Assembly: GCA_003141895.1 (NCBI GenBank)
Contig: PLNT01000025.1
Location: 1-62,347 of the forward strand
Length of the DNA: 62,347 bases
Direction: 5' to 3'
Origin: Bacteroidales bacterium
GTDB taxonomy: Bacteria; Bacteroidota; Bacteroidia; Bacteroidales; VadinHA17
Both the position numbers and the translations under genes were made by a program. Positions 1-62,347 of the stretch are shown here, piece by piece (the stretch's first letter is position 1; the number at the start of each line of letters is the position of its first letter). The notes below the pieces were generated by a model, which was given only the letters and a program-made list of their open reading frames with translations, was not told where the DNA came from and searched no databases.

Positions 1-16
1 TTAGCTTGACGGCTAT

Positions 17-136
17 GCCCCTAAGGGGGGGGGTAAATTCGCAGTTTTTAATTAATTTATTAATGACACCGAAATTAGTCCCCCTTTAGGGGGACATCCC
101 GATAGCTATCGGGAGCGTAGCGGCAGGGGGTGCGGC
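17..136. repeat. Composite GC-rich palindromic repeat, copy 1
   Basis: Two C5/G5-type hairpins (17-33 and 78-95) enclose an AT-rich spacer and are followed by the 16-bp palindrome CCCGATAGCTATCGGG at 98-113 and a G-rich end. Positions 78-135 match 45036-45093 in inverted orientation with one mismatch over 58 bp. The rest of the spacer is only loosely similar to that copy. No coding is seen here. The left end may be degenerate or cut by the window edge. Confidence 0.8.
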
Positions 137-230
137 AGACTTTGCTTGCTTTGCGGCTAACATACTATTCTAAATTATTTTCCTTTTGAGGCTAAATAAA
201 CTCTTATATTTGTTGACCAAATCCGGAAAG

Positions 231-872
231 ATGATTACTGCTTTGGTCTTAATGCTTAAAGGAATTCTGCTGGGGCTTACAGTTTCGATGCCTCTGGGAC
301 CTATAGGTATTATACTTATTAACCGGACAATTAAAAGAGGCATGCTTTCAGGTTTCTTTTCCGGGCTTGGTCTGGCCACTGCCGATACCCTGCTCGCCCT
401 GCTGGCCGGAGTCGGATTTACAGTCATATTAAGTTTTATTAAGGAAGAGAGATTTATTATCAGCATTATCGCCGGATTAATTATAATCGGGGTAGGATTG
501 AAGGTATTCTTATCTAACCCGGTTAAAGACATCAGGAACCGCGAAAAGACAGATAAATCTTTATGGCGCGATTACTACTCGGTTTTTGTTCTTTCAATTT
601 CAAATCCTTACACTATTTTTATATATGTAGCCTTTTTCTCAGGTGTGCAGATCAATGGAAATGTGAAACCTGAACTGGTACCATTTTTTTTGGTACCTGG
701 TGTTTTAATCGGTACAATTGGATGGTGGTTCTTCCTCAGTTATTTTGTAAGCAGGTTCAAAAAGAATATCAGGTTGCGGATGATTGTCAGATTAACTAAA
801 ATAGCAGGAATTATAATATTAATAATAGGTGTAATTGTTCTGCTTAGCGTGTTTACTCCTCTGAAATTGTAG
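231..872 (+). CDS. LysE/RhtB-family transporter
   Basis: Likely inner-membrane exporter of amino acids or related small molecules. The protein has about 213 residues and roughly six hydrophobic segments. It begins with the family pattern of a first helix, then PLGPIGIILINR near residue 22 and a Gly-rich second helix. The ATG at 231 is preferred; an upstream in-frame ATG at 186 would add a polar stretch before the first helix, and an ATG at 252 is also possible. It stands alone, downstream of a palindromic repeat, with a terminator at 994-1020. The substrate cannot be told from sequence. Confidence 0.8.
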   Translation: MITALVLMLKGILLGLTVSMPLGPIGIILINRTIKRGMLSGFFSGLGLATADTLLALLAGVGFTVILSFIKEERFIISIIAGLIIIGVGLKVFLSNPVKDIRNREKTDKSLWRDYYSVFVLSISNPYTIFIYVAFFSGVQINGNVKPELVPFFLVPGVLIGTIGWWFFLSYFVSRFKKNIRLRMIVRLTKIAGIIILIIGVIVLLSVFTPLKL

Positions 873-905
873 TTCGTACAATTTTTTGATACTCTGAATA
901 AAAAG

Positions 906-936
906 TTGTTTTTTCTACTGAATTAGTATAATTTTG
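906..936 (+). promoter_or_regulatory. Candidate Bacteroidetes-type promoter
   Basis: TTG at 906-908, a 20-base spacer, then TAATTTTG at 929-936 fit the Bacteroides -33/-7 consensus (TTTG, 19-21 bases, TAnnTTTG). Initiation would fall near 943, upstream of a hairpin and an intrinsic terminator. In AT-rich DNA such a match can arise by chance. Confidence 0.4.
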
Positions 937-942
937 CATTCA

Positions 943-1020
943 ATAAATACGCTTTTTGCTGTCCAAAAAGCAAATTTCATTCTTTTCATGGCTGCCCCTG
1001 ACTTGTCAGGGGCTTTTTTT
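943..1020 (+). ncRNA. Candidate small structured RNA
   Basis: The interval from the predicted start site to the terminator is about 78 bases. It contains one perfect 8-bp hairpin (951-958 with 964-971) and ends in a strong terminator hairpin with a seven-T tail. It has no open reading frame of note. It could be a short free RNA, or simply the 3' end of the upstream transporter mRNA. No known RNA family is recognised. Confidence 0.3.
994..1020 (+). terminator. Intrinsic terminator
   Basis: Perfect 9-bp stem GCCCCTGAC / GTCAGGGGC with a 2-base loop, followed by seven T residues (1014-1020). It lies between the LysE-family gene and the M19 dipeptidase gene, so the latter should have its own promoter. 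Confidence 0.85.
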
Positions 1021-1124
1021 GTTTAACTGCCTTTGCGTCATTGTTAAAATAGGTTAAACATCTCAAAAACAGAATGGGTCGGATTCATTTTAATTATATT
1101 GCGGCCGAATTCAACAATAAAAAC

Positions 1125-2330
1125 ATGAAATTACCAGTCATTTTCTTAGTAGTAACTTTCATTTTAGCTGGTTGCGGGAATTCTGAAAAAAAGCTTATCA
1201 GAAAAGCCAACAGAATTCAGGCATCTATACTCACAGTGGATACTCATTGTGATACTCCGATGGAATTAGCTGATCCTGGCTTTGATATGGGTATAAGAAG
1301 TTCTGATGGATGTGTTGATTTCCCTAAAATGATTGAAGGTGGTCTTAATGCAGAATTTTTTGCAATATTCACCGGACAAGGTCCAAGAAATGATTCTACA
1401 TATAACATAGTCCATAAAAAGGCAATCGATATTTTCAATGCGATAATACAGAATGTTGAGAAAAATTCTTCAGTTGCATGTATTGCGACAACTCCTGATG
1501 ATGCCTACCGCTTGAAGAAACAGGGTAAGATTGCCGCTTTCATTGGAATGGAAAATGGTTATCCGATCGGAAAAGATCTGACCCGGATAAAACAATATTT
1601 CGATCTGGGTGCCAGGTATATAACCCTTGCTCATACAAAAAATAATGATATCTGCGATTCTTCCACTGATCCTGAGGGACAAGAAAATGGAGGTCTTTCT
1701 TCTTTTGGAACTCAGGTTGTAAAAGAAATGAACCGACTGGGAATGATGGTTGATATTTCACATATTTCTGATAAATCTTTCTTCGATGTACTTAAAGTAA
1801 CAGCTTCTCCAGTAATCGCATCCCATTCCTCTTGCAGAGCTTTATGCGGAAGTCCAAGAAATCTTTCAGACGATATGCTGGTTGCTCTCAAAGAAAATGG
1901 AGGTGTTATTCAAATTTGTATACTGGGTAATTTTCTTAAGACCCCCGAACCTAACCCTGAACTGGATCAGAAACTTAAAGAATTAAAGACAAAATACGGT
2001 GAATATGATAGCCTTAATGATTCAACAAAGAAAATAGTACGGAACGAGTTCAAAAATATTCTGAAGACATATGAAAAACCTGCAACTGTGAAAGATGTTG
2101 TCGACCATATCGACCATGTCGTTCAGGTAATCGGAATTGATTATGTAGGCATCGGAACTGATTTTGATGGAGGTGGGGGAGTTGATGGATGCAGAACAGC
2201 TGCTGACATGAAAAATATTACAATTGAGCTTCTGCGCCGCGGATATTCAAAACAGGATATTACAAAAATATGGGGCGGAAATATTATGAGGGTAATGCAG
2301 AAAGTTGAGGATTACGCTAAAAAAATGTAG
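1125..2330 (+). CDS. Membrane dipeptidase (peptidase M19), lipoprotein
   Basis: Zinc dipeptidase of the renal-dipeptidase/amidohydrolase fold, expected to cleave dipeptides in the periplasm or at the outer membrane. The ATG at 1125 gives a 17-residue lipoprotein signal ending in the lipobox LAGC; the upstream ATG at 1074 would hide this signal. Metal ligands are visible in order: HxD in VDTHCDTP near residue 41, Glu in IGMENGYPIG near 140, His in DISHIS near 210, His in ASHSS near 234, and the late Asp in GIGTDFDGG near 343. The length of about 401 residues fits the family. It converges on the VOC gene across a palindromic repeat. Confidence 0.93.
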   Translation: MKLPVIFLVVTFILAGCGNSEKKLIRKANRIQASILTVDTHCDTPMELADPGFDMGIRSSDGCVDFPKMIEGGLNAEFFAIFTGQGPRNDSTYNIVHKKAIDIFNAIIQNVEKNSSVACIATTPDDAYRLKKQGKIAAFIGMENGYPIGKDLTRIKQYFDLGARYITLAHTKNNDICDSSTDPEGQENGGLSSFGTQVVKEMNRLGMMVDISHISDKSFFDVLKVTASPVIASHSSCRALCGSPRNLSDDMLVALKENGGVIQICILGNFLKTPEPNPELDQKLKELKTKYGEYDSLNDSTKKIVRNEFKNILKTYEKPATVKDVVDHIDHVVQVIGIDYVGIGTDFDGGGGVDGCRTAADMKNITIELLRRGYSKQDITKIWGGNIMRVMQKVEDYAKKM

Positions 2331-2337
2331 CCCTTTG

Positions 2338-2439
2338 CCTCACCCCCTCCTGTCCCCCGCTCCCAAGAGAGCGGGGGATGGAAGGTTAGACCTGCTTCCC
2401 TTTAAGCTCCTCTCCCTTGGGAGAGGGTTTGGGGTGAGG
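2338..2439. repeat. Palindromic element: outer stem around two hairpins
   Basis: CCTCACCCC at 2338-2346 pairs with GGGGTGAGG at 2431-2439. Inside are two perfect hairpins: CCCCCGCTC (2354-2362) with GAGCGGGGG (2369-2377), and CCTCTCCC (2409-2416) with GGGAGAGG (2419-2426). It sits between convergent genes and overlaps the 3' end of the VOC gene. Confidence 0.85.
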
Positions 2440-3504
2440 TACCCGTGAAAATCTTAAAGTTTTTACAATCCAGTCAGGCAAAGGTTTTTCAGGATCTCTT
2501 TTAGTCATATCAAGATACCATCCAATCTTTTTAAGAATGGGCACTTTATGTGTTTCAACAAATTCGATGAGTGTTCCATCAGGGTCCTCTATGTAAGAGA
2601 AATAGCCGGCAGCCTCACCCATGTCAAAGCTATTTCCTTCGTGACTTTTTTTACTGTCGACTGTAAATGGATGTCCTTTGCTCTCACAAAAAGCTTTCAA
2701 CTCGTCCATGCCATGCATGTCAAAACACAAATGGATAAACCCGGGGTCACCCCACAACCGTCCTTCGAGTGTTTTTTTCCCTGGTTTAGCTGTTGAAATA
2801 AGCTCTATTACACTATCACCGAACATCTTACTAAAAGCACCACGGAAAGGTTTAGAACATTTAAGAAGAACTCTTCTGCACTCTTCTTTCCCTCCTGGCA
2901 ATACTGACAGATCTTTGAAAACACCGGAACGGTCATAAATAACTTCATCGTATCCAAGGATATCAGAGTAAACAACCCTCGCTTTATCAATGTCAGATAC
3001 TCCAATTATTGCCCCATAGGCACCGCCTGTCGCTTTTTTCTCGTTCATGAACCAATCGCTGGCCTCTGCAAGCTGAAAGATATTCCCAAAAGGATCTTTC
3101 ATGAATAAAGTAGTTTTGCCTGACGGGTCTTCAACTGTTTCAGAAAGGACCTGTACCCCTCTCTGTTGAAATAATACGAATGACTCCTGAACACTCCTGG
3201 CCTTAATCTTACATGCTATTATGCCAAGGTCACCTATACGGATTTCCTCCTTAATTTTGACTGGTATTCGTTCTGTATGCTGCCATATTTCGAACCCCCC
3301 TCCGCTTTGCAGGTTCATAACAAGGATGGCGTGTTTGTTCCTTGGTTCTCCTCCGGTATATGGAAGCATAAGTTTAGCCGGTGCATTATCATCAAAAATG
3401 CGGCAATCCATTCCAAACTGTTCGATGTACCATTGCCATGCTTCTTGCACATTTTCTACACCAATACCCATTTGCTGTATGCCACTGATTAAATAACCTT
3501 TCAT
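2386..3504 (-). CDS. Tandem VOC (glyoxalase/dioxygenase-fold) protein
   Basis: Cytoplasmic protein of about 372 residues with two vicinal-oxygen-chelate modules, roughly residues 8-145 and 165-335. Module one shows GIGVENVQEAWQWYIEQFGM and the closing FMKDPFGNIFQLAE pattern. Module two shows IIGVSDIDKARVVYSDILGY and ends YIEDPDGTLIEFVE, with a candidate His in FIHLCFDMH. The fold binds a divalent metal, but the substrate is unknown; a ring-cleaving dioxygenase or epimerase/lyase role are both possible. The last ~17 residues (Pro/Lys-rich) are encoded by the palindromic repeat and are unlikely to belong to the fold. It stands alone on the minus strand. Confidence 0.8.
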   Translation of the reverse strand: MKGYLISGIQQMGIGVENVQEAWQWYIEQFGMDCRIFDDNAPAKLMLPYTGGEPRNKHAILVMNLQSGGGFEIWQHTERIPVKIKEEIRIGDLGIIACKIKARSVQESFVLFQQRGVQVLSETVEDPSGKTTLFMKDPFGNIFQLAEASDWFMNEKKATGGAYGAIIGVSDIDKARVVYSDILGYDEVIYDRSGVFKDLSVLPGGKEECRRVLLKCSKPFRGAFSKMFGDSVIELISTAKPGKKTLEGRLWGDPGFIHLCFDMHGMDELKAFCESKGHPFTVDSKKSHEGNSFDMGEAAGYFSYIEDPDGTLIEFVETHKVPILKKIGWYLDMTKRDPEKPLPDWIVKTLRFSRVPHPKPSPKGEELKGKQV

Positions 3505-3583
3505 ATTATAGAGTTTAAAGTTTAAAGTGCCTTTAGTGTCTAAAGCTGTGATTGCGTGTACCTTTCTCTTTGTAACTTCTTAT

Positions 3584-4387
3584 TTACATTGAATTTATTT
3601 TATCCGCAATTCTGAAGAACAGCCATGGGCAGTATCTTCTTATATGCAGCATTAATAATTCACTTTTACCTACCAGGATCTCACGTTTGTTCCGGAGGAT
3701 TCCTCTAATTATTATTTCAGCTGCCCTCTTTGGCAGTAGTCCTTTTGCCTGGCCTTCATCAAGCTTACCGTGTTCCTTACCATAAGCATCGAGCGCATGA
3801 ACTGATATTGCGGTTCTGACCCTGCCTGGAATTATTACAGATGCTCTTATGTTGAATTTTTTATTTTCAAGATAGAGGGTTTCGATAAACCCATGTAAAG
3901 CCTGTTTGGACGCTGAATATGCAGAGCGAAGCGGAAACCCAAATCTACCAGATATGCTGCTGGTTGCCAGGATATGACCCGATTTCTGTTTAATCATGAA
4001 AGGCAAAACAGCTTTTGTAAGAGATATTGTTCCAAAATAGTTGATCTCAAATATCTTCCTGTCAAGCCATAAGGGTGTTTCTTCAATACTTGCTCTCTGA
4101 CTAATTCCGCCTATATTGAGTAAATAATCAATTTTTCCGGATAATCTTAACTGCTCCTCTGCTATTTTGCCAATTTCAGAAGTGTCATCGAGGTTAAAAG
4201 GGACGCAACGGACCATATCCGATTCGTTTTTGCAACCTGCTTTTACTCTTTCCAGTCCTGCAACATCATTTGATGATGCTATTACTTCGGCACCTCTGCT
4301 TACAAATTCATAGACCAATGACTCCCCAATACCTGACGAAGCACCTGTAATCCATGCTACTTTACCAATAAAAATCTTTTTTTTCAT
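3584..4387 (-). CDS. Short-chain dehydrogenase/reductase (SDR)
   Basis: Classical SDR of 267 residues. The cofactor motif TGASSGIG lies at residues 14-21 and the catalytic YxxxK is Y157/K161, with the Ser in ATSSISG near 143-146. The usual NNAG motif reads LNIGG. The C-terminal region (residues ~225-265) is basic and hydrophobic, as in lipid-acting DHRS7-like SDRs. It starts one base after the stop of the upstream acyltransferase, so the two are almost certainly translated from one mRNA. A lipid-modifying reductase role is inferred from that pairing; the substrate is not identifiable. Confidence 0.88.
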   Translation of the reverse strand: MKKKIFIGKVAWITGASSGIGESLVYEFVSRGAEVIASSNDVAGLERVKAGCKNESDMVRCVPFNLDDTSEIGKIAEEQLRLSGKIDYLLNIGGISQRASIEETPLWLDRKIFEINYFGTISLTKAVLPFMIKQKSGHILATSSISGRFGFPLRSAYSASKQALHGFIETLYLENKKFNIRASVIIPGRVRTAISVHALDAYGKEHGKLDEGQAKGLLPKRAAEIIIRGILRNKREILVGKSELLMLHIRRYCPWLFFRIADKINSM

Positions 4388-4388
4388 T

Positions 4389-5717
4389 CTAGAGTTTTGC
4401 TACCAGATTAACAAGTTCATCATAATTGCATCTGAGAAGTTGAAAATCTTTGTTTTTTTGTCTGATATAATTTCTTACTCTGAATCCTCCAATAATTCTA
4501 TGAAACTGGAGATAATAATTCCATGCAAAAAGTCCCGACAGGGGCAGGGTAAAAAAAATAATTAGCCCAAGCCACCATGATGAAAAAATAAAAAGTGAAA
4601 AAATAAGGTAGAGTGGGAGGAAAACGAATGCAAGTGCCAGTGATATTCCATATCTGATAGAGGAGTGAAATTGCGGATCTTTTATTTTTCGTATCTGCAG
4701 ATTAGGAATTTCAAGAAAAGTCAGGTTAAAAATATTCCCGTAAATAAACAGCGGAAATGCAATAATAATACCAACCATGCCGGCAACCAGCCAACCGAGC
4801 GGATGTTTTCTTTTCTCAAGCAATCTGTAGTCGGTCTTAAGCTCTTTAGCTTTCCTTTTTATTTTAAGGCTGAGGGAACATATTCTCTCGTAAAGAGATT
4901 GCTCAGATGATTTTAATAGATTCATTTTGTTTACCAGGATTCTGTCCCTGAATAATTTTGAAAACCTGATATCGTCACTGAACCTTCCATTGATCATACT
5001 TCGGAGTTCATCAATTGCTTCATAGTCTTCCTCCGATTCTATATGAATCATTATACTCTTCATCTCATTCGAAAGTCGTGAACGCAACTCATTTAATGCT
5101 CTCTCAGGATTTGCTTTATACGAGTCAAAGTATTCTGACACCTCAATCGGTTTTCCGTATGCTACAGTCAGAACCTGTCTGAATCTGCTATAGTTTGAGA
5201 ACTCCAGACCAACAGGAATAATTTTAATCTTCAGGCTGAATCCTGTAGCCTCGTCCGACTGAAAAGCAACACGGCAGATACCTTTTTTCAATTGTCTCAA
5301 CCTTCTGAATCCCGCATGATCCCCTTCAGGAAGGATCACTACTCCGTTCTTGTTCTTCAAAACATCAATTGTCTTGACAAAGATTTCGTCATTAGCCTTC
5401 AGGCTGCTGAATCCATCTCTTATTCTGTAAACAGGGAGTATTTTAAGAAAATATAGGATAGCTGCGATGGATTTCCGTTTAAAAATATCGGCTCTTGCCA
5501 GAAAAATTGGCTGGCCTTTGTGAGTAAATAAGACAGCAAGGGCATCCATCAATGCGTTTTGATGGTTAGGTGCAAAGATCAAAGGATCGTTGGGATTAAT
5601 GTTTTCGCGACCAAGTACAATGACTTTCCTATAGAAGACATTATTATGCCAGAAACCGGCTACAGACTTTAAGAGAGCGTATCTGGCTGAATACTTTTCG
5701 ATGTTTTCTTTCCCCAT
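4389..5717 (-). CDS. PlsC-type lysophospholipid/glycerol acyltransferase
   Basis: Membrane-associated acyltransferase of 442 residues that should transfer acyl chains to a (lyso)phospholipid or related acceptor. The catalytic block reads APNHQNALMDAL near residue 50, with five residues between His and Asp rather than the usual four. The second block is ILPEGDHAG near residue 130. Beyond the ~250-residue catalytic part are a basic helical region and at least three membrane spans (about 308-330 and 355-402), longer than the PlsC core. It is the first gene of a two-gene unit with the SDR. The natural substrate is unknown. Confidence 0.85.
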   Translation of the reverse strand: MGKENIEKYSARYALLKSVAGFWHNNVFYRKVIVLGRENINPNDPLIFAPNHQNALMDALAVLFTHKGQPIFLARADIFKRKSIAAILYFLKILPVYRIRDGFSSLKANDEIFVKTIDVLKNKNGVVILPEGDHAGFRRLRQLKKGICRVAFQSDEATGFSLKIKIIPVGLEFSNYSRFRQVLTVAYGKPIEVSEYFDSYKANPERALNELRSRLSNEMKSIMIHIESEEDYEAIDELRSMINGRFSDDIRFSKLFRDRILVNKMNLLKSSEQSLYERICSLSLKIKRKAKELKTDYRLLEKRKHPLGWLVAGMVGIIIAFPLFIYGNIFNLTFLEIPNLQIRKIKDPQFHSSIRYGISLALAFVFLPLYLIFSLFIFSSWWLGLIIFFTLPLSGLFAWNYYLQFHRIIGGFRVRNYIRQKNKDFQLLRCNYDELVNLVAKL

Positions 5718-5867
5718 TTAAAAATAGAATATGCACCTGCACCACATCATATATATGATATTCTGAAGTTGTTGAGTGCAAGTTAAAAAAAAGTAAAATG
5801 TTGTTGTTAAAGCAGAATTACTTTTAAGAGGATTTTTGAAATATTACGTCTTTATACCACCATTATC

Positions 5868-5938
5868 AGGTTAAGGTTGAGGTAGAGGTTGAGAAACCAG
5901 TTTGTCAATAATCTTAACCTTAACCTCAACCTCTACCT
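5868..5938. repeat. Inverted repeat of AGGTTGAG-like units
   Basis: AGGTAGAGGTTGAG at 5880-5893 pairs perfectly with 5925-5938. Further AGGTTAAGGTT units on both sides (5868-5878 and 5916-5926) give alternative pairings. The right arm reaches the stop codon of hslR, which is itself formed from the repeat. It could act as a terminator for hslR. Confidence 0.75.
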
Positions 5939-6330
5939 TACTCCTGTATATTGTCTTTGATCCTGTCGATCTGTCTCCGCTCTTTTTTTGTGGGCCGGCC
6001 TGTCCCTTTATCTCTGTAAACCATACCACCGGTTTGCCCTAATTGGAGTTTAAATTTTTCTTCCTCAGGAGTCAAATCTTCTATAAATTGTGCGACAAGT
6101 TTAGCCCCTACACGGTTTTCAATTGGCTCGATCACCCTGTAAGAATGATTGACCGGAGGTTTTTTTACCGTAATTATTTCATTTTTTAAGACTATTCTGG
6201 AGGGTTTTATTTGGATATCATTGATGACAATCCTTCCTTTCCGGCATTCATCTGAAGCGATACTCCTGGTTTTATATATCCTTACGGACCATAGGAACTT
6301 ATCTATCCGGATTTCTTTTTTGTCAGCCAT
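5938..6330 (-). CDS. hslR: S4-domain RNA-binding protein, Hsp15-like
   Basis: Ribosome-associated heat-shock protein of the Hsp15 family, which in E. coli binds stalled 50S subunits carrying nascent chain-tRNA. The 130-residue protein opens with the S4 fold: IRIDKFLWSVRIYKTRSIA followed by CRKGRIVIND and a basic loop near residues 38-50. The C-terminal third is charged and Lys/Arg-rich, as in the family. It is monocistronic or first in its unit. The stop codon lies in the inverted repeat at 5868-5938. Confidence 0.88.
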   Translation of the reverse strand: MADKKEIRIDKFLWSVRIYKTRSIASDECRKGRIVINDIQIKPSRIVLKNEIITVKKPPVNHSYRVIEPIENRVGAKLVAQFIEDLTPEEEKFKLQLGQTGGMVYRDKGTGRPTKKERRQIDRIKDNIQE

Positions 6331-6390
6331 CTTATTACTCTTTGATCATAAAAATAAATTAACATAAAAGATTTTTCGACCGCTAGATGA

Positions 6391-6500
6391 CACCCCCTCC
6401 CGCTTCGCGGGATCCCCCTAGAGGGGGATTAATACTGTGACATTTAGAGAATTGTACTCTACCGCTGAGAATTAGCCCCCCTTTAGGGGGTTGGGGGGTC
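6391..6500. repeat. Composite GC-rich palindromic repeat, copy 2
   Basis: An imperfect outer stem (ends CACCCCCT and GGGGGGTC) encloses the hairpin TCCCGC-TTC-GCGGGA, a C5/G5 hairpin with a CTAG core, an AT-rich spacer and a second CCCCC-TTTA-GGGGG hairpin. It lies between hslR and pth, and its right end overlaps the last codons of pth. Confidence 0.8.
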
Positions 6501-7082
6501 AACCGGGGGCACAACTTTCCCAATTTTATTATAAGCTGTCATTGTCAGCTCCACTCCGGAAAATGCGAATGATCTGATCATATTGATAACAATAGAAGTT
6601 CTATCGTCCATGAACTTCTTTTCCTCAACGCCCCACTTTCCAAGCACAAAATTGATTTGTGCCCCTTTATGGAAACTGCTTCCAATTCCGATCCTGATCC
6701 TTGCATACTCGTTTGTACCAAGGATAGAGTTTATATGTGCAAGACCATTGTGTCCGCCATCATTCCCTTTTGATCTTAATCTTATGCTCCCCGGGGGCAA
6801 GGCTAAATCGTCAACAATTACAAGCAGGTTTTCAATAGGTATATTTTCCTTTTTAAGCCAGTAACTCACCGCGTTTCCGCTGAGATTCATAAATGTCGAT
6901 GGTTTCAGAAGGAGCAGGTCGCGTCCTTTGTAACTGATTTTACAAATAGCACCATAACGCTTGTCGCTAAAAGAAATATTGGACGCCGTAGCCATGGCAT
7001 CCAATACTGTAAATCCGATATTATGTCGGGTGTCTTTATACCCTTCACCTATATTTCCCAGGCCAACTATCAGATATTTCAT
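6483..7082 (-). CDS. pth: Peptidyl-tRNA hydrolase
   Basis: Cytoplasmic enzyme that releases tRNA from peptidyl-tRNAs dropped by the ribosome. The ATG at 7082 is used; a TTG one codon upstream is less likely. Family signatures are visible: GLGNIG near residue 6, the catalytic His in DTRHNIGF near residue 20, FMNLSG near residue 64 and the catalytic Asp in VIVDDLALPPG near 92. At 199 residues it is slightly longer than usual because the last residues (PPVDPPTP) are encoded by the palindromic repeat. It follows rplY by 28 bases on the same strand, a common Bacteroidetes order. Confidence 0.96.
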   Translation of the reverse strand: MKYLIVGLGNIGEGYKDTRHNIGFTVLDAMATASNISFSDKRYGAICKISYKGRDLLLLKPSTFMNLSGNAVSYWLKKENIPIENLLVIVDDLALPPGSIRLRSKGNDGGHNGLAHINSILGTNEYARIRIGIGSSFHKGAQINFVLGKWGVEEKKFMDDRTSIVINMIRSFAFSGVELTMTAYNKIGKVVPPVDPPTP

Positions 7083-7110
7083 CAAGCCTGAATATTTTTA
7101 TAAAAACAGG

Positions 7111-7767
7111 TTACTCGGCTGCCGGTGTTCCAGGAGTTGCTGCTGTGGTAGCTGCTGCTGTGGTAGCTGCTGCTGCAGCTGCAGCTGTTTCTTCAGCAAG
7201 AACTTCTTCATCGGTTTTCTGTGCAACACGTGATGTGGCAATTGTAAGAACCATCGATTTTTTTGGATCAAGCAATTCAATCTTGTCGTATGTCAACTCA
7301 CCTACTTTAATACCCTCGTGGATTTTCAGGTTGGTAATGTCAATTGGAAGATACTCAGGAAGATTCTCAGCTAACCCTTTTACCTTCAAAGTCCTTCTTT
7401 TTATACTTAATTTTCCTCCGGCCAGAACTCCGGCTGAATCACCTGACACTTTAACAGGAATGTTGATTACTACAGATTTATGAGGAAACAGTTCAATAAA
7501 ATCCGCATGAAGAATGTTATCTTTTACCGGATGGAACTGCATATCTTTAAGAACCGCACTATACACCTTATCTTCTATATTAAGTTGTACGAGATGGGCT
7601 TCGTGTGTATATACAAGATTTTTAAAACTGTTTTCGTGAACAAAAAAGTGGATATTCTTTTCTTTCCCATATATAACGCATGGTACGTTACCTGCTTTTC
7701 TTAATTCTTTGGAACTCTTTTTCCCTAATTCTGTTCTGAAAGTTCCATTAATTTCAATTGTCTTCAT
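7111..7767 (-). CDS. rplY: 50S ribosomal protein L25 (Ctc form)
   Basis: 5S rRNA-binding ribosomal protein with the L25 N-terminal domain (about residues 1-92, with RKAGNVPCVIYG) and the C-terminal beta TL5/Ctc domain to about residue 182. Beyond it is a low-complexity Ala/Thr tail (last ~30 residues) encoded by GCTGCTGCTGTGG-like tandem units at 7130-7190. Such tails are common in Bacteroidetes L25 and are likely to vary in length. The gene lies between prs and pth, and a good promoter match overlaps the end of prs. Confidence 0.95.
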   Translation of the reverse strand: MKTIEINGTFRTELGKKSSKELRKAGNVPCVIYGKEKNIHFFVHENSFKNLVYTHEAHLVQLNIEDKVYSAVLKDMQFHPVKDNILHADFIELFPHKSVVINIPVKVSGDSAGVLAGGKLSIKRRTLKVKGLAENLPEYLPIDITNLKIHEGIKVGELTYDKIELLDPKKSMVLTIATSRVAQKTDEEVLAEETAAAAAAATTAAATTAATPGTPAAE

Positions 7768-7851
7768 TATTTAAGAGTTATTGTGCTACTAAGAATTATC
7801 ATCCCGGTAATTCCCCATTACACGTTTGACATTAATTAAAAATTTGGCCTG

Positions 7852-7882
7852 CAAATATAGAACAAAGGAATCAGAATACAAA
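7852..7882 (-). promoter_or_regulatory. Promoter of rplY-pth (TTTG-N19-TATATTTG)
   Basis: On the minus strand TTTG (7879-7882) is followed by a 19-base spacer and TATATTTG (7852-7859). Both elements and the spacing match the Bacteroides -33/-7 consensus exactly. Transcription would start near 7845, about 75 bases before the rplY ATG. The -33 box lies inside the last codons of prs. Confidence 0.65.
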
Positions 7883-8809
7883 ATTTGTGCTAATAGACTG
7901 ATTTTCTGTTACTGCCTGAATTGTTTTAGCAAAAATATCAGCAATTGAGAGCACTTTAATTTTTTTAGAACTATTTGTAAAAGGAACTGAATCGCTTACC
8001 ACAAGTTCCTCAATAGCCGAATCATTTATTTTCTGAATGGCATTCCCCGAGAGTATCGGATGAGTGGCAAAAGCCCTGATACTCAAGGCTCCCCTGTCTT
8101 TCATCATGTTTGCTGCAAGTGCAAGGGTACCTGCGGTATCAACCATGTCATCAATAATCACCACGTTTCGTCCTTCAACTTCACCGATAATCGACATTTC
8201 CTCAATAACATTTGGTTTTTTACGGAGCTTGTAACATAATACCATCTCCGACTGAAGATGCCTGGAGTAAGCATTTGCCCTTTTTGATCCTCCCATGTCG
8301 GGAGCAGAAACGCAAAGATTATTTAGTTTAAGATTTGCTATGTACGGAGCAAAAATGGCTGATCCGAAAAGATGATCAACCGGTACATTGAAGAAACCCT
8401 GGATTTGATCAGCATGAAGATCCATTGTAATCACTCTGTCAACGCCTGCCGTACTCAGAAGATCAGCTGAAAGCTTTGAACCGATTGACACCCGTGGTCT
8501 GTCTTTCCTGTCCTGACGTGCAAATCCGTAGTATGGAATAACCGCAATTACTTTGTAAGCCGACGCTCTCTTTGCAGCATCGATCATAAGCAGCAGTTCG
8601 AAGAGATTCTCTGCCGGAGGATTTGTAGACTGTATTATAAAAACCATGCAACCCCTTACCGATTCATCAAAACAAGGTTGAAATTCCCCATCACTGAAGC
8701 TTGTAACGGAACTTTTGCCAAGTTCAATTCCTAGTTTGTCCGTAATCTTCTCAGCCAGACCTTTTGAAGACCTGCAGGAAAAGACTTTCATTGGTGCCGT
8801 TCCAAACAT
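7871..8809 (-). CDS. prs: Ribose-phosphate pyrophosphokinase
   Basis: Makes PRPP from ribose 5-phosphate and ATP for purine, pyrimidine, His, Trp and NAD synthesis. The 312-residue length is typical. Signatures include SFSDGEFQP near residue 38, the ATP-site region ARQDRKDRPR near 103, DLHADQIQGFFN near 135 and the PRPP loop VVIIDDMVDTAGTL near 220. The ATG at 8809 gives the usual short lead before the first strand (PMKVFSC). It precedes rplY on the same strand, and its 3' end contains the rplY promoter match. Confidence 0.96.
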   Translation of the reverse strand: MFGTAPMKVFSCRSSKGLAEKITDKLGIELGKSSVTSFSDGEFQPCFDESVRGCMVFIIQSTNPPAENLFELLLMIDAAKRASAYKVIAVIPYYGFARQDRKDRPRVSIGSKLSADLLSTAGVDRVITMDLHADQIQGFFNVPVDHLFGSAIFAPYIANLKLNNLCVSAPDMGGSKRANAYSRHLQSEMVLCYKLRKKPNVIEEMSIIGEVEGRNVVIIDDMVDTAGTLALAANMMKDRGALSIRAFATHPILSGNAIQKINDSAIEELVVSDSVPFTNSSKKIKVLSIADIFAKTIQAVTENQSISTNFVF

Positions 8810-8878
8810 TTCACGATATTATTAATGATTTAAAAAGAGATCAAATTTCTATGCAAAATTATAAATTCCATCCCGAAA

Positions 8879-9487
8879 TTATGCGCCATTTGAAAAATTG
8901 TTTACAGATTCTTCAATATAGTTCAGAATTTCATCCCGGCCGTTGGCTTTAACTGCTGAAGTTATGAATGATACCGGCAACGATTCCCAATTCTTCAGCA
9001 TTTCAGTATTGTACTGAATTACAGAATTTTCCAGAGCTGTAATTGTAAGTTTATCGCTCTTTGTGAAGACTCTTGCAAAGGGTATGCTATTATTTCCAAG
9101 AAATTCCATGAATTCAAGATCAGATTTCTGAGGTTTATGTCTTACATCGAGAAGAACAAACAGAGAAACCAGGTTTTCCCTGCGCAGAATATATTGTTCC
9201 GTTGCCTTCACCCACTTCTCTCTAAGTTTTACCGGTACCTTCGCATATCCATACCCCGGAAGATCAACAAGGTACCAGCTGTCATTTACTACAAAATGGT
9301 TTATTGTTCTCGTTTTCCCCGGTTGAACAGATGTCTTGGCGAGCTTTGACCAGCCTGTCAGCATGTTTATCAATGATGATTTCCCAACATTTGACCTTCC
9401 AATAAATCCGAATTCTGGTTTTTCCGGAGCCGGGCACTCTTTTATTGTCGGGCTGCTTTTTATGAATGCAGCTGAATGAATTATCAT
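8879..9487 (-). CDS. engB: Ribosome biogenesis GTPase YihA/YsxC/EngB
   Basis: Small GTPase needed for 50S subunit assembly. G1 is GRSNVGKSSLIN near residue 30, G2/switch I includes GKTRTINHF, G3 is DLPGYGYAKV near 74, and G4 is TKSDK near 142. The 202-residue length is standard. Its ATG lies 8 bases after the stop of the upstream MORN-like lipoprotein gene, suggesting cotranscription. Confidence 0.96.
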   Translation of the reverse strand: MIIHSAAFIKSSPTIKECPAPEKPEFGFIGRSNVGKSSLINMLTGWSKLAKTSVQPGKTRTINHFVVNDSWYLVDLPGYGYAKVPVKLREKWVKATEQYILRRENLVSLFVLLDVRHKPQKSDLEFMEFLGNNSIPFARVFTKSDKLTITALENSVIQYNTEMLKNWESLPVSFITSAVKANGRDEILNYIEESVNNFSNGA

Positions 9488-9495
9488 GTAAAACC

Positions 9496-10266
9496 CTAAT
9501 TTAGATCATGATATGGTAATTCTACCTTTTTGTATATCAGATAATTATTTCCAAAATCTGTCAGGACTTCGGCAATTACACCTAAAGTGGAAGTTTTTGT
9601 TGATCCTGTTTTTTTCAATTCCAGAGTACCGATCCCTTTAATCGACTTTATTGGTTTGCAGTGTGCTGTATCAAAAATACCATTTGAAATATCTCCACGA
9701 TAATATCTGACATTGATTGACTTATTTGTTAATCCCAGTGAAAGCCTGTACAGAGATTTGGTTTTGTATTCATCAGCAACTTTGATTTCAAGATCGGGAT
9801 AAGCATGAATAAGCTTCCCATCAAGTGTAAATTCCTGAAGAAAGGTTGTGCGCAGACCTTTTGAATAACCAATTTTTGCTTTCAGACTTCCTGTTCTGTA
9901 ATATTGTCTTTGAATTCCATCAATTGTATCATTCTTATAAGGAGTTGACCTGAAAGGTTGTCCCTGCTGATAAAACCAGATTGAAGAATCTTCTCTCTGA
10001 CCATTTTTGTATATCCATGTCTGACGCAGTTCACCTGTTTGATAAAATGATCTCATAAGTCCTTCTCTGACACCATTTTTAAATGTAACAAGTTTTACAA
10101 GAGTTTTGCCACTCATGTACTGCTTAATTCCTGTATATCCTGTATCCGAAACTGATGATGAATCACTTACAACAACTTGTTCCTTTTTTGCTGATCCTTT
10201 TCCATTGCATCCTGTCAGGTAAGAGATGGTTAAGATTAAAAAAAAGAATTGGAAAATATTTTTCAT
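9496..10266 (-). CDS. MORN-like repeat lipoprotein
   Basis: Predicted lipoprotein of 256 residues. The signal peptide ends in the lipobox LTGC at about residues 17-20. Residues ~50-150 hold about four imperfect 22-residue units of the MORN/YwqK type (GVREGLMRSFYQTGELRQ, then GQREDSSIWFYQQGQP and two more). The C-terminal ~100 residues match nothing I know. Despite the family name 'YwqK antitoxin' used for similar repeats, no toxin gene is nearby; the neighbour is engB. Function is unknown. Confidence 0.75.
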   Translation of the reverse strand: MKNIFQFFFLILTISYLTGCNGKGSAKKEQVVVSDSSSVSDTGYTGIKQYMSGKTLVKLVTFKNGVREGLMRSFYQTGELRQTWIYKNGQREDSSIWFYQQGQPFRSTPYKNDTIDGIQRQYYRTGSLKAKIGYSKGLRTTFLQEFTLDGKLIHAYPDLEIKVADEYKTKSLYRLSLGLTNKSINVRYYRGDISNGIFDTAHCKPIKSIKGIGTLELKKTGSTKTSTLGVIAEVLTDFGNNYLIYKKVELPYHDLN

Positions 10267-10371
10267 GATTTGTTATTTAAGTCTGTAAAGTCTGTTAAGT
10301 CCTTAAAGTACTTCAATTATTGATTTTGCATCAACTCGTTACTTTTATCTTGTGACTTTTATCTTTTATCC

Positions 10372-11367
10372 TTAGATGATATCTACGGAATTAATATATA
10401 CTTCCAGTAAACTTGCTTCATTCAAAGGTTTCAATGCTACTTCCTTAATCATTGCAGGCAGTAGCACAGTCTCACCTTTTATGACCTTCTCTGTATTGCC
10501 ATCCCAGCAAATCTGAAATTCACCATCAGTGCAAATGTACACAACAAATGAATCAATAAAGTGATACTCTTTGTCAATTGCTTTGTTAAACCAAAGAAAG
10601 TTTGTATTAAAAAACTCACAATTTACCAGATTCAGATTATTATTAAGCACCGGTAATTTACTTAACTTATTACTACCATTCTGATTAAAGTCAATAGCGT
10701 CAAGGGCAAGATCAGTATGCAACTCTCTTTTTTCTTTTCCGCTTCCCTTCCGGTTCCAGTCGAAAATCCTGTAGGTAATATCAGAAGTTTGCTGTATTTC
10801 AACCAGTACTATACCTGCTCCGATTGCATGAACCCTTCCTGCAGGAGTGAAAAATGCATTTCCCGGTTCAACAGTTTCAACGTTCATTATATCTTCAATC
10901 CTGTTGTTCTTCAATGCCTCTTCATAGATTTCCTTTGTAACTCCGTTTTTGAAACCAGTATAAATCTTTGAGTTCTTTTTACATTCGAGAATATACCACA
11001 TTTCTGTCTTGCCATACGCCTTATGCCTTTTTTTGGCCAGTTCATTATTGGGATGAACCTGGATAGACAAATCTTCCTGCGCTTCAATGAACTTGATCAG
11101 TAAGGGGAACTCATTTCCGAACTTTTCATATATCTGATCACCTGTTATATCGCCCATATAAACTTCGATAAGTTCCTCGATGTTGTTACCGGCCAGGAAA
11201 CCATTGCTTATTACAGACTGGTCATCAGTAATAGCCGATAATTCCCAGCTTTCTCCAATGTGATTGGATCCGGTTGTTTTTTTATTGAAACGGGTGGCAA
11301 GTGCATTTCCTCCCCAGACTTTTTCTTTTAAAACAGTTTCAAATTTAAACGGATATAATTCTGACAT
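10372..11367 (-). CDS. manA: Mannose-6-phosphate isomerase (class I)
   Basis: Zinc-dependent interconversion of fructose 6-phosphate and mannose 6-phosphate, feeding GDP-mannose and related sugar nucleotides. Cupin-type metal motifs are clear: IQVHPNN near residue 97, GKTEMWYIL near 115, and GRVHAIGAG near 170 with the following VEIQQTSD. At 331 residues it is the short bacterial form. It lies 9 bases downstream of the Dabb gene on the same strand; the two may be cotranscribed. Confidence 0.93.
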   Translation of the reverse strand: MSELYPFKFETVLKEKVWGGNALATRFNKKTTGSNHIGESWELSAITDDQSVISNGFLAGNNIEELIEVYMGDITGDQIYEKFGNEFPLLIKFIEAQEDLSIQVHPNNELAKKRHKAYGKTEMWYILECKKNSKIYTGFKNGVTKEIYEEALKNNRIEDIMNVETVEPGNAFFTPAGRVHAIGAGIVLVEIQQTSDITYRIFDWNRKGSGKEKRELHTDLALDAIDFNQNGSNKLSKLPVLNNNLNLVNCEFFNTNFLWFNKAIDKEYHFIDSFVVYICTDGEFQICWDGNTEKVIKGETVLLPAMIKEVALKPLNEASLLEVYINSVDII

Positions 11368-11376
11368 ACAATATGT

Positions 11377-11679
11377 TTAAAATTCATAATCAATTACAGC
11401 TTTAGTCTTTTCAATTTCTGAAGCTGTTTTAACAGCTTTCAGATGTTCTTCGCTTTCCATATATTTCTCCTGGTCTTCCTTATTTCTGAAAATTGAATCA
11501 ATAACGAAATCCCATGCATGGGAAGCTTCATTATAGTTAATGCCTGTTTTGAAATCAACAATGAAAGGTAGTATGTGTCCTAGAGGAGAAAATATTTCAA
11601 CAAGTCTTTTCAACTGCGATTGTTTTTCCTTCAGGGAATTGAATTTTTTAAGCTTAAAGAAAACTATATGTTTAACCAT
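11377..11679 (-). CDS. Dabb (stress-responsive A/B barrel) protein
   Basis: One-hundred-residue protein with the dimeric alpha/beta-barrel pattern: MVKHIVFFKLK at the start, an amphipathic helix, a central DFKTGINYNEASHAWDFVI region with the typical His, and a C-terminal helix plus strand. Members are small stress proteins or enzymes of polyketide-like cyclisation; the specific role here is unknown. It precedes manA by 9 bases. Confidence 0.85.
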   Translation of the reverse strand: MVKHIVFFKLKKFNSLKEKQSQLKRLVEIFSPLGHILPFIVDFKTGINYNEASHAWDFVIDSIFRNKEDQEKYMESEEHLKAVKTASEIEKTKAVIDYEF

Positions 11680-11696
11680 GTAAGTTATATTAAGTG

Positions 11697-11772
11697 ACTT
11701 AAGTGCCTAAAGTGCCCAGAGTGACTAGAGTTATAAAATATTTTTTTAAACTTTAGTCACTCTAAACTTTAG
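11697..11772. repeat. AAGTGCC-type short repeats with hairpin
   Basis: Tandem imperfect units resembling AAGTGCCTAAAGTGCC are followed by an inverted repeat, GAGTGACTAGAG against CTTTAGTCACTC (one mismatch), across an A/T-rich loop. It lies between divergent genes (Dabb and udk). Related AAAGTGCCTTTAGTG units occur at about 3515-3545. Possible transcription-blocking hairpin in both directions. Confidence 0.55.
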
Positions 11773-11799
11773 CTCACTCCAAACTTCTTCTTATTTTTG
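11768..11799 (+). promoter_or_regulatory. Candidate udk promoter
   Basis: TTTA at 11768-11771, a 20-base spacer and TATTTTTG at 11792-11799 fit the Bacteroidetes promoter pattern with one -33 mismatch. The start site would lie about 20 bases before the udk ATG. Confidence 0.4.
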
Positions 11800-11827
11800 A
11801 TAAGAATTAGCGCAAAATTATACAAAT

Positions 11828-12448
11828 ATGTTGATAGTAGGAATAGCAGGTGGAACTGGTTCAGGAAAAACCACAGTTGTAAGGAAAGTAATGGAAGTAT
11901 TTCCAAATGATGAGGTTATAGTCATTCCGCAGGATTCCTATTATAAAGATAACAGAGATATTACTCTCGAAGAAAGGCAGAAAATAAATTTTGATCATCC
12001 CGATTCTGTAGAATGGAAGCTGCTTATTGAACATCTTAAACATCTGAAAAAGAAGGGATCAATTGAAATGCCCATTTATTCTTATCTCACCTGTCTTAGG
12101 GCAAAGGAAACAATTACCATTAAACCGGCAAGAGTCGTTTTGGTTGAAGGTATACTGATCCTGACTGATCCGGGATTACGGAATATGTTAGACATAAAAG
12201 TTTATGTGGATGCAGATGCAGATGACAGGTTGGGCCGGGTTATAAAAAGAGATATTATCAAACGCGGACGTTCAGTACTTAAAGTACTCGAAAGGTATCA
12301 TGACACAGTTAAACCCTCACATTTGCAGTTTATTGAACCGTCAAAGAGGTATGCAGATATTATCATTCCCGGAGGAGGAGAAAACCAGGTAGGAATACAG
12401 ATATTGATTTCAATAATTGAAAAGCATCTTTCTAAAAGTAATTCATAA
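11828..12448 (+). CDS. udk: Uridine kinase
   Basis: Phosphorylates uridine and cytidine with ATP or GTP in pyrimidine salvage. The P-loop GGTGSGKTT is near residue 8, the substrate region PQDSYYKD near 38, NFDHPDSVEW near 60 and VLVEGILIL near 106. The 206-residue length is normal. The next gene, a predicted exonuclease, begins 4 bases after its stop, so they probably form a two-gene unit. Confidence 0.95.
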   Translation: MLIVGIAGGTGSGKTTVVRKVMEVFPNDEVIVIPQDSYYKDNRDITLEERQKINFDHPDSVEWKLLIEHLKHLKKKGSIEMPIYSYLTCLRAKETITIKPARVVLVEGILILTDPGLRNMLDIKVYVDADADDRLGRVIKRDIIKRGRSVLKVLERYHDTVKPSHLQFIEPSKRYADIIIPGGGENQVGIQILISIIEKHLSKSNS

Positions 12449-12452
12449 TATT

Positions 12453-13178
12453 ATGTTGGATAAGATTAAGATACAGGATGTTATGTTTCTAGACATTGAA
12501 ACAGTGCCGGACTCTGGCTCTTTCGATCTTTTAAATCCGGTAATGCAAAACCTTTGGGAAAAGAAATCAAAGCAGTTCAGATCACCTGACCAGACAGGAC
12601 AGGATGTTTATGAGCGGGCAGGTATCTACTCAGAATTCGGTAAAATTATTTGTATTTCTGTTGGACTTATCAGGGAAAAAAATCCCTGCCGCTTCAGGCT
12701 TAAATCTTTTTTTGGAAAAGATGAAAAGTCACTTCTCATGGAGTTTTCTGAAATGCTGACTAAATTCTCAAAGAATAATACCGAATCTGTTCTATGTGCT
12801 CATAACGGGAAAGAATTCGACTTTCCGTATATCGCCAGAAGGATGGTTATAAACAGGATTCCGTTACCGGAAATCCTTAATAATGCCGGGAAGAAACCAT
12901 GGGAAATAAAGCTTCTCGATACAATGGATTTATGGAAGTTTGGTGATTATAAAAACTATACTTCACTCGATCTTCTCACTACCATCCTGGGAATACAAAC
13001 ACCCAAAGATGATATTGACGGAAGCCAGGTTGCTGGGATATTTTACAAGGAGGATGATATTGAAAGAATTGTCAGGTATTGTGAAAAAGATGTTCTTGCC
13101 ATAGCCAGGGTACTTTTGCGGTTCATGAACCTGCCCGGGATCGATGAGGAGAATATTGAGTCAGTAACATTTCAGTAA
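12453..13178 (+). CDS. DnaQ/PolB-like 3'-5' exonuclease
   Basis: Predicted DEDD-type exonuclease with no polymerase domain. Exo I is FLDIETVPD near residue 12 (the two acidic ligands), Exo II is CAHNGKEFDFPYIARR near residue 118, and Exo III is RYCEKDVLAIARV near 212 with the YxxxD-type arrangement. The 241-residue length matches the stand-alone PolB-like exonucleases of Bacteroidetes. The ATG at 12453 is chosen because it lies just after the udk stop; an upstream in-frame start at 12417 would overlap udk. The role (repair or nucleic-acid turnover) is inferred. Confidence 0.88.
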   Translation: MLDKIKIQDVMFLDIETVPDSGSFDLLNPVMQNLWEKKSKQFRSPDQTGQDVYERAGIYSEFGKIICISVGLIREKNPCRFRLKSFFGKDEKSLLMEFSEMLTKFSKNNTESVLCAHNGKEFDFPYIARRMVINRIPLPEILNNAGKKPWEIKLLDTMDLWKFGDYKNYTSLDLLTTILGIQTPKDDIDGSQVAGIFYKEDDIERIVRYCEKDVLAIARVLLRFMNLPGIDEENIESVTFQ

Positions 13179-13208
13179 CAAATTGTTTTTGCAGAGAGCC
13201 ACTTAGAC

Positions 13209-14006
13209 TCATTGCAACAATCTTCTTATATACCTAACAACTTCCTCAGGCTTGTCAACCTGAATCCAATGCCCTGCTCCCGGAATTACTATAATTTCAG
13301 CAGCCGGGAAGACTTTCAGAATGTCCTTATAATCATTGTTTGGAATGTATTCTGAATCACCACCTTTAAGAAAAATAATTGGAAAGCCTGTAATCTGTCT
13401 GTTATAATCAGACGGCCTTTCAACTCCCACCATTATTTTGTCCAGGTTCTTTGATAATGATTGTGCATTCAGTTTCCAGGCAAAAGTGTTTTCGGAAGTT
13501 CTTTCAAGGTTTTTGAGAATGAGACCTCTTTCTTTTGCCGATGGTATTTTTACCGATAAAAGTGATTCGGCATCTTTCCTGTTATTAACTTTTTGCAAAT
13601 CAAGCGATAAGATTGCATTAAGAATTACAGTATGTTGAGTATAGATTGAATTCTGTGTATTTTTAGTTGTAAAAGGAGATATGTCAGCAATCAGCAAACC
13701 ATTTAGCATCTCAGGCCATTTAAGCGCAAATGAAATTGCAGTTTTTCCTCCCATACTATGACCGGCGAGGAAAAATTTCTTAATTGATAAATCGCCCACG
13801 AGTTCAAAAAGATCATCCCTCATTGAATCATAATCATGTATTTCACTGTGTAGCGACTGGCCATGGTTTCGCTGATCGGGAAGAATGACGGTAAAACTGT
13901 CACTCAGATTCCTGGCAATTGTCACCCAATTGTCAGAAGTTCCGTACAGTCCATGAAGAATTATCAGAGGAGGTCCATTGCCGTATATCCGACGGAAAAG
14001 TTTCAT
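13209..14006 (-). CDS. Alpha/beta-hydrolase (YbfF-like esterase)
   Basis: Cytoplasmic serine hydrolase of 265 residues. The oxyanion region reads HGLYGTSDNW near residue 19, the nucleophile elbow GHSMGGK near residue 86, and the catalytic His is in GAGHWIQVDKP near 247. These match the YbfF/ABHD11-like branch, which hydrolyses small esters or acyl-CoA. It lies 12 bases downstream of pdxJ and converges on the exonuclease gene with a 30-base gap, the only convergent junction in the window without a palindromic element. Confidence 0.88.
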   Translation of the reverse strand: MKLFRRIYGNGPPLIILHGLYGTSDNWVTIARNLSDSFTVILPDQRNHGQSLHSEIHDYDSMRDDLFELVGDLSIKKFFLAGHSMGGKTAISFALKWPEMLNGLLIADISPFTTKNTQNSIYTQHTVILNAILSLDLQKVNNRKDAESLLSVKIPSAKERGLILKNLERTSENTFAWKLNAQSLSKNLDKIMVGVERPSDYNRQITGFPIIFLKGGDSEYIPNNDYKDILKVFPAAEIIVIPGAGHWIQVDKPEEVVRYIRRLLQ

Positions 14007-14017
14007 ATCAAAAATAA

Positions 14018-14731
14018 TCAGGCAAGTTGACGCTTGTACATCTGGATTGTGTTTTCAAGACCAAGATAAAGGGCATCGGAAATAAGTGCATGACCTATTG
14101 AAACCTCATCAATCCAGGGGATATGCTGGTGAAAATAGCTAAGATTTTCGAGACTGAGATCATGCCCTGCATTTAATCCCAATCCCGATTTCCTTGCCAG
14201 CTCTGCGGCTTTAATAAATGGTTCAATAGCTTCAATGGCATTCTGGCTGAACAGTGAAGCATACGGTTCGGTATAAAGTTCTATACGGTCAGTTCCTGTT
14301 AAAACTGCGTTATCGATATTAACAGGATTAGTATCTACAAAGAGCGACGTCCTGATTCCTTTTTCTCTGAATATTGAAACTATATCGGACAGAAAAACCC
14401 TGTTTTTAAGAGTATCCCACCCCGCATTTGATGTGATTGCATCATGAGGATCGGGAACTAATGTTACCTGGTCGGGTACAACCGAAAGAACAAGTGCAAT
14501 GAATTCTTTCGATGGATAACCTTCAATATTAAACTCGGTGGTGATTAGTGGTTTGATATCCACAACGTCATTATATCTTATATGTCTCTCGTCGGGGCGG
14601 GGGTGAACAGTGATCCCATCGGCACCGAAAAGCTGACAATTTACTGTTGCTGTCAGTACATTTGGGACATTTCCTCCCCTTGCATTTCTGAGAGTTGCTA
14701 TCTTGTTAATATTTACGCTTAACTTTGTCAT
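14018..14731 (-). CDS. pdxJ: Pyridoxine 5'-phosphate synthase
   Basis: Condenses 1-deoxyxylulose 5-phosphate with aminoacetone 3-phosphate to make pyridoxine phosphate (DXP-dependent vitamin B6 route). The ATG at 14731 gives the family start [17 protein letters not shown]; an upstream in-frame ATG at 14791 would add an unlikely hydrophobic lead. Other signatures are [13 protein letters not shown] near residue 44, TLVPDPHD near 100 and [13 protein letters not shown] near 187. About 237 residues, as usual. It is followed by the hydrolase and diverges from the CBS gene. Confidence 0.95.
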
Positions 14732-14827
14732 TGTAATATTTGTAAGAATTTTTTGTATTGTGAATGTAAAGCAAAAGTACGATAACTGCATTTTTTTTTA
14801 CTATTTTAGTTGAAAATAAAAGGTTAA

Positions 14828-15493
14828 ATGGTTGCTAAAGATTTAATATCAGAAGTTATCCCATCACTCAAAACATCCGATTTGGGTCAGACGGCTTTGA
14901 ACTGGATGGAGATATTCCGGGTATCACATCTGCCGATAGTAAATAACCAGGACTTTCTTGGTCTTATTTCGGATTCTGACATCTATGATATGAATCAGCC
15001 TGAGGAACCTATAGGAAATCATTCTCTGAAATTATTCAAGCCTTATGTTGATGCTGAACAGCATATTTTTGAGGTCATTGGTCTGGCCTCGCGTTTAAAA
15101 CTTTCGATTGTTCCGGTACTTGATAGTAAAAATCATTTTTTAGGAGTAATTACAACGAGCGATCTTATAAGGCATATAGCCGGAATATCTGCTATTGATC
15201 AGCCTGGCGGTATTATAGTACTTGAACTTGTTGCAAGAGATTATTCACTCTCACAGATAGCCCAGATTGTTGAAGGTAATAACGTTAAAGTGCTCAGCAT
15301 GTATATCACATCTCCACCGGAATCAACGAAACTCGAAGTTACACTAAAAGTGAACAGTGGAGATCTGTCTTCAGTTATAAGAACTTTTGAACGTTATAAT
15401 TATGAAGTTAAGACGTGGGTTTCTGATAATGATTCAATGGACCGATTCTATAATGAACGATTTGACATGCTGATGAAATATCTTAATATTTGA
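14828..15493 (+). CDS. CBS-pair protein with ACT-like C-terminus
   Basis: Cytoplasmic protein of 221 residues. Two CBS motifs span about residues 1-125 (SHLPIVNNQDFLGLISDSDI and then SIVPVLDSKNHFLGVITTSDLI). Residues ~140-205 form an alpha/beta module resembling an ACT domain (GGIIVLELVARDYSLSQIAQ). CBS pairs usually sense adenine nucleotides. The gene ends 3 bases before nadK, so a role in NAD(P) or adenylate sensing is plausible but only inferred. Confidence 0.85.
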   Translation: MVAKDLISEVIPSLKTSDLGQTALNWMEIFRVSHLPIVNNQDFLGLISDSDIYDMNQPEEPIGNHSLKLFKPYVDAEQHIFEVIGLASRLKLSIVPVLDSKNHFLGVITTSDLIRHIAGISAIDQPGGIIVLELVARDYSLSQIAQIVEGNNVKVLSMYITSPPESTKLEVTLKVNSGDLSSVIRTFERYNYEVKTWVSDNDSMDRFYNERFDMLMKYLNI

Positions 15494-15496
15494 AAT

Positions 15497-16375
15497 ATGC
15501 TGGAGAGAGTGGCAATCTATTTCAAGGATAATAATGCAAAGACTCTGGATAGTGTTAACAGGCTTATTGATGAATTTCATAAGCGGGGAATTAAAATCAG
15601 GATCCATCAGAAAATAATAACACCCGTAACAGGGCCAGTCTGGAAAATTGTTGAAAAGGCCGGCAAGTTGTCATTTAGTAAGGAATTGCCCAATCTTGTT
15701 CTTAGTGTCGGAGGTGACGGGACTTTCCTGGAGACAGTGCTTAATGTTAAGGATATGGGCATACCTATAGCAGGTGTCAATACAGGAAGGATGGGTTTTC
15801 TGGCTAACATTTCGGCGGATGAGATAGGAAAATCAATTGATATGCTGTGTAATAATGAATATGAAACTATAGAACGTTGCCTTCTCGAAATTTCAAGGCC
15901 GTCAGGCTTATTTAAAGAAAGTTCTTCACTGGCTCTGAATGAGATAACAATCCAGAAAGCCGATATGAGTATGATAACAATAAACGTATTTCTTGATGAA
16001 ACTCATCTTAATACATATTGGGCTGACGGATTGATTGTTTCCACCGCCACAGGTTCAACTGCTTATAATTTAAGTGTTGGTGGTCCTATATTGTCACCTG
16101 AAGACGAAAGCATAATCATTTCGCCAATAGCTCCTCACAACCTTACTATAAGGCCAATTATTCTCTCAGGAAAAGGAATAATCAGAATGATAATTGAAGG
16201 AAGGAGCAGTGAATACCTGGCAACCTGCGACTTTCGGTCGAAGAAGCTTCCATTCAGCGAGGAAGTTCATATTAAACGGTCGGGTGTTAAAATTAAAACT
16301 GTTATGTTAAATGGGAGGGACTTTTACAGCACTCTTAGAAGCAAGCTGATGTGGGGAGCTGACTTTAGAAATTGA
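15497..16375 (+). CDS. nadK: NAD kinase
   Basis: ATP-dependent NAD+ phosphorylation to NADP+. The catalytic GGDGTFLE motif is near residue 74, NTGRMGFLAN near residue 95, and the Gly-rich second signature is in WADGLIVSTATGSTAYNLS near 178-195. The 292-residue length is normal. It forms a tight pair with the preceding CBS-domain gene. Confidence 0.96.
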   Translation: MLERVAIYFKDNNAKTLDSVNRLIDEFHKRGIKIRIHQKIITPVTGPVWKIVEKAGKLSFSKELPNLVLSVGGDGTFLETVLNVKDMGIPIAGVNTGRMGFLANISADEIGKSIDMLCNNEYETIERCLLEISRPSGLFKESSSLALNEITIQKADMSMITINVFLDETHLNTYWADGLIVSTATGSTAYNLSVGGPILSPEDESIIISPIAPHNLTIRPIILSGKGIIRMIIEGRSSEYLATCDFRSKKLPFSEEVHIKRSGVKIKTVMLNGRDFYSTLRSKLMWGADFRN

Positions 16376-16436
16376 CCTTTTGGTAATCGATTCAATGTGA
16401 GAATAGGCATAATTTCTTATATTTATCTTTTATTAT

Positions 16437-16468
16437 TTTATCCTCATAATAATTGATTACTATATTTG
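16437..16468 (+). promoter_or_regulatory. Candidate promoter of the envelope cluster
   Basis: TTTA at 16437-16440, a 20-base spacer and TATATTTG at 16461-16468 resemble the Bacteroidetes promoter pattern with one -33 mismatch. It lies just upstream of the 16494 gene, the first of a long run of plus-strand envelope genes. Confidence 0.4.
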
Positions 16469-16493
16469 CCATTATAATAAAACAGAAATATTT

Positions 16494-17240
16494 ATGAAAA
16501 GGTCCTTTCTAACCTTAATACTTCTTTGTTTCATTATTTCATTCACCAATGCCCAGTTGTGGAAAACGAAGAGATATGAAGCATCAGTTGGAATAGGACC
16601 CTCATTTTTCTTTGGAGATATTGGCGGATATTCAAAGGGCATAAATGTATTGGGAATCAGGGATTTTACGTTGAAGCAGACGAGATTTAATATTAACGTT
16701 AATGCAAAGTACAAGATTTTGGAAGATCTTAATATAAGACTGAGTGTTACGTCGGGAGTTTTCCATGCAACAGATATAAGAGGATCAAATGAAAGCAGAT
16801 TATACGAAGCCACTACTTTTTTTATAGAGCCAGCTCTTATTGGTGAGTATTATTTCATTAAAAATAAAAGGGAGAGCAGTTATCTTTTCAGTAAAGGACA
16901 TCAGACAGGATTGGGCGGTATTTTTAAATCACTCGATTTTTATGTATTTACAGGAATAGGAGGATGCAGTTATTCTGTAAAAGGGAATAGTGCACTTGAG
17001 GCCATTATGACAAAACGCGGAGGATTTAATGCTGTTATTCCCGGCGGAGTTGGGACTAACCTTATATATTCAAGCAATTTTAATTTTGGATTAGAATTGA
17101 CTGGCCGATATTCATTTTCTGATAATCTTGATGGTTATACATCACAATATTCCAGCTCAAATGACGTTTATTATTTTTTCAATTTCACTATTACTTATAA
17201 GCTGAAGACCGGTCCAAACGGATTGCCATCCTTCAGATGA
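16494..17240 (+). CDS. Outer-membrane beta-barrel protein
   Basis: Exported protein of 248 residues with a signal peptide ending near NAQ (residues ~18-20) and then alternating amphipathic strands (YEASVGIGPSFFFGDIGG, FNINVNAKYKIL and others) to a C-terminal aromatic strand. This suggests a small 8-10-strand barrel. It is first in the run leading to uppS and bamA and resembles the next gene product (DUF6089 style) in its GDIG block. Function unknown; an envelope-assembly link is inferred from position. Confidence 0.75.
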   Translation: MKRSFLTLILLCFIISFTNAQLWKTKRYEASVGIGPSFFFGDIGGYSKGINVLGIRDFTLKQTRFNINVNAKYKILEDLNIRLSVTSGVFHATDIRGSNESRLYEATTFFIEPALIGEYYFIKNKRESSYLFSKGHQTGLGGIFKSLDFYVFTGIGGCSYSVKGNSALEAIMTKRGGFNAVIPGGVGTNLIYSSNFNFGLELTGRYSFSDNLDGYTSQYSSSNDVYYFFNFTITYKLKTGPNGLPSFR

Positions 17241-17261
17241 TAAAGAGCTGGTTCAGTTTTG

Positions 17262-17936
17262 ATGAAAAAAATTCGCTGGTTACTACTATTTTTGATCTTT
17301 TCACTCTCCTTATCAGGTCAGCGAAATGCTGATTATGGTGTTATGTTGGGAGTATCAAGCTATATCGGTGACATCAATCCTAACAGACTTTTGTATTCTC
17401 CACTTCCGGCAGGTGGCATTTTTTTCAGATATAACTTAAATCCACGTGAGGCATTAAGAACCAATCTTTTATTTGGAGGCCTGAGAGCAAATGACCTTGA
17501 TTTTAATAATAGTTTTCAAAAATCAAGGGCAGCATCTTTTTCAGGAACAGTGGGCGAATGGGCACTTCAGTTTGAATTCAATTTTTTCCCCTATTCAACC
17601 GCTGGAAAACAATGGGATTATACTCCATATTTTGCAGCTGGAGGAGGCGTTGCTTATGTTACCAACACTGGTGCTTTCATTCCTGTCATTCCTTTTTCGT
17701 TCGGTTTTAAAGTTAATATTTATAAAAATATAGGATTGGAAGCCGAATATGGCTTTCGTAAAACTTTTTATGATAACTTTGACGGCTTAACAGATTTAGT
17801 TGCCCCGTCAGATCATTCATGGATACATAACAATGACTGGTATACTTTCACAGGATTAGCAGTTACGTGGAAAATCTATAATAAATTAGCCGGTTGTCCT
17901 GCTTATGGAGAAGTGGATTCTAAAAGGAAACGGTAA
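17262..17936 (+). CDS. DUF6089-family outer-membrane protein
   Basis: About 224 residues with a signal peptide ending near LSLSGQ and a beta-barrel pattern. The block GVMLGVSSYIGDINP after the signal and the YTPYFAAGGGVAY strand are typical of the DUF6089 proteins found just before uppS in Bacteroidetes. The ATG at 17262 is preferred over the TTG one codon earlier. It ends 5 bases before uppS. No function is established for the family as far as I know; context suggests outer-membrane biogenesis. Confidence 0.8.
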   Translation: MKKIRWLLLFLIFSLSLSGQRNADYGVMLGVSSYIGDINPNRLLYSPLPAGGIFFRYNLNPREALRTNLLFGGLRANDLDFNNSFQKSRAASFSGTVGEWALQFEFNFFPYSTAGKQWDYTPYFAAGGGVAYVTNTGAFIPVIPFSFGFKVNIYKNIGLEAEYGFRKTFYDNFDGLTDLVAPSDHSWIHNNDWYTFTGLAVTWKIYNKLAGCPAYGEVDSKRKR

Positions 17937-17941
17937 GTATT

Positions 17942-18688
17942 ATGCAGTTGAAGAAAGAGATAGATTACAATAAATTGCCTTCACATGTGGCAATTATTAT
18001 GGATGGGAACGGAAGGTGGGCACGCCAGAGGGGTCTTGACAGGGTATTTGGTCATCAGCAGGGAGTTAATGCAGTAAGAGAAATAATAGAAGCTGCTGCT
18101 GAACTGAAAATAGGATTCCTTACACTTTATGCATTCTCTACTGAAAACTGGGAAAGACCCGATGTGGAGGTTTCTGCATTAATGGGAATAATGATTCAGT
18201 CACTTAGTAACGAGACGGATACATTATTAAAAAACAACATTCGTCTCAGAACTATTGGTGATACAGAAAGACTTTCAGTTGAGGTAAGGGAAAGACTCTT
18301 TGAAACAATGAAGCTAACTTCTTTATGTACCGGGCTTAATCTCATAATTGCTCTGAGCTATAGTTCGCGATGGGAAATTACGATGGCAGCAAAGAAAATT
18401 TCAAGTGATGCAAAAAAAGGAATTGTTAACCCCGAATTAATATCGGAGCACGATTTTGAAAAATATCTCACAACAAATGGTATTCCTGATCCTGAACTAA
18501 TGATCAGAACCAGTGGGGAGTTACGAATAAGCAATTTTCTCTTATGGCAGGCGGCGTATGCTGAATTTTATTTTACAGATAAACTTTGGCCTGATTTTGG
18601 TAAGAATGATTTCTATAATGCTATAATTGACTTCCAGAAAAGAGAACGAAGATTCGGAAAAACGAGTGAACAAGTTTCGGAAAAATGA
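17942..18688 (+). CDS. uppS: Isoprenyl transferase (undecaprenyl-PP synthase)
   Basis: Cis-prenyltransferase that builds the C55 carrier for peptidoglycan and O-antigen. The catalytic IIMDGNGRWA lies near residue 18, FGHQQGVNAVREI near 37, AFSTENWERP near 70 and IRTSGELRISNFLLWQ near 185. The 248-residue length is standard. Its stop lies 7 bases before the chosen bamA start, so expression is probably coupled. Confidence 0.96.
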   Translation: MQLKKEIDYNKLPSHVAIIMDGNGRWARQRGLDRVFGHQQGVNAVREIIEAAAELKIGFLTLYAFSTENWERPDVEVSALMGIMIQSLSNETDTLLKNNIRLRTIGDTERLSVEVRERLFETMKLTSLCTGLNLIIALSYSSRWEITMAAKKISSDAKKGIVNPELISEHDFEKYLTTNGIPDPELMIRTSGELRISNFLLWQAAYAEFYFTDKLWPDFGKNDFYNAIIDFQKRERRFGKTSEQVSEK

Positions 18689-18695
18689 TAAAATA

Positions 18696-21221
18696 ATGGT
18701 GATTAATAAACTTAGAAGGACTTTTATAGTAATATCTCTTGCCCTGTTGAGCCTTTCACTAAATGCGCAGGAAAAACAGAAGATCGTCAATTTTATGACG
18801 TCTGAAGATTATATAGTTGGGGGCGTATCAATAACAGGAGTCAGATTTCTTGATGCCAATGCACTTATTGGAATTTCCGGTCTGCGGGTTGGAGAAGAGG
18901 TTACTATTCCGGGAGATGCTATTACTACTGCAGAGCAGAAATTATGGCAACAGGGATTATTTTCAGACGTAAGGATTTCAATAACAAAAATACAGTCAGA
19001 CACTGTATTTCTTGATATTAATTTACAGGAAAGGCCAAGGATTTCTTCAGTTAAGCTGAATGGGTTAAAAAACTCTGAAAAAACTGATCTGAACAAGAAA
19101 ATAAATCTTCCTATAGGTTCCCAGGTCACAGCATACCTACTGAACACCGCTCAAAAAATTATTAAAGACCATTTTATTTCGAAAGGATTTCTGAATACGG
19201 AAGTCACATTTGTTCAGAAAGACGATCCTGATCAGCCAAATAATGTGATCCTGAGCATAAATGTCGACAAGAAGCAAAAAGTAAAAATTGCCAATATTAC
19301 ATTCGTTGGTAATGAATACTTTAAAGAATCAAAGCTCAGGAGTAAATTAAAATCGACAAAAGTAAAAAATCTGAATTTTTTCAGGGCGTCAAAATTTATT
19401 AAAGACAAGTTTATTGAGGATAAAGAAAAACTTACAACTTTCTATAATGATAATGGGTTCAAGGATTTTACCATCTTGTCAGATTCCCTTTATACTGTTT
19501 CAGAAAAACGTATAGGCCTGAAGATAAAAATTGACGAAGGGAAACAGTATTTTCTTAGAAACGTTGACTGGGTGGGGAACAGCGTTTATAAAAAAGAAGA
19601 TTTAACAAGAACATTCAATGTGAAAAAAGGAGCAGTCTATAACCAGTCTCTGATAGAGGACAGGTTGAACGGATCTGCTGGTGCCCAGGATGCTGTAAGC
19701 AATTTATATCAGGATTTCGGTTATCTCTTCTCACGTCTTACCCCTGTTGAGGCAAAGGTCGATCATGATTCAATTGACCTCGAAATAAGAATCTACGAAG
19801 GAGACCAGGCTTATCTGAATAATGTTCTTATAAGTGGAAATACAAGAACAAATGAACATATAGCCCGTCGTGAACTCTACACTTTACCGGGAGATCTATT
19901 CAGCAAAAGTAAAATTATACGATCTATCAGGCAGCTGGGAGTACTTGGACATTTTGATCCTGAAAAAATTAATCCTACACCACTTCCTGATATTACAAAC
20001 GGGACTGTTGATCTTCTGTATAAACTTGAAGAAAAAGCAGATGATCAGTTTGAAATATCCGGAGGCTGGGGAGCAGGAATGCTGGTAGGTACTATTGGAG
20101 TCCGGTTCAATAACTTTGCAATGCGTAACTTCTTTAAGCTGAAAGATTGGCATCCGTATCCTTCGGGTGACGGACAATCAATAAGCTTAAGAGCACAATC
20201 CAATGGCCGGATATATTCGTCATATAATATTTCATTTGTTGAGCCATGGCTTGGTGGTAAAAATCCGAATACTTTTTCAGTTTCACTTTACAGGTCCATA
20301 ATGACAAATGGGAAAAAGGTAGGAGAGGACGGACGTCAATCTATGATTATTGATGGCGTATCAGTGGGTTTAGGGAAGAGACTTTCCTGGCCCGACGACT
20401 ATTTCTCGCTATATGGGGAATTAAATTATCAGAGGTACAATCTGAATAACTATACTGTTTACGCTTTCCTGTTCGATAACGGGAATTCCAACCTTTTTAG
20501 CTTAACAACAAAACTAATGAGGTTTTCAACAGGTCCAAACCTGATTTATCCTGAAACCGGCTCTTCATTTACTCTCTCTCTTCAGGCAACCCCGCCCTAC
20601 TCTCTGATAAGCGGACAGAAAATGAAAGGAGTCACCGATCAGGAGAAATACAGGTGGATCGAATTCCATAAATGGACGTTTAAGGCAGATTACTATTACC
20701 CACTGACGAAGAACAATAAAATGGTTCTTTATACCCGGTTTAACTTTGGATACCTGGGATATTATAATAAAGATATCGGCCCGTCTCCTTTCGAAAACTT
20801 TTCGGTTGGAGGAGATGGGATGACGGGTTATAGTTTCTATGGCCGTGAAATGATAAAATTAAGGGGTTACGGTTCGGGCAGTAACGGAGCAGGAGCTCTT
20901 ACCCCGGTCGATCAGAAGGGCATACCGGCGGGTAACGTCTATTCGAAATTAACACTTGAATTACGATACCCTGTATCTCTTAATCCTCAGGCCACAATAT
21001 ATGTTCTCACTTTTCTTGAAGCAGGGAAAGCGTGGTATCAGCTAAAGGATTATAATCCATTCAAAATGAACCGGTCAGCGGGTATAGGTGTAAGGGCAAA
21101 TCTTCCGATGTTCGGACTACTGGGCGTCGATTGGGGCTATGGTTTTGATCCGGTTAATACTTCTATTTATCCAAATGGTAATCATTCACAGTTCCAGTTT
21201 ACTATCGGACAAGAATTTTAA
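18696..21221 (+). CDS. bamA: Outer-membrane assembly factor BamA
   Basis: Omp85-family protein that folds beta-barrels into the outer membrane. The ATG at 18696 gives a proper signal peptide (VINKLRRTFIVISLALLSLSL, cleaved near NAQ). Reading from an upstream start at 18627 would overlap uppS by 62 bases. About five POTRA domains span residues ~45-420 and the barrel fills the rest. The conserved L6 loop motif appears as LRGYGSG near residue 724, and the protein ends in an aromatic strand closing in F. At about 841 residues it is typical for the phylum. Confidence 0.95.
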   Translation: MVINKLRRTFIVISLALLSLSLNAQEKQKIVNFMTSEDYIVGGVSITGVRFLDANALIGISGLRVGEEVTIPGDAITTAEQKLWQQGLFSDVRISITKIQSDTVFLDINLQERPRISSVKLNGLKNSEKTDLNKKINLPIGSQVTAYLLNTAQKIIKDHFISKGFLNTEVTFVQKDDPDQPNNVILSINVDKKQKVKIANITFVGNEYFKESKLRSKLKSTKVKNLNFFRASKFIKDKFIEDKEKLTTFYNDNGFKDFTILSDSLYTVSEKRIGLKIKIDEGKQYFLRNVDWVGNSVYKKEDLTRTFNVKKGAVYNQSLIEDRLNGSAGAQDAVSNLYQDFGYLFSRLTPVEAKVDHDSIDLEIRIYEGDQAYLNNVLISGNTRTNEHIARRELYTLPGDLFSKSKIIRSIRQLGVLGHFDPEKINPTPLPDITNGTVDLLYKLEEKADDQFEISGGWGAGMLVGTIGVRFNNFAMRNFFKLKDWHPYPSGDGQSISLRAQSNGRIYSSYNISFVEPWLGGKNPNTFSVSLYRSIMTNGKKVGEDGRQSMIIDGVSVGLGKRLSWPDDYFSLYGELNYQRYNLNNYTVYAFLFDNGNSNLFSLTTKLMRFSTGPNLIYPETGSSFTLSLQATPPYSLISGQKMKGVTDQEKYRWIEFHKWTFKADYYYPLTKNNKMVLYTRFNFGYLGYYNKDIGPSPFENFSVGGDGMTGYSFYGREMIKLRGYGSGSNGAGALTPVDQKGIPAGNVYSKLTLELRYPVSLNPQATIYVLTFLEAGKAWYQLKDYNPFKMNRSAGIGVRANLPMFGLLGVDWGYGFDPVNTSIYPNGNHSQFQFTIGQEF

Positions 21222-21244
21222 TAATGAAATAAATCTTAACTGTT

Positions 21245-21760
21245 ATGAAGAAAATAGGTGCATTCATTGGATTAATTATTCTGACTTCAGCTATGGCAGT
21301 TGCTCAGAAATATGCTTTTGTCGATTCTGAATATATACGAAAAAACATTCCGGCTTTCACCACAGCCCAGGATCAGCTTGATAAGCTCTCTAAACAATGG
21401 GAAAAGGAAGTCGCAGACGGATATGCCGTTGTTGAACAGATGTATAAATCTTATCAGAATGAATCTGTTCTCCTTTCCCAGGAAATGAAAACAAAAAGGG
21501 AAGAAGCTATTGTTGCCAAGGAAAAAGAAATGAAAGACCTTCAAAATAAATACTTTGGTGTTGAAGGAGATCTTTTTAAAAAAAGAGAAGAGCTCGTTAA
21601 ACCAATCCAGGATGAAATTCTAAAGGCTATAAAAGAAGTTGCTGTTGACGGTAGCTATGCAGTCATCTTTGACACTGCCGCTGGCGGAAATATCTTATTT
21701 GCCAATCCGAAATTTGACATCAGCGATCAGGTTCTTGAAAAATTAGGTTATAAAAATTAA
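21245..21760 (+). CDS. OmpH/Skp-family periplasmic chaperone (first copy)
   Basis: Signal peptide (cleaved near AVAQ, residue ~20), then the OmpH opening KYAFVDSEYIRKNIP, a long charged coiled-coil (residues ~40-120), and the closing strands YAVIFDTAAGGNILFA. Skp-like trimers hold unfolded outer-membrane proteins for BamA. The 171-residue length is normal. It lies 23 bases after bamA and is followed by a second copy. Confidence 0.93.
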   Translation: MKKIGAFIGLIILTSAMAVAQKYAFVDSEYIRKNIPAFTTAQDQLDKLSKQWEKEVADGYAVVEQMYKSYQNESVLLSQEMKTKREEAIVAKEKEMKDLQNKYFGVEGDLFKKREELVKPIQDEILKAIKEVAVDGSYAVIFDTAAGGNILFANPKFDISDQVLEKLGYKN

Positions 21761-21800
21761 TTAATTACTTTTGCTAAATCGTTTAATAAAATTATTTAAA

Positions 21801-22322
21801 ATGAAAAGATTTGTAAGTATAGCGGTGTTGATAGTTGTTATTGCTTTTGCAGGGAAAAATGCAATGGCTCAGAATTTTAAGTTTGGTCATATAAACAGTG
21901 ATGAACTTATACAAGCTATGCCGGAATATGACTCAGCCACCGTTAAACTCGAAAAATTCCGTAAGGAACTGGTCAATGCTCTGGAATTAATGTCAGTTGA
22001 ATTAAACAATAAGAATGAAGCATATCAAAAAGATTCAAAAAATCTTAGTGATATCGTAAAACAGACAAAAGAGCAGGAATTAATAGATATGAATAAAAGA
22101 ATTCAGGATTTCCAGGCTAATGCTCAGACACAGCTTCAGAATAAACAGACTGAGGTATTTCAACCTATCTACGCCAAAGTTGACAAAGCAATAAAAGATG
22201 TTGGTAAAGAAAACAGTTTCTTTTACGTATTCGATGTTGCTAAAGGAGCTCTTCTATATTTTGATGAAACAAAGAGTGTTAATGTAATGCCCCTTGTTAA
22301 AACGAAGCTTGGATTAAAATAA
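21801..22322 (+). CDS. OmpH/Skp-family periplasmic chaperone (second copy)
   Basis: About 173 residues with signal peptide (cleaved near AMAQ), the FKFGHINSDELIQAMPEYD opening, a coiled-coil arm to about residue 125 and the closing FFYVFDVAKGALLYFDE strands. The ATG at 21801 gives a standard signal peptide; an upstream start at 21771 adds ten residues and is less likely. Duplicate ompH genes after bamA are usual in Bacteroidetes. A strong terminator follows at 22344. Confidence 0.93.
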   Translation: MKRFVSIAVLIVVIAFAGKNAMAQNFKFGHINSDELIQAMPEYDSATVKLEKFRKELVNALELMSVELNNKNEAYQKDSKNLSDIVKQTKEQELIDMNKRIQDFQANAQTQLQNKQTEVFQPIYAKVDKAIKDVGKENSFFYVFDVAKGALLYFDETKSVNVMPLVKTKLGLK

Positions 22323-22343
22323 TTATTAAATTATTATACATTT

Positions 22344-22377
22344 GACCATTCTCCATCTGGAGGATGGTCATTTTTTT
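22344..22377 (+). terminator. Intrinsic terminator after the bamA-ompH genes
   Basis: Eleven-base stem GACCATTCTCC / GGAGGATGGTC (one G-T pair) with an ATCT loop, then a run of seven T at 22371-22377. It lies just before the GTG start of murI, so murI may depend on read-through or on a promoter inside the region. Confidence 0.85.
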
Positions 22378-22391
22378 AATTATATTTTAAA

Positions 22392-23192
22392 GTGAAAGAA
22401 CAACCAATAGGAATCTTTGATTCCGGAGTAGGCGGATTAACTGTAGCTCATGCTATTAAACAGATTCTACCGGGAGAGAGTCTGATTTATTTCGGAGACA
22501 CTGCTCATCTTCCATATGGAGACAAATCGGCTGAATCTATCAGAAATTACTCTCAGCGAATAACTGAATTCCTGCTGGAACACGATTCAAAAGTCATAGT
22601 AATTGCTTGTAATTCGGCGTCTGCATCAGCATTTGATTCACTGAAGGGAAAATTTGGAAAGAAAACAATACTTATCAATGTTATTGATCCCGTTGTAGAT
22701 TACTTAAGTACACGAAATTTTAATAAGATAGGTGTTATTGGTACAAAACGGACAATCAGCTCCGGTACTTATGAACTGAAAATAAAAGAAAAATCTCCCT
22801 CAACCCGGGTTATCTCAATGGCTACGCCGTTGCTTGTTCCTATGATTGAGGAGGGATTCATTTTTGACGATATAAGCAATGCAATTATCAGAACTTATCT
22901 GTCGAGTGAATCACTCGCAGGAATTCAGGCTTTAATACTGGGATGTACACATTATCCCATTATAAAAAATCAGATAAGCAAATTTTTTAATTTTAATGTT
23001 GAAGTCGTTGATTCCGCACGAGTAGTATCAATGATACTGAGACAAACTCTGGAAAAAAACAATCTGCTAAATGATTCAGGAAAAGTAAAAGATCAGTTCT
23101 TCATTTCGGATTACACAACCTATTTTGAAAAAATAGCAGGGATGTTCTTCGAAGGCGAGATAAACCTGAAAAAAGCAGATATCTGGGGCTGA
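22392..23192 (+). CDS. murI: Glutamate racemase
   Basis: Makes D-glutamate for peptidoglycan. Signatures are IGIFDSGVGGLTV near residue 6, FGDTAHLPYG near 35, the first catalytic Cys in ACNSASA near 76 and the second in LGCTHYP near 187. The start is a GTG, which places the family motif at the expected distance. The 266-residue length is normal. It lies only 15 bases after a strong terminator. Confidence 0.95.
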   Translation: MKEQPIGIFDSGVGGLTVAHAIKQILPGESLIYFGDTAHLPYGDKSAESIRNYSQRITEFLLEHDSKVIVIACNSASASAFDSLKGKFGKKTILINVIDPVVDYLSTRNFNKIGVIGTKRTISSGTYELKIKEKSPSTRVISMATPLLVPMIEEGFIFDDISNAIIRTYLSSESLAGIQALILGCTHYPIIKNQISKFFNFNVEVVDSARVVSMILRQTLEKNNLLNDSGKVKDQFFISDYTTYFEKIAGMFFEGEINLKKADIWG

Positions 23193-23558
23193 AAAAATGT
23201 ATTATGTATTATAGGCGATAGGTGATGTTCTGGCACAGGGCACAGTGCTCAGAGCTCAGTGGAATTCACTTCGTGTAACTTCGTCCAAACACCGCGTTAC
23301 TCCATGGTTTAAAATGTACATGTTTCATTGGCAAGTGTCGATGTATTGACTCTTATCACTGAGCCTTGCGCTCTGTGCCCTTTACGCCTTTACGCCGTTA
23401 TGCCTTTACGCCGTAATACCGTTTTATTCAAACATGATCAATATCATACTCAAAACTCTTTTTTTATATGATTTTCAATCTTTAAAAGTTAATTTTGTAC
23501 ATTATTTGCAGTTAGTTAGCTTATTTTTCAGGCTAAAATGAAATAAAAGAAGATAATT
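23193..23558. other. 366-base non-coding spacer with repeats
   Basis: No credible gene. It holds an imperfect inverted repeat (23238-23261 against 23357-23380, 20 of 24 positions paired) rich in GGCACAG and CTCAGTG units, then three TTTACGCC direct repeats at 23381-23412. Near its end TAATTTTG at 23490-23497 fits a -7 box for korA, but I see no good -33 partner. The repeats resemble degenerate dispersed elements rather than a CRISPR array: there are no equal spacers. Confidence 0.6.
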
Positions 23559-25403
23559 ATGGGTAAAAAATCAGAAGTCATCGAACGGGAAGAAGTGGTT
23601 ATTCGTTTTTCAGGAGATTCGGGTGATGGTATGCAACTGACAGGAACTCTGTTCTCAGATACGGCCGCCTTGTTCGGTAATGATTTATCAACTTTCCCTG
23701 ATTATCCTGCCGAGATCAGAGCGCCTCAGGGTACCGTGGGAGGGGTTTCAGGTTTCCAGGTGCATCTTGGTCATTCAAAAATTAATACTCCAGGCGATTT
23801 TTCCGATGTGTTGGTTGCTATGAATCCTGCAGCTATTAAAGCAAATGCTAAATGGATCAAACCGGGCGGGACAATTATTTACGATGAAGGAAATTTTACC
23901 GAAAAAAATATTGAGAAAGCCGGTTATCTGAAAGATCCGATATCTGAAGAAAATCTGGAGAATTATAATGTGATAGCAGCTCCCATTTCTTCCATGGTAA
24001 AAGAAGCCCTTAAGGACTTTGGACTTGATCCGAAATCTGTTCTGAGAACAAAAAACATGTTTGCATTGGGAATGGTGTACTGGCTTTTTGACCGTCAGCT
24101 TAAGTATACGGAAGATTATTTTGAGAAAAAGTTTAAGAATAAACCTGGCATGGCTGAAGCAAATAAGGTTGCTTTAAGAGCAGGTTATTATTATGCTGAG
24201 ACTATAGAGGCACTGACTCCTACTTATAAAATTCTTCCTGCTGAGATAGCAAAAGGTACGTATCGTAATATTAATGGAAATTCAGCGACCGCATGGGGTT
24301 TTATGGCTGCAGCAGAAAAAGCCGGGCTGGATCTTTTCATCGGATCATATCCTATCACCCCGGCAACAGGAATACTGGAAGAGCTGGCCGCCCGTAAAGA
24401 TCTGGGTGTTAAGAGTTTTCAGGCTGAGGATGAAATAGCCGGTATTTGCACTTCTCTTGGTGCAAGTTTTGCCGGACATCTCGCTGTCACTTCGACTTCC
24501 GGACCGGGTCTGGCCCTTAAATCAGAAGCTATCGGTCTTGCTGTAATGGCGGAACTTCCAATTGTGATTATTAACGTACAAAGAGGAGGTCCCTCTACAG
24601 GTCTTCCAACCAAGACGGAACAGACTGACCTTATGCAGGCTCTCTATGGCCGCAATGGTGAATGCCCAGTTGTTGTTATTGCATCAAGTACGCCATCGGA
24701 TTGTTTCCATTTTGCTTTTGAAGCCGCCAGAATTGCATTGGAGCATATGACTCCCGTTTTGCTCCTTTCAGACAGTTATCTTGCCAATGGAACAGAACCC
24801 TGGCGTATACCGGAAATGAAAGAGCTTCCAAAAATTAAACCCCCGTTCGCTGATAAGTCAGAAATTCCTTTTTTACCGTATAAGCGCGATGATGACAAAC
24901 TCGCCCGGAAATGGGCAATCCCTGGAATACCAGGTTTGGAACACAGGATCGGAGGTCTGGAGAAAACAGTTAAAGGAACGGTTTCATATGTTCCTGAAAA
25001 TCATGAAGAAATGGTAAAGCTGAGAGCTGAGAAAGTTGCACGTGTTGTGCACGAAATACCAAGTCTTGAAGTTTATGGCGCCAAAACCGGAGATTTACTC
25101 GTTGTAGGTTGGGGAGGATCTTATGGATATCTGATTACAGCTGTCCGTGAATTACAGGAAGAAGGACACAAAGTAAGCCTGGTGAATTTCAACTATATAA
25201 ATCCGATGCCATGGAATGTAAAGGCCGTTTTCAGCAAATTCAAAAAGATTGTTGTATGCGAATTAAACATGGGACAATTTGCTGATTATTTGCGCATAAA
25301 ACATCAGGAGTTTAAATACGAACAATTAAATAAGATTCAGGGTCTCCCGTTTACTGTGAACGATATTAAGGAAAAATGCATCAAATTGCTGGAGGGTAAA
25401 TAA
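23559..25403 (+). CDS. korA: 2-oxoacid:ferredoxin oxidoreductase, fused gamma-alpha subunit
   Basis: Part of a CoA- and ferredoxin-dependent 2-oxoacid oxidoreductase, most likely for 2-oxoglutarate. The 614-residue protein starts with the gamma domain (residues ~10-195: VVIRFSGDSGDGMQLTG, APQGTVGGVSGF) and continues with the alpha domain (TAWGFMAAAEKAGLDLFIGS, YPITPATGILEELA) and a C-terminal transketolase-like domain. The fusion is the KorA type. It is followed one base later by korB. The substrate is inferred from the fused layout; pyruvate or branched-chain oxoacids are not excluded. Confidence 0.93.
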   Translation: MGKKSEVIEREEVVIRFSGDSGDGMQLTGTLFSDTAALFGNDLSTFPDYPAEIRAPQGTVGGVSGFQVHLGHSKINTPGDFSDVLVAMNPAAIKANAKWIKPGGTIIYDEGNFTEKNIEKAGYLKDPISEENLENYNVIAAPISSMVKEALKDFGLDPKSVLRTKNMFALGMVYWLFDRQLKYTEDYFEKKFKNKPGMAEANKVALRAGYYYAETIEALTPTYKILPAEIAKGTYRNINGNSATAWGFMAAAEKAGLDLFIGSYPITPATGILEELAARKDLGVKSFQAEDEIAGICTSLGASFAGHLAVTSTSGPGLALKSEAIGLAVMAELPIVIINVQRGGPSTGLPTKTEQTDLMQALYGRNGECPVVVIASSTPSDCFHFAFEAARIALEHMTPVLLLSDSYLANGTEPWRIPEMKELPKIKPPFADKSEIPFLPYKRDDDKLARKWAIPGIPGLEHRIGGLEKTVKGTVSYVPENHEEMVKLRAEKVARVVHEIPSLEVYGAKTGDLLVVGWGGSYGYLITAVRELQEEGHKVSLVNFNYINPMPWNVKAVFSKFKKIVVCELNMGQFADYLRIKHQEFKYEQLNKIQGLPFTVNDIKEKCIKLLEGK

Positions 25404-25404
25404 A

Positions 25405-26430
25405 ATGACAGAAACAACAGTTTTTAAATATACCGCAAAAGATTTTAAAAGTGATCAGGAAGTAAGATGGTGTCCGGGCTGTGGTGATCATGCCGTTCTG
25501 AGTTCTGTTCAGAGAGCTCTCGCTGAACTGAATATTTCTAAAGAGAAATTTGCTTTTATTTCAGGAATAGGTTGTTCATCACGGTTTCCGTATTACATGG
25601 ATACTTATGGTTTTCATAGTATACATGGACGTGCAACAGCAATTGCCTCAGGGGTAAAGACTGCTAATCCCGAATTATCAGTTTGGCAGATTACAGGTGA
25701 TGGAGATGCTCTGGCGATTGGAGGTAATCACTTTATTCATGCCATAAGGCGTAATATTGATATCAATATTATTCTGTTCAATAATGAAATCTACGGCCTT
25801 ACGAAAGGTCAGTATTCCCCCACTTCAAATAAAGGTCTTGTAACAAAAACATCTCCGTTTGGTACTGTTGAAGAACCATTTTCAGTCGGTGAACTTGTAA
25901 TCGGAGCGAAGGGGAAATTTTTTGCGCGTACTATCGACACAAATATCAATCTGTCGACTCAGATTTACATTGAAGCTGCAAAACATAAGGGAACTTCAGT
26001 AATAGAAGTTCTTCAGAACTGCGTTATTTTTAATGATGGTATTCACGATACTATAGCCGAAAAAGAGGTAAGAGACGACAGAACTCTGATTCTGAAACAT
26101 GGGCAGCCAATGATTTTTGGTAAAAATAATGACAAGGGCCTCATACTTGAAGGTTGCAGAAAGCTTAAAGCTGTGAAGATCGGCGAGAATGGAATTACTG
26201 AAAAGAACATCCTCATTCACGATGCCAATGAACCAAATCCCGGAATCCAGTATATGCTGGCTAATATGAAATATCCTGAATATCCTGTAGCTCTGGGAGT
26301 TATTAGATCGGTTGAAGGGCCTACCTATGAGATGTCAGTGAAAGAACAGATTGAAGGAGTTAAAAAGACTTCTAAAATCAAGTGCATGGATGACCTTCTG
26401 AAGAGTGGTTCAACCTGGAGCGTAGGATAG
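25405..26430 (+). CDS. korB: 2-oxoacid:ferredoxin oxidoreductase, beta subunit
   Basis: Thiamine-diphosphate and iron-sulfur subunit of the KorAB enzyme. It shows VRWCPGCGDHAVL near residue 20 (first cluster cysteines), SGIGCSSRFPYYM near 52 and the ThDP site GDGDALAIGGNHFIHA near 98 with FNNEIYGLTKGQ near 129. The 341-residue length is typical. A GGAGGG sequence just upstream of its ATG is a rare Shine-Dalgarno-like site for this phylum. A 17-base palindrome follows the stop. Confidence 0.94.
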   Translation: MTETTVFKYTAKDFKSDQEVRWCPGCGDHAVLSSVQRALAELNISKEKFAFISGIGCSSRFPYYMDTYGFHSIHGRATAIASGVKTANPELSVWQITGDGDALAIGGNHFIHAIRRNIDINIILFNNEIYGLTKGQYSPTSNKGLVTKTSPFGTVEEPFSVGELVIGAKGKFFARTIDTNINLSTQIYIEAAKHKGTSVIEVLQNCVIFNDGIHDTIAEKEVRDDRTLILKHGQPMIFGKNNDKGLILEGCRKLKAVKIGENGITEKNILIHDANEPNPGIQYMLANMKYPEYPVALGVIRSVEGPTYEMSVKEQIEGVKKTSKIKCMDDLLKSGSTWSVG

Positions 26431-26441
26431 TCCCTTTTAAA

Positions 26442-26458
26442 ACCTGTTTCAAACAGGT
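26442..26458. promoter_or_regulatory. Perfect palindrome before the PEP-binding gene
   Basis: ACCTGTTT-C-AAACAGGT, a perfect inverted repeat with a single-base centre, lies between korB and the next gene (10 bases before its ATG). It lacks a T tail, so it is not a classic terminator. It could be an operator, or an mRNA hairpin near the start codon. Confidence 0.4.
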
Positions 26459-26467
26459 ATTGTGCCA

Positions 26468-29400
26468 ATGGATGAAATGACTCAAAATAGTCCGGAATAT
26501 AACCGCTTGCTGCATGATCAACGTGAACGGTTAAAGGAGCTGGCATGCATAAACAGTACTACATCTATTCTGAAAGAGTTCAAACCCCTTGAAGAATCAA
26601 TACAGCAAATAGTGCTTCTTCTTCCGGCCGCCTGGCAGTATCCTGAATACACGGTTGCACGTATAAGATTCATGAGGAAGGATTTTGAGTCTGTAGATTT
26701 CAGGGAAACAAACTGGAAAATGATTCAGGAATTCATCACCATTGATGATGAAAAAGGAACAATTGAGATTTATTATACAACTGAATTTAATAATGAAAAC
26801 GAAGGTCCTTTTTTAAAAGAGGAACGGGATCTCATTCAGAATATAGCAAGTCTGTTGACCGGATATATTAACAGTTATAAAGCGAGAGATATTATCAGAC
26901 TGTCGCAGCTTGTTCAAAAAGAAGAGGAAGATATAAAAGATGTCTCAAGCAGGAAGCTTCTCCAGAAATTTCTTGATCGTCATAATGCCGAAAGAGATGT
27001 CTTTCACGACCTTCAGCCATTCAAAGTAAAAGAGATACTTCTTGTTGCCAATCTGTACGATGCATACTCAATAGAAGGGGAAGGACGGTTTTCGGACCAT
27101 ATGCTGGGAGAATATTATCAGTTGAGTCTGACATCAATACCCAGGGTTACCGGAGTCTCTGGCGAGGACGAAGCATTTGCCAGGTTGAAAGCCCGTCATT
27201 ACGATATGATCATAATAATGATCGGGGTTGATAAAGAGATCCCTATGATTCTCTGTAAAAAGATCAAGGAAAAGTATCCGTACATTCCTACATTCCTCCT
27301 GCTTAATAACCCTGGTGATGTATCCTTTGTAAAAAAACAGAAATCTATCGGAATACCTTTTGACAACTATTTTGTGTGGACCGGTGAATCGAAAGTTTTC
27401 TTTGCAATGGTAAAGCTCCTCGAAGATAAGGTAAACGTGGAGAATGATACTAAAAAAGGACTGACCAGAGTAATATTGCTGATTGAAGATTCTGCATCAT
27501 ACTATTCAAGTTATTTGCCAATGCTTTATACCCTGGTTATGGAGCAGACCAGAAACCTCATAGAGGATGTTTCAACCGATGAATTATACAAAGTGCTTAA
27601 ACTCAGGGCACGACCAAAGATCCTTCTTGCGTCGGATTATGAAGATTCAATCACAATTTACAACAAATACAAGGATAGCCTTTTGTGTGTCATTTCAGAT
27701 ATGAGGTTCCCTAAGAATGGTGTTATGAATGATATGGCCGGATTCGAGCTTATCAAACATATTAAAAAAGATTTTCCAAACCTTCCATCTGTCCTGCAGT
27801 CATCAGATCCGGAGAATGCAAAGTTTGCACATTCTTTGAAATCGAATTTTATAAATAAAAATTCTGAAAGCCTTCTTCAGGATCTCAAATCGTTTATAAA
27901 TTATTACCTGGGATTTGGACATTTTGTTTACAGGGATACAAAAGGCCGTCAGATAGCCGTAGCCAAATCAATGAAAGAATTTGAGGCATATCTTCAGACT
28001 GTGCCGGAAGATTCTCTCGTTTACCACTCAATGAAAAATCATTTTTCGCTCTGGCTGATGGCAAGAGGAGAAGTGAAAATCGCAAAAATGATTAATCCGA
28101 TAGCTGTATCGGACTTCAATAGCCTCAAAGAACTCCGGGAATTCCTCATCGATATCATAAGGAAACGTCGGAGAGAAATGAACAAGGGTAAAGTTGTAAA
28201 TTTTGAAGAATCTGCGGTAATTGATGAGACAAACATTGTAAGCCTTTCAGGCGGTTCTCTTGGAGGAAAAGGCCGTGGCCTTGCATTTGTCAATACACTC
28301 ATTTATAGTTTTGAACTCGGCCGCTTACTCCCGGGAATAAATATCAAGACACCTGTGACTGCAATTATCGGGACGGATGAATTTGATATGTTCATGGAAA
28401 GAAATCATCTGTGGGATAAAGTGAAATCAGAAAAGGACTATGTCACTCTTCAGAAATATTTCCTTGAAGGCAGTCTGAGCTATACTCTGGAAAAAGAGCT
28501 CAGGATATTTATCCGGCTCATAAATAAACCATTAGCAGTACGTTCATCCAGTCTGTTTGAAGATTCAATGAGTCAGCCATTCTCAGGCATTTTTGGAACT
28601 TATCTTCTTCCGAATAATCATTCGGAACCTGAGATTCGCCTGAAGCAATTATCTGAAGCTATCAAACTCGTCTTCTCGTCTATATACTCGCGGAATGCCC
28701 GCACCTATTTTGAGGCTATTAATTATAAGGTTGAACAGGAAAAGATGGCCGTGGTCATACAGGAAGTTGTAGGCAATCGGTTTGAAGATGCATTTTACCC
28801 GCATATTAGCGGAACTGCTCAGTCATTCAATTTTTATCCGGTATCTCATATGAAACCCCCCGATGGATTTGCGGTAATGGCAGTTGGCCTGGGACACTAT
28901 GTTGTTGAGGGAGAAAGGGCATTCCGGTTCTCACCTGCTTATCCTTCACTTGATATTATTTCACATAAAGATCTTTATAAAAATTCACAGGTTATGTTCT
29001 ATGCTGTTGATATGGCTAAAAGAGAACTCAACCTTCTGGAAGGTGAAAATGCCGGGCTCGTGACTCTCGATATCTCTCATGCAGAAAAGCACGGAACGCT
29101 TAAACATTCAGCCTCAGTTCTGAATATGGATAACGATACAATTATCCCGGGACTGGATGCAGCAGGTCCTCGGGTAATAAATTTTGCTGATATCCTGAAG
29201 TATGATTATATTCCCCTTGCTTCTACACTCAGGGTAGTACTCGATGTTGTAACGGAAGCCTTTGGTACACCAGTTGAAATCGAATTTGCTGTTGACCTTA
29301 CAAAAGATAAAGACGGAAATGCTTCATTCTATTTACTTCAAATAAAACCTCTTGTGGGAAACGGAGCAGGATACTCAATTGATGCAGACAGTATTAACAA

Positions 29401-29914
29401 CGAAAATACCATTCTCATTACCAAAAAGAGCATGGGTAACGGTGTCATTGATGATATAACAGATTTCATCTATCTGATTCCTGAAAAATTCAACAACAAA
29501 CTGACAAATGAAATGGCTGAGGAAATTGATGCGATGAATGAAAAGATGCTTCAGGAAAATCGCAAATATGTACTTCTGGGTCCAGGAAGATGGGGAACAA
29601 GAGACAGGTTCCTGGGGATACCTGTTGTATGGCCTCAGATCTCGAATGCAAAAATTATCGTTGAAGTTGGACTCCCTGATTTCCACGTGGATGCATCACT
29701 TGGCTCACATTTCTTTCATAATGTCACTTCAATGAACGTGGGATATTTTTCAATTAACCATGAATCAAATGACGGATCCATCATGTGGGACAAACTTAAG
29801 GATCAGAAGATTATTGAAGACGGTAAATTCTTCCGGCATATAAGGTTCAAAAAGCCTTTGCTTATACGGATGGATGGGAAAAAAGGCATGGCAGTAATCT
29901 CATTGAATAATTAA
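26468..29914 (+). CDS. GAF/receiver-like/PEP-pyruvate-binding fusion protein A
   Basis: Very large cytoplasmic protein (1148 residues), function unknown. Residues ~1-145 resemble the coiled-coil plus GAF module of Bacteroidetes histidine kinases (LKELACINSTTSILKE, PAAWQYPEYTVARIRF). Two receiver-like modules follow (~185-305 and ~335-480); the second keeps VILLIEDS, the Asp in VISDMRFP and the Lys in FINKNSE. Residues ~590-970 are a PPDK/PEP-synthase N-terminal ATP-grasp domain (GGSLGGKGRGLAF, LAVRSSSLFEDS, FYLLQIKPL). The phosphohistidine swivel and TIM-barrel of PEP synthase are absent; instead a conserved end domain has LLGPGRWGTRD near 1037 and GSHFFHNV near 1080. ATG at 26468 chosen over GTG at 26462. 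Likely cotranscribed with the next gene, 10 bases on. Confidence 0.85.
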   Translation: MDEMTQNSPEYNRLLHDQRERLKELACINSTTSILKEFKPLEESIQQIVLLLPAAWQYPEYTVARIRFMRKDFESVDFRETNWKMIQEFITIDDEKGTIEIYYTTEFNNENEGPFLKEERDLIQNIASLLTGYINSYKARDIIRLSQLVQKEEEDIKDVSSRKLLQKFLDRHNAERDVFHDLQPFKVKEILLVANLYDAYSIEGEGRFSDHMLGEYYQLSLTSIPRVTGVSGEDEAFARLKARHYDMIIIMIGVDKEIPMILCKKIKEKYPYIPTFLLLNNPGDVSFVKKQKSIGIPFDNYFVWTGESKVFFAMVKLLEDKVNVENDTKKGLTRVILLIEDSASYYSSYLPMLYTLVMEQTRNLIEDVSTDELYKVLKLRARPKILLASDYEDSITIYNKYKDSLLCVISDMRFPKNGVMNDMAGFELIKHIKKDFPNLPSVLQSSDPENAKFAHSLKSNFINKNSESLLQDLKSFINYYLGFGHFVYRDTKGRQIAVAKSMKEFEAYLQTVPEDSLVYHSMKNHFSLWLMARGEVKIAKMINPIAVSDFNSLKELREFLIDIIRKRRREMNKGKVVNFEESAVIDETNIVSLSGGSLGGKGRGLAFVNTLIYSFELGRLLPGINIKTPVTAIIGTDEFDMFMERNHLWDKVKSEKDYVTLQKYFLEGSLSYTLEKELRIFIRLINKPLAVRSSSLFEDSMSQPFSGIFGTYLLPNNHSEPEIRLKQLSEAIKLVFSSIYSRNARTYFEAINYKVEQEKMAVVIQEVVGNRFEDAFYPHISGTAQSFNFYPVSHMKPPDGFAVMAVGLGHYVVEGERAFRFSPAYPSLDIISHKDLYKNSQVMFYAVDMAKRELNLLEGENAGLVTLDISHAEKHGTLKHSASVLNMDNDTIIPGLDAAGPRVINFADILKYDYIPLASTLRVVLDVVTEAFGTPVEIEFAVDLTKDKDGNASFYLLQIKPLVGNGAGYSIDADSINNENTILITKKSMGNGVIDDITDFIYLIPEKFNNKLTNEMAEEIDAMNEKMLQENRKYVLLGPGRWGTRDRFLGIPVVWPQISNAKIIVEVGLPDFHVDASLGSHFFHNVTSMNVGYFSINHESNDGSIMWDKLKDQKIIEDGKFFRHIRFKKPLLIRMDGKKGMAVISLNN

Positions 29915-29924
29915 TAAAAGCAGT

Positions 29925-32897
29925 ATGAACATTATTGAGGGAATTCTTGATCTGCAACAGTATGATTTTACCGATACTTCCTTCGACCTCCTGATGCAGA
30001 GGCGAATTCATCGTGTTCTTGTGATATGCAGTAATTATGATAACTACATGCTTGAAGAGGATGGCAGGATTGATGAACAGATTTTCAATGAATATGCCTC
30101 TTTAAACCTGCGATATCCGCCTACTTTTGTTCAGACTGATAATGCTGAAGATGCTTTCAGAATTCTTCAGGAAGGGAATATTGATCTGGTTATCTCAATG
30201 TTGAGCCTTAAGGGGACTGATGTATTTGCACTTGCAAAAAAAATCAAAACAAAATATGAAAACATACCAATAGTTGTACTTACCTATTTTTCAAGGGAGG
30301 TATCTCTGCGGCTTGAGGGAGAGGATCTGAGTGCAATCGATTATGTGTTTTGCTGGCTCGGCGACGCCTCTCTTATACTGGCTATCATTAAACTTATAGA
30401 AGACAAGATGAACGCCGATTACGATATAGAACATATTGGTGTTCAAGCGATCATCCTGGTTGAAAACTCCATCAGGTATATTTCATCTTATCTTCCTAAT
30501 ATATACAGGATTATATTATTGCAATCACTTGATTTTCAGCGAGAGGCTCTGAATGAACATCAAAGGATGCTCAAAATGAGAGGAAGGCCAAAAATACTCC
30601 TTGCGAATAATTACAATGATGCGCTAAGTCTTTATAAGAAATATAAGTACAACGTACTGGGCGTTATATCTGATATAAGTTACAAAAGAGATAACATTAC
30701 TGATGAGAGTGCAGGTATTGAGCTTTGTAAAGCCGTTATGGCAGACGACGACAAAGTGCCCTTCCTGATACAATCATCAAGTACAACGCATAAGAAAGCA
30801 GCTGAAGAACTCGGAGCAGGTTTCATAAATAAGTACTCCAAATCTTTGTCCCTAGAACTCAGGAACTTTATTATTCAGTATCTAGCATTCGGACCATTTG
30901 TATTCAGAAATCCTGTAACTCTCGAACCAATTGCCATTGCAACAGATCTTCAGAGTCTTCAGCAGAAACTCCTTACGATCCCCGATAATACTCTTGAATA
31001 TCATGCTACCCGTAACCATTTTTCGAAATGGTTAAACGCAAGAGCTCTGTTTCCTGTTGCCCAGATGTTTAAATATATCAGGAAAGAGGATTTTGAAACA
31101 ATGGACGAGATGAGGCGTTTTCTATATGTCGCAATTTCGAGCTTCAGACTTGGAAAGGGCAGGGGAGTGATAGCAAAATTTGACAAAACCAGCTTTGATG
31201 AATATCAGATATTTTCACGTATAGGTGAAGGATCAATCGGAGGAAAAGCCAGGGGTCTGGCTTTTATAAACAGTATAATTAAAAACAACAAACTGTTTAA
31301 CAGATTTCCTGATGTTCTTATTACTATCCCCCGAACAGTCGTTTTAAGTACGGATATTTTTGATGAGTTTATGGATCAGAACAATCTGTATTCAATCGCA
31401 CTGTCTGATCTGACTGATGATGAGATACTAAACAGGTTTATTAATGCTGAACTGCCAGGACATGTTTACCAGGATTTCTACGCCTTCCTCGAAGTCTCAA
31501 GAAACTATCCGATAGCAGTGCGTTCATCGAGTAAATTAGAAGATTCTCACTATCAGCCTTTTGCCGGGATATATTCAACCTATATGATTCCTCGGCTTTC
31601 CGATAACAAGCTTATGGTTAAGATGTTGTCTGACGCCATAAAAGAAGTTTATGCTTCAGTATATTACAAGGCCAGTAAGGCATATATGACCGCTACGGCT
31701 AATGTTATAGATGAAGAAAAGATGGGAATTATATTACAGGAAGTGTGCGGCAGCAGGCATGGAGAAATATATTATCCCACATTATCTGGCGTAGCGCGAT
31801 CAATAAATTACTATCCTATAGGGTCGGAAAAGGCTGAAGATGGTATTGTTAATATTGCGTTCGGTCTGGGAAAGCTTATTGTTGAGGGCGGTATGTCGCT
31901 GAGATTTTCACCGAAATATCCAAAAAAAATACTTCAGCTTTCATCTCCTGATGCTGCTCTGAGAGATTCGCAGAAAGAATTTTGTGCACTCGATCTGAAT
32001 ATCAATAGTTTTATTCCTTCAACTGATGACGGGATTAATATACTCAGGATTGATATCAAAAACATTGAAAATGAAGCTGCACTGAAATATGTCGCTTCAA
32101 CTTACGACAGGAACAATAATGTTTTGCGCGACGGGATAAATTACCCGGGGAAACGGGTAATAACCTTTTCTAACATTCTTCAACATAAAACATTCCCGAT
32201 TGCTGAAATATTAAGTACGCTTCTGGAAATTGGCCAACAGGAAATGAATAATCCGATTGAAATTGAATTTGCTGCCAACCTGGAAACGCCTCCTGGAAAT
32301 CCGAAAATATTTAATTTTCTGCAGGTAAGGCCTATAGTTCATACCGAAGAAGCTCATAACATAAATCTGGATCATGTAAAGAAAGAACAGACAATAGTAT
32401 TTTCTGAATCGGCCCTTGGAAATGGACTCTTTAAAGGAATAAACGATCTGGTTTATATTAAACCGGAATCATTTAATGCCTCAAATAATAAAAATGTCGC
32501 ATTGGAAATTGAAAAGATTAACTCTTTGTTTGTAAAGCAGGGGAAAGGGTATGTGCTAATTGGTCCCGGAAGGTGGGGCTCCACTGATCCCTGGCTCGGA
32601 ATACCTGTTAAATGGCACCAGATTTCTGCTGCCAGGATTATTATTGAATCTGGATTGAAGAACTACAGGATAGATCCGAGTCAGGGTACGCATTTTTTTC
32701 AGAATCTAACCTCTTTCAGGGTAGGGTATTTTACAATTAATCCCTATATAAACGAAGGTTATTACGATGTTGAGTATCTGAATAAACTTAATGTAATTTA
32801 CGAGGACCGATATATCAGACATGTAAGGTTTGATAGCCCTCTGGAAATAATGATAGACGGCAAATCACACCATGGAGTTATTCTGAAACCAATATAA
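29925..32897 (+). CDS. Receiver-like/PEP-pyruvate-binding fusion protein B
   Basis: Paralogue of the preceding protein, 990 residues, lacking the GAF part. Receiver-like modules lie at ~25-150 (VLVICSNYDNYM, VLTYFSREVS) and ~175-330 (AIILVENS, VISDISYK, FINKYSKS). The ATP-grasp PEP/pyruvate-binding domain begins at GEGSIGGKARGLAF near residue 433, with IAVRSSSKLEDS near 528 and FLQVRPIV near 803. The end domain repeats the pattern LIGPGRWGSTD near 880 and GTHFFQNL near 920. Again there is no phosphohistidine or TIM-barrel domain, so it cannot be a complete PEP synthase. The two proteins may act as a pair. Automatic annotation as PEP synthase would be misleading. Confidence 0.85.
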   Translation: MNIIEGILDLQQYDFTDTSFDLLMQRRIHRVLVICSNYDNYMLEEDGRIDEQIFNEYASLNLRYPPTFVQTDNAEDAFRILQEGNIDLVISMLSLKGTDVFALAKKIKTKYENIPIVVLTYFSREVSLRLEGEDLSAIDYVFCWLGDASLILAIIKLIEDKMNADYDIEHIGVQAIILVENSIRYISSYLPNIYRIILLQSLDFQREALNEHQRMLKMRGRPKILLANNYNDALSLYKKYKYNVLGVISDISYKRDNITDESAGIELCKAVMADDDKVPFLIQSSSTTHKKAAEELGAGFINKYSKSLSLELRNFIIQYLAFGPFVFRNPVTLEPIAIATDLQSLQQKLLTIPDNTLEYHATRNHFSKWLNARALFPVAQMFKYIRKEDFETMDEMRRFLYVAISSFRLGKGRGVIAKFDKTSFDEYQIFSRIGEGSIGGKARGLAFINSIIKNNKLFNRFPDVLITIPRTVVLSTDIFDEFMDQNNLYSIALSDLTDDEILNRFINAELPGHVYQDFYAFLEVSRNYPIAVRSSSKLEDSHYQPFAGIYSTYMIPRLSDNKLMVKMLSDAIKEVYASVYYKASKAYMTATANVIDEEKMGIILQEVCGSRHGEIYYPTLSGVARSINYYPIGSEKAEDGIVNIAFGLGKLIVEGGMSLRFSPKYPKKILQLSSPDAALRDSQKEFCALDLNINSFIPSTDDGINILRIDIKNIENEAALKYVASTYDRNNNVLRDGINYPGKRVITFSNILQHKTFPIAEILSTLLEIGQQEMNNPIEIEFAANLETPPGNPKIFNFLQVRPIVHTEEAHNINLDHVKKEQTIVFSESALGNGLFKGINDLVYIKPESFNASNNKNVALEIEKINSLFVKQGKGYVLIGPGRWGSTDPWLGIPVKWHQISAARIIIESGLKNYRIDPSQGTHFFQNLTSFRVGYFTINPYINEGYYDVEYLNKLNVIYEDRYIRHVRFDSPLEIMIDGKSHHGVILKPI

Positions 32898-32936
32898 GGA
32901 ACGGTCGTCTATGTAAGGAACGGTCGCGACCGTTCC
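32898..32936. repeat. GGAACGGTCG palindromic repeat
   Basis: The perfect 20-base palindrome GGAACGGTCGCGACCGTTCC occupies 32917-32936. A direct half-copy, GGAACGGTCG, precedes it at 32898-32907. It lies in the 47-base gap between convergent genes. A related copy begins at 62316 and is cut off by the window end. Confidence 0.85.
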
Positions 32937-32944
32937 CTACATTA

Positions 32945-33832
32945 TTAGATGGTGAATGATGCACTTTCGGTAACAACATCTCTGCTTATTTTTTTAATCA
33001 ATCCCGATAACACGTTTCCGGGACCAACCTCAATAAACGAAGTTGCTCCTCCTGCAATCATGTTAAGAATGCATTGTGTCCATCTTACAGGTGATGTAAG
33101 CTGCGAAACAAGGTTTAACTTAATAATTGCAGGGTCTGTGGAAGGCAGGGCATTTACATTTTGATAAACCGGACAGTTTGGTATGTTAAATGTTGTGTTT
33201 TCTATGGCTTCTTCAAGTTCATGTCGGGCAGGTTCCATAAGAGGAGAGTGGAAGGCACCTCCGACTGAAAGTTTTAGAGCTCTTTTAGCTCCTTTTTCCT
33301 GCAGTATCGTAATAGCTTTGTCAATGCCCTCGTTTGAACCGGAGATAACAACCTGACCTGGGCTGTTATAATTTGCCGGAACAACAACCTCATTTATTGA
33401 TTTACAAACTTCCTCGATAATATTATCGTCCAGCCCAAGGATTGCAGCCATTGTAGAAGGTGTTTTCTCACAGGCTTTCTGCATTGCAAGCGCTCTTTTT
33501 GAAACAAGATGTAATCCATCTTCAAATGTAAGCGTCTTATTTGCCACAAGAGCTGAAAATTCACCCAGAGAATGTCCGGCTACCATATCGGGTCTGAATG
33601 AATTGCCAAGTATTGCAGCCAGGACCGTAGAATGAAGAAAAATAGCAGGTTGTGTTACTCTGGTTTGTTTTAGGTCCTCATCAGTTCCTGAAAACATAAG
33701 ATCAGTTATACGGAAGCCAAGAATGGAATTCGCATTTTCAAATAAGCCCTTTGCCTTTTCAGATTTATCATACAAATCCTTACCCATTCCAATAAATTGA
33801 GCTCCCTGGCCAGGGAATACGTATGCTTTCAT
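32945..33832 (-). CDS. fabD: Malonyl-CoA:ACP transacylase
   Basis: Loads malonyl groups onto acyl carrier protein for fatty-acid synthesis. GQGAQFIGMG is at residue 8, the active Ser lies in GHSLGEFSAL near 88, and the catalytic His in GGAFHSPLM near 196. Arg in QTRVTQPAIF near 60 fits the substrate clamp. The 295-residue length is usual. It stands alone between palindromic repeats on both sides. Confidence 0.95.
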   Translation of the reverse strand: MKAYVFPGQGAQFIGMGKDLYDKSEKAKGLFENANSILGFRITDLMFSGTDEDLKQTRVTQPAIFLHSTVLAAILGNSFRPDMVAGHSLGEFSALVANKTLTFEDGLHLVSKRALAMQKACEKTPSTMAAILGLDDNIIEEVCKSINEVVVPANYNSPGQVVISGSNEGIDKAITILQEKGAKRALKLSVGGAFHSPLMEPARHELEEAIENTTFNIPNCPVYQNVNALPSTDPAIIKLNLVSQLTSPVRWTQCILNMIAGGATSFIEVGPGNVLSGLIKKISRDVVTESASFTI

Positions 33833-33914
33833 ATTCGCTTATTTTTTGTTTAATATTATTTTATCCGCGGAGTGCAAAAATAGAAAAAATTGTCAAATCG
33901 AATGAATCTTATTT

Positions 33915-33960
33915 TCCCGCAGATATCGCAGATCAGCGAAAATCTGCGACATCTGCGGGA
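33915..33960. repeat. Long hairpin of CGCAGAT units
   Basis: A 19-base arm (33915-33933) pairs with 33942-33960 with one mismatch, and each arm holds two GCAGAT-like units. The stem lies 8 bases after the folE stop (minus strand) and upstream of the fabD start. It could be a terminator for folE, though a clear T tail is missing on that strand. Confidence 0.75.
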
Positions 33961-33968
33961 CATTAGAA

Positions 33969-34616
33969 TTAATGAAGTCTGGAACCAATAAGGTGAATAA
34001 ATTCTTCACGGGTATTCAGTTTCTCAAGAAAAATTCCTGTGAAAGCTGAGGTGGTTGTTACAGAATTTTGTTTCTGTATTCCCCTCATCTGCATACACAA
34101 ATGTTGTGCCTCAATTACAACAGCAACACCTGCAGGACTAAGACAGTCCTGAATACAATTCCTTATCTGAGTGGTAAGTCTCTCCTGTACCTGGAGTCTT
34201 CTGCTGAAAGCTTCGACAACGCGTGCTATTTTACTCAGCCCAGTAATGTACCCGTCGGGTATATAAGCAACATGCGCTTTTCCGAAAAACGGAAGCATAT
34301 GATGTTCACACATTGAATAGAGATCAATATCTTTTACCAATACCATTTGTTTATAATCTTCTTTAAACTTGGCCGAGTTAATAATGTTACAAGGATTCTG
34401 CTGATATCCGTTCGTCAGAAAATAGAGGGATTTGGCAACCCTTACAGGAGTTCCTTTAAGTCCTTCGCGTTCCGGATCTTCTCCAATGAGATTTAAAACT
34501 TGATAGTAGAGTGATGATAATTCGTCAAGTTTTTCCTTATCCCAGGTCTCAACTTTATTATATCCGTTGAGCAAAATGCCGGTACCGTTATTGATTGATT
34601 CGATCTTTTTCACCAT
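33969..34616 (-). CDS. folE: GTP cyclohydrolase I
   Basis: Converts GTP to 7,8-dihydroneopterin triphosphate, the entry to folate and 7-deazapurine synthesis. Features are [18 protein letters not shown] near residue 45, the zinc/active-site block [13 protein letters not shown] near 102, [17 protein letters not shown] near 125, the RLTTQI motif and the late Cys in [11 protein letters not shown]. The 215-residue length is normal. Its start lies inside the 3' end of the upstream QueD-type gene (29-base overlap), so the two are translationally linked. Confidence 0.95.
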
Positions 34617-35019
34617 AATATTCTATAGAATTATTTTCTGTTTCTTCAATTTTAACACAATAGAGACTGGCACCTTCCTTCTCGATAATCGGGCTGAGTT
34701 CATTCCAGATAGCTATTGCAAGGTTTTCAGTTGTTGCAATCTTCCCTTTCATAAAATCAACTTCAAGATTAATGTTTTTATGGTCGACCTTATTTATTAC
34801 ACTGTCAAGGATTATTTGCTTCAGAATATTAATATTCATAATAAATCCGAGTTCCTCCGACGGTTCTCCCTTGATAGTCACCCATAATATATAATTGTGT
34901 CCGTGCCAGTTTGGATTAGAGCATTTTCCAAATACTCTTAAGTTGTCCTCATCAGACCATTCCTTCCTGAACATCCTGTGGGCAGCACAGAATCTCTCTC
35001 GTCGAGTCAGGTATATCAT
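34588..35019 (-). CDS. queD: 6-carboxytetrahydropterin synthase / PTPS family
   Basis: Zinc enzyme acting on dihydroneopterin triphosphate, the FolE product. Zinc ligands are visible: His in CAAHRM near residue 14 and the HGHNY pair near 39-41. Other features are the Cys in [10 protein letters not shown] near 33 and DHKNIN near 79. The 143-residue length fits. Pairing with folE supports either queuosine precursor formation or a pyruvoyl-tetrahydropterin role; sequence alone does not settle which, so the symbol is tentative. Confidence 0.82.
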
Positions 35020-35124
35020 ACATTGTTATATTACAATGCAATATTAACCAATAAATTTGATCTTTATAAATCATAAAAGCGATATATTTACTCATGCTTC
35101 AATCTAAATAGAACCTCAGATAAC

Positions 35125-35793
35125 ATGTCATTCAAAATATTGTATGTAACTGCAACCGCCGCTGAAGCCATTGCTCTTAAAAGAATCATTGAATTAAAGC
35201 CCGCTACCGGGAATAATTTTGAGATACTGTCTCTTGTAACAGGAGTCGGATCAGTTGCAACTGCCTGGGCAATGAAAAACTGGTTTGCAGTTAATGGGAA
35301 ACCCGATCTGGCAATCAATGGTGGAATTGCCGGAAGTTATACTGAAGAACTTATCCCGGGTGATGTAGTAATGACTTACACCGACTGTTTTGCAGATGCC
35401 GGCATAGAAGACAACGGAAATTATTTTACACTTTTTGAAGCAGGCTTGGCAAATGCAAACGAATTCCCGTATAAGGATGGTCGTTTATATTCAGATCCTG
35501 TATACTTTAATAAATTGAAGGATATTATTAAACCTGTAAAAGCAATAACTCTTAATACTGCTACCGGCTCGGAAATATCGAGAGCTAAATGGATGAAAAA
35601 ATTTAATCCTGACATTGAGACTTTGGAAGGCGCAACTTTTTTCTATATTTGCACACTTGAAGAAATTCCTTTTTTGGCCATAAGGGCTATCTCGAACAAG
35701 GTTGAACCACGAAATAAAAACAACTGGAACATTTCTCTTGCCCTTAATAATCTGTCAGGAAAGCTTATAGAGATACTTTTAACACTGGGATGA
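35125..35793 (+). CDS. mqnB: Futalosine hydrolase
   Basis: Nucleosidase that cleaves futalosine (hypoxanthine release) in the alternative menaquinone pathway. Its MTA/SAH-nucleosidase-like fold is marked by ILYVTATAAEAIAL at the start, the nucleoside-phosphorylase-like GGIAGSYTEELIPGDVV near residue 72, and ETLEGATFFYIC near 172 (substrate Glu). The 222-residue length is typical. It is followed after 4 bases by mqnD, which supports the assignment over a general MTA nucleosidase. Confidence 0.92.
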   Translation: MSFKILYVTATAAEAIALKRIIELKPATGNNFEILSLVTGVGSVATAWAMKNWFAVNGKPDLAINGGIAGSYTEELIPGDVVMTYTDCFADAGIEDNGNYFTLFEAGLANANEFPYKDGRLYSDPVYFNKLKDIIKPVKAITLNTATGSEISRAKWMKKFNPDIETLEGATFFYICTLEEIPFLAIRAISNKVEPRNKNNWNISLALNNLSGKLIEILLTLG

Positions 35794-35797
35794 ATAT

Positions 35798-36634
35798 ATG
35801 AGATTAAGTTTGGGTTTTTCGCCATGTCCGAATGATACATTTATTTTTGATGCGATGGTGCATGGAAGAATTGATACGGAAGGACTGGAATTTGATTATT
35901 TTCTCACAGATGTTGAAGAATTAAACAGGAAGGCTTTGTCTTCCGATGTTGATATTACAAAGATAAGCTATCATGCTTATGCTTATGTTTCACAAAACTA
36001 TCTGATTCTCGATGCAGGGAGTGCCCTTGGGCACAGAAACGGACCACTTCTTATAAGTAAACGCAAGTTAGAAATTTCTGATCTGCCAGGTCTGAAAATA
36101 GCAATTCCCGGTAAGTATACTACTGCAAATCTTCTTTTTAGTATAGCCTGGCCGGAAATCGTCAATAAAAAAGAATACATTTTTTCGAAAATAGAAGATG
36201 CCATCCTTGAAGATGAAGTTGATGCCGGACTTATAATCCACGAAAACAGATTTACATATTATAAAAGAGGCCTTCAAAAATTAGCCGATATGGGTGAATA
36301 CTGGGAATCACTTACTGGTCTTCCCGTACCGCTTGGGGCAATTGTTATAAATAGAAATATTCCTGATGATATTGCTCTGAAGGTTAACAGGGTAGTGCGA
36401 AGAAGTCTTGAATACGCTTACAAAGATTCGTTTGCTTCTTACGATTTTGTCTTCGGAAATGCCAGGGAGATGGATAGTACAATTATGAATAACCACATCA
36501 AATTATTCGTGAATGAATTTACACTTAACCTCGGAAGCAAAGGCAGAGAAGCTATAGTTGAACTATTCCGGTATGCTGTAGAGAAAGGTGTTATCGCGCG
36601 CGTTCCGGAAAGGATTTTCCTTACTTCCCTTTAA
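35798..36634 (+). CDS. mqnD: 1,4-dihydroxy-6-naphthoate synthase
   Basis: Acts after futalosine hydrolysis to form 1,4-dihydroxy-6-naphthoate for menaquinone. It has a periplasmic-binding-like fold with the family start LGFSPCPNDTFIFDAMVHG, EELNRKAL near residue 46, the DVDITKISYHAYAYV block near 52 and a His in the GLIIHENRFTY block near 150. The 278-residue length is usual. MqnA, MqnC and MqnE are not in this window and should lie elsewhere. Confidence 0.94.
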   Translation: MRLSLGFSPCPNDTFIFDAMVHGRIDTEGLEFDYFLTDVEELNRKALSSDVDITKISYHAYAYVSQNYLILDAGSALGHRNGPLLISKRKLEISDLPGLKIAIPGKYTTANLLFSIAWPEIVNKKEYIFSKIEDAILEDEVDAGLIIHENRFTYYKRGLQKLADMGEYWESLTGLPVPLGAIVINRNIPDDIALKVNRVVRRSLEYAYKDSFASYDFVFGNAREMDSTIMNNHIKLFVNEFTLNLGSKGREAIVELFRYAVEKGVIARVPERIFLTSL

Positions 36635-36656
36635 AAACCATGACGTTTAAAAATAG

Positions 36657-36681
36657 TAAATTTGAACATACATAAATGTTC
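36657..36681 (+). promoter_or_regulatory. -7 element with overlapping inverted repeat, upstream of sod
   Basis: TAAATTTG (36657-36664) fits the Bacteroidetes -7 element, and the inverted repeat GAACAT-N6-ATGTTC (36664-36681) overlaps its end, about 43 bases before the sod ATG. I see no good -33 box. The repeat is placed where a repressor would block initiation; no regulator can be named. Confidence 0.35.
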
Positions 36682-36724
36682 ATTGTTTTAAGTCTTGAAA
36701 GTATTAATTCAAATTATTAAAATC

Positions 36725-37300
36725 ATGGCATTTGAACTCCCAAAACTACCGTACAAGTTAAACGCACTTGTTCCTTACATCAGTGAGGAGACGCTTGATT
36801 TCCACTATGGAAAACATCATCAGGCTTATGTTAATAACCTGAATGGACTTATCCCGGGAACCGAATTTGAAAAGGCTGATCTGGAGACTATTATCAAGAA
36901 GGCTGAAGGCGGCATCTTTAATAATGCAGCACAGGTATGGAATCATACGTTTTATTTTGAATCATTTGGTCATGATGGCAGAAGAGTTCCGAATGGTGAC
37001 ATCTCTGAAGCAATAAATGGTTCATTTGGTTCATTTGATTCATTCAAAGAGCAATTTAATAAAGCGGCTGCTTCATTATTCGGAGCAGGCTGGGCCTGGC
37101 TCGCAAAAAAAGAAGACGGCACTTTGCAGATCATGCAGGAATCAAATGCAGGAAACCCTCTACGCAAAGGACTTAAGCCTCTGGTAACCTGCGATGTCTG
37201 GGAGCATGCCTATTATATTGATTATAGGAATAAGCGGCCCGACTATATAAAATCCTTCTGGGAAATTCTTGATTGGGATATTATTTCAAAAAGATTTTAA
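36725..37300 (+). CDS. sodB: Superoxide dismutase (Fe-type or cambialistic)
   Basis: Converts superoxide to oxygen and peroxide in the cytoplasm. The metal ligands are visible: His in DFHYGKHHQAYVNNL near residue 27, His in VWNHTFYFESF near 75, and Asp and His in CDVWEHAYYIDYRNKR near 157-161. The Gln in NNAAQVWNH near 70 is the position typical of iron enzymes. The ATG at 36725 gives the standard MAFELPKLPYKL start; an upstream TTG at 36695 is unlikely. About 191 residues. Confidence 0.95.
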   Translation: MAFELPKLPYKLNALVPYISEETLDFHYGKHHQAYVNNLNGLIPGTEFEKADLETIIKKAEGGIFNNAAQVWNHTFYFESFGHDGRRVPNGDISEAINGSFGSFDSFKEQFNKAAASLFGAGWAWLAKKEDGTLQIMQESNAGNPLRKGLKPLVTCDVWEHAYYIDYRNKRPDYIKSFWEILDWDIISKRF

Positions 37301-37376
37301 CGATTTTTGAAATATTAAGACTTACTTTTTAGGATTGATACCGTAAATAATCTTCAAACTAACTAATATTCAGCCA

Positions 37377-37952
37377 ATGAACTTAAAGGAACTGGTATTG
37401 AAAAGCAGGTCATATCGTCGTTTTGATGAATCATTTAAGATTGATACTAAAACACTCGAAGCTTTAATTGAACTTGCACGATTATCACCAACCGGAGCGA
37501 ATAAGCAACCTCTCAAGTTCTTGTATTTTAACACACCGGATGAGTGCAGCAGGATCTTTCCGTATATCGCCTGGGCAGGATATTTAACTGATTGGGCCGG
37601 ACCGGAAAAAGGTGAGAGGCCTTCAGCATATATTTTAATTGCCGGTGATAAATCAATTTCTGATCTTTTTGGTGTTGATCATGGGATTGCTGCGCAGACT
37701 ATTATGCTTGGAGCAGCAGAATCCGGGTTGGGCGGTTGCATCATCGGGTCAATTAAACGAACCGAATTAAGTAGTGAGCTTTCTTTCCCTGATAACTTCG
37801 ATATACTATTGATACTGGCACTTGGAAAACCGGTTGAAAAAGTAATTATTGAGGATATCAAAGATTCTAATGTAAAATACTGGAGGGATAATAACAAAAT
37901 TCACCACGTTCCGAAAAGGAGTCTCAAAGAGCTGATAATTAAGCTTAAATAG
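37377..37952 (+). CDS. Nitroreductase-family FMN protein
   Basis: FMN-dependent reductase of 191 residues. SRSYRRFDES near residue 10 (phosphate-binding Arg residues), ARLSPTGANKQPLKF near 35 and AAESGLGGCIIGSI near 113 are the family blocks. The central IFPYIAWAGYLTDWAGP segment is hydrophobic and Trp-rich. The physiological substrate is unknown; quinone, flavin or nitro-compound reduction are all possible. It lies 11 bases before the next gene. Confidence 0.88.
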   Translation: MNLKELVLKSRSYRRFDESFKIDTKTLEALIELARLSPTGANKQPLKFLYFNTPDECSRIFPYIAWAGYLTDWAGPEKGERPSAYILIAGDKSISDLFGVDHGIAAQTIMLGAAESGLGGCIIGSIKRTELSSELSFPDNFDILLILALGKPVEKVIIEDIKDSNVKYWRDNNKIHHVPKRSLKELIIKLK

Positions 37953-37963
37953 TGTAAATATCA

Positions 37964-38689
37964 ATGAAACGCATTTTTCTGTTTATTGTTACATTTTATT
38001 TGATAGTTAATTCCTGCTTCTGCCAGCAAGAAATCACAAAACCTACAATCCTGTTTCATGGAATTATTATGGATGCCATTACAATGGTTCCAGTCTCAAA
38101 TACGCAGATCCTGATCAATAATGCTTTTTCATATGTCAGCAATACTGACGGAACATTTGCATTTTATGTTTTGAGGAATGATACTGTACTGTTCAAACAT
38201 CTGGGGTATAAAGCAACAGAGTGGTTGGTTTCGGACAGTCTTAAGGGCAGCGAGTTTAACGCGGGTATCTATATGCATACCGACACTGTGTCAATTGGTG
38301 AGGTTATAATTGTTCCCCACTTTACCAATCTCAGATCGGAAATAATGAATGCTCCCAGCAGAGTAACTCCTGAAATGGACAATGCCAGGTATAATGTTGC
38401 AATTTCAGGATACCAGGGACGAACCACACAGGGAAAACTGGGAGATCCGGCATCTAACTACAGTCTCCTGCGAAAAAGACAAAATATTGATGCTTATGAA
38501 AAAGGTGGTATTCCCTCTGATATGATTTCAGGAATAAATCCGTTTTTATTGATACCTGCAGCCTACCTTCTTTTTCATGGGTTACCTGAAAGACCTGCAC
38601 CTATGGAAAAGAAATTAACCAACCAGGAAATCGAACAGATTAACGAGAAATATCTTGAATATATCCAGTTACAAGACCAGCCTAAATAG
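37964..38689 (+). CDS. CarboxypepD_reg-like exported protein
   Basis: Secreted or envelope protein of 241 residues with a signal peptide (about residues 1-20, ending NSCFCQ). Residues ~28-110 form a carboxypeptidase-regulatory-like beta-sandwich (LFHGIIMDAITMVPVSNTQI, FSYVSNTDGTFAFYV, VLFKHLGYKATEW) as at the N-terminus of TonB-dependent receptors, but no barrel follows. The C-terminal half is polar with a short hydrophobic stretch (PFLLIPAAYLLF). The role is unknown; similar proteins are surface adaptors of Bacteroidetes. Confidence 0.75.
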   Translation: MKRIFLFIVTFYLIVNSCFCQQEITKPTILFHGIIMDAITMVPVSNTQILINNAFSYVSNTDGTFAFYVLRNDTVLFKHLGYKATEWLVSDSLKGSEFNAGIYMHTDTVSIGEVIIVPHFTNLRSEIMNAPSRVTPEMDNARYNVAISGYQGRTTQGKLGDPASNYSLLRKRQNIDAYEKGGIPSDMISGINPFLLIPAAYLLFHGLPERPAPMEKKLTNQEIEQINEKYLEYIQLQDQPK

Positions 38690-38696
38690 CGACTTT

Positions 38697-38737
38697 GGGC
38701 CCTTTAGGGGGACAGCCGCGCAGCGGCTGGGGGTGTG
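38697..38737. repeat. GC-rich palindromic element between convergent genes
   Basis: A CCCTTTAGGGG block is followed by the perfect hairpin CAGCCGC-GCA-GCGGCTG (38713-38729) and GGGGGTGTG. It begins 7 bases after the stop of the plus-strand gene and lies 30 bases before the proline dehydrogenase stop. Confidence 0.8.
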
Positions 38738-38767
38738 TTCTTTGTGGTTAAAAAAGCAATCAGAAGT

Positions 38768-39679
38768 TTATCCCTTATAGAATATTGCTTTAATAATATG
38801 AGAAGCCATTTTGGGATTTTCTTTCAAACGGCGGGTTGAATAACCAAACCACTGTTTACCAAAGGGCACATAAACTCTCATATTATGTTTTTCATTTACA
38901 ATGCTTTCACGAAGTTTTGGAGTTACTCCATATAACATCTGGAATTCATACATGTTCTTCGGAATATTATATTTCCTGATAAGGTCATATGCACCTTCTA
39001 TCAGAGGTTTGTCGTGAGTTGCAATACCAACAAATATTTTGTTGCTTAAAAGAAATTCAAGGTCTTCAAGATAATGCATGTTAACCTCCTCATATTTTTT
39101 AAATGCGATTGCCTCAGGTTCAACATAGATGCCTTTGCATAACCTGAAATTTAAAGGAATTTCAGGGGAGTTAAGATCAAGCATCGATTGCAGATCATTC
39201 AAAGTTCTTCTTAAATATGCCTGCATCACGAGACCTACGTTTTCCGGATATTCAGTTTTTAATTTACGGAATAAAGTAATCTCATCTTCAGTGCAGGGTG
39301 AGTCCTCCATATCAATCCTTATGAAACCACCATAAGAAGCCGCCTTTATTATTATTTCCCTGATATGATTATAACAGATATTCTTATCGATCAGTAATCC
39401 GAAGCTAGTTGGTTTCAGAGAAAAATGACCATCAATTTTGTTTTTATAAGTAATATCGATCAGATTCAGATATTCCTGCTTATTTGACTCGGCTTCATCA
39501 AGAGTTTTTATAAACTCTCCCAGAACATCGAGAGTTACTTTTATGTTTTTGCTGTTCAGATCTTTAGATGCACGCATTGCATCATCAATGTTTTCCCCTG
39601 ATATATATGATCTTGAAAAGATCCATATAAATTTCTTCGGGAAATAAGGCAATATAGCCGCGATAAATTTGTTGAACAT
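38768..39679 (-). CDS. Proline dehydrogenase (stand-alone)
   Basis: FAD enzyme oxidising proline to pyrroline-5-carboxylate. The 303-residue TIM-barrel form is the single-domain type. Signatures include KPTSFGLLID near residue 92, the flavin-site block FIRIDMEDS near 123, LCKGIYVEPEA near 187, GIATHD near 224, YEFQMLYGV near 256 and the C-terminal YVPFGKQWFGYSTRRL helix that contacts flavin and substrate. Stands alone; no P5C dehydrogenase is adjacent. Confidence 0.92.
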   Translation of the reverse strand: MFNKFIAAILPYFPKKFIWIFSRSYISGENIDDAMRASKDLNSKNIKVTLDVLGEFIKTLDEAESNKQEYLNLIDITYKNKIDGHFSLKPTSFGLLIDKNICYNHIREIIIKAASYGGFIRIDMEDSPCTEDEITLFRKLKTEYPENVGLVMQAYLRRTLNDLQSMLDLNSPEIPLNFRLCKGIYVEPEAIAFKKYEEVNMHYLEDLEFLLSNKIFVGIATHDKPLIEGAYDLIRKYNIPKNMYEFQMLYGVTPKLRESIVNEKHNMRVYVPFGKQWFGYSTRRLKENPKMASHIIKAIFYKG

Positions 39680-39880
39680 AATTTGATTTTTTATACTGAA
39701 TAACTTAACTTTCTTTTTATCTGTTTCAAACCGCTAATTAAATAGATCCCAAATTATTTTTTAATGACCTTTGTCATTCAGAAAACATGAAAAAAGCATT
39801 ATTTGCCTTACTTTAGAGAAAAATTTGCGGATTATGCAACCTTTCTTTTTAATAAAATGTCTTAGAATTGTCCTCTGTTT

Positions 39881-40444
39881 ATGATGAGTGACCCCCAAAT
39901 AATAGAGTTGTGTGCTAAGCATAACAGAAAGGCGCAACAGGAGTTATATGATAAGTATTCCCGTCTCCTGCTTGGTGTCTGTTTGAGGTATGCAACTGAC
40001 AGGGCTGAGGCGGAGGATATTTTGCAGGATAGTTTTTTGAAGATATTTTATAGTATAAAAGATTTTACAGGTTCAGGTTCTTTCATAGGCTGGTTAAGAA
40101 AAGTTGCAGTAAATACTGCAATAACTCATTATCACAAAAATCTCAAATATAGATATCATATTGAGATTGAGGAATTTGTTTCAACTGAAACAGGTGTAAC
40201 GAGTTTTGAAGAGGATTTTTTTACCTCTGATGAATTGTATATGGTACTTAATGAACTACCTCCCGGGTATAGAATGGTTTTCAACCTGTACGCCGTTGAA
40301 GGCTATAAACATAAAGAAATTGCTGAAATGCTGGGAATCGATACAAATACATCAAAATCACAGTATAGCAGAGCAAAAGCAGTAATAAGAGATAAACTTG
40401 AAAAGCTGGGAAAACTGAGAAATAGCTATTCTGAGAATAGCTGA
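39881..40444 (+). CDS. ECF-type RNA polymerase sigma factor
   Basis: Sigma-70-family factor of 187 residues. Region 2 spans ~25-90 (YATDRAEAEDILQDSFLKIF, FIGWLRKVAVNTAI) and region 4 ~125-178 (LPPGYRMVFNLYAVEGYKHK, EIAEMLGIDTNTSKSQ). There is no region 1 or 3. It starts a unit with a membrane-anchored PKD protein 13 bases later and a PorP/SprF gene. This resembles the arrangement of sigma factors that control T9SS or surface genes; the regulon is unknown. Confidence 0.93.
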   Translation: MMSDPQIIELCAKHNRKAQQELYDKYSRLLLGVCLRYATDRAEAEDILQDSFLKIFYSIKDFTGSGSFIGWLRKVAVNTAITHYHKNLKYRYHIEIEEFVSTETGVTSFEEDFFTSDELYMVLNELPPGYRMVFNLYAVEGYKHKEIAEMLGIDTNTSKSQYSRAKAVIRDKLEKLGKLRNSYSENS

Positions 40445-40457
40445 AAAATAAAGGTGA

Positions 40458-41780
40458 TTGAAAAAGAAAAAGACAAATATTACTATAAGGGAATTATTCA
40501 GAAAGAAGCTGGAGCTTGCTGAGGTTACGCCTGATATTGATCTGAACGCAAAAATAATGCAAAAAGCAGCCAGACAGGAATTTCTGCGTTTCAATCCGGG
40601 GAATTTTAATGTCTTTTACCTTGGAGGAATCGTTGTCGCCGGGATAACAACAGGTATGCTTCTTTTTTCGGGCTCCAATAATTTGAACAAATCAGTTGAA
40701 TCCCCTGCGATATCTTCTACTGACAGTAATTATATTGAAATACAGGTTGAAAAACCTCTCAAAGAAAGTCCTGTTTTTTCAACAAAACCAGGAAAAGAAT
40801 CAATCAATACTACTCATATCGTTAATTCTGTAGTTAAATTAAATCCGGAAACTCCAACCATCAAAGAACCGATGGAGAAAAATATTTCTGTTCCCTCAGT
40901 TTTACATAAATCTTTCGCTAAAAACAACATATTTAATCAGGATACAATTGATAAGAAATTACTGCAGAACAGTCTTAAATCTGAATCTTTTTTAGTCGAT
41001 CCACAGGTTACAGCCGGATGTGCTCCTCTTAAGGTAAATTTTCACAATAATTTAAGCTCATATGACTCTTGCAGATGGACTTTTGGTGACGGAGGTTTTT
41101 CTACGCAAAGAGATGCAGATTGGATATTTGACGTAGAAGGTGAATACAGGATTGGTTTGCTGGTTTATAATCATAATGGTAAAATATTGACATCTGTTGC
41201 GACCGTAACAGTGTACCCCAGGCCAAAAGTGCATTTTGAAATCTCTCCCGAAAAAGCTGTTCTTCCTAACAATGAGATTAGGTTCCTGAACTATTCCTCA
41301 AATGCTGTCAGATTCAGATGGGATTTTGGGGATGGGTCGACATCAGACTTCTTCGAGCCTAACCATACCTATGCAAAAGTCAGTAATTACAACGTTCGTC
41401 TTACCGTATTTTCAGAATTTGGTTGTTCTGATTCTCTTACTGTTATGAACGCATTTTCAGGGTCGGACTACAAAATTGATTTTCCAAATGCTTTTATTCC
41501 GAATCAGCAGGGACCTTCCGGCGGATATTATTCATCTAAAAGTGATGAAGCGGCTCAGGTTTTTCATCCATCATTTTCAGGAGTATCTGACTATCAGTTA
41601 AAAATATTTAGTAAACTCGGAATACCGATTTTTGAAAGTAATGATGTAAATTTAGGTTGGGACGGATATAATAAAGATCAGTTATGTGAACCCGGTGTTT
41701 ATATCTGGAAGGTCCGGGGCAAATTCAGGAACGGAGAACCCTTCGTAAAGATGGGCGACGTTACCCTTCTAAAAAACTAA
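40458..41780 (+). CDS. Membrane-anchored PKD protein with gliding/T9SS-type C-terminus
   Basis: About 440 residues. Residues ~1-50 are charged and predicted cytoplasmic, followed by one membrane span (~52-70: VFYLGGIVVAGITTGMLLF). A low-complexity linker leads to two PKD-like domains, marked by WTFGDGG near 209 and WDFGDGST near 287. The last ~95 residues resemble the gliding-motility-associated/type-B sorting domain (FPNAFIPNQQG, YQLKIFSKLGIPIFES, GVYIWKVRGKF). The topology matches an anti-sigma factor with an extracytoplasmic sensor, and it sits directly after a sigma factor. The start is a TTG at 40458; no ATG is suitably placed. Confidence 0.82.
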   Translation: MKKKKTNITIRELFRKKLELAEVTPDIDLNAKIMQKAARQEFLRFNPGNFNVFYLGGIVVAGITTGMLLFSGSNNLNKSVESPAISSTDSNYIEIQVEKPLKESPVFSTKPGKESINTTHIVNSVVKLNPETPTIKEPMEKNISVPSVLHKSFAKNNIFNQDTIDKKLLQNSLKSESFLVDPQVTAGCAPLKVNFHNNLSSYDSCRWTFGDGGFSTQRDADWIFDVEGEYRIGLLVYNHNGKILTSVATVTVYPRPKVHFEISPEKAVLPNNEIRFLNYSSNAVRFRWDFGDGSTSDFFEPNHTYAKVSNYNVRLTVFSEFGCSDSLTVMNAFSGSDYKIDFPNAFIPNQQGPSGGYYSSKSDEAAQVFHPSFSGVSDYQLKIFSKLGIPIFESNDVNLGWDGYNKDQLCEPGVYIWKVRGKFRNGEPFVKMGDVTLLKN

Positions 41781-41979
41781 ATATAAATTGTTTCGGAAAT
41801 ACCCGAAAATGTTAAACTTCTTTCCTTTTTCGAATCAGATATTGCCCATTTTTCTTTCAACGATTTTTAAAATAAATCCAAGAAGACGAATCTTTTAGAT
41901 ATAAAATTCGTTAAATCATATTAGTTTTTAATTTCATTTGACTATTTTCGTCAGTATAAACCTAACGGGATCGATCTTG

Positions 41980-42966
41980 GTGAAGCGGATTATATATTTA
42001 CTTGTACTGTCATTCATCACTTTTATAGATAGTTTTGGTCAGGATCCTACATTCTCCCAGTTTTATGCCAATGCTTTATATCTTTCGCCATCATTTGCCG
42101 GCGCAACTAATGAATACAGATTTGCATTAAACTACAGAAATCAATGGCCTGCAGTTCCCGGAGTCTTCAATACATACTCAATTTCGTTTGATAAAGCATT
42201 AACAAGTTTTAACTCTGGAATTGGTGTTCTTGCCACCTATGATGTTGCAGGATCAGGAAATCTTAGCACAACAAACATCGGACTTTTATATTCATATGAT
42301 TTCAACGTTAATAAGGATTGGCATATCCGGCCAGGCGTTAACTTTAAATTCTACTATCTGGGTCTGGATATTGGTAAGCTTGTATTTAACAGTCAGATAA
42401 CCGGGAGCGGAGTATCGCCATCGGTGACACCTCCTCCGTTTGATAATGTGGCTGATGTGGATTTTGCAACTTCAGCACTTGTTTATAATGAAAGTACCTG
42501 GGCCGGATTAACACTTGATCATCTGCTTAAGCCGAAAACTTCTTTTTATGGCGACGCATCAACTGTTCCAATTAAGTTAAATTTATATGGTGGAACCCAG
42601 ATTTTGAAAAAAACAAGACTACGGGTAAAAATGCAGGAAGTAATGTCGGTAGCTATGAACTTCCAGAAGCAAGGCAAATTCTATCAAACCGATCTTGGTT
42701 TGTATTATTTTAAGAATCCTCTCATATTTGGCTTATGGTACAGGGGTATACCTCTTGTCACATCGCAGGCTGGCGATGCCATTATTGGTCTCATCGGAAT
42801 AAAAACCGCACAACTCCATATCGGATATAGCTATGACTTTACAATATCAAACCTGATAAGTTCAACCGGAGGAGCTCATGAGATTTCCCTTGTATATGAA
42901 TTCAATAACCTTTCACTGGGTCAATTGAAAAAACGAATAAAAGCAATTCCCTGCCCCGAATTCTAA
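41980..42966 (+). CDS. PorP/SprF-family outer-membrane protein
   Basis: Outer-membrane beta-barrel of the PorP/SprF family, associated with type IX secretion and gliding adhesins. The signal peptide (KRIIYLLVLSFITFIDSFGQ) is followed by the family opening DPTFSQFYANALYLSPSFAG, then YRNQWPAVPGVFNTYSISFD and LLYSYDFNVNKDWHIRPGV; the end is a typical YDFTISNL / HEISLVYEFN closing. A GTG at 41980 gives the best signal peptide; a TTG at 41938 would add 14 residues. It is third in a unit with the sigma factor and PKD protein, though the ~200-base gap leaves room for a separate promoter. Confidence 0.92.
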   Translation: MKRIIYLLVLSFITFIDSFGQDPTFSQFYANALYLSPSFAGATNEYRFALNYRNQWPAVPGVFNTYSISFDKALTSFNSGIGVLATYDVAGSGNLSTTNIGLLYSYDFNVNKDWHIRPGVNFKFYYLGLDIGKLVFNSQITGSGVSPSVTPPPFDNVADVDFATSALVYNESTWAGLTLDHLLKPKTSFYGDASTVPIKLNLYGGTQILKKTRLRVKMQEVMSVAMNFQKQGKFYQTDLGLYYFKNPLIFGLWYRGIPLVTSQAGDAIIGLIGIKTAQLHIGYSYDFTISNLISSTGGAHEISLVYEFNNLSLGQLKKRIKAIPCPEF

Positions 42967-43074
42967 ACCCCCTCCCGCTTCATGGGATCCCCATAAAGTG
43001 GGATTAATTCAGCCTGAGTAAAAAACACCTGATTACTTACGATTGTTTACCCCCCTTTAGGAGGGATGGGGGTT
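42966..43074. repeat. Composite GC-rich palindromic repeat, copy 3
   Basis: Begins with a CCCCCTCCCGC block at the porP stop codon, followed by a degenerate hairpin (ATCCCCATAAAGTGGGAT), a spacer of about 50 bases and a CCCCCCTTTAGGAGGG end block. Layout matches the copy at 6391-6500, but the hairpins carry more mismatches, suggesting an older copy. Confidence 0.75.
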
Positions 43075-43178
43075 TCTAATGTCCTTTACTCCGTAATTTT
43101 TTTATTGGGAGTGGTTCTCATATATTAATTTGTTTATATTTGCGCCTGACTAATATCTAAACAAATATTCTATTTGAA

Positions 43179-43778
43179 ATGAAGAGACTATCTGTAATTC
43201 TGTATGTTGTTATGTTCCTGGCTATAGCAGGACTTTATTTTTTGCATTTTTCAGGAAATAGGCATGCAAAAAAGAATGAAACAACTGGTAATGCAATTTC
43301 ATCTCCTGGGCAGGGAATTGCATATATAAATATAGATTCGGTTATTTTTAAGTTTGATATGTTTTTGGACCGCCGGAATGATCTCGTATCAAAACAGAAG
43401 AACGCTGAAGCAGAACTGAATACTAAAGGAGGTGAGTATCAAAAAGGAGCAAAGGATTATCAGGATAAGGTAAACAAGGGACTCATAACAAGGACTACCG
43501 CTGCACAGATGGAACAGGCTCTGGTTCAGCAGCAACAGGAACTTGTATCCTTGCGCGACAAACTCCAGCAAAATCTTGTCGAAGAAGAGCAGGTAATGAA
43601 TCGTCAGGTTCTTGAGTATATTACAAAATTTCTTGAAGAAAACAGATCCGAGTATAACTATCAGTATATTCTTGGTAAGAGCTTTGGAAGCGTTGTTTTG
43701 TATGGAGACAATTCTCTTGATATAACTCAAAAATTGCTTGATGCTATTAACAAGAAATATAAAGGAGAAAAAAAATAA
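43179..43778 (+). CDS. OmpH/Skp-like periplasmic protein (third homologue)
   Basis: About 199 residues. The N-terminal hydrophobic segment (LSVILYVVMFLAIAGLYFLHF) lacks a clear cleavage site, so it may be an inner-membrane anchor rather than a cleaved signal. It is followed by the OmpH pattern: IAYINIDSVIFKFDMFLDRR, a coiled-coil arm (~65-150) and the YQYILGKSFGSVVLYGDN closing strands. Unlike the bamA-linked copies it is next to a glycosyltransferase gene, six bases upstream. A tethered chaperone is one reading. Confidence 0.85.
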   Translation: MKRLSVILYVVMFLAIAGLYFLHFSGNRHAKKNETTGNAISSPGQGIAYINIDSVIFKFDMFLDRRNDLVSKQKNAEAELNTKGGEYQKGAKDYQDKVNKGLITRTTAAQMEQALVQQQQELVSLRDKLQQNLVEEEQVMNRQVLEYITKFLEENRSEYNYQYILGKSFGSVVLYGDNSLDITQKLLDAINKKYKGEKK

Positions 43779-43784
43779 TAATCT

Positions 43785-45065
43785 ATGGGTTTTGCCTCGA
43801 CCTATCTTGAAGAAAGGACTTTGTTCTCTCAGGAAATTAAAGAGGCACCTGATGATAATACAGGGATAATAGTAGTTGTACCGACATATAATGAGCCGGA
43901 AATAACCAGATTACTTGACTCTCTTTCCAAATGCGAGGAACCACTTTGTAAAGTGGAAGTGATTATCGTAATAAACGCTCCTGAAAATGCATCCGCGGAG
44001 AGCATTGAAAATAATAGTAAAGCATTTAATGATATTGAAAGCTGGAGGAAACAAAATGTAAATTGTTTCTTCCGGCTTTTTGCTTTTATTGTCGGGAATC
44101 ATTCAATTAAAGGCTGGGGAGTCGGTTTGGCCCGAAAAACAGGAATGGATGAAGCTGTGCGACGGTTCAATAGCATCAACAGACCAGATGGAGTTATTCT
44201 TAATCTTGATGCAGATTGTATAGTTGATCAGAATTATTTTCTGTCCATAAATAATGAATGTCTGAACAGAAATGACCGGACAGCTTGTTCAATATATTTT
44301 GAACATTCTCTTTCAGGTAATATTTATCATGAAAAGATAATCAGATATATCACTCTCTATGAGCTTCACCTTCGATACTATTACCAGGGACTTGCTTACT
44401 CAGGATTCCCGTACGTTTTTCATACAATGGGATCAGCACTTGCTGTGAAAGCCATATCCTATGTAAAAGCCGGAGGAATGAATAGGCGACAGGCAGGAGA
44501 AGATTTCTATTTTATTCAGAAGCTTGTTCCAACCGGCGGGTATTTCAATTTAAATTCAACAACAGTATACCCATCCCCAAGGATTTCCTCAAGGGTTCCT
44601 TTCGGCACAGGAGCTTCAATTGGAAAAATGAATTTTGAGGGTAGTACAACGCTTCTATCTTATAATATCATGGCTTTCAAAGAGCTCCGGAAGTTTTTTA
44701 ATTTAGCAGAAGTTTTCTTTGAGAGCCATGATTTAAAGGAATGCTATAATATGATTCCTGATGGGTTGAAATCTTTTATTGACGAGACTGAATTGACCGG
44801 AAAAATGACCGAGTTAAAAAATAATACTTCAGGATTATTGTCATTTAAAAAGAGGTTTTTCGGATGGTTTAATATGTTTAAAATTGTAAAGTACCTGAAC
44901 TTCGTTCACAAAGATTTTTTTGAAAAGATACCTGTTGAAATTGCAGCATATGAATTACTGCAGGTAAAGGGAATTTCAATAGAATCAAAAAAACCTGTTG
45001 ACTTGCTTCTTTATTACAGGAAACTGGAAAAGAACCCGCACCCCCTGCCGCTGCGCTCCCGATAG
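43785..45065 (+). CDS. Family-2 glycosyltransferase
   Basis: GT-A-fold transferase of about 426 residues. GIIVVVPTYNEPEITRLLDS near residue 26 is the nucleotide-binding start, the DxD-type motif appears as NLDADCIVDQNYF near 145, and the acceptor/catalytic ED lies in GGMNRRQAGEDFYF near 235. No membrane span is evident, so it is probably cytoplasmic or peripheral. The final residues (NPHPLPLRSR) are encoded by the palindromic repeat at 45036. Donor and product are unknown. Confidence 0.85.
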   Translation: MGFASTYLEERTLFSQEIKEAPDDNTGIIVVVPTYNEPEITRLLDSLSKCEEPLCKVEVIIVINAPENASAESIENNSKAFNDIESWRKQNVNCFFRLFAFIVGNHSIKGWGVGLARKTGMDEAVRRFNSINRPDGVILNLDADCIVDQNYFLSINNECLNRNDRTACSIYFEHSLSGNIYHEKIIRYITLYELHLRYYYQGLAYSGFPYVFHTMGSALAVKAISYVKAGGMNRRQAGEDFYFIQKLVPTGGYFNLNSTTVYPSPRISSRVPFGTGASIGKMNFEGSTTLLSYNIMAFKELRKFFNLAEVFFESHDLKECYNMIPDGLKSFIDETELTGKMTELKNNTSGLLSFKKRFFGWFNMFKIVKYLNFVHKDFFEKIPVEIAAYELLQVKGISIESKKPVDLLLYYRKLEKNPHPLPLRSR

Positions 45066-45163
45066 CTATCGGGATGTCCCCCTAAAGGGGGACTAATTCG
45101 GTTTCCATGATGAATTCATTGAATGACTGAGAATTAACCCCCCTTAAGGGGGGCAGGGGGGCC
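45036..45163. repeat. Composite GC-rich palindromic repeat, copy 4
   Basis: An outer stem (CACCCCCTGCC against GGCAGGGGGGCC) encloses the 16-base palindrome CCCGATAGCTATCGGG (45058-45073), a CCCCC-TAAA-GGGGG hairpin, an AT-rich spacer and a CCCCCCTTAAGGGGGG palindrome. Positions 45036-45093 are 57/58 identical to the complement of 78-135. Lies between convergent genes and supplies the 3' end of the glycosyltransferase gene. Confidence 0.85.
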
Positions 45164-45176
45164 AAGAGTTGGATTT

Positions 45177-45518
45177 TTATTTATTGCTTCTTTTGTTTTT
45201 ACGATCCTCTGAAGGAGTGAGAATAATATAAAGATCTTCATCGGGTTTCTTCATCCGGTACTGCTCCCGTGCAAATTTTTCAAGATTGTGGTTGTCAGTT
45301 TTTAATTCATGAAGCTTGCGTTTGTCTTCTTCTATACGTTTGATATAGTACTCCCTGTCAATCTTAAGTTTATGCAATTCTTTCATATCTTTGTATCTGG
45401 TTATCAGATTATTAGAATCCAGAAGAGAAACCCAGACAATAAATATGATGATCGTCAGGATATATTTATTCCGGAAGAAAGGAGGGATTTTGTCTTTAAA
45501 ATCAAATCTGAGAACCAT
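45177..45518 (-). CDS. Septum-formation initiator protein (FtsB/DivIC-like)
   Basis: Small bitopic membrane protein of 113 residues: a short basic cytoplasmic end, one span (~18-36: KYILTIIIFIVWVSLLD), then a periplasmic coiled-coil (residues ~45-85) and the family closing FAREQYRMKKPDEDLYIIL. Members belong to the divisome FtsQLB complex. It lies downstream of thiS on the minus strand and is a housekeeping gene rather than part of the tungsten island. Confidence 0.9.
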   Translation of the reverse strand: MVLRFDFKDKIPPFFRNKYILTIIIFIVWVSLLDSNNLITRYKDMKELHKLKIDREYYIKRIEEDKRKLHELKTDNHNLEKFAREQYRMKKPDEDLYIILTPSEDRKNKRSNK

Positions 45519-45541
45519 GACGCAAACCTACAATTTATTTT

Positions 45542-45745
45542 TTAACCTCCACTCATAAGATATATCATCTGCACATCATCTCCATCATGAATAAAAGTTG
45601 TGTCGTAATTCTCTTTTGAAACAAGGGTCCCATTTATCTTTATTATCCTCATCTTGAATGAAAACTTCTTTAGCAGGAGCATTTCTGATACACTGATTGT
45701 CTCCTGTATAAATTTTTCTTCCCTGTTATTTAATAAGATGTTCAT
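45542..45745 (-). CDS. ThiS/MoaD-like sulfur carrier protein
   Basis: Sixty-seven-residue beta-grasp protein ending in the Gly-Gly tail (MIYLMSGG) needed for adenylation and thiocarboxylation. The pattern MNILLNNREEKF, ETISVSEML and INGTLVSKENYDTT resembles ThiS. Its ThiF-like partner is 5 bases upstream. No other thiamin gene is nearby, whereas a tungsten-type AOR and its cofactor genes lie immediately next door, so a MoaD-like role in tungstopterin synthesis is a serious alternative. Confidence 0.85.
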   Translation of the reverse strand: MNILLNNREEKFIQETISVSEMLLLKKFSFKMRIIKINGTLVSKENYDTTFIHDGDDVQMIYLMSGG

Positions 45746-45750
45746 TTCAA

Positions 45751-46338
45751 TTACTTAATATTCATAAGAAGTTCGAGTACAACATTTGCCTGCATATTAG
45801 CAACAATTCCAACCCTTGGAGCAATAGGCGGAAGGTATTCTGATACTTCCGAACATTCATCTCCGCAGACATAAAGTGTATCGTCTATTTTTCTGCAGGT
45901 GATATCATTTGTCTTTCCCCAACCAGCCATTCCTGAACCTACAACGAGAGGAATGCCAGGCATATTTTGTTGTATAGTCTCGATGAGCATTTCTTTCATT
46001 TCCGCACTGTCAAATGCTTCAACAATTATATGACAACCGGAAAAGAATTCAACAATATTTGACCTGTTAATTTTTGTCTGATGGATAATAACTGATACGT
46101 TGGGATTTATTCTTGAAATATTTTCTTTCAGGGCAATAGTTTTTTTCTGACCTATCTGATCGGTGAAATAATATTGTCTGTTAAGATTAGGTTCCTCAAT
46201 AATGTCAAAATCGGCGATGACAAGTGTCCCCACACCGCTTCGTGCAAGCGATACGGCACAGTTTGATCCTAATCCTCCTGCACCTGCAATTCCGATTCTG
46301 AATTTTGAAAGATGTGCTTTAATTTCGGAGTATCTCAT
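45751..46338 (-). CDS. ThiF/MoeB-like sulfur-carrier adenylyltransferase
   Basis: E1-like enzyme of about 195 residues that activates the C-terminus of its sulfur carrier with ATP. The ATP loop GIAGAGGLGSNCAVSLARSG is near residue 14 and ADFDIIEEPNLNRQYYF near 42 carries the conserved Asp and Arg. The paired zinc CxxC motifs of MoeB are not apparent; only YVCGDEC is seen. The ATG at 46338 removes an unlikely lead that an upstream start at 46428 would add. It forms a unit with the ThiS-like gene and is divergent from AOR. Confidence 0.85.
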   Translation of the reverse strand: MRYSEIKAHLSKFRIGIAGAGGLGSNCAVSLARSGVGTLVIADFDIIEEPNLNRQYYFTDQIGQKKTIALKENISRINPNVSVIIHQTKINRSNIVEFFSGCHIIVEAFDSAEMKEMLIETIQQNMPGIPLVVGSGMAGWGKTNDITCRKIDDTLYVCGDECSEVSEYLPPIAPRVGIVANMQANVVLELLMNIK

Positions 46339-46553
46339 TGTACATTTTTTGCCAGGTCTGAATCCTCCCGAAAGATAAGAAACCTTTTCATGTTTAGTTA
46401 TGATTAATATCCAATATTCAATTCTCATTGACGCCAGTATTATCCATTACAATATCCATCTTTTAGTGATCAATATCATGCTATATAATGTATTATTATT
46501 ATAATTTTGTCGTTGTAAATAGCGGAATTACAGGCATCTGATAATATTCACTT

Positions 46554-48707
46554 ATGGAAACAGCCTCGACAAGGGAACATTACAAACTTTTAGAAAGATG
46601 GGATTATATCTGGACTCCTCTGGATAAAGGTTATACCGATAAAATTCTTCATATTAATGTGGGCTCCAAAAAAATAATTGATAAGGATGTTCCCCGGGTT
46701 ATGAAAGAAAAATTTATTGGAGGGAAAGGATATGGACTCCGACTTCTTTGGGATGCTACAAAACCTGAAACAAAATGGGATGACCCGGAAAACGAAATCA
46801 TTATTTCGTCGGGCCCTGTAGGTGGAATAACCCAGTATTCAGGCACAGGGAAATCCCTGGTTGTAACCATTTCACCGCAGACAAATTCGGTCATGGACAG
46901 TAATGTTGGTGGATTTTTCGGACCTTTCCTGAAGTTTTCAGGATTTGATGCAATTGAACTGCAGGGGAAAGCTGATGAGGATGTCATAGTTTATATTGAT
47001 GGAATAAACCATAAAGTAGAAATTTACGAGAGTCCGGAAGGGACCGCAGACAGCCATCTGCTTGCTGAACAACTAACCGAAATATTTGCCGATAATGAAA
47101 ATGAGAAAAAAAATATTGGTATAGTGTCGACAGGTTCAGCAGCAGAACATTCATTGATCGGGATGTTAAATTTTAGTTTCTACGATCTCAAACGGAAAAA
47201 GGTAAGATTGAAACAAGCCGGCAGAGGAGGTATTGGTTCCGTATTCCGTAATAAGAAAATCAAGGCGATTGTATGCAAGATTCCGGGAGTGAAGGGAAAC
47301 CTCAATAATGTGGTTGCTCTTGAAGCAATTATGGAAAGAGGCAAACGATTTAACCGTGAGATCAGGGAACTTGATGCCAACCAATGCCAGATGAGAGAAA
47401 TCGGGACAGCCCATCTCATGGAAGTAATGAATGATCATGACTTGTTGCCTGTGATGAATTATAAGTTCGGGAGTCATCCTGATTCTTATAAAATTGATTC
47501 TTCGGTTTGGAAACGAAATTTCACACAGAATGTGCCTGATGGATGCTGGATCGGATGTAACATGTCGTGCAGCAAAGGGATTGATGATTTTGTTCTGAAG
47601 ACCGGTCCTTACGAAGGACAAACGGTATTGGTAGATGGTCCGGAATATGAAAATGCTGCCGGTCTCGGTTCAAATTGCGGAATATTCGATCCGGATTATA
47701 TAATTGAGACGAATTTTTATTGCGATACTTATGGGATCTGTACTATAACCTGGAGTACGCTCACCGCATTTATAATGGAATGTTTCCAGAATGGAATTCT
47801 CAATAAAGAGAGAACCGGAGGCTTGGATCTTAATTTTGGAAACTCTGGTCCAGCCCTGGAACTTTTACATCAGCTTGCCCGTGGGGAAGGATTCGGTAAG
47901 ATTGCTGGAACGGGAGTTCGGCGAATGAAAGAACTTTTTAGTAAAAACGGATGGGGTGATCCGGCATTCCTGAATGATATCGGAATGGAGAATAAGGGAC
48001 TTGAATATTCCCAATACATGTCGAAGGAATCTCTTGCCCAGCAGGGTGGATTTGCTCTGACAAATAAGGGACCTCAGCATGATGAAGCCTGGCTTATCTT
48101 TATGGATATGATTAATAACCAAATCCCTACATTTGAAGATAAAGCAGAAGCTCTTCATTATTTTCCAATGTTCCGTACCTGGTTCGGGCTTGTTGGTCTT
48201 TGTAAACTACCATGGAATGATGTTGAACCTGAAAATAATGCTCAGACTGGTGAACCTGCTAAGGTTCCGGAGCATGTTGACAATTACGTAACAATATATA
48301 AAGCAGTTACCGGCAGGGAATTTGATAAAAAACGTCTGGTGGAAGATTCAGAAAGAGTATACAATTTTCAAAGAGTATTTAATCTTAGACGGGGATTTGG
48401 GACAAGAATACACGATAGACAACCTTATCGGGCAGCCGGTCCGGTTACTGTGGAAGAATATGAATCACGTGCAGAAAGGTATGATAAACAGATTAGTGAA
48501 AAAACGGGATTTGACCCGGAAGGAAAGACAACTGCCGAGAAAATGAAGGTCCTTAGAAAATACAGGGAGGACCAGTATGAATCACTTATTGATGCTGTTT
48601 ATAAACGTCGCGGATGGAATAGTAATGGTGTTCCTAAAATAGAATTTCTGAAAAAAATTGGGATGGATTTTCCTGAAGTAATAGAGGTAGTTAAGAATTA
48701 TCAATAA
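46554..48707 (+). CDS. Aldehyde:ferredoxin oxidoreductase-family tungsten enzyme
   Basis: Likely tungstopterin and 4Fe-4S enzyme that interconverts an aldehyde or related substrate with a carboxylate, using ferredoxin. The AOR N-terminal domain is clear (GGKGYGLRLL near residue 51, SGPVGGITQYSGTGK, NVGGFFGPFLKFSGFDAIE). Cluster ligands appear as CWIGCNMSC at residues 331-339, a CX3CX3C arrangement, with a late Cys in GLVGLCKLPW at 550. At 717 residues it is longer than archaeal AORs (about 605). No signal peptide. Substrate unknown; a BamB-like or other AOR subfamily is possible. Followed by a tungstate transporter operon. Confidence 0.9.
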   Translation: METASTREHYKLLERWDYIWTPLDKGYTDKILHINVGSKKIIDKDVPRVMKEKFIGGKGYGLRLLWDATKPETKWDDPENEIIISSGPVGGITQYSGTGKSLVVTISPQTNSVMDSNVGGFFGPFLKFSGFDAIELQGKADEDVIVYIDGINHKVEIYESPEGTADSHLLAEQLTEIFADNENEKKNIGIVSTGSAAEHSLIGMLNFSFYDLKRKKVRLKQAGRGGIGSVFRNKKIKAIVCKIPGVKGNLNNVVALEAIMERGKRFNREIRELDANQCQMREIGTAHLMEVMNDHDLLPVMNYKFGSHPDSYKIDSSVWKRNFTQNVPDGCWIGCNMSCSKGIDDFVLKTGPYEGQTVLVDGPEYENAAGLGSNCGIFDPDYIIETNFYCDTYGICTITWSTLTAFIMECFQNGILNKERTGGLDLNFGNSGPALELLHQLARGEGFGKIAGTGVRRMKELFSKNGWGDPAFLNDIGMENKGLEYSQYMSKESLAQQGGFALTNKGPQHDEAWLIFMDMINNQIPTFEDKAEALHYFPMFRTWFGLVGLCKLPWNDVEPENNAQTGEPAKVPEHVDNYVTIYKAVTGREFDKKRLVEDSERVYNFQRVFNLRRGFGTRIHDRQPYRAAGPVTVEEYESRAERYDKQISEKTGFDPEGKTTAEKMKVLRKYREDQYESLIDAVYKRRGWNSNGVPKIEFLKKIGMDFPEVIEVVKNYQ

Positions 48708-48847
48708 TTCAGAATTTAAAGACACCAAAATTGGGCGTCTCTGCATATTTTACGTGGTATCACTTTTTTATTATCCAATTAAACCATCCCTGCAAAGCAT
48801 TTTATTAATTTTGTGGATGTTCCATACCTATTAAGAGCTTAAATATT

Positions 48848-49810
48848 ATGAAATTTTTGTTTACTATGTTATTAGCAATTTTTGTTCTACCGTCCAACTC
48901 AAAAAGTCAATCACCGGCAGAGAGAAAAGAGTTAATCATATTTCATGCCGGATCACTGTCTGTTCCCCTGAAAAAAATAGCACAGGAGTATGAAAAAAGG
49001 AATCCTGACACCAGGATCTACCTGGAGTCAGCAGGGAGTCTCGATTGTGCCAGAAAGGTAATTGAGCTTAAAAAGCCATGTGATATTGTGGCTTCATCAG
49101 ATTATTATGTAATTAATAAATTACTTATCCCTGACTATGCAAGTTGGAATATCCGGTTTGCAACCAATGAAATAGTAATTGCATATACCGATAAATCAAA
49201 ATATTCGAATGAAATTAAGCCTGACAACTGGATGGATATTCTTCAAAGAAAGGATGTAATCTATTCGAGGGCGGATCCAGATTCCGACCCTTGCGGTTAC
49301 AGGACAATCTTTACTTTTATGCTGGCTGAGGAGTATTACAAAAGACCAGGATTAACCGAAAAGATGACCACTAAAAATATAGATTACATTCGACCTAAGG
49401 AAGTAGATCTTGTTGCCTTAATGGAATCGAATGCAATTGATTATATGTTTCAGTACAAGTCAGTTGCAATCCAACATGGATTGAAATATATTGAACTGCC
49501 AAAGGCGATCAATCTTTCGGACCCATCTAAAACAGATGTCTATTCATCTGTGAGTACCGAAGTCGCCGGAAATAAGCCTGGAGTAAAAATGAAAGTAACC
49601 GGAGATCTTATTAATTACAGTATTACCATTCTCGATAAAGCCCCTCAGAAGGAAGAAGCAATTAAATTTATGGAGTTTTTGCTAAGTCCCGAAGGCTTGG
49701 ATATTTTCAGAAAAAACGGACAGGAACCAATATCACCTCCGGTTGCAGAGCCTTTTGGAGTTCTGCCTGCAAGCTTAAAGCAGTACCTTACTGGGATAAA
49801 AAAGATCTGA
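48848..49810 (+). CDS. wtpA: Tungstate/molybdate-binding protein (WtpA-type)
   Basis: Periplasmic solute-binding protein of 320 residues with a signal peptide (cleaved near SKSQ, residue ~20). The start of the mature chain, IIFHAGSLSVPLKKIAQEYE, is the WtpA/ModA signature; SAGSLDCARKV near residue 58 and SRADPDSDPCGYR near 140 complete it. It should capture oxyanions for the permease and ATPase encoded next. Tungstate preference is inferred from the AOR neighbour. Confidence 0.92.
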   Translation: MKFLFTMLLAIFVLPSNSKSQSPAERKELIIFHAGSLSVPLKKIAQEYEKRNPDTRIYLESAGSLDCARKVIELKKPCDIVASSDYYVINKLLIPDYASWNIRFATNEIVIAYTDKSKYSNEIKPDNWMDILQRKDVIYSRADPDSDPCGYRTIFTFMLAEEYYKRPGLTEKMTTKNIDYIRPKEVDLVALMESNAIDYMFQYKSVAIQHGLKYIELPKAINLSDPSKTDVYSSVSTEVAGNKPGVKMKVTGDLINYSITILDKAPQKEEAIKFMEFLLSPEGLDIFRKNGQEPISPPVAEPFGVLPASLKQYLTGIKKI

Positions 49811-49817
49811 TGTTAAT

Positions 49818-50627
49818 ATGAGCAGGACCAGTATATTTACATGGATTGTGATGATTTTATCATCGCTGGTGCTGCTTTTCATTCTTGCTCCGTTGGCCGG
49901 GATGTTTATTCATACAGGAGGCGCGGAATTTTTAGAAACCATAAAAGATAAAGAAGTTCATCAAAGCGTATGGTTAACACTCTGGGTTTCTTTTGCCGCG
50001 ACATTAATATTTTCAATAGCAGCTGTACCTTTTGCCTGGCTGCTTGCTCGTAAAGATTTCCCGGTAAAGAATTTTGTACAGGGGATTATTGATCTTCCCA
50101 TTGTACTGCCTCATACTGCTGCCGGAATCGCTTTATTGGGGTTTATTTCAAGGGATGGTTTCCTTGGCAAAACGGCTTCCATCTTTGGTCTGAACCTGGT
50201 GAATCATCCTTCAGGAATAGCCCTTGCAATGGCCTTTGTAAGTGTTCCATTTTTGATTAATGCAGCCCGCGATGGGTTTGCAGCTGTTCCTGAAAGACTG
50301 GAAAAGGCAGCACTAAACCTGGGTGCCAGTCAGACAAAAGTCTTTTTTACCATTTCACTTCCTCTTGCATGGCGAAGCATAATAACAGGATTTGTTATGA
50401 TGTTTGCCAGGGGCATGAGTGAGTTTGGAGCAGTGGTAATAATTGCATACCACCCTATGATAGCACCGGTTCTTATTTATGAAAGATTCAGTTCCTATGG
50501 TCTTAATTATGCAAGACCTGCATCTGTTTTCTTTATCCTGGTAGCTCTTTTGTTTTTAGTCGGTCTAAGACTTCTTTCTTCGAAAAGAAAAGAAAAATAC
50601 GTAAACCCTGATGCTCAGATTGATTAA
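49818..50627 (+). CDS. wtpB: Tungstate/molybdate ABC permease
   Basis: Inner-membrane permease of 269 residues with about six spans. The coupling (EAA) motif reads EKAALNLGASQTKVFFTISLP near residue 173, and MFARGMSEFGAVVIIAYHP near 195 is typical of ModB/WtpB. It lies 7 bases after wtpA and overlaps wtpC by 17 bases. Confidence 0.92.
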   Translation: MSRTSIFTWIVMILSSLVLLFILAPLAGMFIHTGGAEFLETIKDKEVHQSVWLTLWVSFAATLIFSIAAVPFAWLLARKDFPVKNFVQGIIDLPIVLPHTAAGIALLGFISRDGFLGKTASIFGLNLVNHPSGIALAMAFVSVPFLINAARDGFAAVPERLEKAALNLGASQTKVFFTISLPLAWRSIITGFVMMFARGMSEFGAVVIIAYHPMIAPVLIYERFSSYGLNYARPASVFFILVALLFLVGLRLLSSKRKEKYVNPDAQID

Positions 50628-51666
50628 CATTAACAGGAGACTTGGCAATTTTACACTGTCAGAGGTTAACCTGGAAGTTGCTGACGGGGAATACTATGTA
50701 CTCCTTGGAAGATCAGGTTCAGGAAAAACTCAGTTACTCGAGCTTATTGCCGGATTGGAGCATCCTGATTCCGGGAAAATATTTCTCGATAATATTGATA
50801 TTACGCAGCAAAAAATTCAGGACAGAAAAGTTGGTATTGTATTTCAGGATTACGCCATATTCCCGCATATGACAGTTTATGGAAACATTGCCTATCCTTT
50901 AAGGGCAAGAAAAGAGGATAATAAGAACATTGACGAGCAGGTGAAGAGAGCAGCGGAAGCAATGAATATAACCCATATTCTTACTCGAAGCACTGAAAAA
51001 CTATCAGGTGGTGAATTGCAAAGAGTTGCCCTGGCCAGGACTCTGATAAAGTCTCCACGTCTTCTTTTACTCGATGAACCTCTTTCATCTCTTGATACTT
51101 CACTCAAAGATGATCTGAAAAGACTACTAAGGAATCTTAATAAAGCGGGTCAGACAATTATACACGTTACTCATGATTACTGCGATGCCATAAGTCTTGC
51201 GAAAAGAGTGGGAGTAATACATAATGGAAAGATAATTCAGGAAGGATCAGTTGAAGATGTATTTTCAAATCCGTCAAACCGGTTTGTAGCACGATATGCA
51301 GGTATAAGGAATTTTTTTAAAGTTAACATTCTTCATGAGAATGGGTTTTTAATTGGTGTTACCGAGCACGATGTCAGGTTTAAACTGAATGGAGTGAACC
51401 CTGCAAGTGATAATCTTCTTTTAATTAAAAACGACACTATAACTGTGAATGATAAATTATCAGAGGATATGAAGATAAATTCAATAAAAGGATTAGTAAC
51501 TGAAATAATTCCGTCTCAATATGGACTCGAGGTAACTGTGGATGCGGGTGATTTATTTTACGTCAACATTCTTGCCTCTGATGCAATTAAATATAAACTC
51601 GTTGAGCATAAAGAAGTGTGGGTTAATTTCCCATCCGATGCAATTGTTATAATTAATGGAAATTAA
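50611..51666 (+). CDS. wtpC: Tungstate/molybdate ABC ATPase with TOBE domain
   Basis: ATPase of 351 residues driving oxyanion import. Walker A is GRSGSGKT near residue 33, the Q-loop VFQDYAIFPHMTV near 76, the signature LSGGELQRVALART near 131, Walker B LLLLDEPLSSLD near 152, and the switch His in IHVTHDYCDA near 186. Residues ~275-351 look like a TOBE/MOP oxyanion-sensing domain. Its start overlaps the wtpB end. Confidence 0.93.
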   Translation: MLRLININRRLGNFTLSEVNLEVADGEYYVLLGRSGSGKTQLLELIAGLEHPDSGKIFLDNIDITQQKIQDRKVGIVFQDYAIFPHMTVYGNIAYPLRARKEDNKNIDEQVKRAAEAMNITHILTRSTEKLSGGELQRVALARTLIKSPRLLLLDEPLSSLDTSLKDDLKRLLRNLNKAGQTIIHVTHDYCDAISLAKRVGVIHNGKIIQEGSVEDVFSNPSNRFVARYAGIRNFFKVNILHENGFLIGVTEHDVRFKLNGVNPASDNLLLIKNDTITVNDKLSEDMKINSIKGLVTEIIPSQYGLEVTVDAGDLFYVNILASDAIKYKLVEHKEVWVNFPSDAIVIINGN

Positions 51667-51681
51667 ACTAATTCTTGCTGA

Positions 51682-52869
51682 ATGAATTCTTTAATGATAA
51701 GTTTTGATGAAGCATACAGAATTGTAATGGAATCGGTCTTTGAGACTCACTCAGAGATCATTCCTTTTTATGATACAGTCGGACGAATTATGGATGAGGA
51801 TATCTTCAGCGATATGGACATGCCTCCGTTCAACCGGTCTGCAATGGATGGCTATGCCTGTCATAAGAATGATCTGAATGCTGACCTGGATGTAATTGAA
51901 GTCATTGCCGCCGGAAAAGTACCTGTTCACAAAGTAGGCATAAATCAATGTTCCAAAATTATGACCGGAGCGATAGTGCCAGAGGGTTGTGATGTCGTAT
52001 TTATGGTGGAAGAATCAGAGAAACTCCCGAATGGCAAGATCAGGTTTAAAGGAACTGAGCCAAAAAAGAATATTTCCCTTAAAGGCGAGGACGTAAAAAA
52101 AGGTGATGTAGTAATCAGGAGATCCAGATTTATTCAACCTCAGGATGTTGCAATAATGGCATCAGTCGGCCATATCAATGTTAAGGTAAGAAAAAGGCCA
52201 ACTGTGGGCATTATCAGTACAGGTAACGAATTGGTAAAACCATCGGATATTCCAGGTATTTCACAAATTCGCAATAGCAATGCCTGCCAGTTGAATGCCC
52301 AGGTTAAAAGGGCTGGAGGAGAAGCAGTTGATTATGGAATTGCCCCTGATATTGAATCAGTCACATACGACAGGATAAAAAATGCTATTGATAAAAGTGA
52401 TATTGTTATCATAACTGGTGGTGTCTCAATGGGCGATTTTGATTTTGTACCAGCAGTTCTTGAGCGTGTGGGAGTGAAAATCCTTTTTGATAAGGTAAAT
52501 GTTCAACCAGGAAAACCAACTACGTTCGGAGTTCATTCCAATGCTGTTATATTCGGATTACCTGGTAATCCGGTTTCATCGTTTATGCAATTTGAATTGC
52601 TGGTAAGACCGCTCATTAACAGGATGATGGGTTACGCATGGAAACCGTTTGAATTTAAGTTTCCTATGGCAGTAGACTATGTGAGAAAATCTTCATCGAG
52701 ACTTGGATTTATTCCCGTTTCAATAAATGAGAAGAATGAAGTTATTCCCGTCGATTTTCACGGATCGGCCCATTTAACTGCACTTTCCGGTGCTGAAGGA
52801 ATTATTGCTCTTAAACCCGGATTGAACTCTTTGAAAAAAGGAGAAATTGTAAATGTTAGACAGATTTAA
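51682..52869 (+). CDS. moeA: Molybdopterin molybdotransferase (MoeA)
   Basis: Inserts molybdate or tungstate into adenylylated molybdopterin. The 395-residue protein shows MPPFNRSAMDGYA near residue 48, KIMTGAIVPEGCDVV near 92, GIISTGNELVKP near 174, ITGGVSMGDFDFV near 243 and FGLPGNPVSSFMQ near 293. The ATG at 51682 is used, though an ATG four codons later would also serve. Its end overlaps moaA by 17 bases. Confidence 0.94.
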   Translation: MNSLMISFDEAYRIVMESVFETHSEIIPFYDTVGRIMDEDIFSDMDMPPFNRSAMDGYACHKNDLNADLDVIEVIAAGKVPVHKVGINQCSKIMTGAIVPEGCDVVFMVEESEKLPNGKIRFKGTEPKKNISLKGEDVKKGDVVIRRSRFIQPQDVAIMASVGHINVKVRKRPTVGIISTGNELVKPSDIPGISQIRNSNACQLNAQVKRAGGEAVDYGIAPDIESVTYDRIKNAIDKSDIVIITGGVSMGDFDFVPAVLERVGVKILFDKVNVQPGKPTTFGVHSNAVIFGLPGNPVSSFMQFELLVRPLINRMMGYAWKPFEFKFPMAVDYVRKSSSRLGFIPVSINEKNEVIPVDFHGSAHLTALSGAEGIIALKPGLNSLKKGEIVNVRQI

Positions 52870-53653
52870 CCGAGAACTGAATTATTTACGCATTTCTGTC
52901 ACCGACAGATGTAATTTACGTTGTACATATTGTATGCCTGAGGAGGGGATTAAACTATTCGGGCATGAGGAAATTCTGACTTTTAGTGAGATCGCAGGAT
53001 TCACCAGAGCAGCAGTCGCAAATGGCGTAACTAAGGTCAGGTTAACGGGAGGAGAGCCACTTGTCAGAAAGGGAATAACAGCTCTTGTCAGAATGATTTC
53101 AGAAATCACAGGAATTGAAGATCTCTCAATGACTACCAATGGCACATTACTGAAGCTATTTGCCAGGGAACTTAAATCAGCCGGTCTGCAGAGGGTGAAT
53201 ATCAGTCTGGATACCATCGATCCGGATAAATTCAAATTAATTACCCGTTCAGGGAATATCAATGATGTATTTGAGGGGATTGATGCAGCAAAAAGTGCCG
53301 GATTGTTTCCTCTCAAAATAAATTGCGTTGTAAATAATTCAAAAGAAGAAGATGACGCAAAAGAAGTCACCAGGTTTTGTAAAGATAATAATTTGGAAAT
53401 AAGATACATACGACAAATGGACCTTATTAGGGGACATTTTTCAGTTGTTGATGGTGGTACCGGCGGTGACTGCGCATTATGTAACAGGTTGAGGTTAACA
53501 TCTAATGGAAAGCTCAAACCCTGTCTTTTCAATAATATTGAATTTGATATCAGGGAGCTTGGTTATGAAAAAGCTATTAAACTGGCTGCTGACATGAAAC
53601 CCGAATGTGGATCTATAAATGAAACTGACTCATTCTATAATATTGGAGGTTAA
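52853..53653 (+). CDS. moaA: GTP 3',8-cyclase MoaA, shortened form
   Basis: Radical-SAM first enzyme of molybdopterin synthesis. The N-terminal cluster motif is CNLRCTYCMPEEG near residue 20, followed by VRLTGGEPLVRKG near 62 and NISLDTID near 118. The second cluster is CALCNRLRLTSNGKLKPC near 216 (CX2CX13C) with its substrate-site Arg pair, and the essential Gly-Gly ends the chain. At 266 residues it is about 60 shorter than usual: the stretch between RYIRQMDL and the second cluster is missing. Frame is intact, and the flanking genes overlap or abut, so it is probably functional. Confidence 0.88.
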   Translation: MLDRFNRELNYLRISVTDRCNLRCTYCMPEEGIKLFGHEEILTFSEIAGFTRAAVANGVTKVRLTGGEPLVRKGITALVRMISEITGIEDLSMTTNGTLLKLFARELKSAGLQRVNISLDTIDPDKFKLITRSGNINDVFEGIDAAKSAGLFPLKINCVVNNSKEEDDAKEVTRFCKDNNLEIRYIRQMDLIRGHFSVVDGGTGGDCALCNRLRLTSNGKLKPCLFNNIEFDIRELGYEKAIKLAADMKPECGSINETDSFYNIGG

Positions 53654-53657
53654 CGAA

Positions 53658-54104
53658 ATGAACAAACTTACACATGTTGATCAAAAAGGCAAAGCCATAA
53701 TGGTTGATGTAGGTGATAAAGAGAATCAACTGCGCATCGCAAGAGCAAACGGGCATATTCATCTTGCTCCCGAAACTATAAAGCTTATTGAAGATAATCT
53801 TCTTAAAAAAGGCGATGTGCTGGCTGTATCACAGATTGCAGGCATCTCTGCTGCTAAAAGAACTTCTGAACTGATCCCATTGTGTCATAATATCGTATTA
53901 GATAAAGTCAATGTTGATGCGAGGGTTGACAGTACAGGTGTAAAAGTCGTTAGCGAAGTAAAATGCACCGGAAAAACAGGTGTTGAAATGGAAGCACTTA
54001 CTGCAGTGAGCGTTGCTCTTCTTACAGTTTATGATATGTGTAAAGCGGTGGATAAGAATATGATAATAGACAATATTAATCTTACCGAAAAAATTAAAAA
54101 ATGA
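53658..54104 (+). CDS. moaC: Cyclic pyranopterin monophosphate synthase
   Basis: Acts directly after MoaA to form cPMP. It shows NKLTHVDQKGKAIMVDVG near residue 2, the active-site block SELIPLCHNI near 65 and TGVEMEALTAVSVALLTVYD near 105 followed by CKAVDK. About 148 residues, slightly under the usual ~160. The ATG at 53658 is supported by GGAGGT at 53645-53650, which also encodes the MoaA C-terminal Gly-Gly. It overlaps mog by 4 bases. Confidence 0.94.
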   Translation: MNKLTHVDQKGKAIMVDVGDKENQLRIARANGHIHLAPETIKLIEDNLLKKGDVLAVSQIAGISAAKRTSELIPLCHNIVLDKVNVDARVDSTGVKVVSEVKCTGKTGVEMEALTAVSVALLTVYDMCKAVDKNMIIDNINLTEKIKK

Positions 54105-54607
54105 ACTTTCCAGAGAAATTTGAAATATTAATAATTACCCTAAGTGATAGAGCTCACAGAGGTGAATATGAAGATCTCAGCGGGCCAAAGGTGAGAGAAA
54201 AGGTAGAAGAGTTCTTTCATTCTGCCGGGTGGTTATTCAATATTAAATTAACCCTTATCCCTGATGACACTGAAATGTTAAAGGAACTGTTAGTCAGCGC
54301 GGAGAATAAATATAATATCATTATTACTACTGGAGGAACAGGTATTAGTCCGAGGGATATTACCGTGGAAACTGTTAAACCGCTTCTTACTAAGGAGATT
54401 CCTGGCATAATGGAGTTCATCAGAATAAAATATGGAACAGATAAGCCTAATGCTCTATTAAGCAGAGGGATAGCTGGGGTTATAAGTCAATCTTTAATAT
54501 ATACTCTGCCAGGATCAGTAAAGGCAGTTGAGGAGTATATGGCCGAAATTGTTAAGACTTTGAAGCACACTATTAATATGCTTTATGGAATTGATAAACA
54601 TAATTAA
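54101..54607 (+). CDS. mog: Molybdopterin adenylyltransferase (MogA/MoaB family)
   Basis: Adenylylates molybdopterin before metal insertion by MoeA. TLSDRAHRGEYEDLSGPKV near residue 12, the MPT-binding TTGGTGISPRDITVE near 72 and LSRGIAGVISQSLIYTLPGS near 118 are clear. The 168-residue length suits MogA or MoaB. It overlaps moaC by ATGA and is the last gene of the tungsten island, followed by a palindromic terminator-like element. Confidence 0.93.
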   Translation: MNFPEKFEILIITLSDRAHRGEYEDLSGPKVREKVEEFFHSAGWLFNIKLTLIPDDTEMLKELLVSAENKYNIIITTGGTGISPRDITVETVKPLLTKEIPGIMEFIRIKYGTDKPNALLSRGIAGVISQSLIYTLPGSVKAVEEYMAEIVKTLKHTINMLYGIDKHN

Positions 54608-54628
54608 GGGTTTTATGGCGCAAAGGCG

Positions 54629-54651
54629 CCCCCTGACCGCTTCGCAGGGGG
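54629..54651. terminator. Hairpin between convergent genes
   Basis: Perfect stem CCCCCTG (54629-54635) with CAGGGGG (54645-54651) and a 9-base loop, preceded by a GGCGC-AAA-GGCGCC half-repeat. It lies between mog and the T9SS plug gene. There is no T tail; it is one of the GC-rich elements at convergent junctions. Confidence 0.7.
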
Positions 54652-54703
54652 TCTTCAAGTAGATTTCGAAACTTAAATGGGTAACGATAAACGATAAACG
54701 TTT

Positions 54704-55993
54704 TTAGTTAGTGAGTTTGTTCAGGGTATTTGCAATTGCAGTTCCGATTACCCTGTCATAACGGTCATGCGGATTTCTGTAATAAACCAGTATTACATAA
54801 TCATTTTCTGTTTCGTAATGGCTTCCTTCAAATAGTGATGAGGTACCATCGGTTTTGCCATCTTTCAGGAAAACATATTCGTAATTATACCATCCCTGTT
54901 TCAGAAGCATGGTACATTCATATTGTTTTTTTTCGGGATTATATGTCATCAGATTATTCTTATCATAACACCAGTTGCTCAGGCCTCCTGAAATATACAT
55001 TTTACCTCCGGAGATCATCTGATCGGAAGGGAGTGTAAAATAAACATATACATAGTCTGATTCGATGTCAGGTTTGTGGCCTTCCTGGAATGCTATATAA
55101 TACTTCCCGTTAAAATCCTGCCAGTAGAAGTAAGGTTTGAATTCCCTGTTATCCGACGGATACAGAAAGACATTATAATTGGGAATAGCAAAATCTATTT
55201 TTTTTACATATTCAGTCTGGTATCGAATACTTTTGATGTCGAAGTACCTGTATTCATTTCCTCCCTGAAAAATATTTTTATCAGATAAAGAATTGTATTT
55301 AAGTTCATTGTTCCCATAGAAATCGGGGTTGAGGCTTCTTTTGGCATTATCCCACCTTCCGTTCTGAAGAATAAATGCAAAAACATTCCTGAAGGGATCA
55401 ATGAGAGATATTCCTGCATAATTAACAGTAAAATCCACCTGCTGATGAGTATTGTTCTCTTTCGTCATCTGCGGTCGGTGGACACTTACATTAATTTTAG
55501 CGGCATCTTCTGTAATAATAAATCTTTGTGTAATTGCCGGTTCGTCAGGTTTGCCTGAAGGATATATTTTCAATATGTAATTACCTGATTTACTCAAACT
55601 TATTCTTTCATTTGGGAAAATAAGCTTATAATGATAATAACTGACAGTAGTGTTGAAGGAGTTGGCATAATCCTCAACAGGGTTCTCAGCGTCACCAACC
55701 AGGTAATCATTTGGGAAAGTATCGGATTTGTTCCAGTCTTTATCGCAGTGGATAAAAGTATAATAATATGATTCGGGTTGATCAGCAAGGAAATCAAAAT
55801 TAAGTACCAGTTTCTCTGCACTGTTCAGCTTAATAATCGGATATGAAAGATTCCATCCATCCTTGTATAGTTGAACAGTTTTTATTTTTTGATCAAAAAC
55901 ATGATTCGTGTAAAAAATAGAATCACTTTCACCAGCCGCAAAGCAAATAACTGATGATGTAAATAGAAATATTGATAATATTGATTTTCTCAT
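54704..55993 (-). CDS. Type IX secretion system plug protein (DUF5103)
   Basis: Exported protein of 429 residues with a signal peptide (about residues 1-20, ending in FAAG). It shows the DUF5103 pattern: a first beta-sandwich (VFDQKIKTVQLYKDG), YYYTFIHCDKDWNKSD near 76 and YVYVYFTLPSDQMISGGKM near 316. Family members are described as plug components of the T9SS translocon, which is the basis for the name. It stands alone. Confidence 0.9.
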   Translation of the reverse strand: MRKSILSIFLFTSSVICFAAGESDSIFYTNHVFDQKIKTVQLYKDGWNLSYPIIKLNSAEKLVLNFDFLADQPESYYYTFIHCDKDWNKSDTFPNDYLVGDAENPVEDYANSFNTTVSYYHYKLIFPNERISLSKSGNYILKIYPSGKPDEPAITQRFIITEDAAKINVSVHRPQMTKENNTHQQVDFTVNYAGISLIDPFRNVFAFILQNGRWDNAKRSLNPDFYGNNELKYNSLSDKNIFQGGNEYRYFDIKSIRYQTEYVKKIDFAIPNYNVFLYPSDNREFKPYFYWQDFNGKYYIAFQEGHKPDIESDYVYVYFTLPSDQMISGGKMYISGGLSNWCYDKNNLMTYNPEKKQYECTMLLKQGWYNYEYVFLKDGKTDGTSSLFEGSHYETENDYVILVYYRNPHDRYDRVIGTAIANTLNKLTN

Positions 55994-56135
55994 TAAAAGT
56001 CCTTATACAGTATCAATGCAAAAATAGTGCAAATTGTCGAAAGCGATGAGGAATAGTTTTATCCGGCATTAATTGACAGAATTATTCCTGTTATTAGTCT
56101 AATACCGCTATTTTCGCAGAAAATAAAATTACAAA

Positions 56136-57158
56136 ATGAGAAAGATTATTTTATCTGTAATAGTATTGGCTGCATTGCTCCTGTCCTCGTGTAAATTCAG
56201 TAATCCTGTTTATTCAAATTTCAACGGTTTCATCCAGGGATCCACATATAGTATTGTATACGAAAACAAGAAAAACCTTGATCCGGGGCAGTTAAGACAA
56301 AGAGTTGAAAAAATACTTCATGATTTTGATAAATCATTATCTCTTTACAATGATTCATCAGTTATTTCGAAGATCAACAGGAATGAAGATGTTGTAGTTG
56401 ATTCTTTTTTTACGGAGGCATTCAATAAGTCATCGAGAATTTTCGAAATATCAGATGGAGCCTTCGATATAACAGTAGGCCCTCTTGTAAAAGCCTGGGG
56501 TTTCGGCCCTGACGGTCATAAAAGCTTTACTGATGCAAGACGCGACAGCCTCATGAAGCTGGTGGGTATGGAAAAAGTCTCCCTTGTGAATGGCAAGGTG
56601 ATTAAATCAGATCCACATATCAGTCTCGATCTTAATGCTATTGCACAGGGATTTTCGGTAGATGTGGTTTGTCGCTTTTTCGATAAACTAGGGATTAAAA
56701 ACTACCTGGTTGAGATCGGGGGAGAAGTAAGAGCAAAAGGCAAGAAAGCAGGCAAATTATGGAGAATAGGTATTGACAAACCGGTAGATAATAATATGAC
56801 TCCGGGACAAACATTGGAAGCCATAATTAAAATAAGTGATAAAGCATTGTCAACGTCAGGTAACTACAGAAAATTTTATGTGGAAAACGGAGTGAAGTAT
56901 TCGCATGAAATTGATCCTAAAACAGGATTTCCGGCAAAAAACAGTGTTCTTAGCGCTTCGGTTATTGCAGATGATTGTGCAATGGCTGATGGTATGGCAA
57001 CTGCATTCATAGTAATGGGAAAAAATAAAACTATTGAGTTTCTGGCTGACCACCCTGAATTTGAAGTGTTTCTGGTCTATTCAGATGAAAAAGGTGATTT
57101 TAAAACATGGGCAACCGATAAGTTGAAAAGCTATATTTCTGAGGAAGATAATCAGTAG
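56136..57158 (+). CDS. apbE: FAD:protein FMN transferase, lipoprotein
   Basis: Attaches FMN covalently to Thr in exported flavoproteins such as Na+-NQR or Rnf subunits. Lipoprotein signal ending in LSSC near residue 19. Signatures include GSTYSIVYE near 35, DGAFDITVGPLVKAWGFG near 107, SLDLNAIAQGFSVDVV near 168, and the metal-binding DDCAMADGMATAFIVMG near 286. The 340-residue length is typical. No target flavoprotein gene is nearby. Confidence 0.94.
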   Translation: MRKIILSVIVLAALLLSSCKFSNPVYSNFNGFIQGSTYSIVYENKKNLDPGQLRQRVEKILHDFDKSLSLYNDSSVISKINRNEDVVVDSFFTEAFNKSSRIFEISDGAFDITVGPLVKAWGFGPDGHKSFTDARRDSLMKLVGMEKVSLVNGKVIKSDPHISLDLNAIAQGFSVDVVCRFFDKLGIKNYLVEIGGEVRAKGKKAGKLWRIGIDKPVDNNMTPGQTLEAIIKISDKALSTSGNYRKFYVENGVKYSHEIDPKTGFPAKNSVLSASVIADDCAMADGMATAFIVMGKNKTIEFLADHPEFEVFLVYSDEKGDFKTWATDKLKSYISEEDNQ

Positions 57159-57221
57159 ATTAAACAACATTGATATTCGATTGTTTCTAGTTTCAGTAAA
57201 CCTTTAAACTTCAAATCAGGG

Positions 57222-59687
57222 ATGAAACAAAATAATGATCAATCAGGGCAGTATTTGAATACAGAGACAATCGGGATGAAACCTAAAAACAATCTATCAG
57301 GGACATATTTCAAAAAAGAGCTTATTCTGGCCGATTTCAGGCTGGCAAACCTTAGTCGCAACTGCAGCGTTATCGGGCGTCGTGAGGTTTTGACAGGAAA
57401 AGCCAAGTTCGGGATTTTCGGTGATGGAAAGGAAATAATACAGATGGCCCTTGCAAAACAGTTCAGGAATGGAGACTGGCGCTCGGGATATTATCGCGAC
57501 CAGACCTGGATGATGGCAATGGGTTTATATGACTCGCTTGAGTTTTTTCACCAGTTATACGGCAATACGGACGATCAGTTTGATACCGGAAGCGGAGGAA
57601 GAGTTTTCAACAACCACTTTTCTGTTCCAAACATTAATCGTGACGGAACCTGGCGCGATTTAACAAAGCAAAAGAACTCATCAGCAGATATTTCTCCCAC
57701 TGCAGGTCAAATGCCTCGTTTATTAGGCCTGGCTTATGCTTCAAAATTATTCAGACAAAACAAAGATCTTAAACAATTTACCAAACTTTCAGTAAACGGT
57801 AATGAGGTTGCCTTCGGATCAATAGGTGATGCGAGTACTTCCGAGGGTTACTTCTGGGAAACAATAAATGCAGCAGGAGTTCTCCAGGTGCCGATGGCCG
57901 TTTCGATTTATGATGACGGCTATGGCATATCAGTTCCAAAGAAATATCAGACAACAAAAGACAGCATTTCTGAAATACTTAAGGGATTTGAAACTGAGAA
58001 AGATAAGCCGGGAATCAGGATTTTTAAAGGGAAAGGATGGGACTATCCCGGCCTTATAAAGCTTTATGAAGAAGGGATTGCTATTTGCCGCGAACAGCAT
58101 ACACCGGTGGTATTTCATATCGAGGAAGTGACGCAGCCTCTGGGACATTCAACATCAGGTTCGCATGAAAGATATAAGAGTGAAGAACGTCTTAAATGGG
58201 AAATTGAATTTGATCCGATAAAGAAGATGAGAGAATGGATCCTCAGTATGGATATTGCTACTGATAATGAACTGGATAAATTGGTTATTGAAGCTGAAGA
58301 AGAAGCAAAGGAATCGAGAAGGAAAGGGTGGGAGTCATTTCAAAGCCCAATAAAGATCGAACGCGATGCCCTTGTCAAAATCATTAATGATCGCAGCTGC
58401 AAGTGCACTGATAAGGTAAAAGAAGACAGTGTTGATAATTTTAAGGAGGAATTGATGAAAGTTCCTGCCCCAATAAGGAAGGACAATTTCGTTACTGCGA
58501 GGAAAATATTAAGGAATATTTGTGGCACTTGTATAAAATCCGATAATCTGAATGAGGAACTTCATGGCTGGCTTAAACGTAATTATTCCGATGCCCTGAA
58601 AAGCTATGACTCTTATCTTTATAATGAAATGCCAACCTCAGTTCTTAATGTTAAACCTGTTGCTCCTGTTTATTCTGCTGATTCTCCGGAAGTGCCTGGT
58701 CGTCAGATTTTACGTGACAATTACGATAAACTTTTTTCGAAATATCCACTCCTTGTCACTTTTGGAGAAGATACAGGCGCTATAGGCGGTGTTAATCAAT
58801 CACTTGAAGGACTGCAGAAAAAATTCGGTGATTTGCGTATAACCGATACAGGTATCAGGGAAGCAACGATACTTGGACAGGGCCTTGGATTAGCACTCAG
58901 AGGGATGCGTCCGATTGCCGAAATTCAATATCTGGATTACCTGATGTACGCTCTACAAATTCTAAGTGACGATCTTGCAACCACACATTACAGAACTGCA
59001 GGCAGAATGGTCGCTCCGTTAATCATAAGCACACGTGGACATCGCCTGGAAGGGATCTGGCATTCAGGATCTCCAATGAGTATGCTTATTAATTCTGTCA
59101 GAGGGGTCTATGTCTGTGCCCCTAGAGATATGACCAGAGCTGCAGGTTTTTATAACACACTTCTTGAGGGCAATGATCCTGCTATAGTTATTGAGCCGCT
59201 CAATGGTTACAGACTAAAGGAAAAATTACCTGATAACCTTGGTGAATTCAAACTTCAACTGGGCATACCTGAAATTTTGAACCCCGGAACAGATCTGACA
59301 ATAGTAACTTATGGATCAACTGTAAAGATTGCTGTAGAAGCTGTAAAACAGCTTGCATTACACGATATTTCAGTTGAACTCATTGATGTACAGACTCTTG
59401 TCCCGTTTGATATAAATAAAATGATAGTTGAGTCACTTAAGAAAACCAATAGAGTCCTTTTTCTCGATGAAGATGTCCCTGGAGGAACAACAGCCTATAT
59501 GATGCAGGAAGTCCTTGAGAAACAAAATGGCTGGCAGTTTCTTGATAGTCCTCCAAAAACACTTGCCGCAAAGGAACACCGGCCTGCGTATACGACTGAT
59601 GGAGACTATTTCTCCAAACCAAATGCAGAAGATGTATTTGATGTGGTTTATGGAATAATGAAAGAGGCAGTTCCGGATAAGTATTAG
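57222..59687 (+). CDS. 2-oxoacid dehydrogenase E1, fused alpha-beta
   Basis: Thiamin-dependent E1 component (branched-chain 2-oxoacid or pyruvate type) in one 821-residue chain. The alpha half covers ~30-440, with YYRDQTWMM near 90 and the ThDP region GDASTSEGYFWETINAAG near 206, which departs from the usual GDG. The beta half begins near residue 487 (GRQILRDNYDKLF) with FGEDTGAIGGVNQSLEGL and ends with DEDVPGGTTAYMMQEVL. No E2 or E3 gene adjoins it. An in-frame ATG at 57276 is an alternative start. Confidence 0.9.
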   Translation: MKQNNDQSGQYLNTETIGMKPKNNLSGTYFKKELILADFRLANLSRNCSVIGRREVLTGKAKFGIFGDGKEIIQMALAKQFRNGDWRSGYYRDQTWMMAMGLYDSLEFFHQLYGNTDDQFDTGSGGRVFNNHFSVPNINRDGTWRDLTKQKNSSADISPTAGQMPRLLGLAYASKLFRQNKDLKQFTKLSVNGNEVAFGSIGDASTSEGYFWETINAAGVLQVPMAVSIYDDGYGISVPKKYQTTKDSISEILKGFETEKDKPGIRIFKGKGWDYPGLIKLYEEGIAICREQHTPVVFHIEEVTQPLGHSTSGSHERYKSEERLKWEIEFDPIKKMREWILSMDIATDNELDKLVIEAEEEAKESRRKGWESFQSPIKIERDALVKIINDRSCKCTDKVKEDSVDNFKEELMKVPAPIRKDNFVTARKILRNICGTCIKSDNLNEELHGWLKRNYSDALKSYDSYLYNEMPTSVLNVKPVAPVYSADSPEVPGRQILRDNYDKLFSKYPLLVTFGEDTGAIGGVNQSLEGLQKKFGDLRITDTGIREATILGQGLGLALRGMRPIAEIQYLDYLMYALQILSDDLATTHYRTAGRMVAPLIISTRGHRLEGIWHSGSPMSMLINSVRGVYVCAPRDMTRAAGFYNTLLEGNDPAIVIEPLNGYRLKEKLPDNLGEFKLQLGIPEILNPGTDLTIVTYGSTVKIAVEAVKQLALHDISVELIDVQTLVPFDINKMIVESLKKTNRVLFLDEDVPGGTTAYMMQEVLEKQNGWQFLDSPPKTLAAKEHRPAYTTDGDYFSKPNAEDVFDVVYGIMKEAVPDKY

Positions 59688-59719
59688 AGTTTTTTTCTGT
59701 CCTGCCTTTTTCTTGATAA

Positions 59720-59797
59720 TTACCCCCTTCCTAACCTTCCCCCAAAGGGGAAGGAATAACCAAACCTTTCCCCCTTGGGGGAAAATGAAAGGGGGTA
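59720..59797. repeat. Palindromic element: outer stem around two hairpins
   Basis: TTACCCCCTT at the left end pairs with AAGGGGGTAA at the right. Inside are two perfect hairpins, CCTTCCCC-CAAA-GGGGAAGG (59735-59754) and TTTCCCCC-TT-GGGGGAAA (59767-59784). The plan is the same as at 2338-2439 although the sequence differs. Between convergent genes. Confidence 0.85.
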
Positions 59798-59832
59798 AAG
59801 AATTATAAAGCATCTGTTGCAGAAGAAGAACT

Positions 59833-59872
59833 GACACAGAGTGCCACAGAGGAAACAGAGTTACACAGAGTC
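59833..59872. repeat. CACAGAG direct repeats
   Basis: Four ACAGAG-containing units spaced 11-13 bases apart span the stop codon of the PEPCK-like gene, and the last unit supplies its TAA stop. No gene function is suggested. Confidence 0.6.
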
Positions 59873-61633
59873 GATATCTTTAACACCAATAATTCTTAAC
59901 AATGCCATAGCCGCTTCTTTTGGTCCGCTTGATTCATAACCCGGTATACCAAGTCTGGTTCTCATCTGACCGACAAAAACATTATTTTTAAAGAAAGAAG
60001 CAAAGTATTTTGAAGTTATTTTTTCATGTTCCTCTTTATACTCTGGCGGGCCAAAGATGTTTGCGAAATATGAGTGAACAAGTCCGCTTGATGTAGTCGT
60101 TCCTTTACTCATAACAGCTCCTTCACGGAAAATATCCAGAGCCCATTCTGCCGAAGTAAATTTTTCAATAACAGGATGTTCACTGTCAATCTCTTCGTAG
60201 TTATTTGCGTATAGGATGTAATCTATTTTATGGCCTGCAACCACGGTATCAAAATTGGTAACAGGGAATACAATCCTGGCGTTTACCTGGCTTGGATTCA
60301 TAATAATCGAACGGTCAAGGTGTCCGAAGGCATATCCAGGTTGCAGATCGTCAAGACGTAGAAATGCTCCTATCTCAGTGCCGTATCCGATCGGAAGGCC
60401 TTTTGAATCAAGTTCAATTGAACCCATATCATCGGCAATAATAGTCAGTTCACGAATATATTTTTCAGCAAGTACTCTGAACGCTTCAAGAGTTTCTGAT
60501 TTACCGGCTCCGGTGTCGCCCATCATAAGAATAGTGGCCTCCTTGTTTCCCTGAAGAAGAATTTTCACCATTGCTCCATGAAAGGGCATATTTCCAAGCT
60601 TCATGACAATCGAATTATGAAGCGTCAGTATCATCTTTTTGAGATAGCCGAAGTATCCGAATTCCGGCCTGTCAGGTATTGCTCCGACAAATATCCCGTT
60701 TTCCTGATCATCGTAAAATACAGTCGAAAATTCTGCAAGTCCGTCAATCAGGTTTCCTGGTACTCCGTATATAAAAAGCGCATCAGGTTTTCTCTCAAGA
60801 TCTGAATCATCGGCTAACTGAAACAGATTACACATAGAAAATCCCAGATCAAAAAAATTGAGGTGGAAATAAACCATTATGAGCAGTTTCCCGACTTTTG
60901 CCGGATAGCAAATCCATTCGCCCGGTTTTAATAAAACCAGATCAACCGGATTTTTAGTTATCCTTTTAAAATGTCCCGTTCGCTTATTTGTCGGTTGCTG
61001 GATAACAAGGGGAGGATAAATAAGCATTTGCCTTATTACCGGTACACTATTCAGTTTCTTATATTGAGCTCCGTTATATGCAATATCTTTTGGCAGGGAA
61101 ATCACAGCCATTTCTGCCCCTGCAGGAACTTGTCTGTAAACAGAAGGATGGCTTCCCGTTATATTTTCCTGAATATGTCTGTATACAGTCCTTATAAGAT
61201 GAGTGAGTTGTTCAATAGTTTCATTAAAAGTTCTGTATGGCCTTTTGTCAAGACGGTCACCTTCTGAATCATTTATTATAAACCGGTCAAAATGGCGCCA
61301 ATAATCATATAGGTATTCTACAAAGCCAGCGAGCTTATCAAGATTCTTCAGAAAAATATTCGACTTTTCAAAAATATGAGGGACAACTTTGGCTTCGTAT
61401 TTAACTAGCATTGAGAGAGTTTTGACCAGATCGTTTACACAATCTTCGTCAGCTGTGCAGCCACCAAAGAATTCAAGTAAAGGAGAGTTCTTTGCTTTTA
61501 AATTGGCGATACAATGATCAAGAACCAACCTGAATTTGTCACTTGCCAGCAATTCTTCGGCTGTTTCGCACATCCTCTCACGGATATTCAGAACAACTTT
61601 ATTCCCAATAATGCTTAAAGTACTTTTTTGCAT
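59861..61633 (-). CDS. PEPCK/HPr-kinase-like P-loop protein
   Basis: About 590 residues, cytoplasmic, function unknown. The C-terminal half carries a P-loop MMGDTGAGKSETLE near residue 370, then IADDMGSIELDSKG near 400 and GTEIGAFLRLDDL, in the order found in ATP-type PEP carboxykinases and HPr kinases. The first ~200 residues are helical and match nothing I recognise. The classic PEPCK loop (G-x-SGTGKTT) is not present. The ATG at 61633 is used; a TTG five codons earlier is unlikely. Its stop codon lies in the CACAGAG repeat. Calling it a gluconeogenic PEPCK is not safe; a protein or metabolite kinase is equally possible. Confidence 0.75.
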   Translation of the reverse strand: MQKSTLSIIGNKVVLNIRERMCETAEELLASDKFRLVLDHCIANLKAKNSPLLEFFGGCTADEDCVNDLVKTLSMLVKYEAKVVPHIFEKSNIFLKNLDKLAGFVEYLYDYWRHFDRFIINDSEGDRLDKRPYRTFNETIEQLTHLIRTVYRHIQENITGSHPSVYRQVPAGAEMAVISLPKDIAYNGAQYKKLNSVPVIRQMLIYPPLVIQQPTNKRTGHFKRITKNPVDLVLLKPGEWICYPAKVGKLLIMVYFHLNFFDLGFSMCNLFQLADDSDLERKPDALFIYGVPGNLIDGLAEFSTVFYDDQENGIFVGAIPDRPEFGYFGYLKKMILTLHNSIVMKLGNMPFHGAMVKILLQGNKEATILMMGDTGAGKSETLEAFRVLAEKYIRELTIIADDMGSIELDSKGLPIGYGTEIGAFLRLDDLQPGYAFGHLDRSIIMNPSQVNARIVFPVTNFDTVVAGHKIDYILYANNYEEIDSEHPVIEKFTSAEWALDIFREGAVMSKGTTTSSGLVHSYFANIFGPPEYKEEHEKITSKYFASFFKNNVFVGQMRTRLGIPGYESSGPKEAAMALLRIIGVKDIDSV

Positions 61634-61675
61634 GAGATTATTTAACAATTGAGGTAAAAATATGATAATATTTAA

Positions 61676-61706
61676 TTGAAGATAAGTTTTTACTTAATTA
61701 TTTTTG
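61676..61706 (+). promoter_or_regulatory. Candidate yqgE promoter
   Basis: TTG at 61676-61678, a 20-base spacer and TATTTTTG at 61699-61706 fit the Bacteroidetes promoter pattern. The predicted start lies about 16 bases before the yqgE ATG. Confidence 0.45.
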
Positions 61707-61728
61707 TATAATATTTATAATTCGATCT

Positions 61729-62316
61729 ATGCAATCGGAAATTGATTTTTTTGCAATATTACCGGAAGATAAAATTCCGGAAAAAGGGAAAATTCTTATT
61801 TCTGAACCATTTCTTCCTGATACATTCTTTAACAGAAGTATTGTGTATCTGACTGACCATACTGCGCAGGGTTCTGTAGGATTTATTCTTAATAAAAAAC
61901 TTGATCTACAGGTAAGCGCGGCTATAGAAGACTTTGAAGGATGGAACGAGAATCTGAGTATGGGCGGACCGGTAGCACCTGATACACTTCATTATCTACA
62001 TAACCTGGGTGATAAAATCCCTGAGAGTGTTCATGTGGAGGGAGATATATACTGGGGTGGCGATATTAAAACAATAAGAGATCTGATTAAAGCAGGAAAA
62101 ATCGACCAGTCCCAGATAAGATTCTTCCTGGGATATTCAGGATGGTCTGAGGGTCAGCTTGAAAGAGAGCTTAAAGAGAACTCGTGGGTCATTGCAAAAG
62201 TAAATTCAAACATAGTCCTGAACAGAGGTGATGATATCTGGAAGAAAGTACTGAGGAGCTTTAAAAACAAATACAGAATGTGGGCTGATTTCCCCGATTC
62301 ACCGGAGATGAATTAG
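61729..62316 (+). CDS. yqgE: YqgE/AlgH-family protein
   Basis: Conserved protein of 195 residues. Family signatures are KGKILISEPFLPDTFFNRSI near residue 18, HTAQGSVGFILNKKL near 45, LSMGGPVAPDTLHYLH near 74 and RFFLGYSGWSEGQLERELK near 131. The biochemical role is not settled in any organism I know of. It diverges from the PEPCK-like gene and is followed by a palindromic repeat. Confidence 0.93.
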   Translation: MQSEIDFFAILPEDKIPEKGKILISEPFLPDTFFNRSIVYLTDHTAQGSVGFILNKKLDLQVSAAIEDFEGWNENLSMGGPVAPDTLHYLHNLGDKIPESVHVEGDIYWGGDIKTIRDLIKAGKIDQSQIRFFLGYSGWSEGQLERELKENSWVIAKVNSNIVLNRGDDIWKKVLRSFKNKYRMWADFPDSPEMN

Positions 62317-62347
62317 GAATAGACGATATGCAGGGAACAGTCGCGAC
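62316..62347. repeat. Start of a second GGAAC-GTCGCGAC repeat, cut by the window end
   Basis: GGAATAGACGATATGCAG followed by GGAACAGTCGCGAC parallels the double half-copy layout at 32898-32936. If intact, the palindrome would close a few bases beyond the window. Confidence 0.65.

Follow-up and report, generated by a model that had tools for sequence, protein, structure and literature searches.

In mycobacteria, a small FHA protein, GarA, acts as a dedicated signalling protein that controls both glutamate dehydrogenase (GDH) and a 2-oxoglutarate-consuming enzyme, a role of the kind proposed here for two proteins, A and B, to which GarA is unrelated. Rifampin phosphotransferase (RPH; PDB 5hv3) has in its ATP-grasp domain a Lys, an Arg and a Thr that A and B also have. 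The sections of the RPH study drawn on here report that changes of Lys22, Arg117 or Thr136 abolished resistance, that ATP was nevertheless split by the variants at Arg117 and Thr136, and that the Mg ligand Glu297 was dispensable (PMC4844700). Another comparable case is PspR of Haloferax, a PEP-synthase-like protein in the role of a regulator; unlike A and B, it has ATP-binding, His and predicted DNA-binding domains and was shown to bind a promoter, and receivers are not mentioned in the part of the source used here (PMC10948481). Two-receiver response regulators (PleD, 3luf) resemble the N-terminal half of B, which is a double receiver by Foldseek; unlike in PleD, the output of A and B is not GGDEF but an ATP-grasp domain followed by an unmatched domain.

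Bacteroides GDH was reportedly found in 1987 to be reversibly inactivated in vivo, and to our knowledge the control of its activity after synthesis is still open. The portion of PMC4539542 drawn on here describes, for B. fragilis, an NAD(P)H-dependent GDH that is inhibited at high organic nitrogen while an NADH-dependent GDH rises, and cites a paper of 1996 whose title places trans-acting gene(s) downstream of Bacteroides gdhA. For the NADP-GDH of Prevotella ruminicola, 24.3 versus 4.6 nmol/mg/min were given for excess versus limiting ammonium, figures that we do not use as evidence because the direction of the transcript change is ambiguous in the part of that source cited (PMC5552732).

Here we analyse a window, a whole stretch of 62,347 nucleotides from a Bacteroidales bacterium, in which the genes for A and B stand in tandem behind korAB. 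Loci and genomes are given by our own L and G numbers where they have to be told apart.

Results

Two multidomain paralogues behind korAB

Both open reading frames lie where the earlier note on this DNA had placed them, A with 1148 and B with 990 residues. The features are as follows (all on the + strand; residues of A are counted from the ATG at 26468).

23559..25403, +, korA, 2-oxoacid:acceptor oxidoreductase alpha subunit, candidate target (NCBIfam TIGR03710, 655 bits against a cut-off of 483)
25405..26430, +, korB, 2-oxoacid:ferredoxin oxidoreductase beta subunit (PRK11866 and TIGR02177 score best in NCBIfam, neither reaching its cut-off)
26468..29914, +, protein A, 1148 aa, ATG start (ORF; begins 37 bp 3' of korB)
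26510..26866 (approximate limits), +, A: N-terminal sensor-like module of ~130 residues (without a Pfam match)
27029..27451 (approximate limits), +, A: receiver 1, a pseudo-receiver without Asp on the phospho-acceptor strand (alignment)
27464..27907 (approximate limits), +, A: receiver 2, with E340/D341, D411, S445 and K464 (Pfam, alignment)
27962..28189, +, A: DUF5752-like linker (PF19027, E 7.1e-6)
28256..29359, +, A: PPDK_N ATP-grasp domain, with K601, R692, T711, E939, Q958 and K960 (Pfam, alignment)
29354..29911, +, A: C-terminal domain, with GPGRWG and GSHFF (alignment)
29925..32897, +, protein B, 990 aa (ORF; begins 10 bp 3' of A)
30009..30434 (approximate limits), +, B: receiver 1, a pseudo-receiver (Pfam, model, alignment)
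30441..30884 (approximate limits), +, B: receiver 2, with E180, N181, D250, S284 and K303 (Pfam, model, alignment)
31233..32369, +, B: PPDK_N ATP-grasp domain, with K441, R533, T552, E781, Q800 and R802 (Pfam, Foldseek, alignment)
32337..32894, +, B: C-terminal domain, with GPGRWG (880-885), D888, E908, S919 and GTHFF (921-925) (alignment, predicted fold)

The paralogues thus have a common layout of two receivers, a helical linker, the PPDK_N ATP-grasp domain and the C-terminal domain; an alternative GTG start at 26462 would give a protein A of 1150 residues. They are not chance reading frames, because dozens of Bacteroidota genomes encode relatives of full length. That they follow korAB also holds: korA passes its model, and korB, below the cut-offs, has 2-oxoacid:ferredoxin oxidoreductase beta subunits as its best models. 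The 37-bp gap between korB and A contains a perfect inverted repeat (26442-26458, 8+1+8), which is absent from L085, the closest relative that shares this layout. A promoter scan was uninformative (25 sites against 32.8 expected). Further along the window, a futalosine pathway is probable at 35125-36634 as judged from its genes, one of which scores 116.5 bits, slightly below the cut-off of 124.7 of the futalosine hydrolase model; the next gene resembles menaquinone MqnD, as judged from a motif.

An ATP-grasp domain without a detected swivel or barrel

Pfam matched PPDK_N (PF01326) in A (E 6e-37) and in B (E 2.8e-36), and receivers in B over the curated cut-off (E 6.4e-11) and in A under it (E 4.9e-4). 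The membership in the PPDK_N family links both proteins to PEP synthase and pyruvate phosphate dikinase (PPDK); unlike these, neither chain gave a Pfam match to the phosphohistidine swivel (PF00391) or, at E<=1, to the PEP-utilising TIM barrel, and NCBIfam scores lay far below the cut-offs. The earlier note had argued that A and B cannot be PEP synthases, and the profiles, which found no phosphohistidine domain and no PEP barrel in either chain, support this. The only PF00391 domain over the cut-off in the window's genome belongs to a separate PPDK_N protein on contig C26. The partial NCBIfam matches, whose best ones include PEP synthase, PigC and RedH, cover the ATP-grasp part only.

The same note had called A and B GAF/receiver-like/PEP-binding proteins; the receivers stand by Pfam, and neither of the other two attributes was established. 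No GAF model matched A in Pfam at E<=1; the ~130-residue N-terminal module of A is found also on nucleotidyltransferase and Crp/Fnr proteins. As for PEP, a full-length B relative of Parabacteroides distasonis (WP_041525632.1, 53% identical) is labelled “PEP/pyruvate-binding domain-containing protein” in a record that names no function. Applied to A and B this label is a misnomer, because PPDK_N is, in Pfam's description, an AMP/ATP-binding domain. PEP or pyruvate is bound by the barrel, the very part missing here. A defence role was dismissed, there being no PADLOC match.

Invariant sites

In an alignment of 61 sequences (50 B and 11 A rows), the following residues, in B numbering, are invariant in 61/61: E180, D250, S284 and K303 in receiver 2; G439-G440-K441, R533, E539, D540, T552, E781 and Q800 in the ATP-grasp domain; and P881, GRWG (882-885), D888, G892, E908, S919, G921, H923, F924, F925 and N927 in the C-terminal domain. 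The earlier description of the ATP-grasp domain as apparently complete is borne out by the site residues checked, kept in all 61 members. The two motifs that it had placed about 40 residues apart at the C-terminus, GPGRWG and G[S/T]HFF, likewise recur in 61/61 except for the first G of GPGRWG, which is A in one sequence. In a wider 10-sequence alignment that takes in the short and ~1060-residue forms described below, GRWG, D, G, E, S, G and HFF are invariant, and P881 and N927 vary, the Pro of GPGRWG being replaced in three.

Receiver 1 has no Asp on its acceptor strand, whereas receiver 2 of both A and B has the response-regulator site set of acid pair, Asp, Ser/Thr and Lys, with Asn as the second acid in the window's B; this position, 181, is Asp in 47/50 B and 11/11 A rows. 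Position 802 is Arg in 50/50 B and Lys in 11/11 A rows (K960 in A). The equivalents of Lys22, Arg117 and Thr136 of RPH are K441, R533 and T552 of B, present in 61/61; we take K441 to be the Lys22 equivalent from the GGK motif, and the Arg and Thr were placed by HMM alignment to chain 5fbs.

Predicted structure and the C-terminal domain

An AlphaFold2 model of full-length B, made from the 61-sequence alignment, reached a mean pLDDT of 85.9 and a pTM of 0.77; residues 920-923, which include the conserved His, form one of three stretches with pLDDT below 50. Searched against the PDB with Foldseek, this model found RPH with AMPPNP (5hv3) first (E 1.1e-10) and double-receiver proteins next. Unlike RPH, A and B have no detected His swivel and no match to the rest of that enzyme, and carry receivers and an unrelated-looking C-terminal domain instead.

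The C-terminal ~180 residues matched nothing in Pfam or NCBIfam at E<=1 (for B, among the best 25 of 39 NCBIfam rows), no PDB sequence at E<0.2 and nothing in a viral structure library at E<=0.001. Modelled alone, the domain has a confident predicted fold (pLDDT 91.9, pTM 0.89), in which we discern by eye a Gly-rich strand, a helix, a strand, the invariant His before a helix, and a last DG hairpin. Its best Foldseek match in the PDB has an E-value of 8.6e-3, with a query TM-score of at most 0.33 among the best 50 of 569 matches. As the earlier note had it, then, the domain goes without a name: Pfam, NCBIfam, PDB sequence and Foldseek searches gave no identity. It was also considered as a diverged phosphohistidine swivel and rejected as such, since hhalign gave a probability of 0.1% against 10 Bacteroidota swivels and no swivel was among those best 50 of 569 matches; a very remote kinship is still conceivable. 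The invariant His (923 in B) sits in this unrelated-looking domain, unlike the C-terminal swivel His of RPH.

GDH and Kor genes adjoin the family

Gene slots around A and B genes were labelled by BLAST to reference proteins and counted by gene distance, in a named set of 80 loci and in a region survey of 59 loci of the window's order picked from the listing of A matches; loci cut by contig ends count as misses in both. GDH occupied 33/152 slots at distance 1, 8/137 at 2, 2/123 at 3 and 0/391 at 4-9 in the named set, and 22/116, 1/109, 0/104 and 0/247 in the survey. Kor subunits numbered 7, 8, 1, 1 and 2 at distances 1-5 in the named set and 4 and 4 at distances 1-2 in the survey, with none beyond in either (15/289 and 8/225 slots at distances 1-2). 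A GDH or Kor gene lay within two genes at 38/80 named and 24/59 surveyed loci, and over half of the loci (42/80 and 35/59) had neither. The neighbourhood survey that the earlier note had suggested thus finds A and B genes clustered by GDH or Kor across Bacteroidota.

The order korAB-A-B of the window recurs at L085, L091, L092, L104, L110 and L178, and at L097 with a 395-residue piece of A; korAB-B without A is found at L094, L124, L221 and L224, and at L200 the stretch fetched shows korAB-A and no B. Relative to GDH, the genes stand head-to-head, tail-to-tail or co-directionally, so the link is not one frozen operon. In Bacteroides, the genus to which G238 belongs, B is carried by 57/60 genomes, including 37/37 of good quality, and for 36/55 measured B genes a GDH is no more than 6 kb away; of these 36 close pairs, 35 are head-to-head and one is co-directional with the second GDH type, and 10 of the 36 B genes are also tail-to-tail with the other GDH type, which we take to be the gdhA of the 1996 study. 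In G230, of the same genus, the B protein is identical to that of Bacteroides pyogenes DSM 19673 (L009 and L118). The P. distasonis relative is head-to-head with gdhA, annotated “NADP-specific glutamate dehydrogenase”.

The two GDHs of the window's genome do not adjoin A and B but lie on a different contig (L169:4278-9156, contig C1 of G000); they fall one in each of the clades described below, with a DprA-like gene, assigned by eye, between them. KorA occurred in 67/69 family-positive genomes against 215/326 others, counts that were read by eye, ignore phylogeny and do not serve as main evidence.

A and B tend to keep to different GDH types

We built a tree from 62 GDHs with 400 or more residues, each assigned to its nearest A or B gene. 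One clade of 26 rows holds all 22 A-assigned GDHs, three B-assigned ones and one from the window's genome; the other, of 36 rows, holds 35 of the 38 B-assigned GDHs and the other GDH of the window's genome. The exceptions, three in all, come from two Lutibacter loci whose fetched stretches lack A and from a Delongbacteria record. The labels require 4 changes on the tree against a shuffled mean of 20, and 0/200 shuffles were as low, a comparison that concerns clustering only and is inflated by near-copies. The split itself was starred (100/99) on a midpoint-rooted tree with an unsettled bootstrap and long branches at L177 and L154.

At L121 and L138 the order is GDH - A - B - GDH, with one GDH of each type, and in G475, G479 and G482 an A-type and a B-type pair lie apart, each containing the GDH type proper to it; because some loci or genomes have both, the two types are paralogues. 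Five sampled A-adjacent GDHs pass NF006929 (NADP-specific) and fail NF010633, whereas five sampled B-adjacent ones pass both and score best with NF010633; the window genome's own two GDHs split likewise. The curated models therefore separate the types without settling the coenzyme of the second. At the Lutibacter loci L127 and L131, B stands between GDHs of both types, co-directionally and with no A in the fetched stretch; here a single regulator possibly serves both enzymes.

Distribution and other forms

Relatives of B at E<=1e-30 occur in 69/395 Bacteroidota genomes, 14 of which are positive solely by virtue of a remoter form (E 1e-38 to 1e-49); the remaining B matches listed are to receivers only. 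A was matched at E<=0.001 in 173/198 genomes of the window's order, B-type matches included. The named loci are the best 80 of at least 582 relatives, drawn from at least 589 pattern matches, and include Bacteroides, Phocaeicola, Parabacteroides, Prevotella, Lutibacter and Gillisia as well as records labelled Chlorobiota and Delongbacteria. A plasmid collection gave three B relatives only, one in a record of 1.77 Mb; plasmid cargo was rejected, as the examined relative's record looks chromosomal because it carries ruvC, rapZ and gdhA.

A short form of ~580 residues has PPDK_N and the C-terminal domain only. A ~1060-residue form combines the N-terminal module of A with PPDK_N and the C-terminal domain (L038:305-3487, L039:2641-5811, L040:3690-6869, L042:5845-9024); in L038 Pfam identifies a Pol-beta-type nucleotidyltransferase in it, which in L039 and L042 is recognised by its motif, the motif not being found in L040. 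This form directly adjoins a third GDH type of 428-429 residues in L039, L040 and L042, and the two share a gene run in L038, L045 and L046. Outside the window's order, L037, L047 and L048 each have two B-like genes alternating with two GDHs of the 446/453-residue type. At L037 a PAS histidine kinase ORF overlaps the 3' end of the B-type gene, with a LuxR-type regulator two ORFs further; this neighbour suggests that the receiver may be phosphorylated by a histidine kinase. At L172:6986-16273 and L171:3-7488 we find a run of A, a protein with the N-terminal module and a nucleotidyltransferase, a metallophosphoesterase, and B, followed in L172 by the module joined to a Crp/Fnr regulator, so that the module is common to three kinds of output; these runs hint at writer and eraser enzymes in one pathway.

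Discussion

The new fact is the GDH/korAB neighbourhood of the A and B genes across Bacteroidota; the open-access literature searched gave no description of the family or of its GDH link (subscription papers were outside the scope). The family is real and conserved, and its genomic context suggests its function. From an intact receiver, an ATP-grasp site and a conserved polar C-terminal domain beside 2-oxoglutarate enzymes, we lean towards A and B being regulators that are gated by a signal, use ATP and act on enzymes of the 2-oxoglutarate node. Because their genes repeatedly adjoin GDH or korAB, they would probably switch GDH or the 2-oxoglutarate oxidoreductase KorAB on and off using ATP, and the tendency of A and B to stand beside different GDH types indicates GDH/KOR as the target. 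Co-regulation or a shared pathway can also be the cause of such linkage.

In such a regulator, the input would arrive at receiver 2 through phosphorylation by a histidine kinase, or as a ligand at the N-terminal module of A. The ATP-grasp domain would bind ATP, and together with the C-terminal domain (GRWG, Asp, Glu, Ser, His) it would carry out either a phosphotransfer or an ATP-driven conformational switch. The activity of the cognate enzyme would be altered thereby, one GDH type by A and the second by B, or KorAB where the genes stand behind korAB, as in the window. A and B are probably phosphotransferases, a preference that we hold because residues required for transfer in a homologue are invariant; since the Arg and Thr variants of that homologue split ATP without conferring resistance, this conservation in A and B is no proof of transfer. 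From the linkage and the conserved sites we infer that GDH and KOR are the physical partners; the phosphate acceptor could then be a residue in either enzyme, and His923 is the putative carrier. In its fullest form the proposal is a PPDK-type protein kinase, in which phosphate from ATP would move through the ATP-grasp domain and the His of the C-terminal domain to GDH or KorAB, reversibly silencing it as the receiver dictates; A and B would then regulate two GDH types as a pair, and might correspond to the trans-acting factor(s) reported for Bacteroides GDH. This form we offer tentatively, as a conceivable scheme.

Were the ATP-grasp domain only to bind ATP or ADP, A and B would be energy sensors and non-covalent allosteric adaptors of GDH/KOR, for which GarA and PII, both adaptors of that sort, provide the model. 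The linkage data fit this equally, and no phospho-carrier domain was found by profiles, among the best 50 Foldseek matches or by hhalign; however, the transfer residues of RPH in 61/61 sequences and the invariant polar set of the C-terminal domain exceed what binding should need, and we regard such an adaptor as unlikely. Still less likely is a receiver-controlled small-molecule phosphotransferase or ligase in the manner of RPH or PigC, whose substrate would be some metabolite from the glutamate/2-oxoglutarate pathway. The antibiotic kinase that comes first in Foldseek and the partial NCBIfam matches to PEP synthase, PigC and RedH speak for it, but all these are confined to the ATP-grasp part, and neither the KOR linkage nor the preference of each paralogue for its own GDH type would be explained.

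The earlier note had proposed a signal-controlled kinase or dikinase with the partner paralogue as a possible acceptor. Its signal input is supported by the intact receiver 2. A relay with mutual phosphorylation of the two proteins, or with B as the substrate of A, we consider very improbable: the genes are 10 bp apart in the window and both occur in 16/80 named loci, not always adjacent, but B is in the fetched region at only 7/39 surveyed A loci (some regions stop at contig ends), the stretches fetched for the named Bacteroides and Prevotella loci contain B and no A, and the two paralogues tend to keep to different GDH types. We give equally little credence to a DNA-binding regulator, for which the PspR of PMC10948481 is a precedent and the head-to-head position of 21/22 A-assigned GDHs speaks, since Pfam matched no DNA-binding domain in A or B and the His domain with which PspR is modelled, in the part of that source used, has no match in them.

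If the preferred reading, a signal-gated regulator that uses ATP, is true, the family would put the PEP-synthase ATP-grasp domain to a new use and give receivers a new output, ending in a domain for which we found no known fold. GDH helps to set ammonia assimilation against amino-acid breakdown in Bacteroidota, the dominant gut genera included, and the A/B family is a specific, deletable candidate for its control, with a predicted target for each paralogue.
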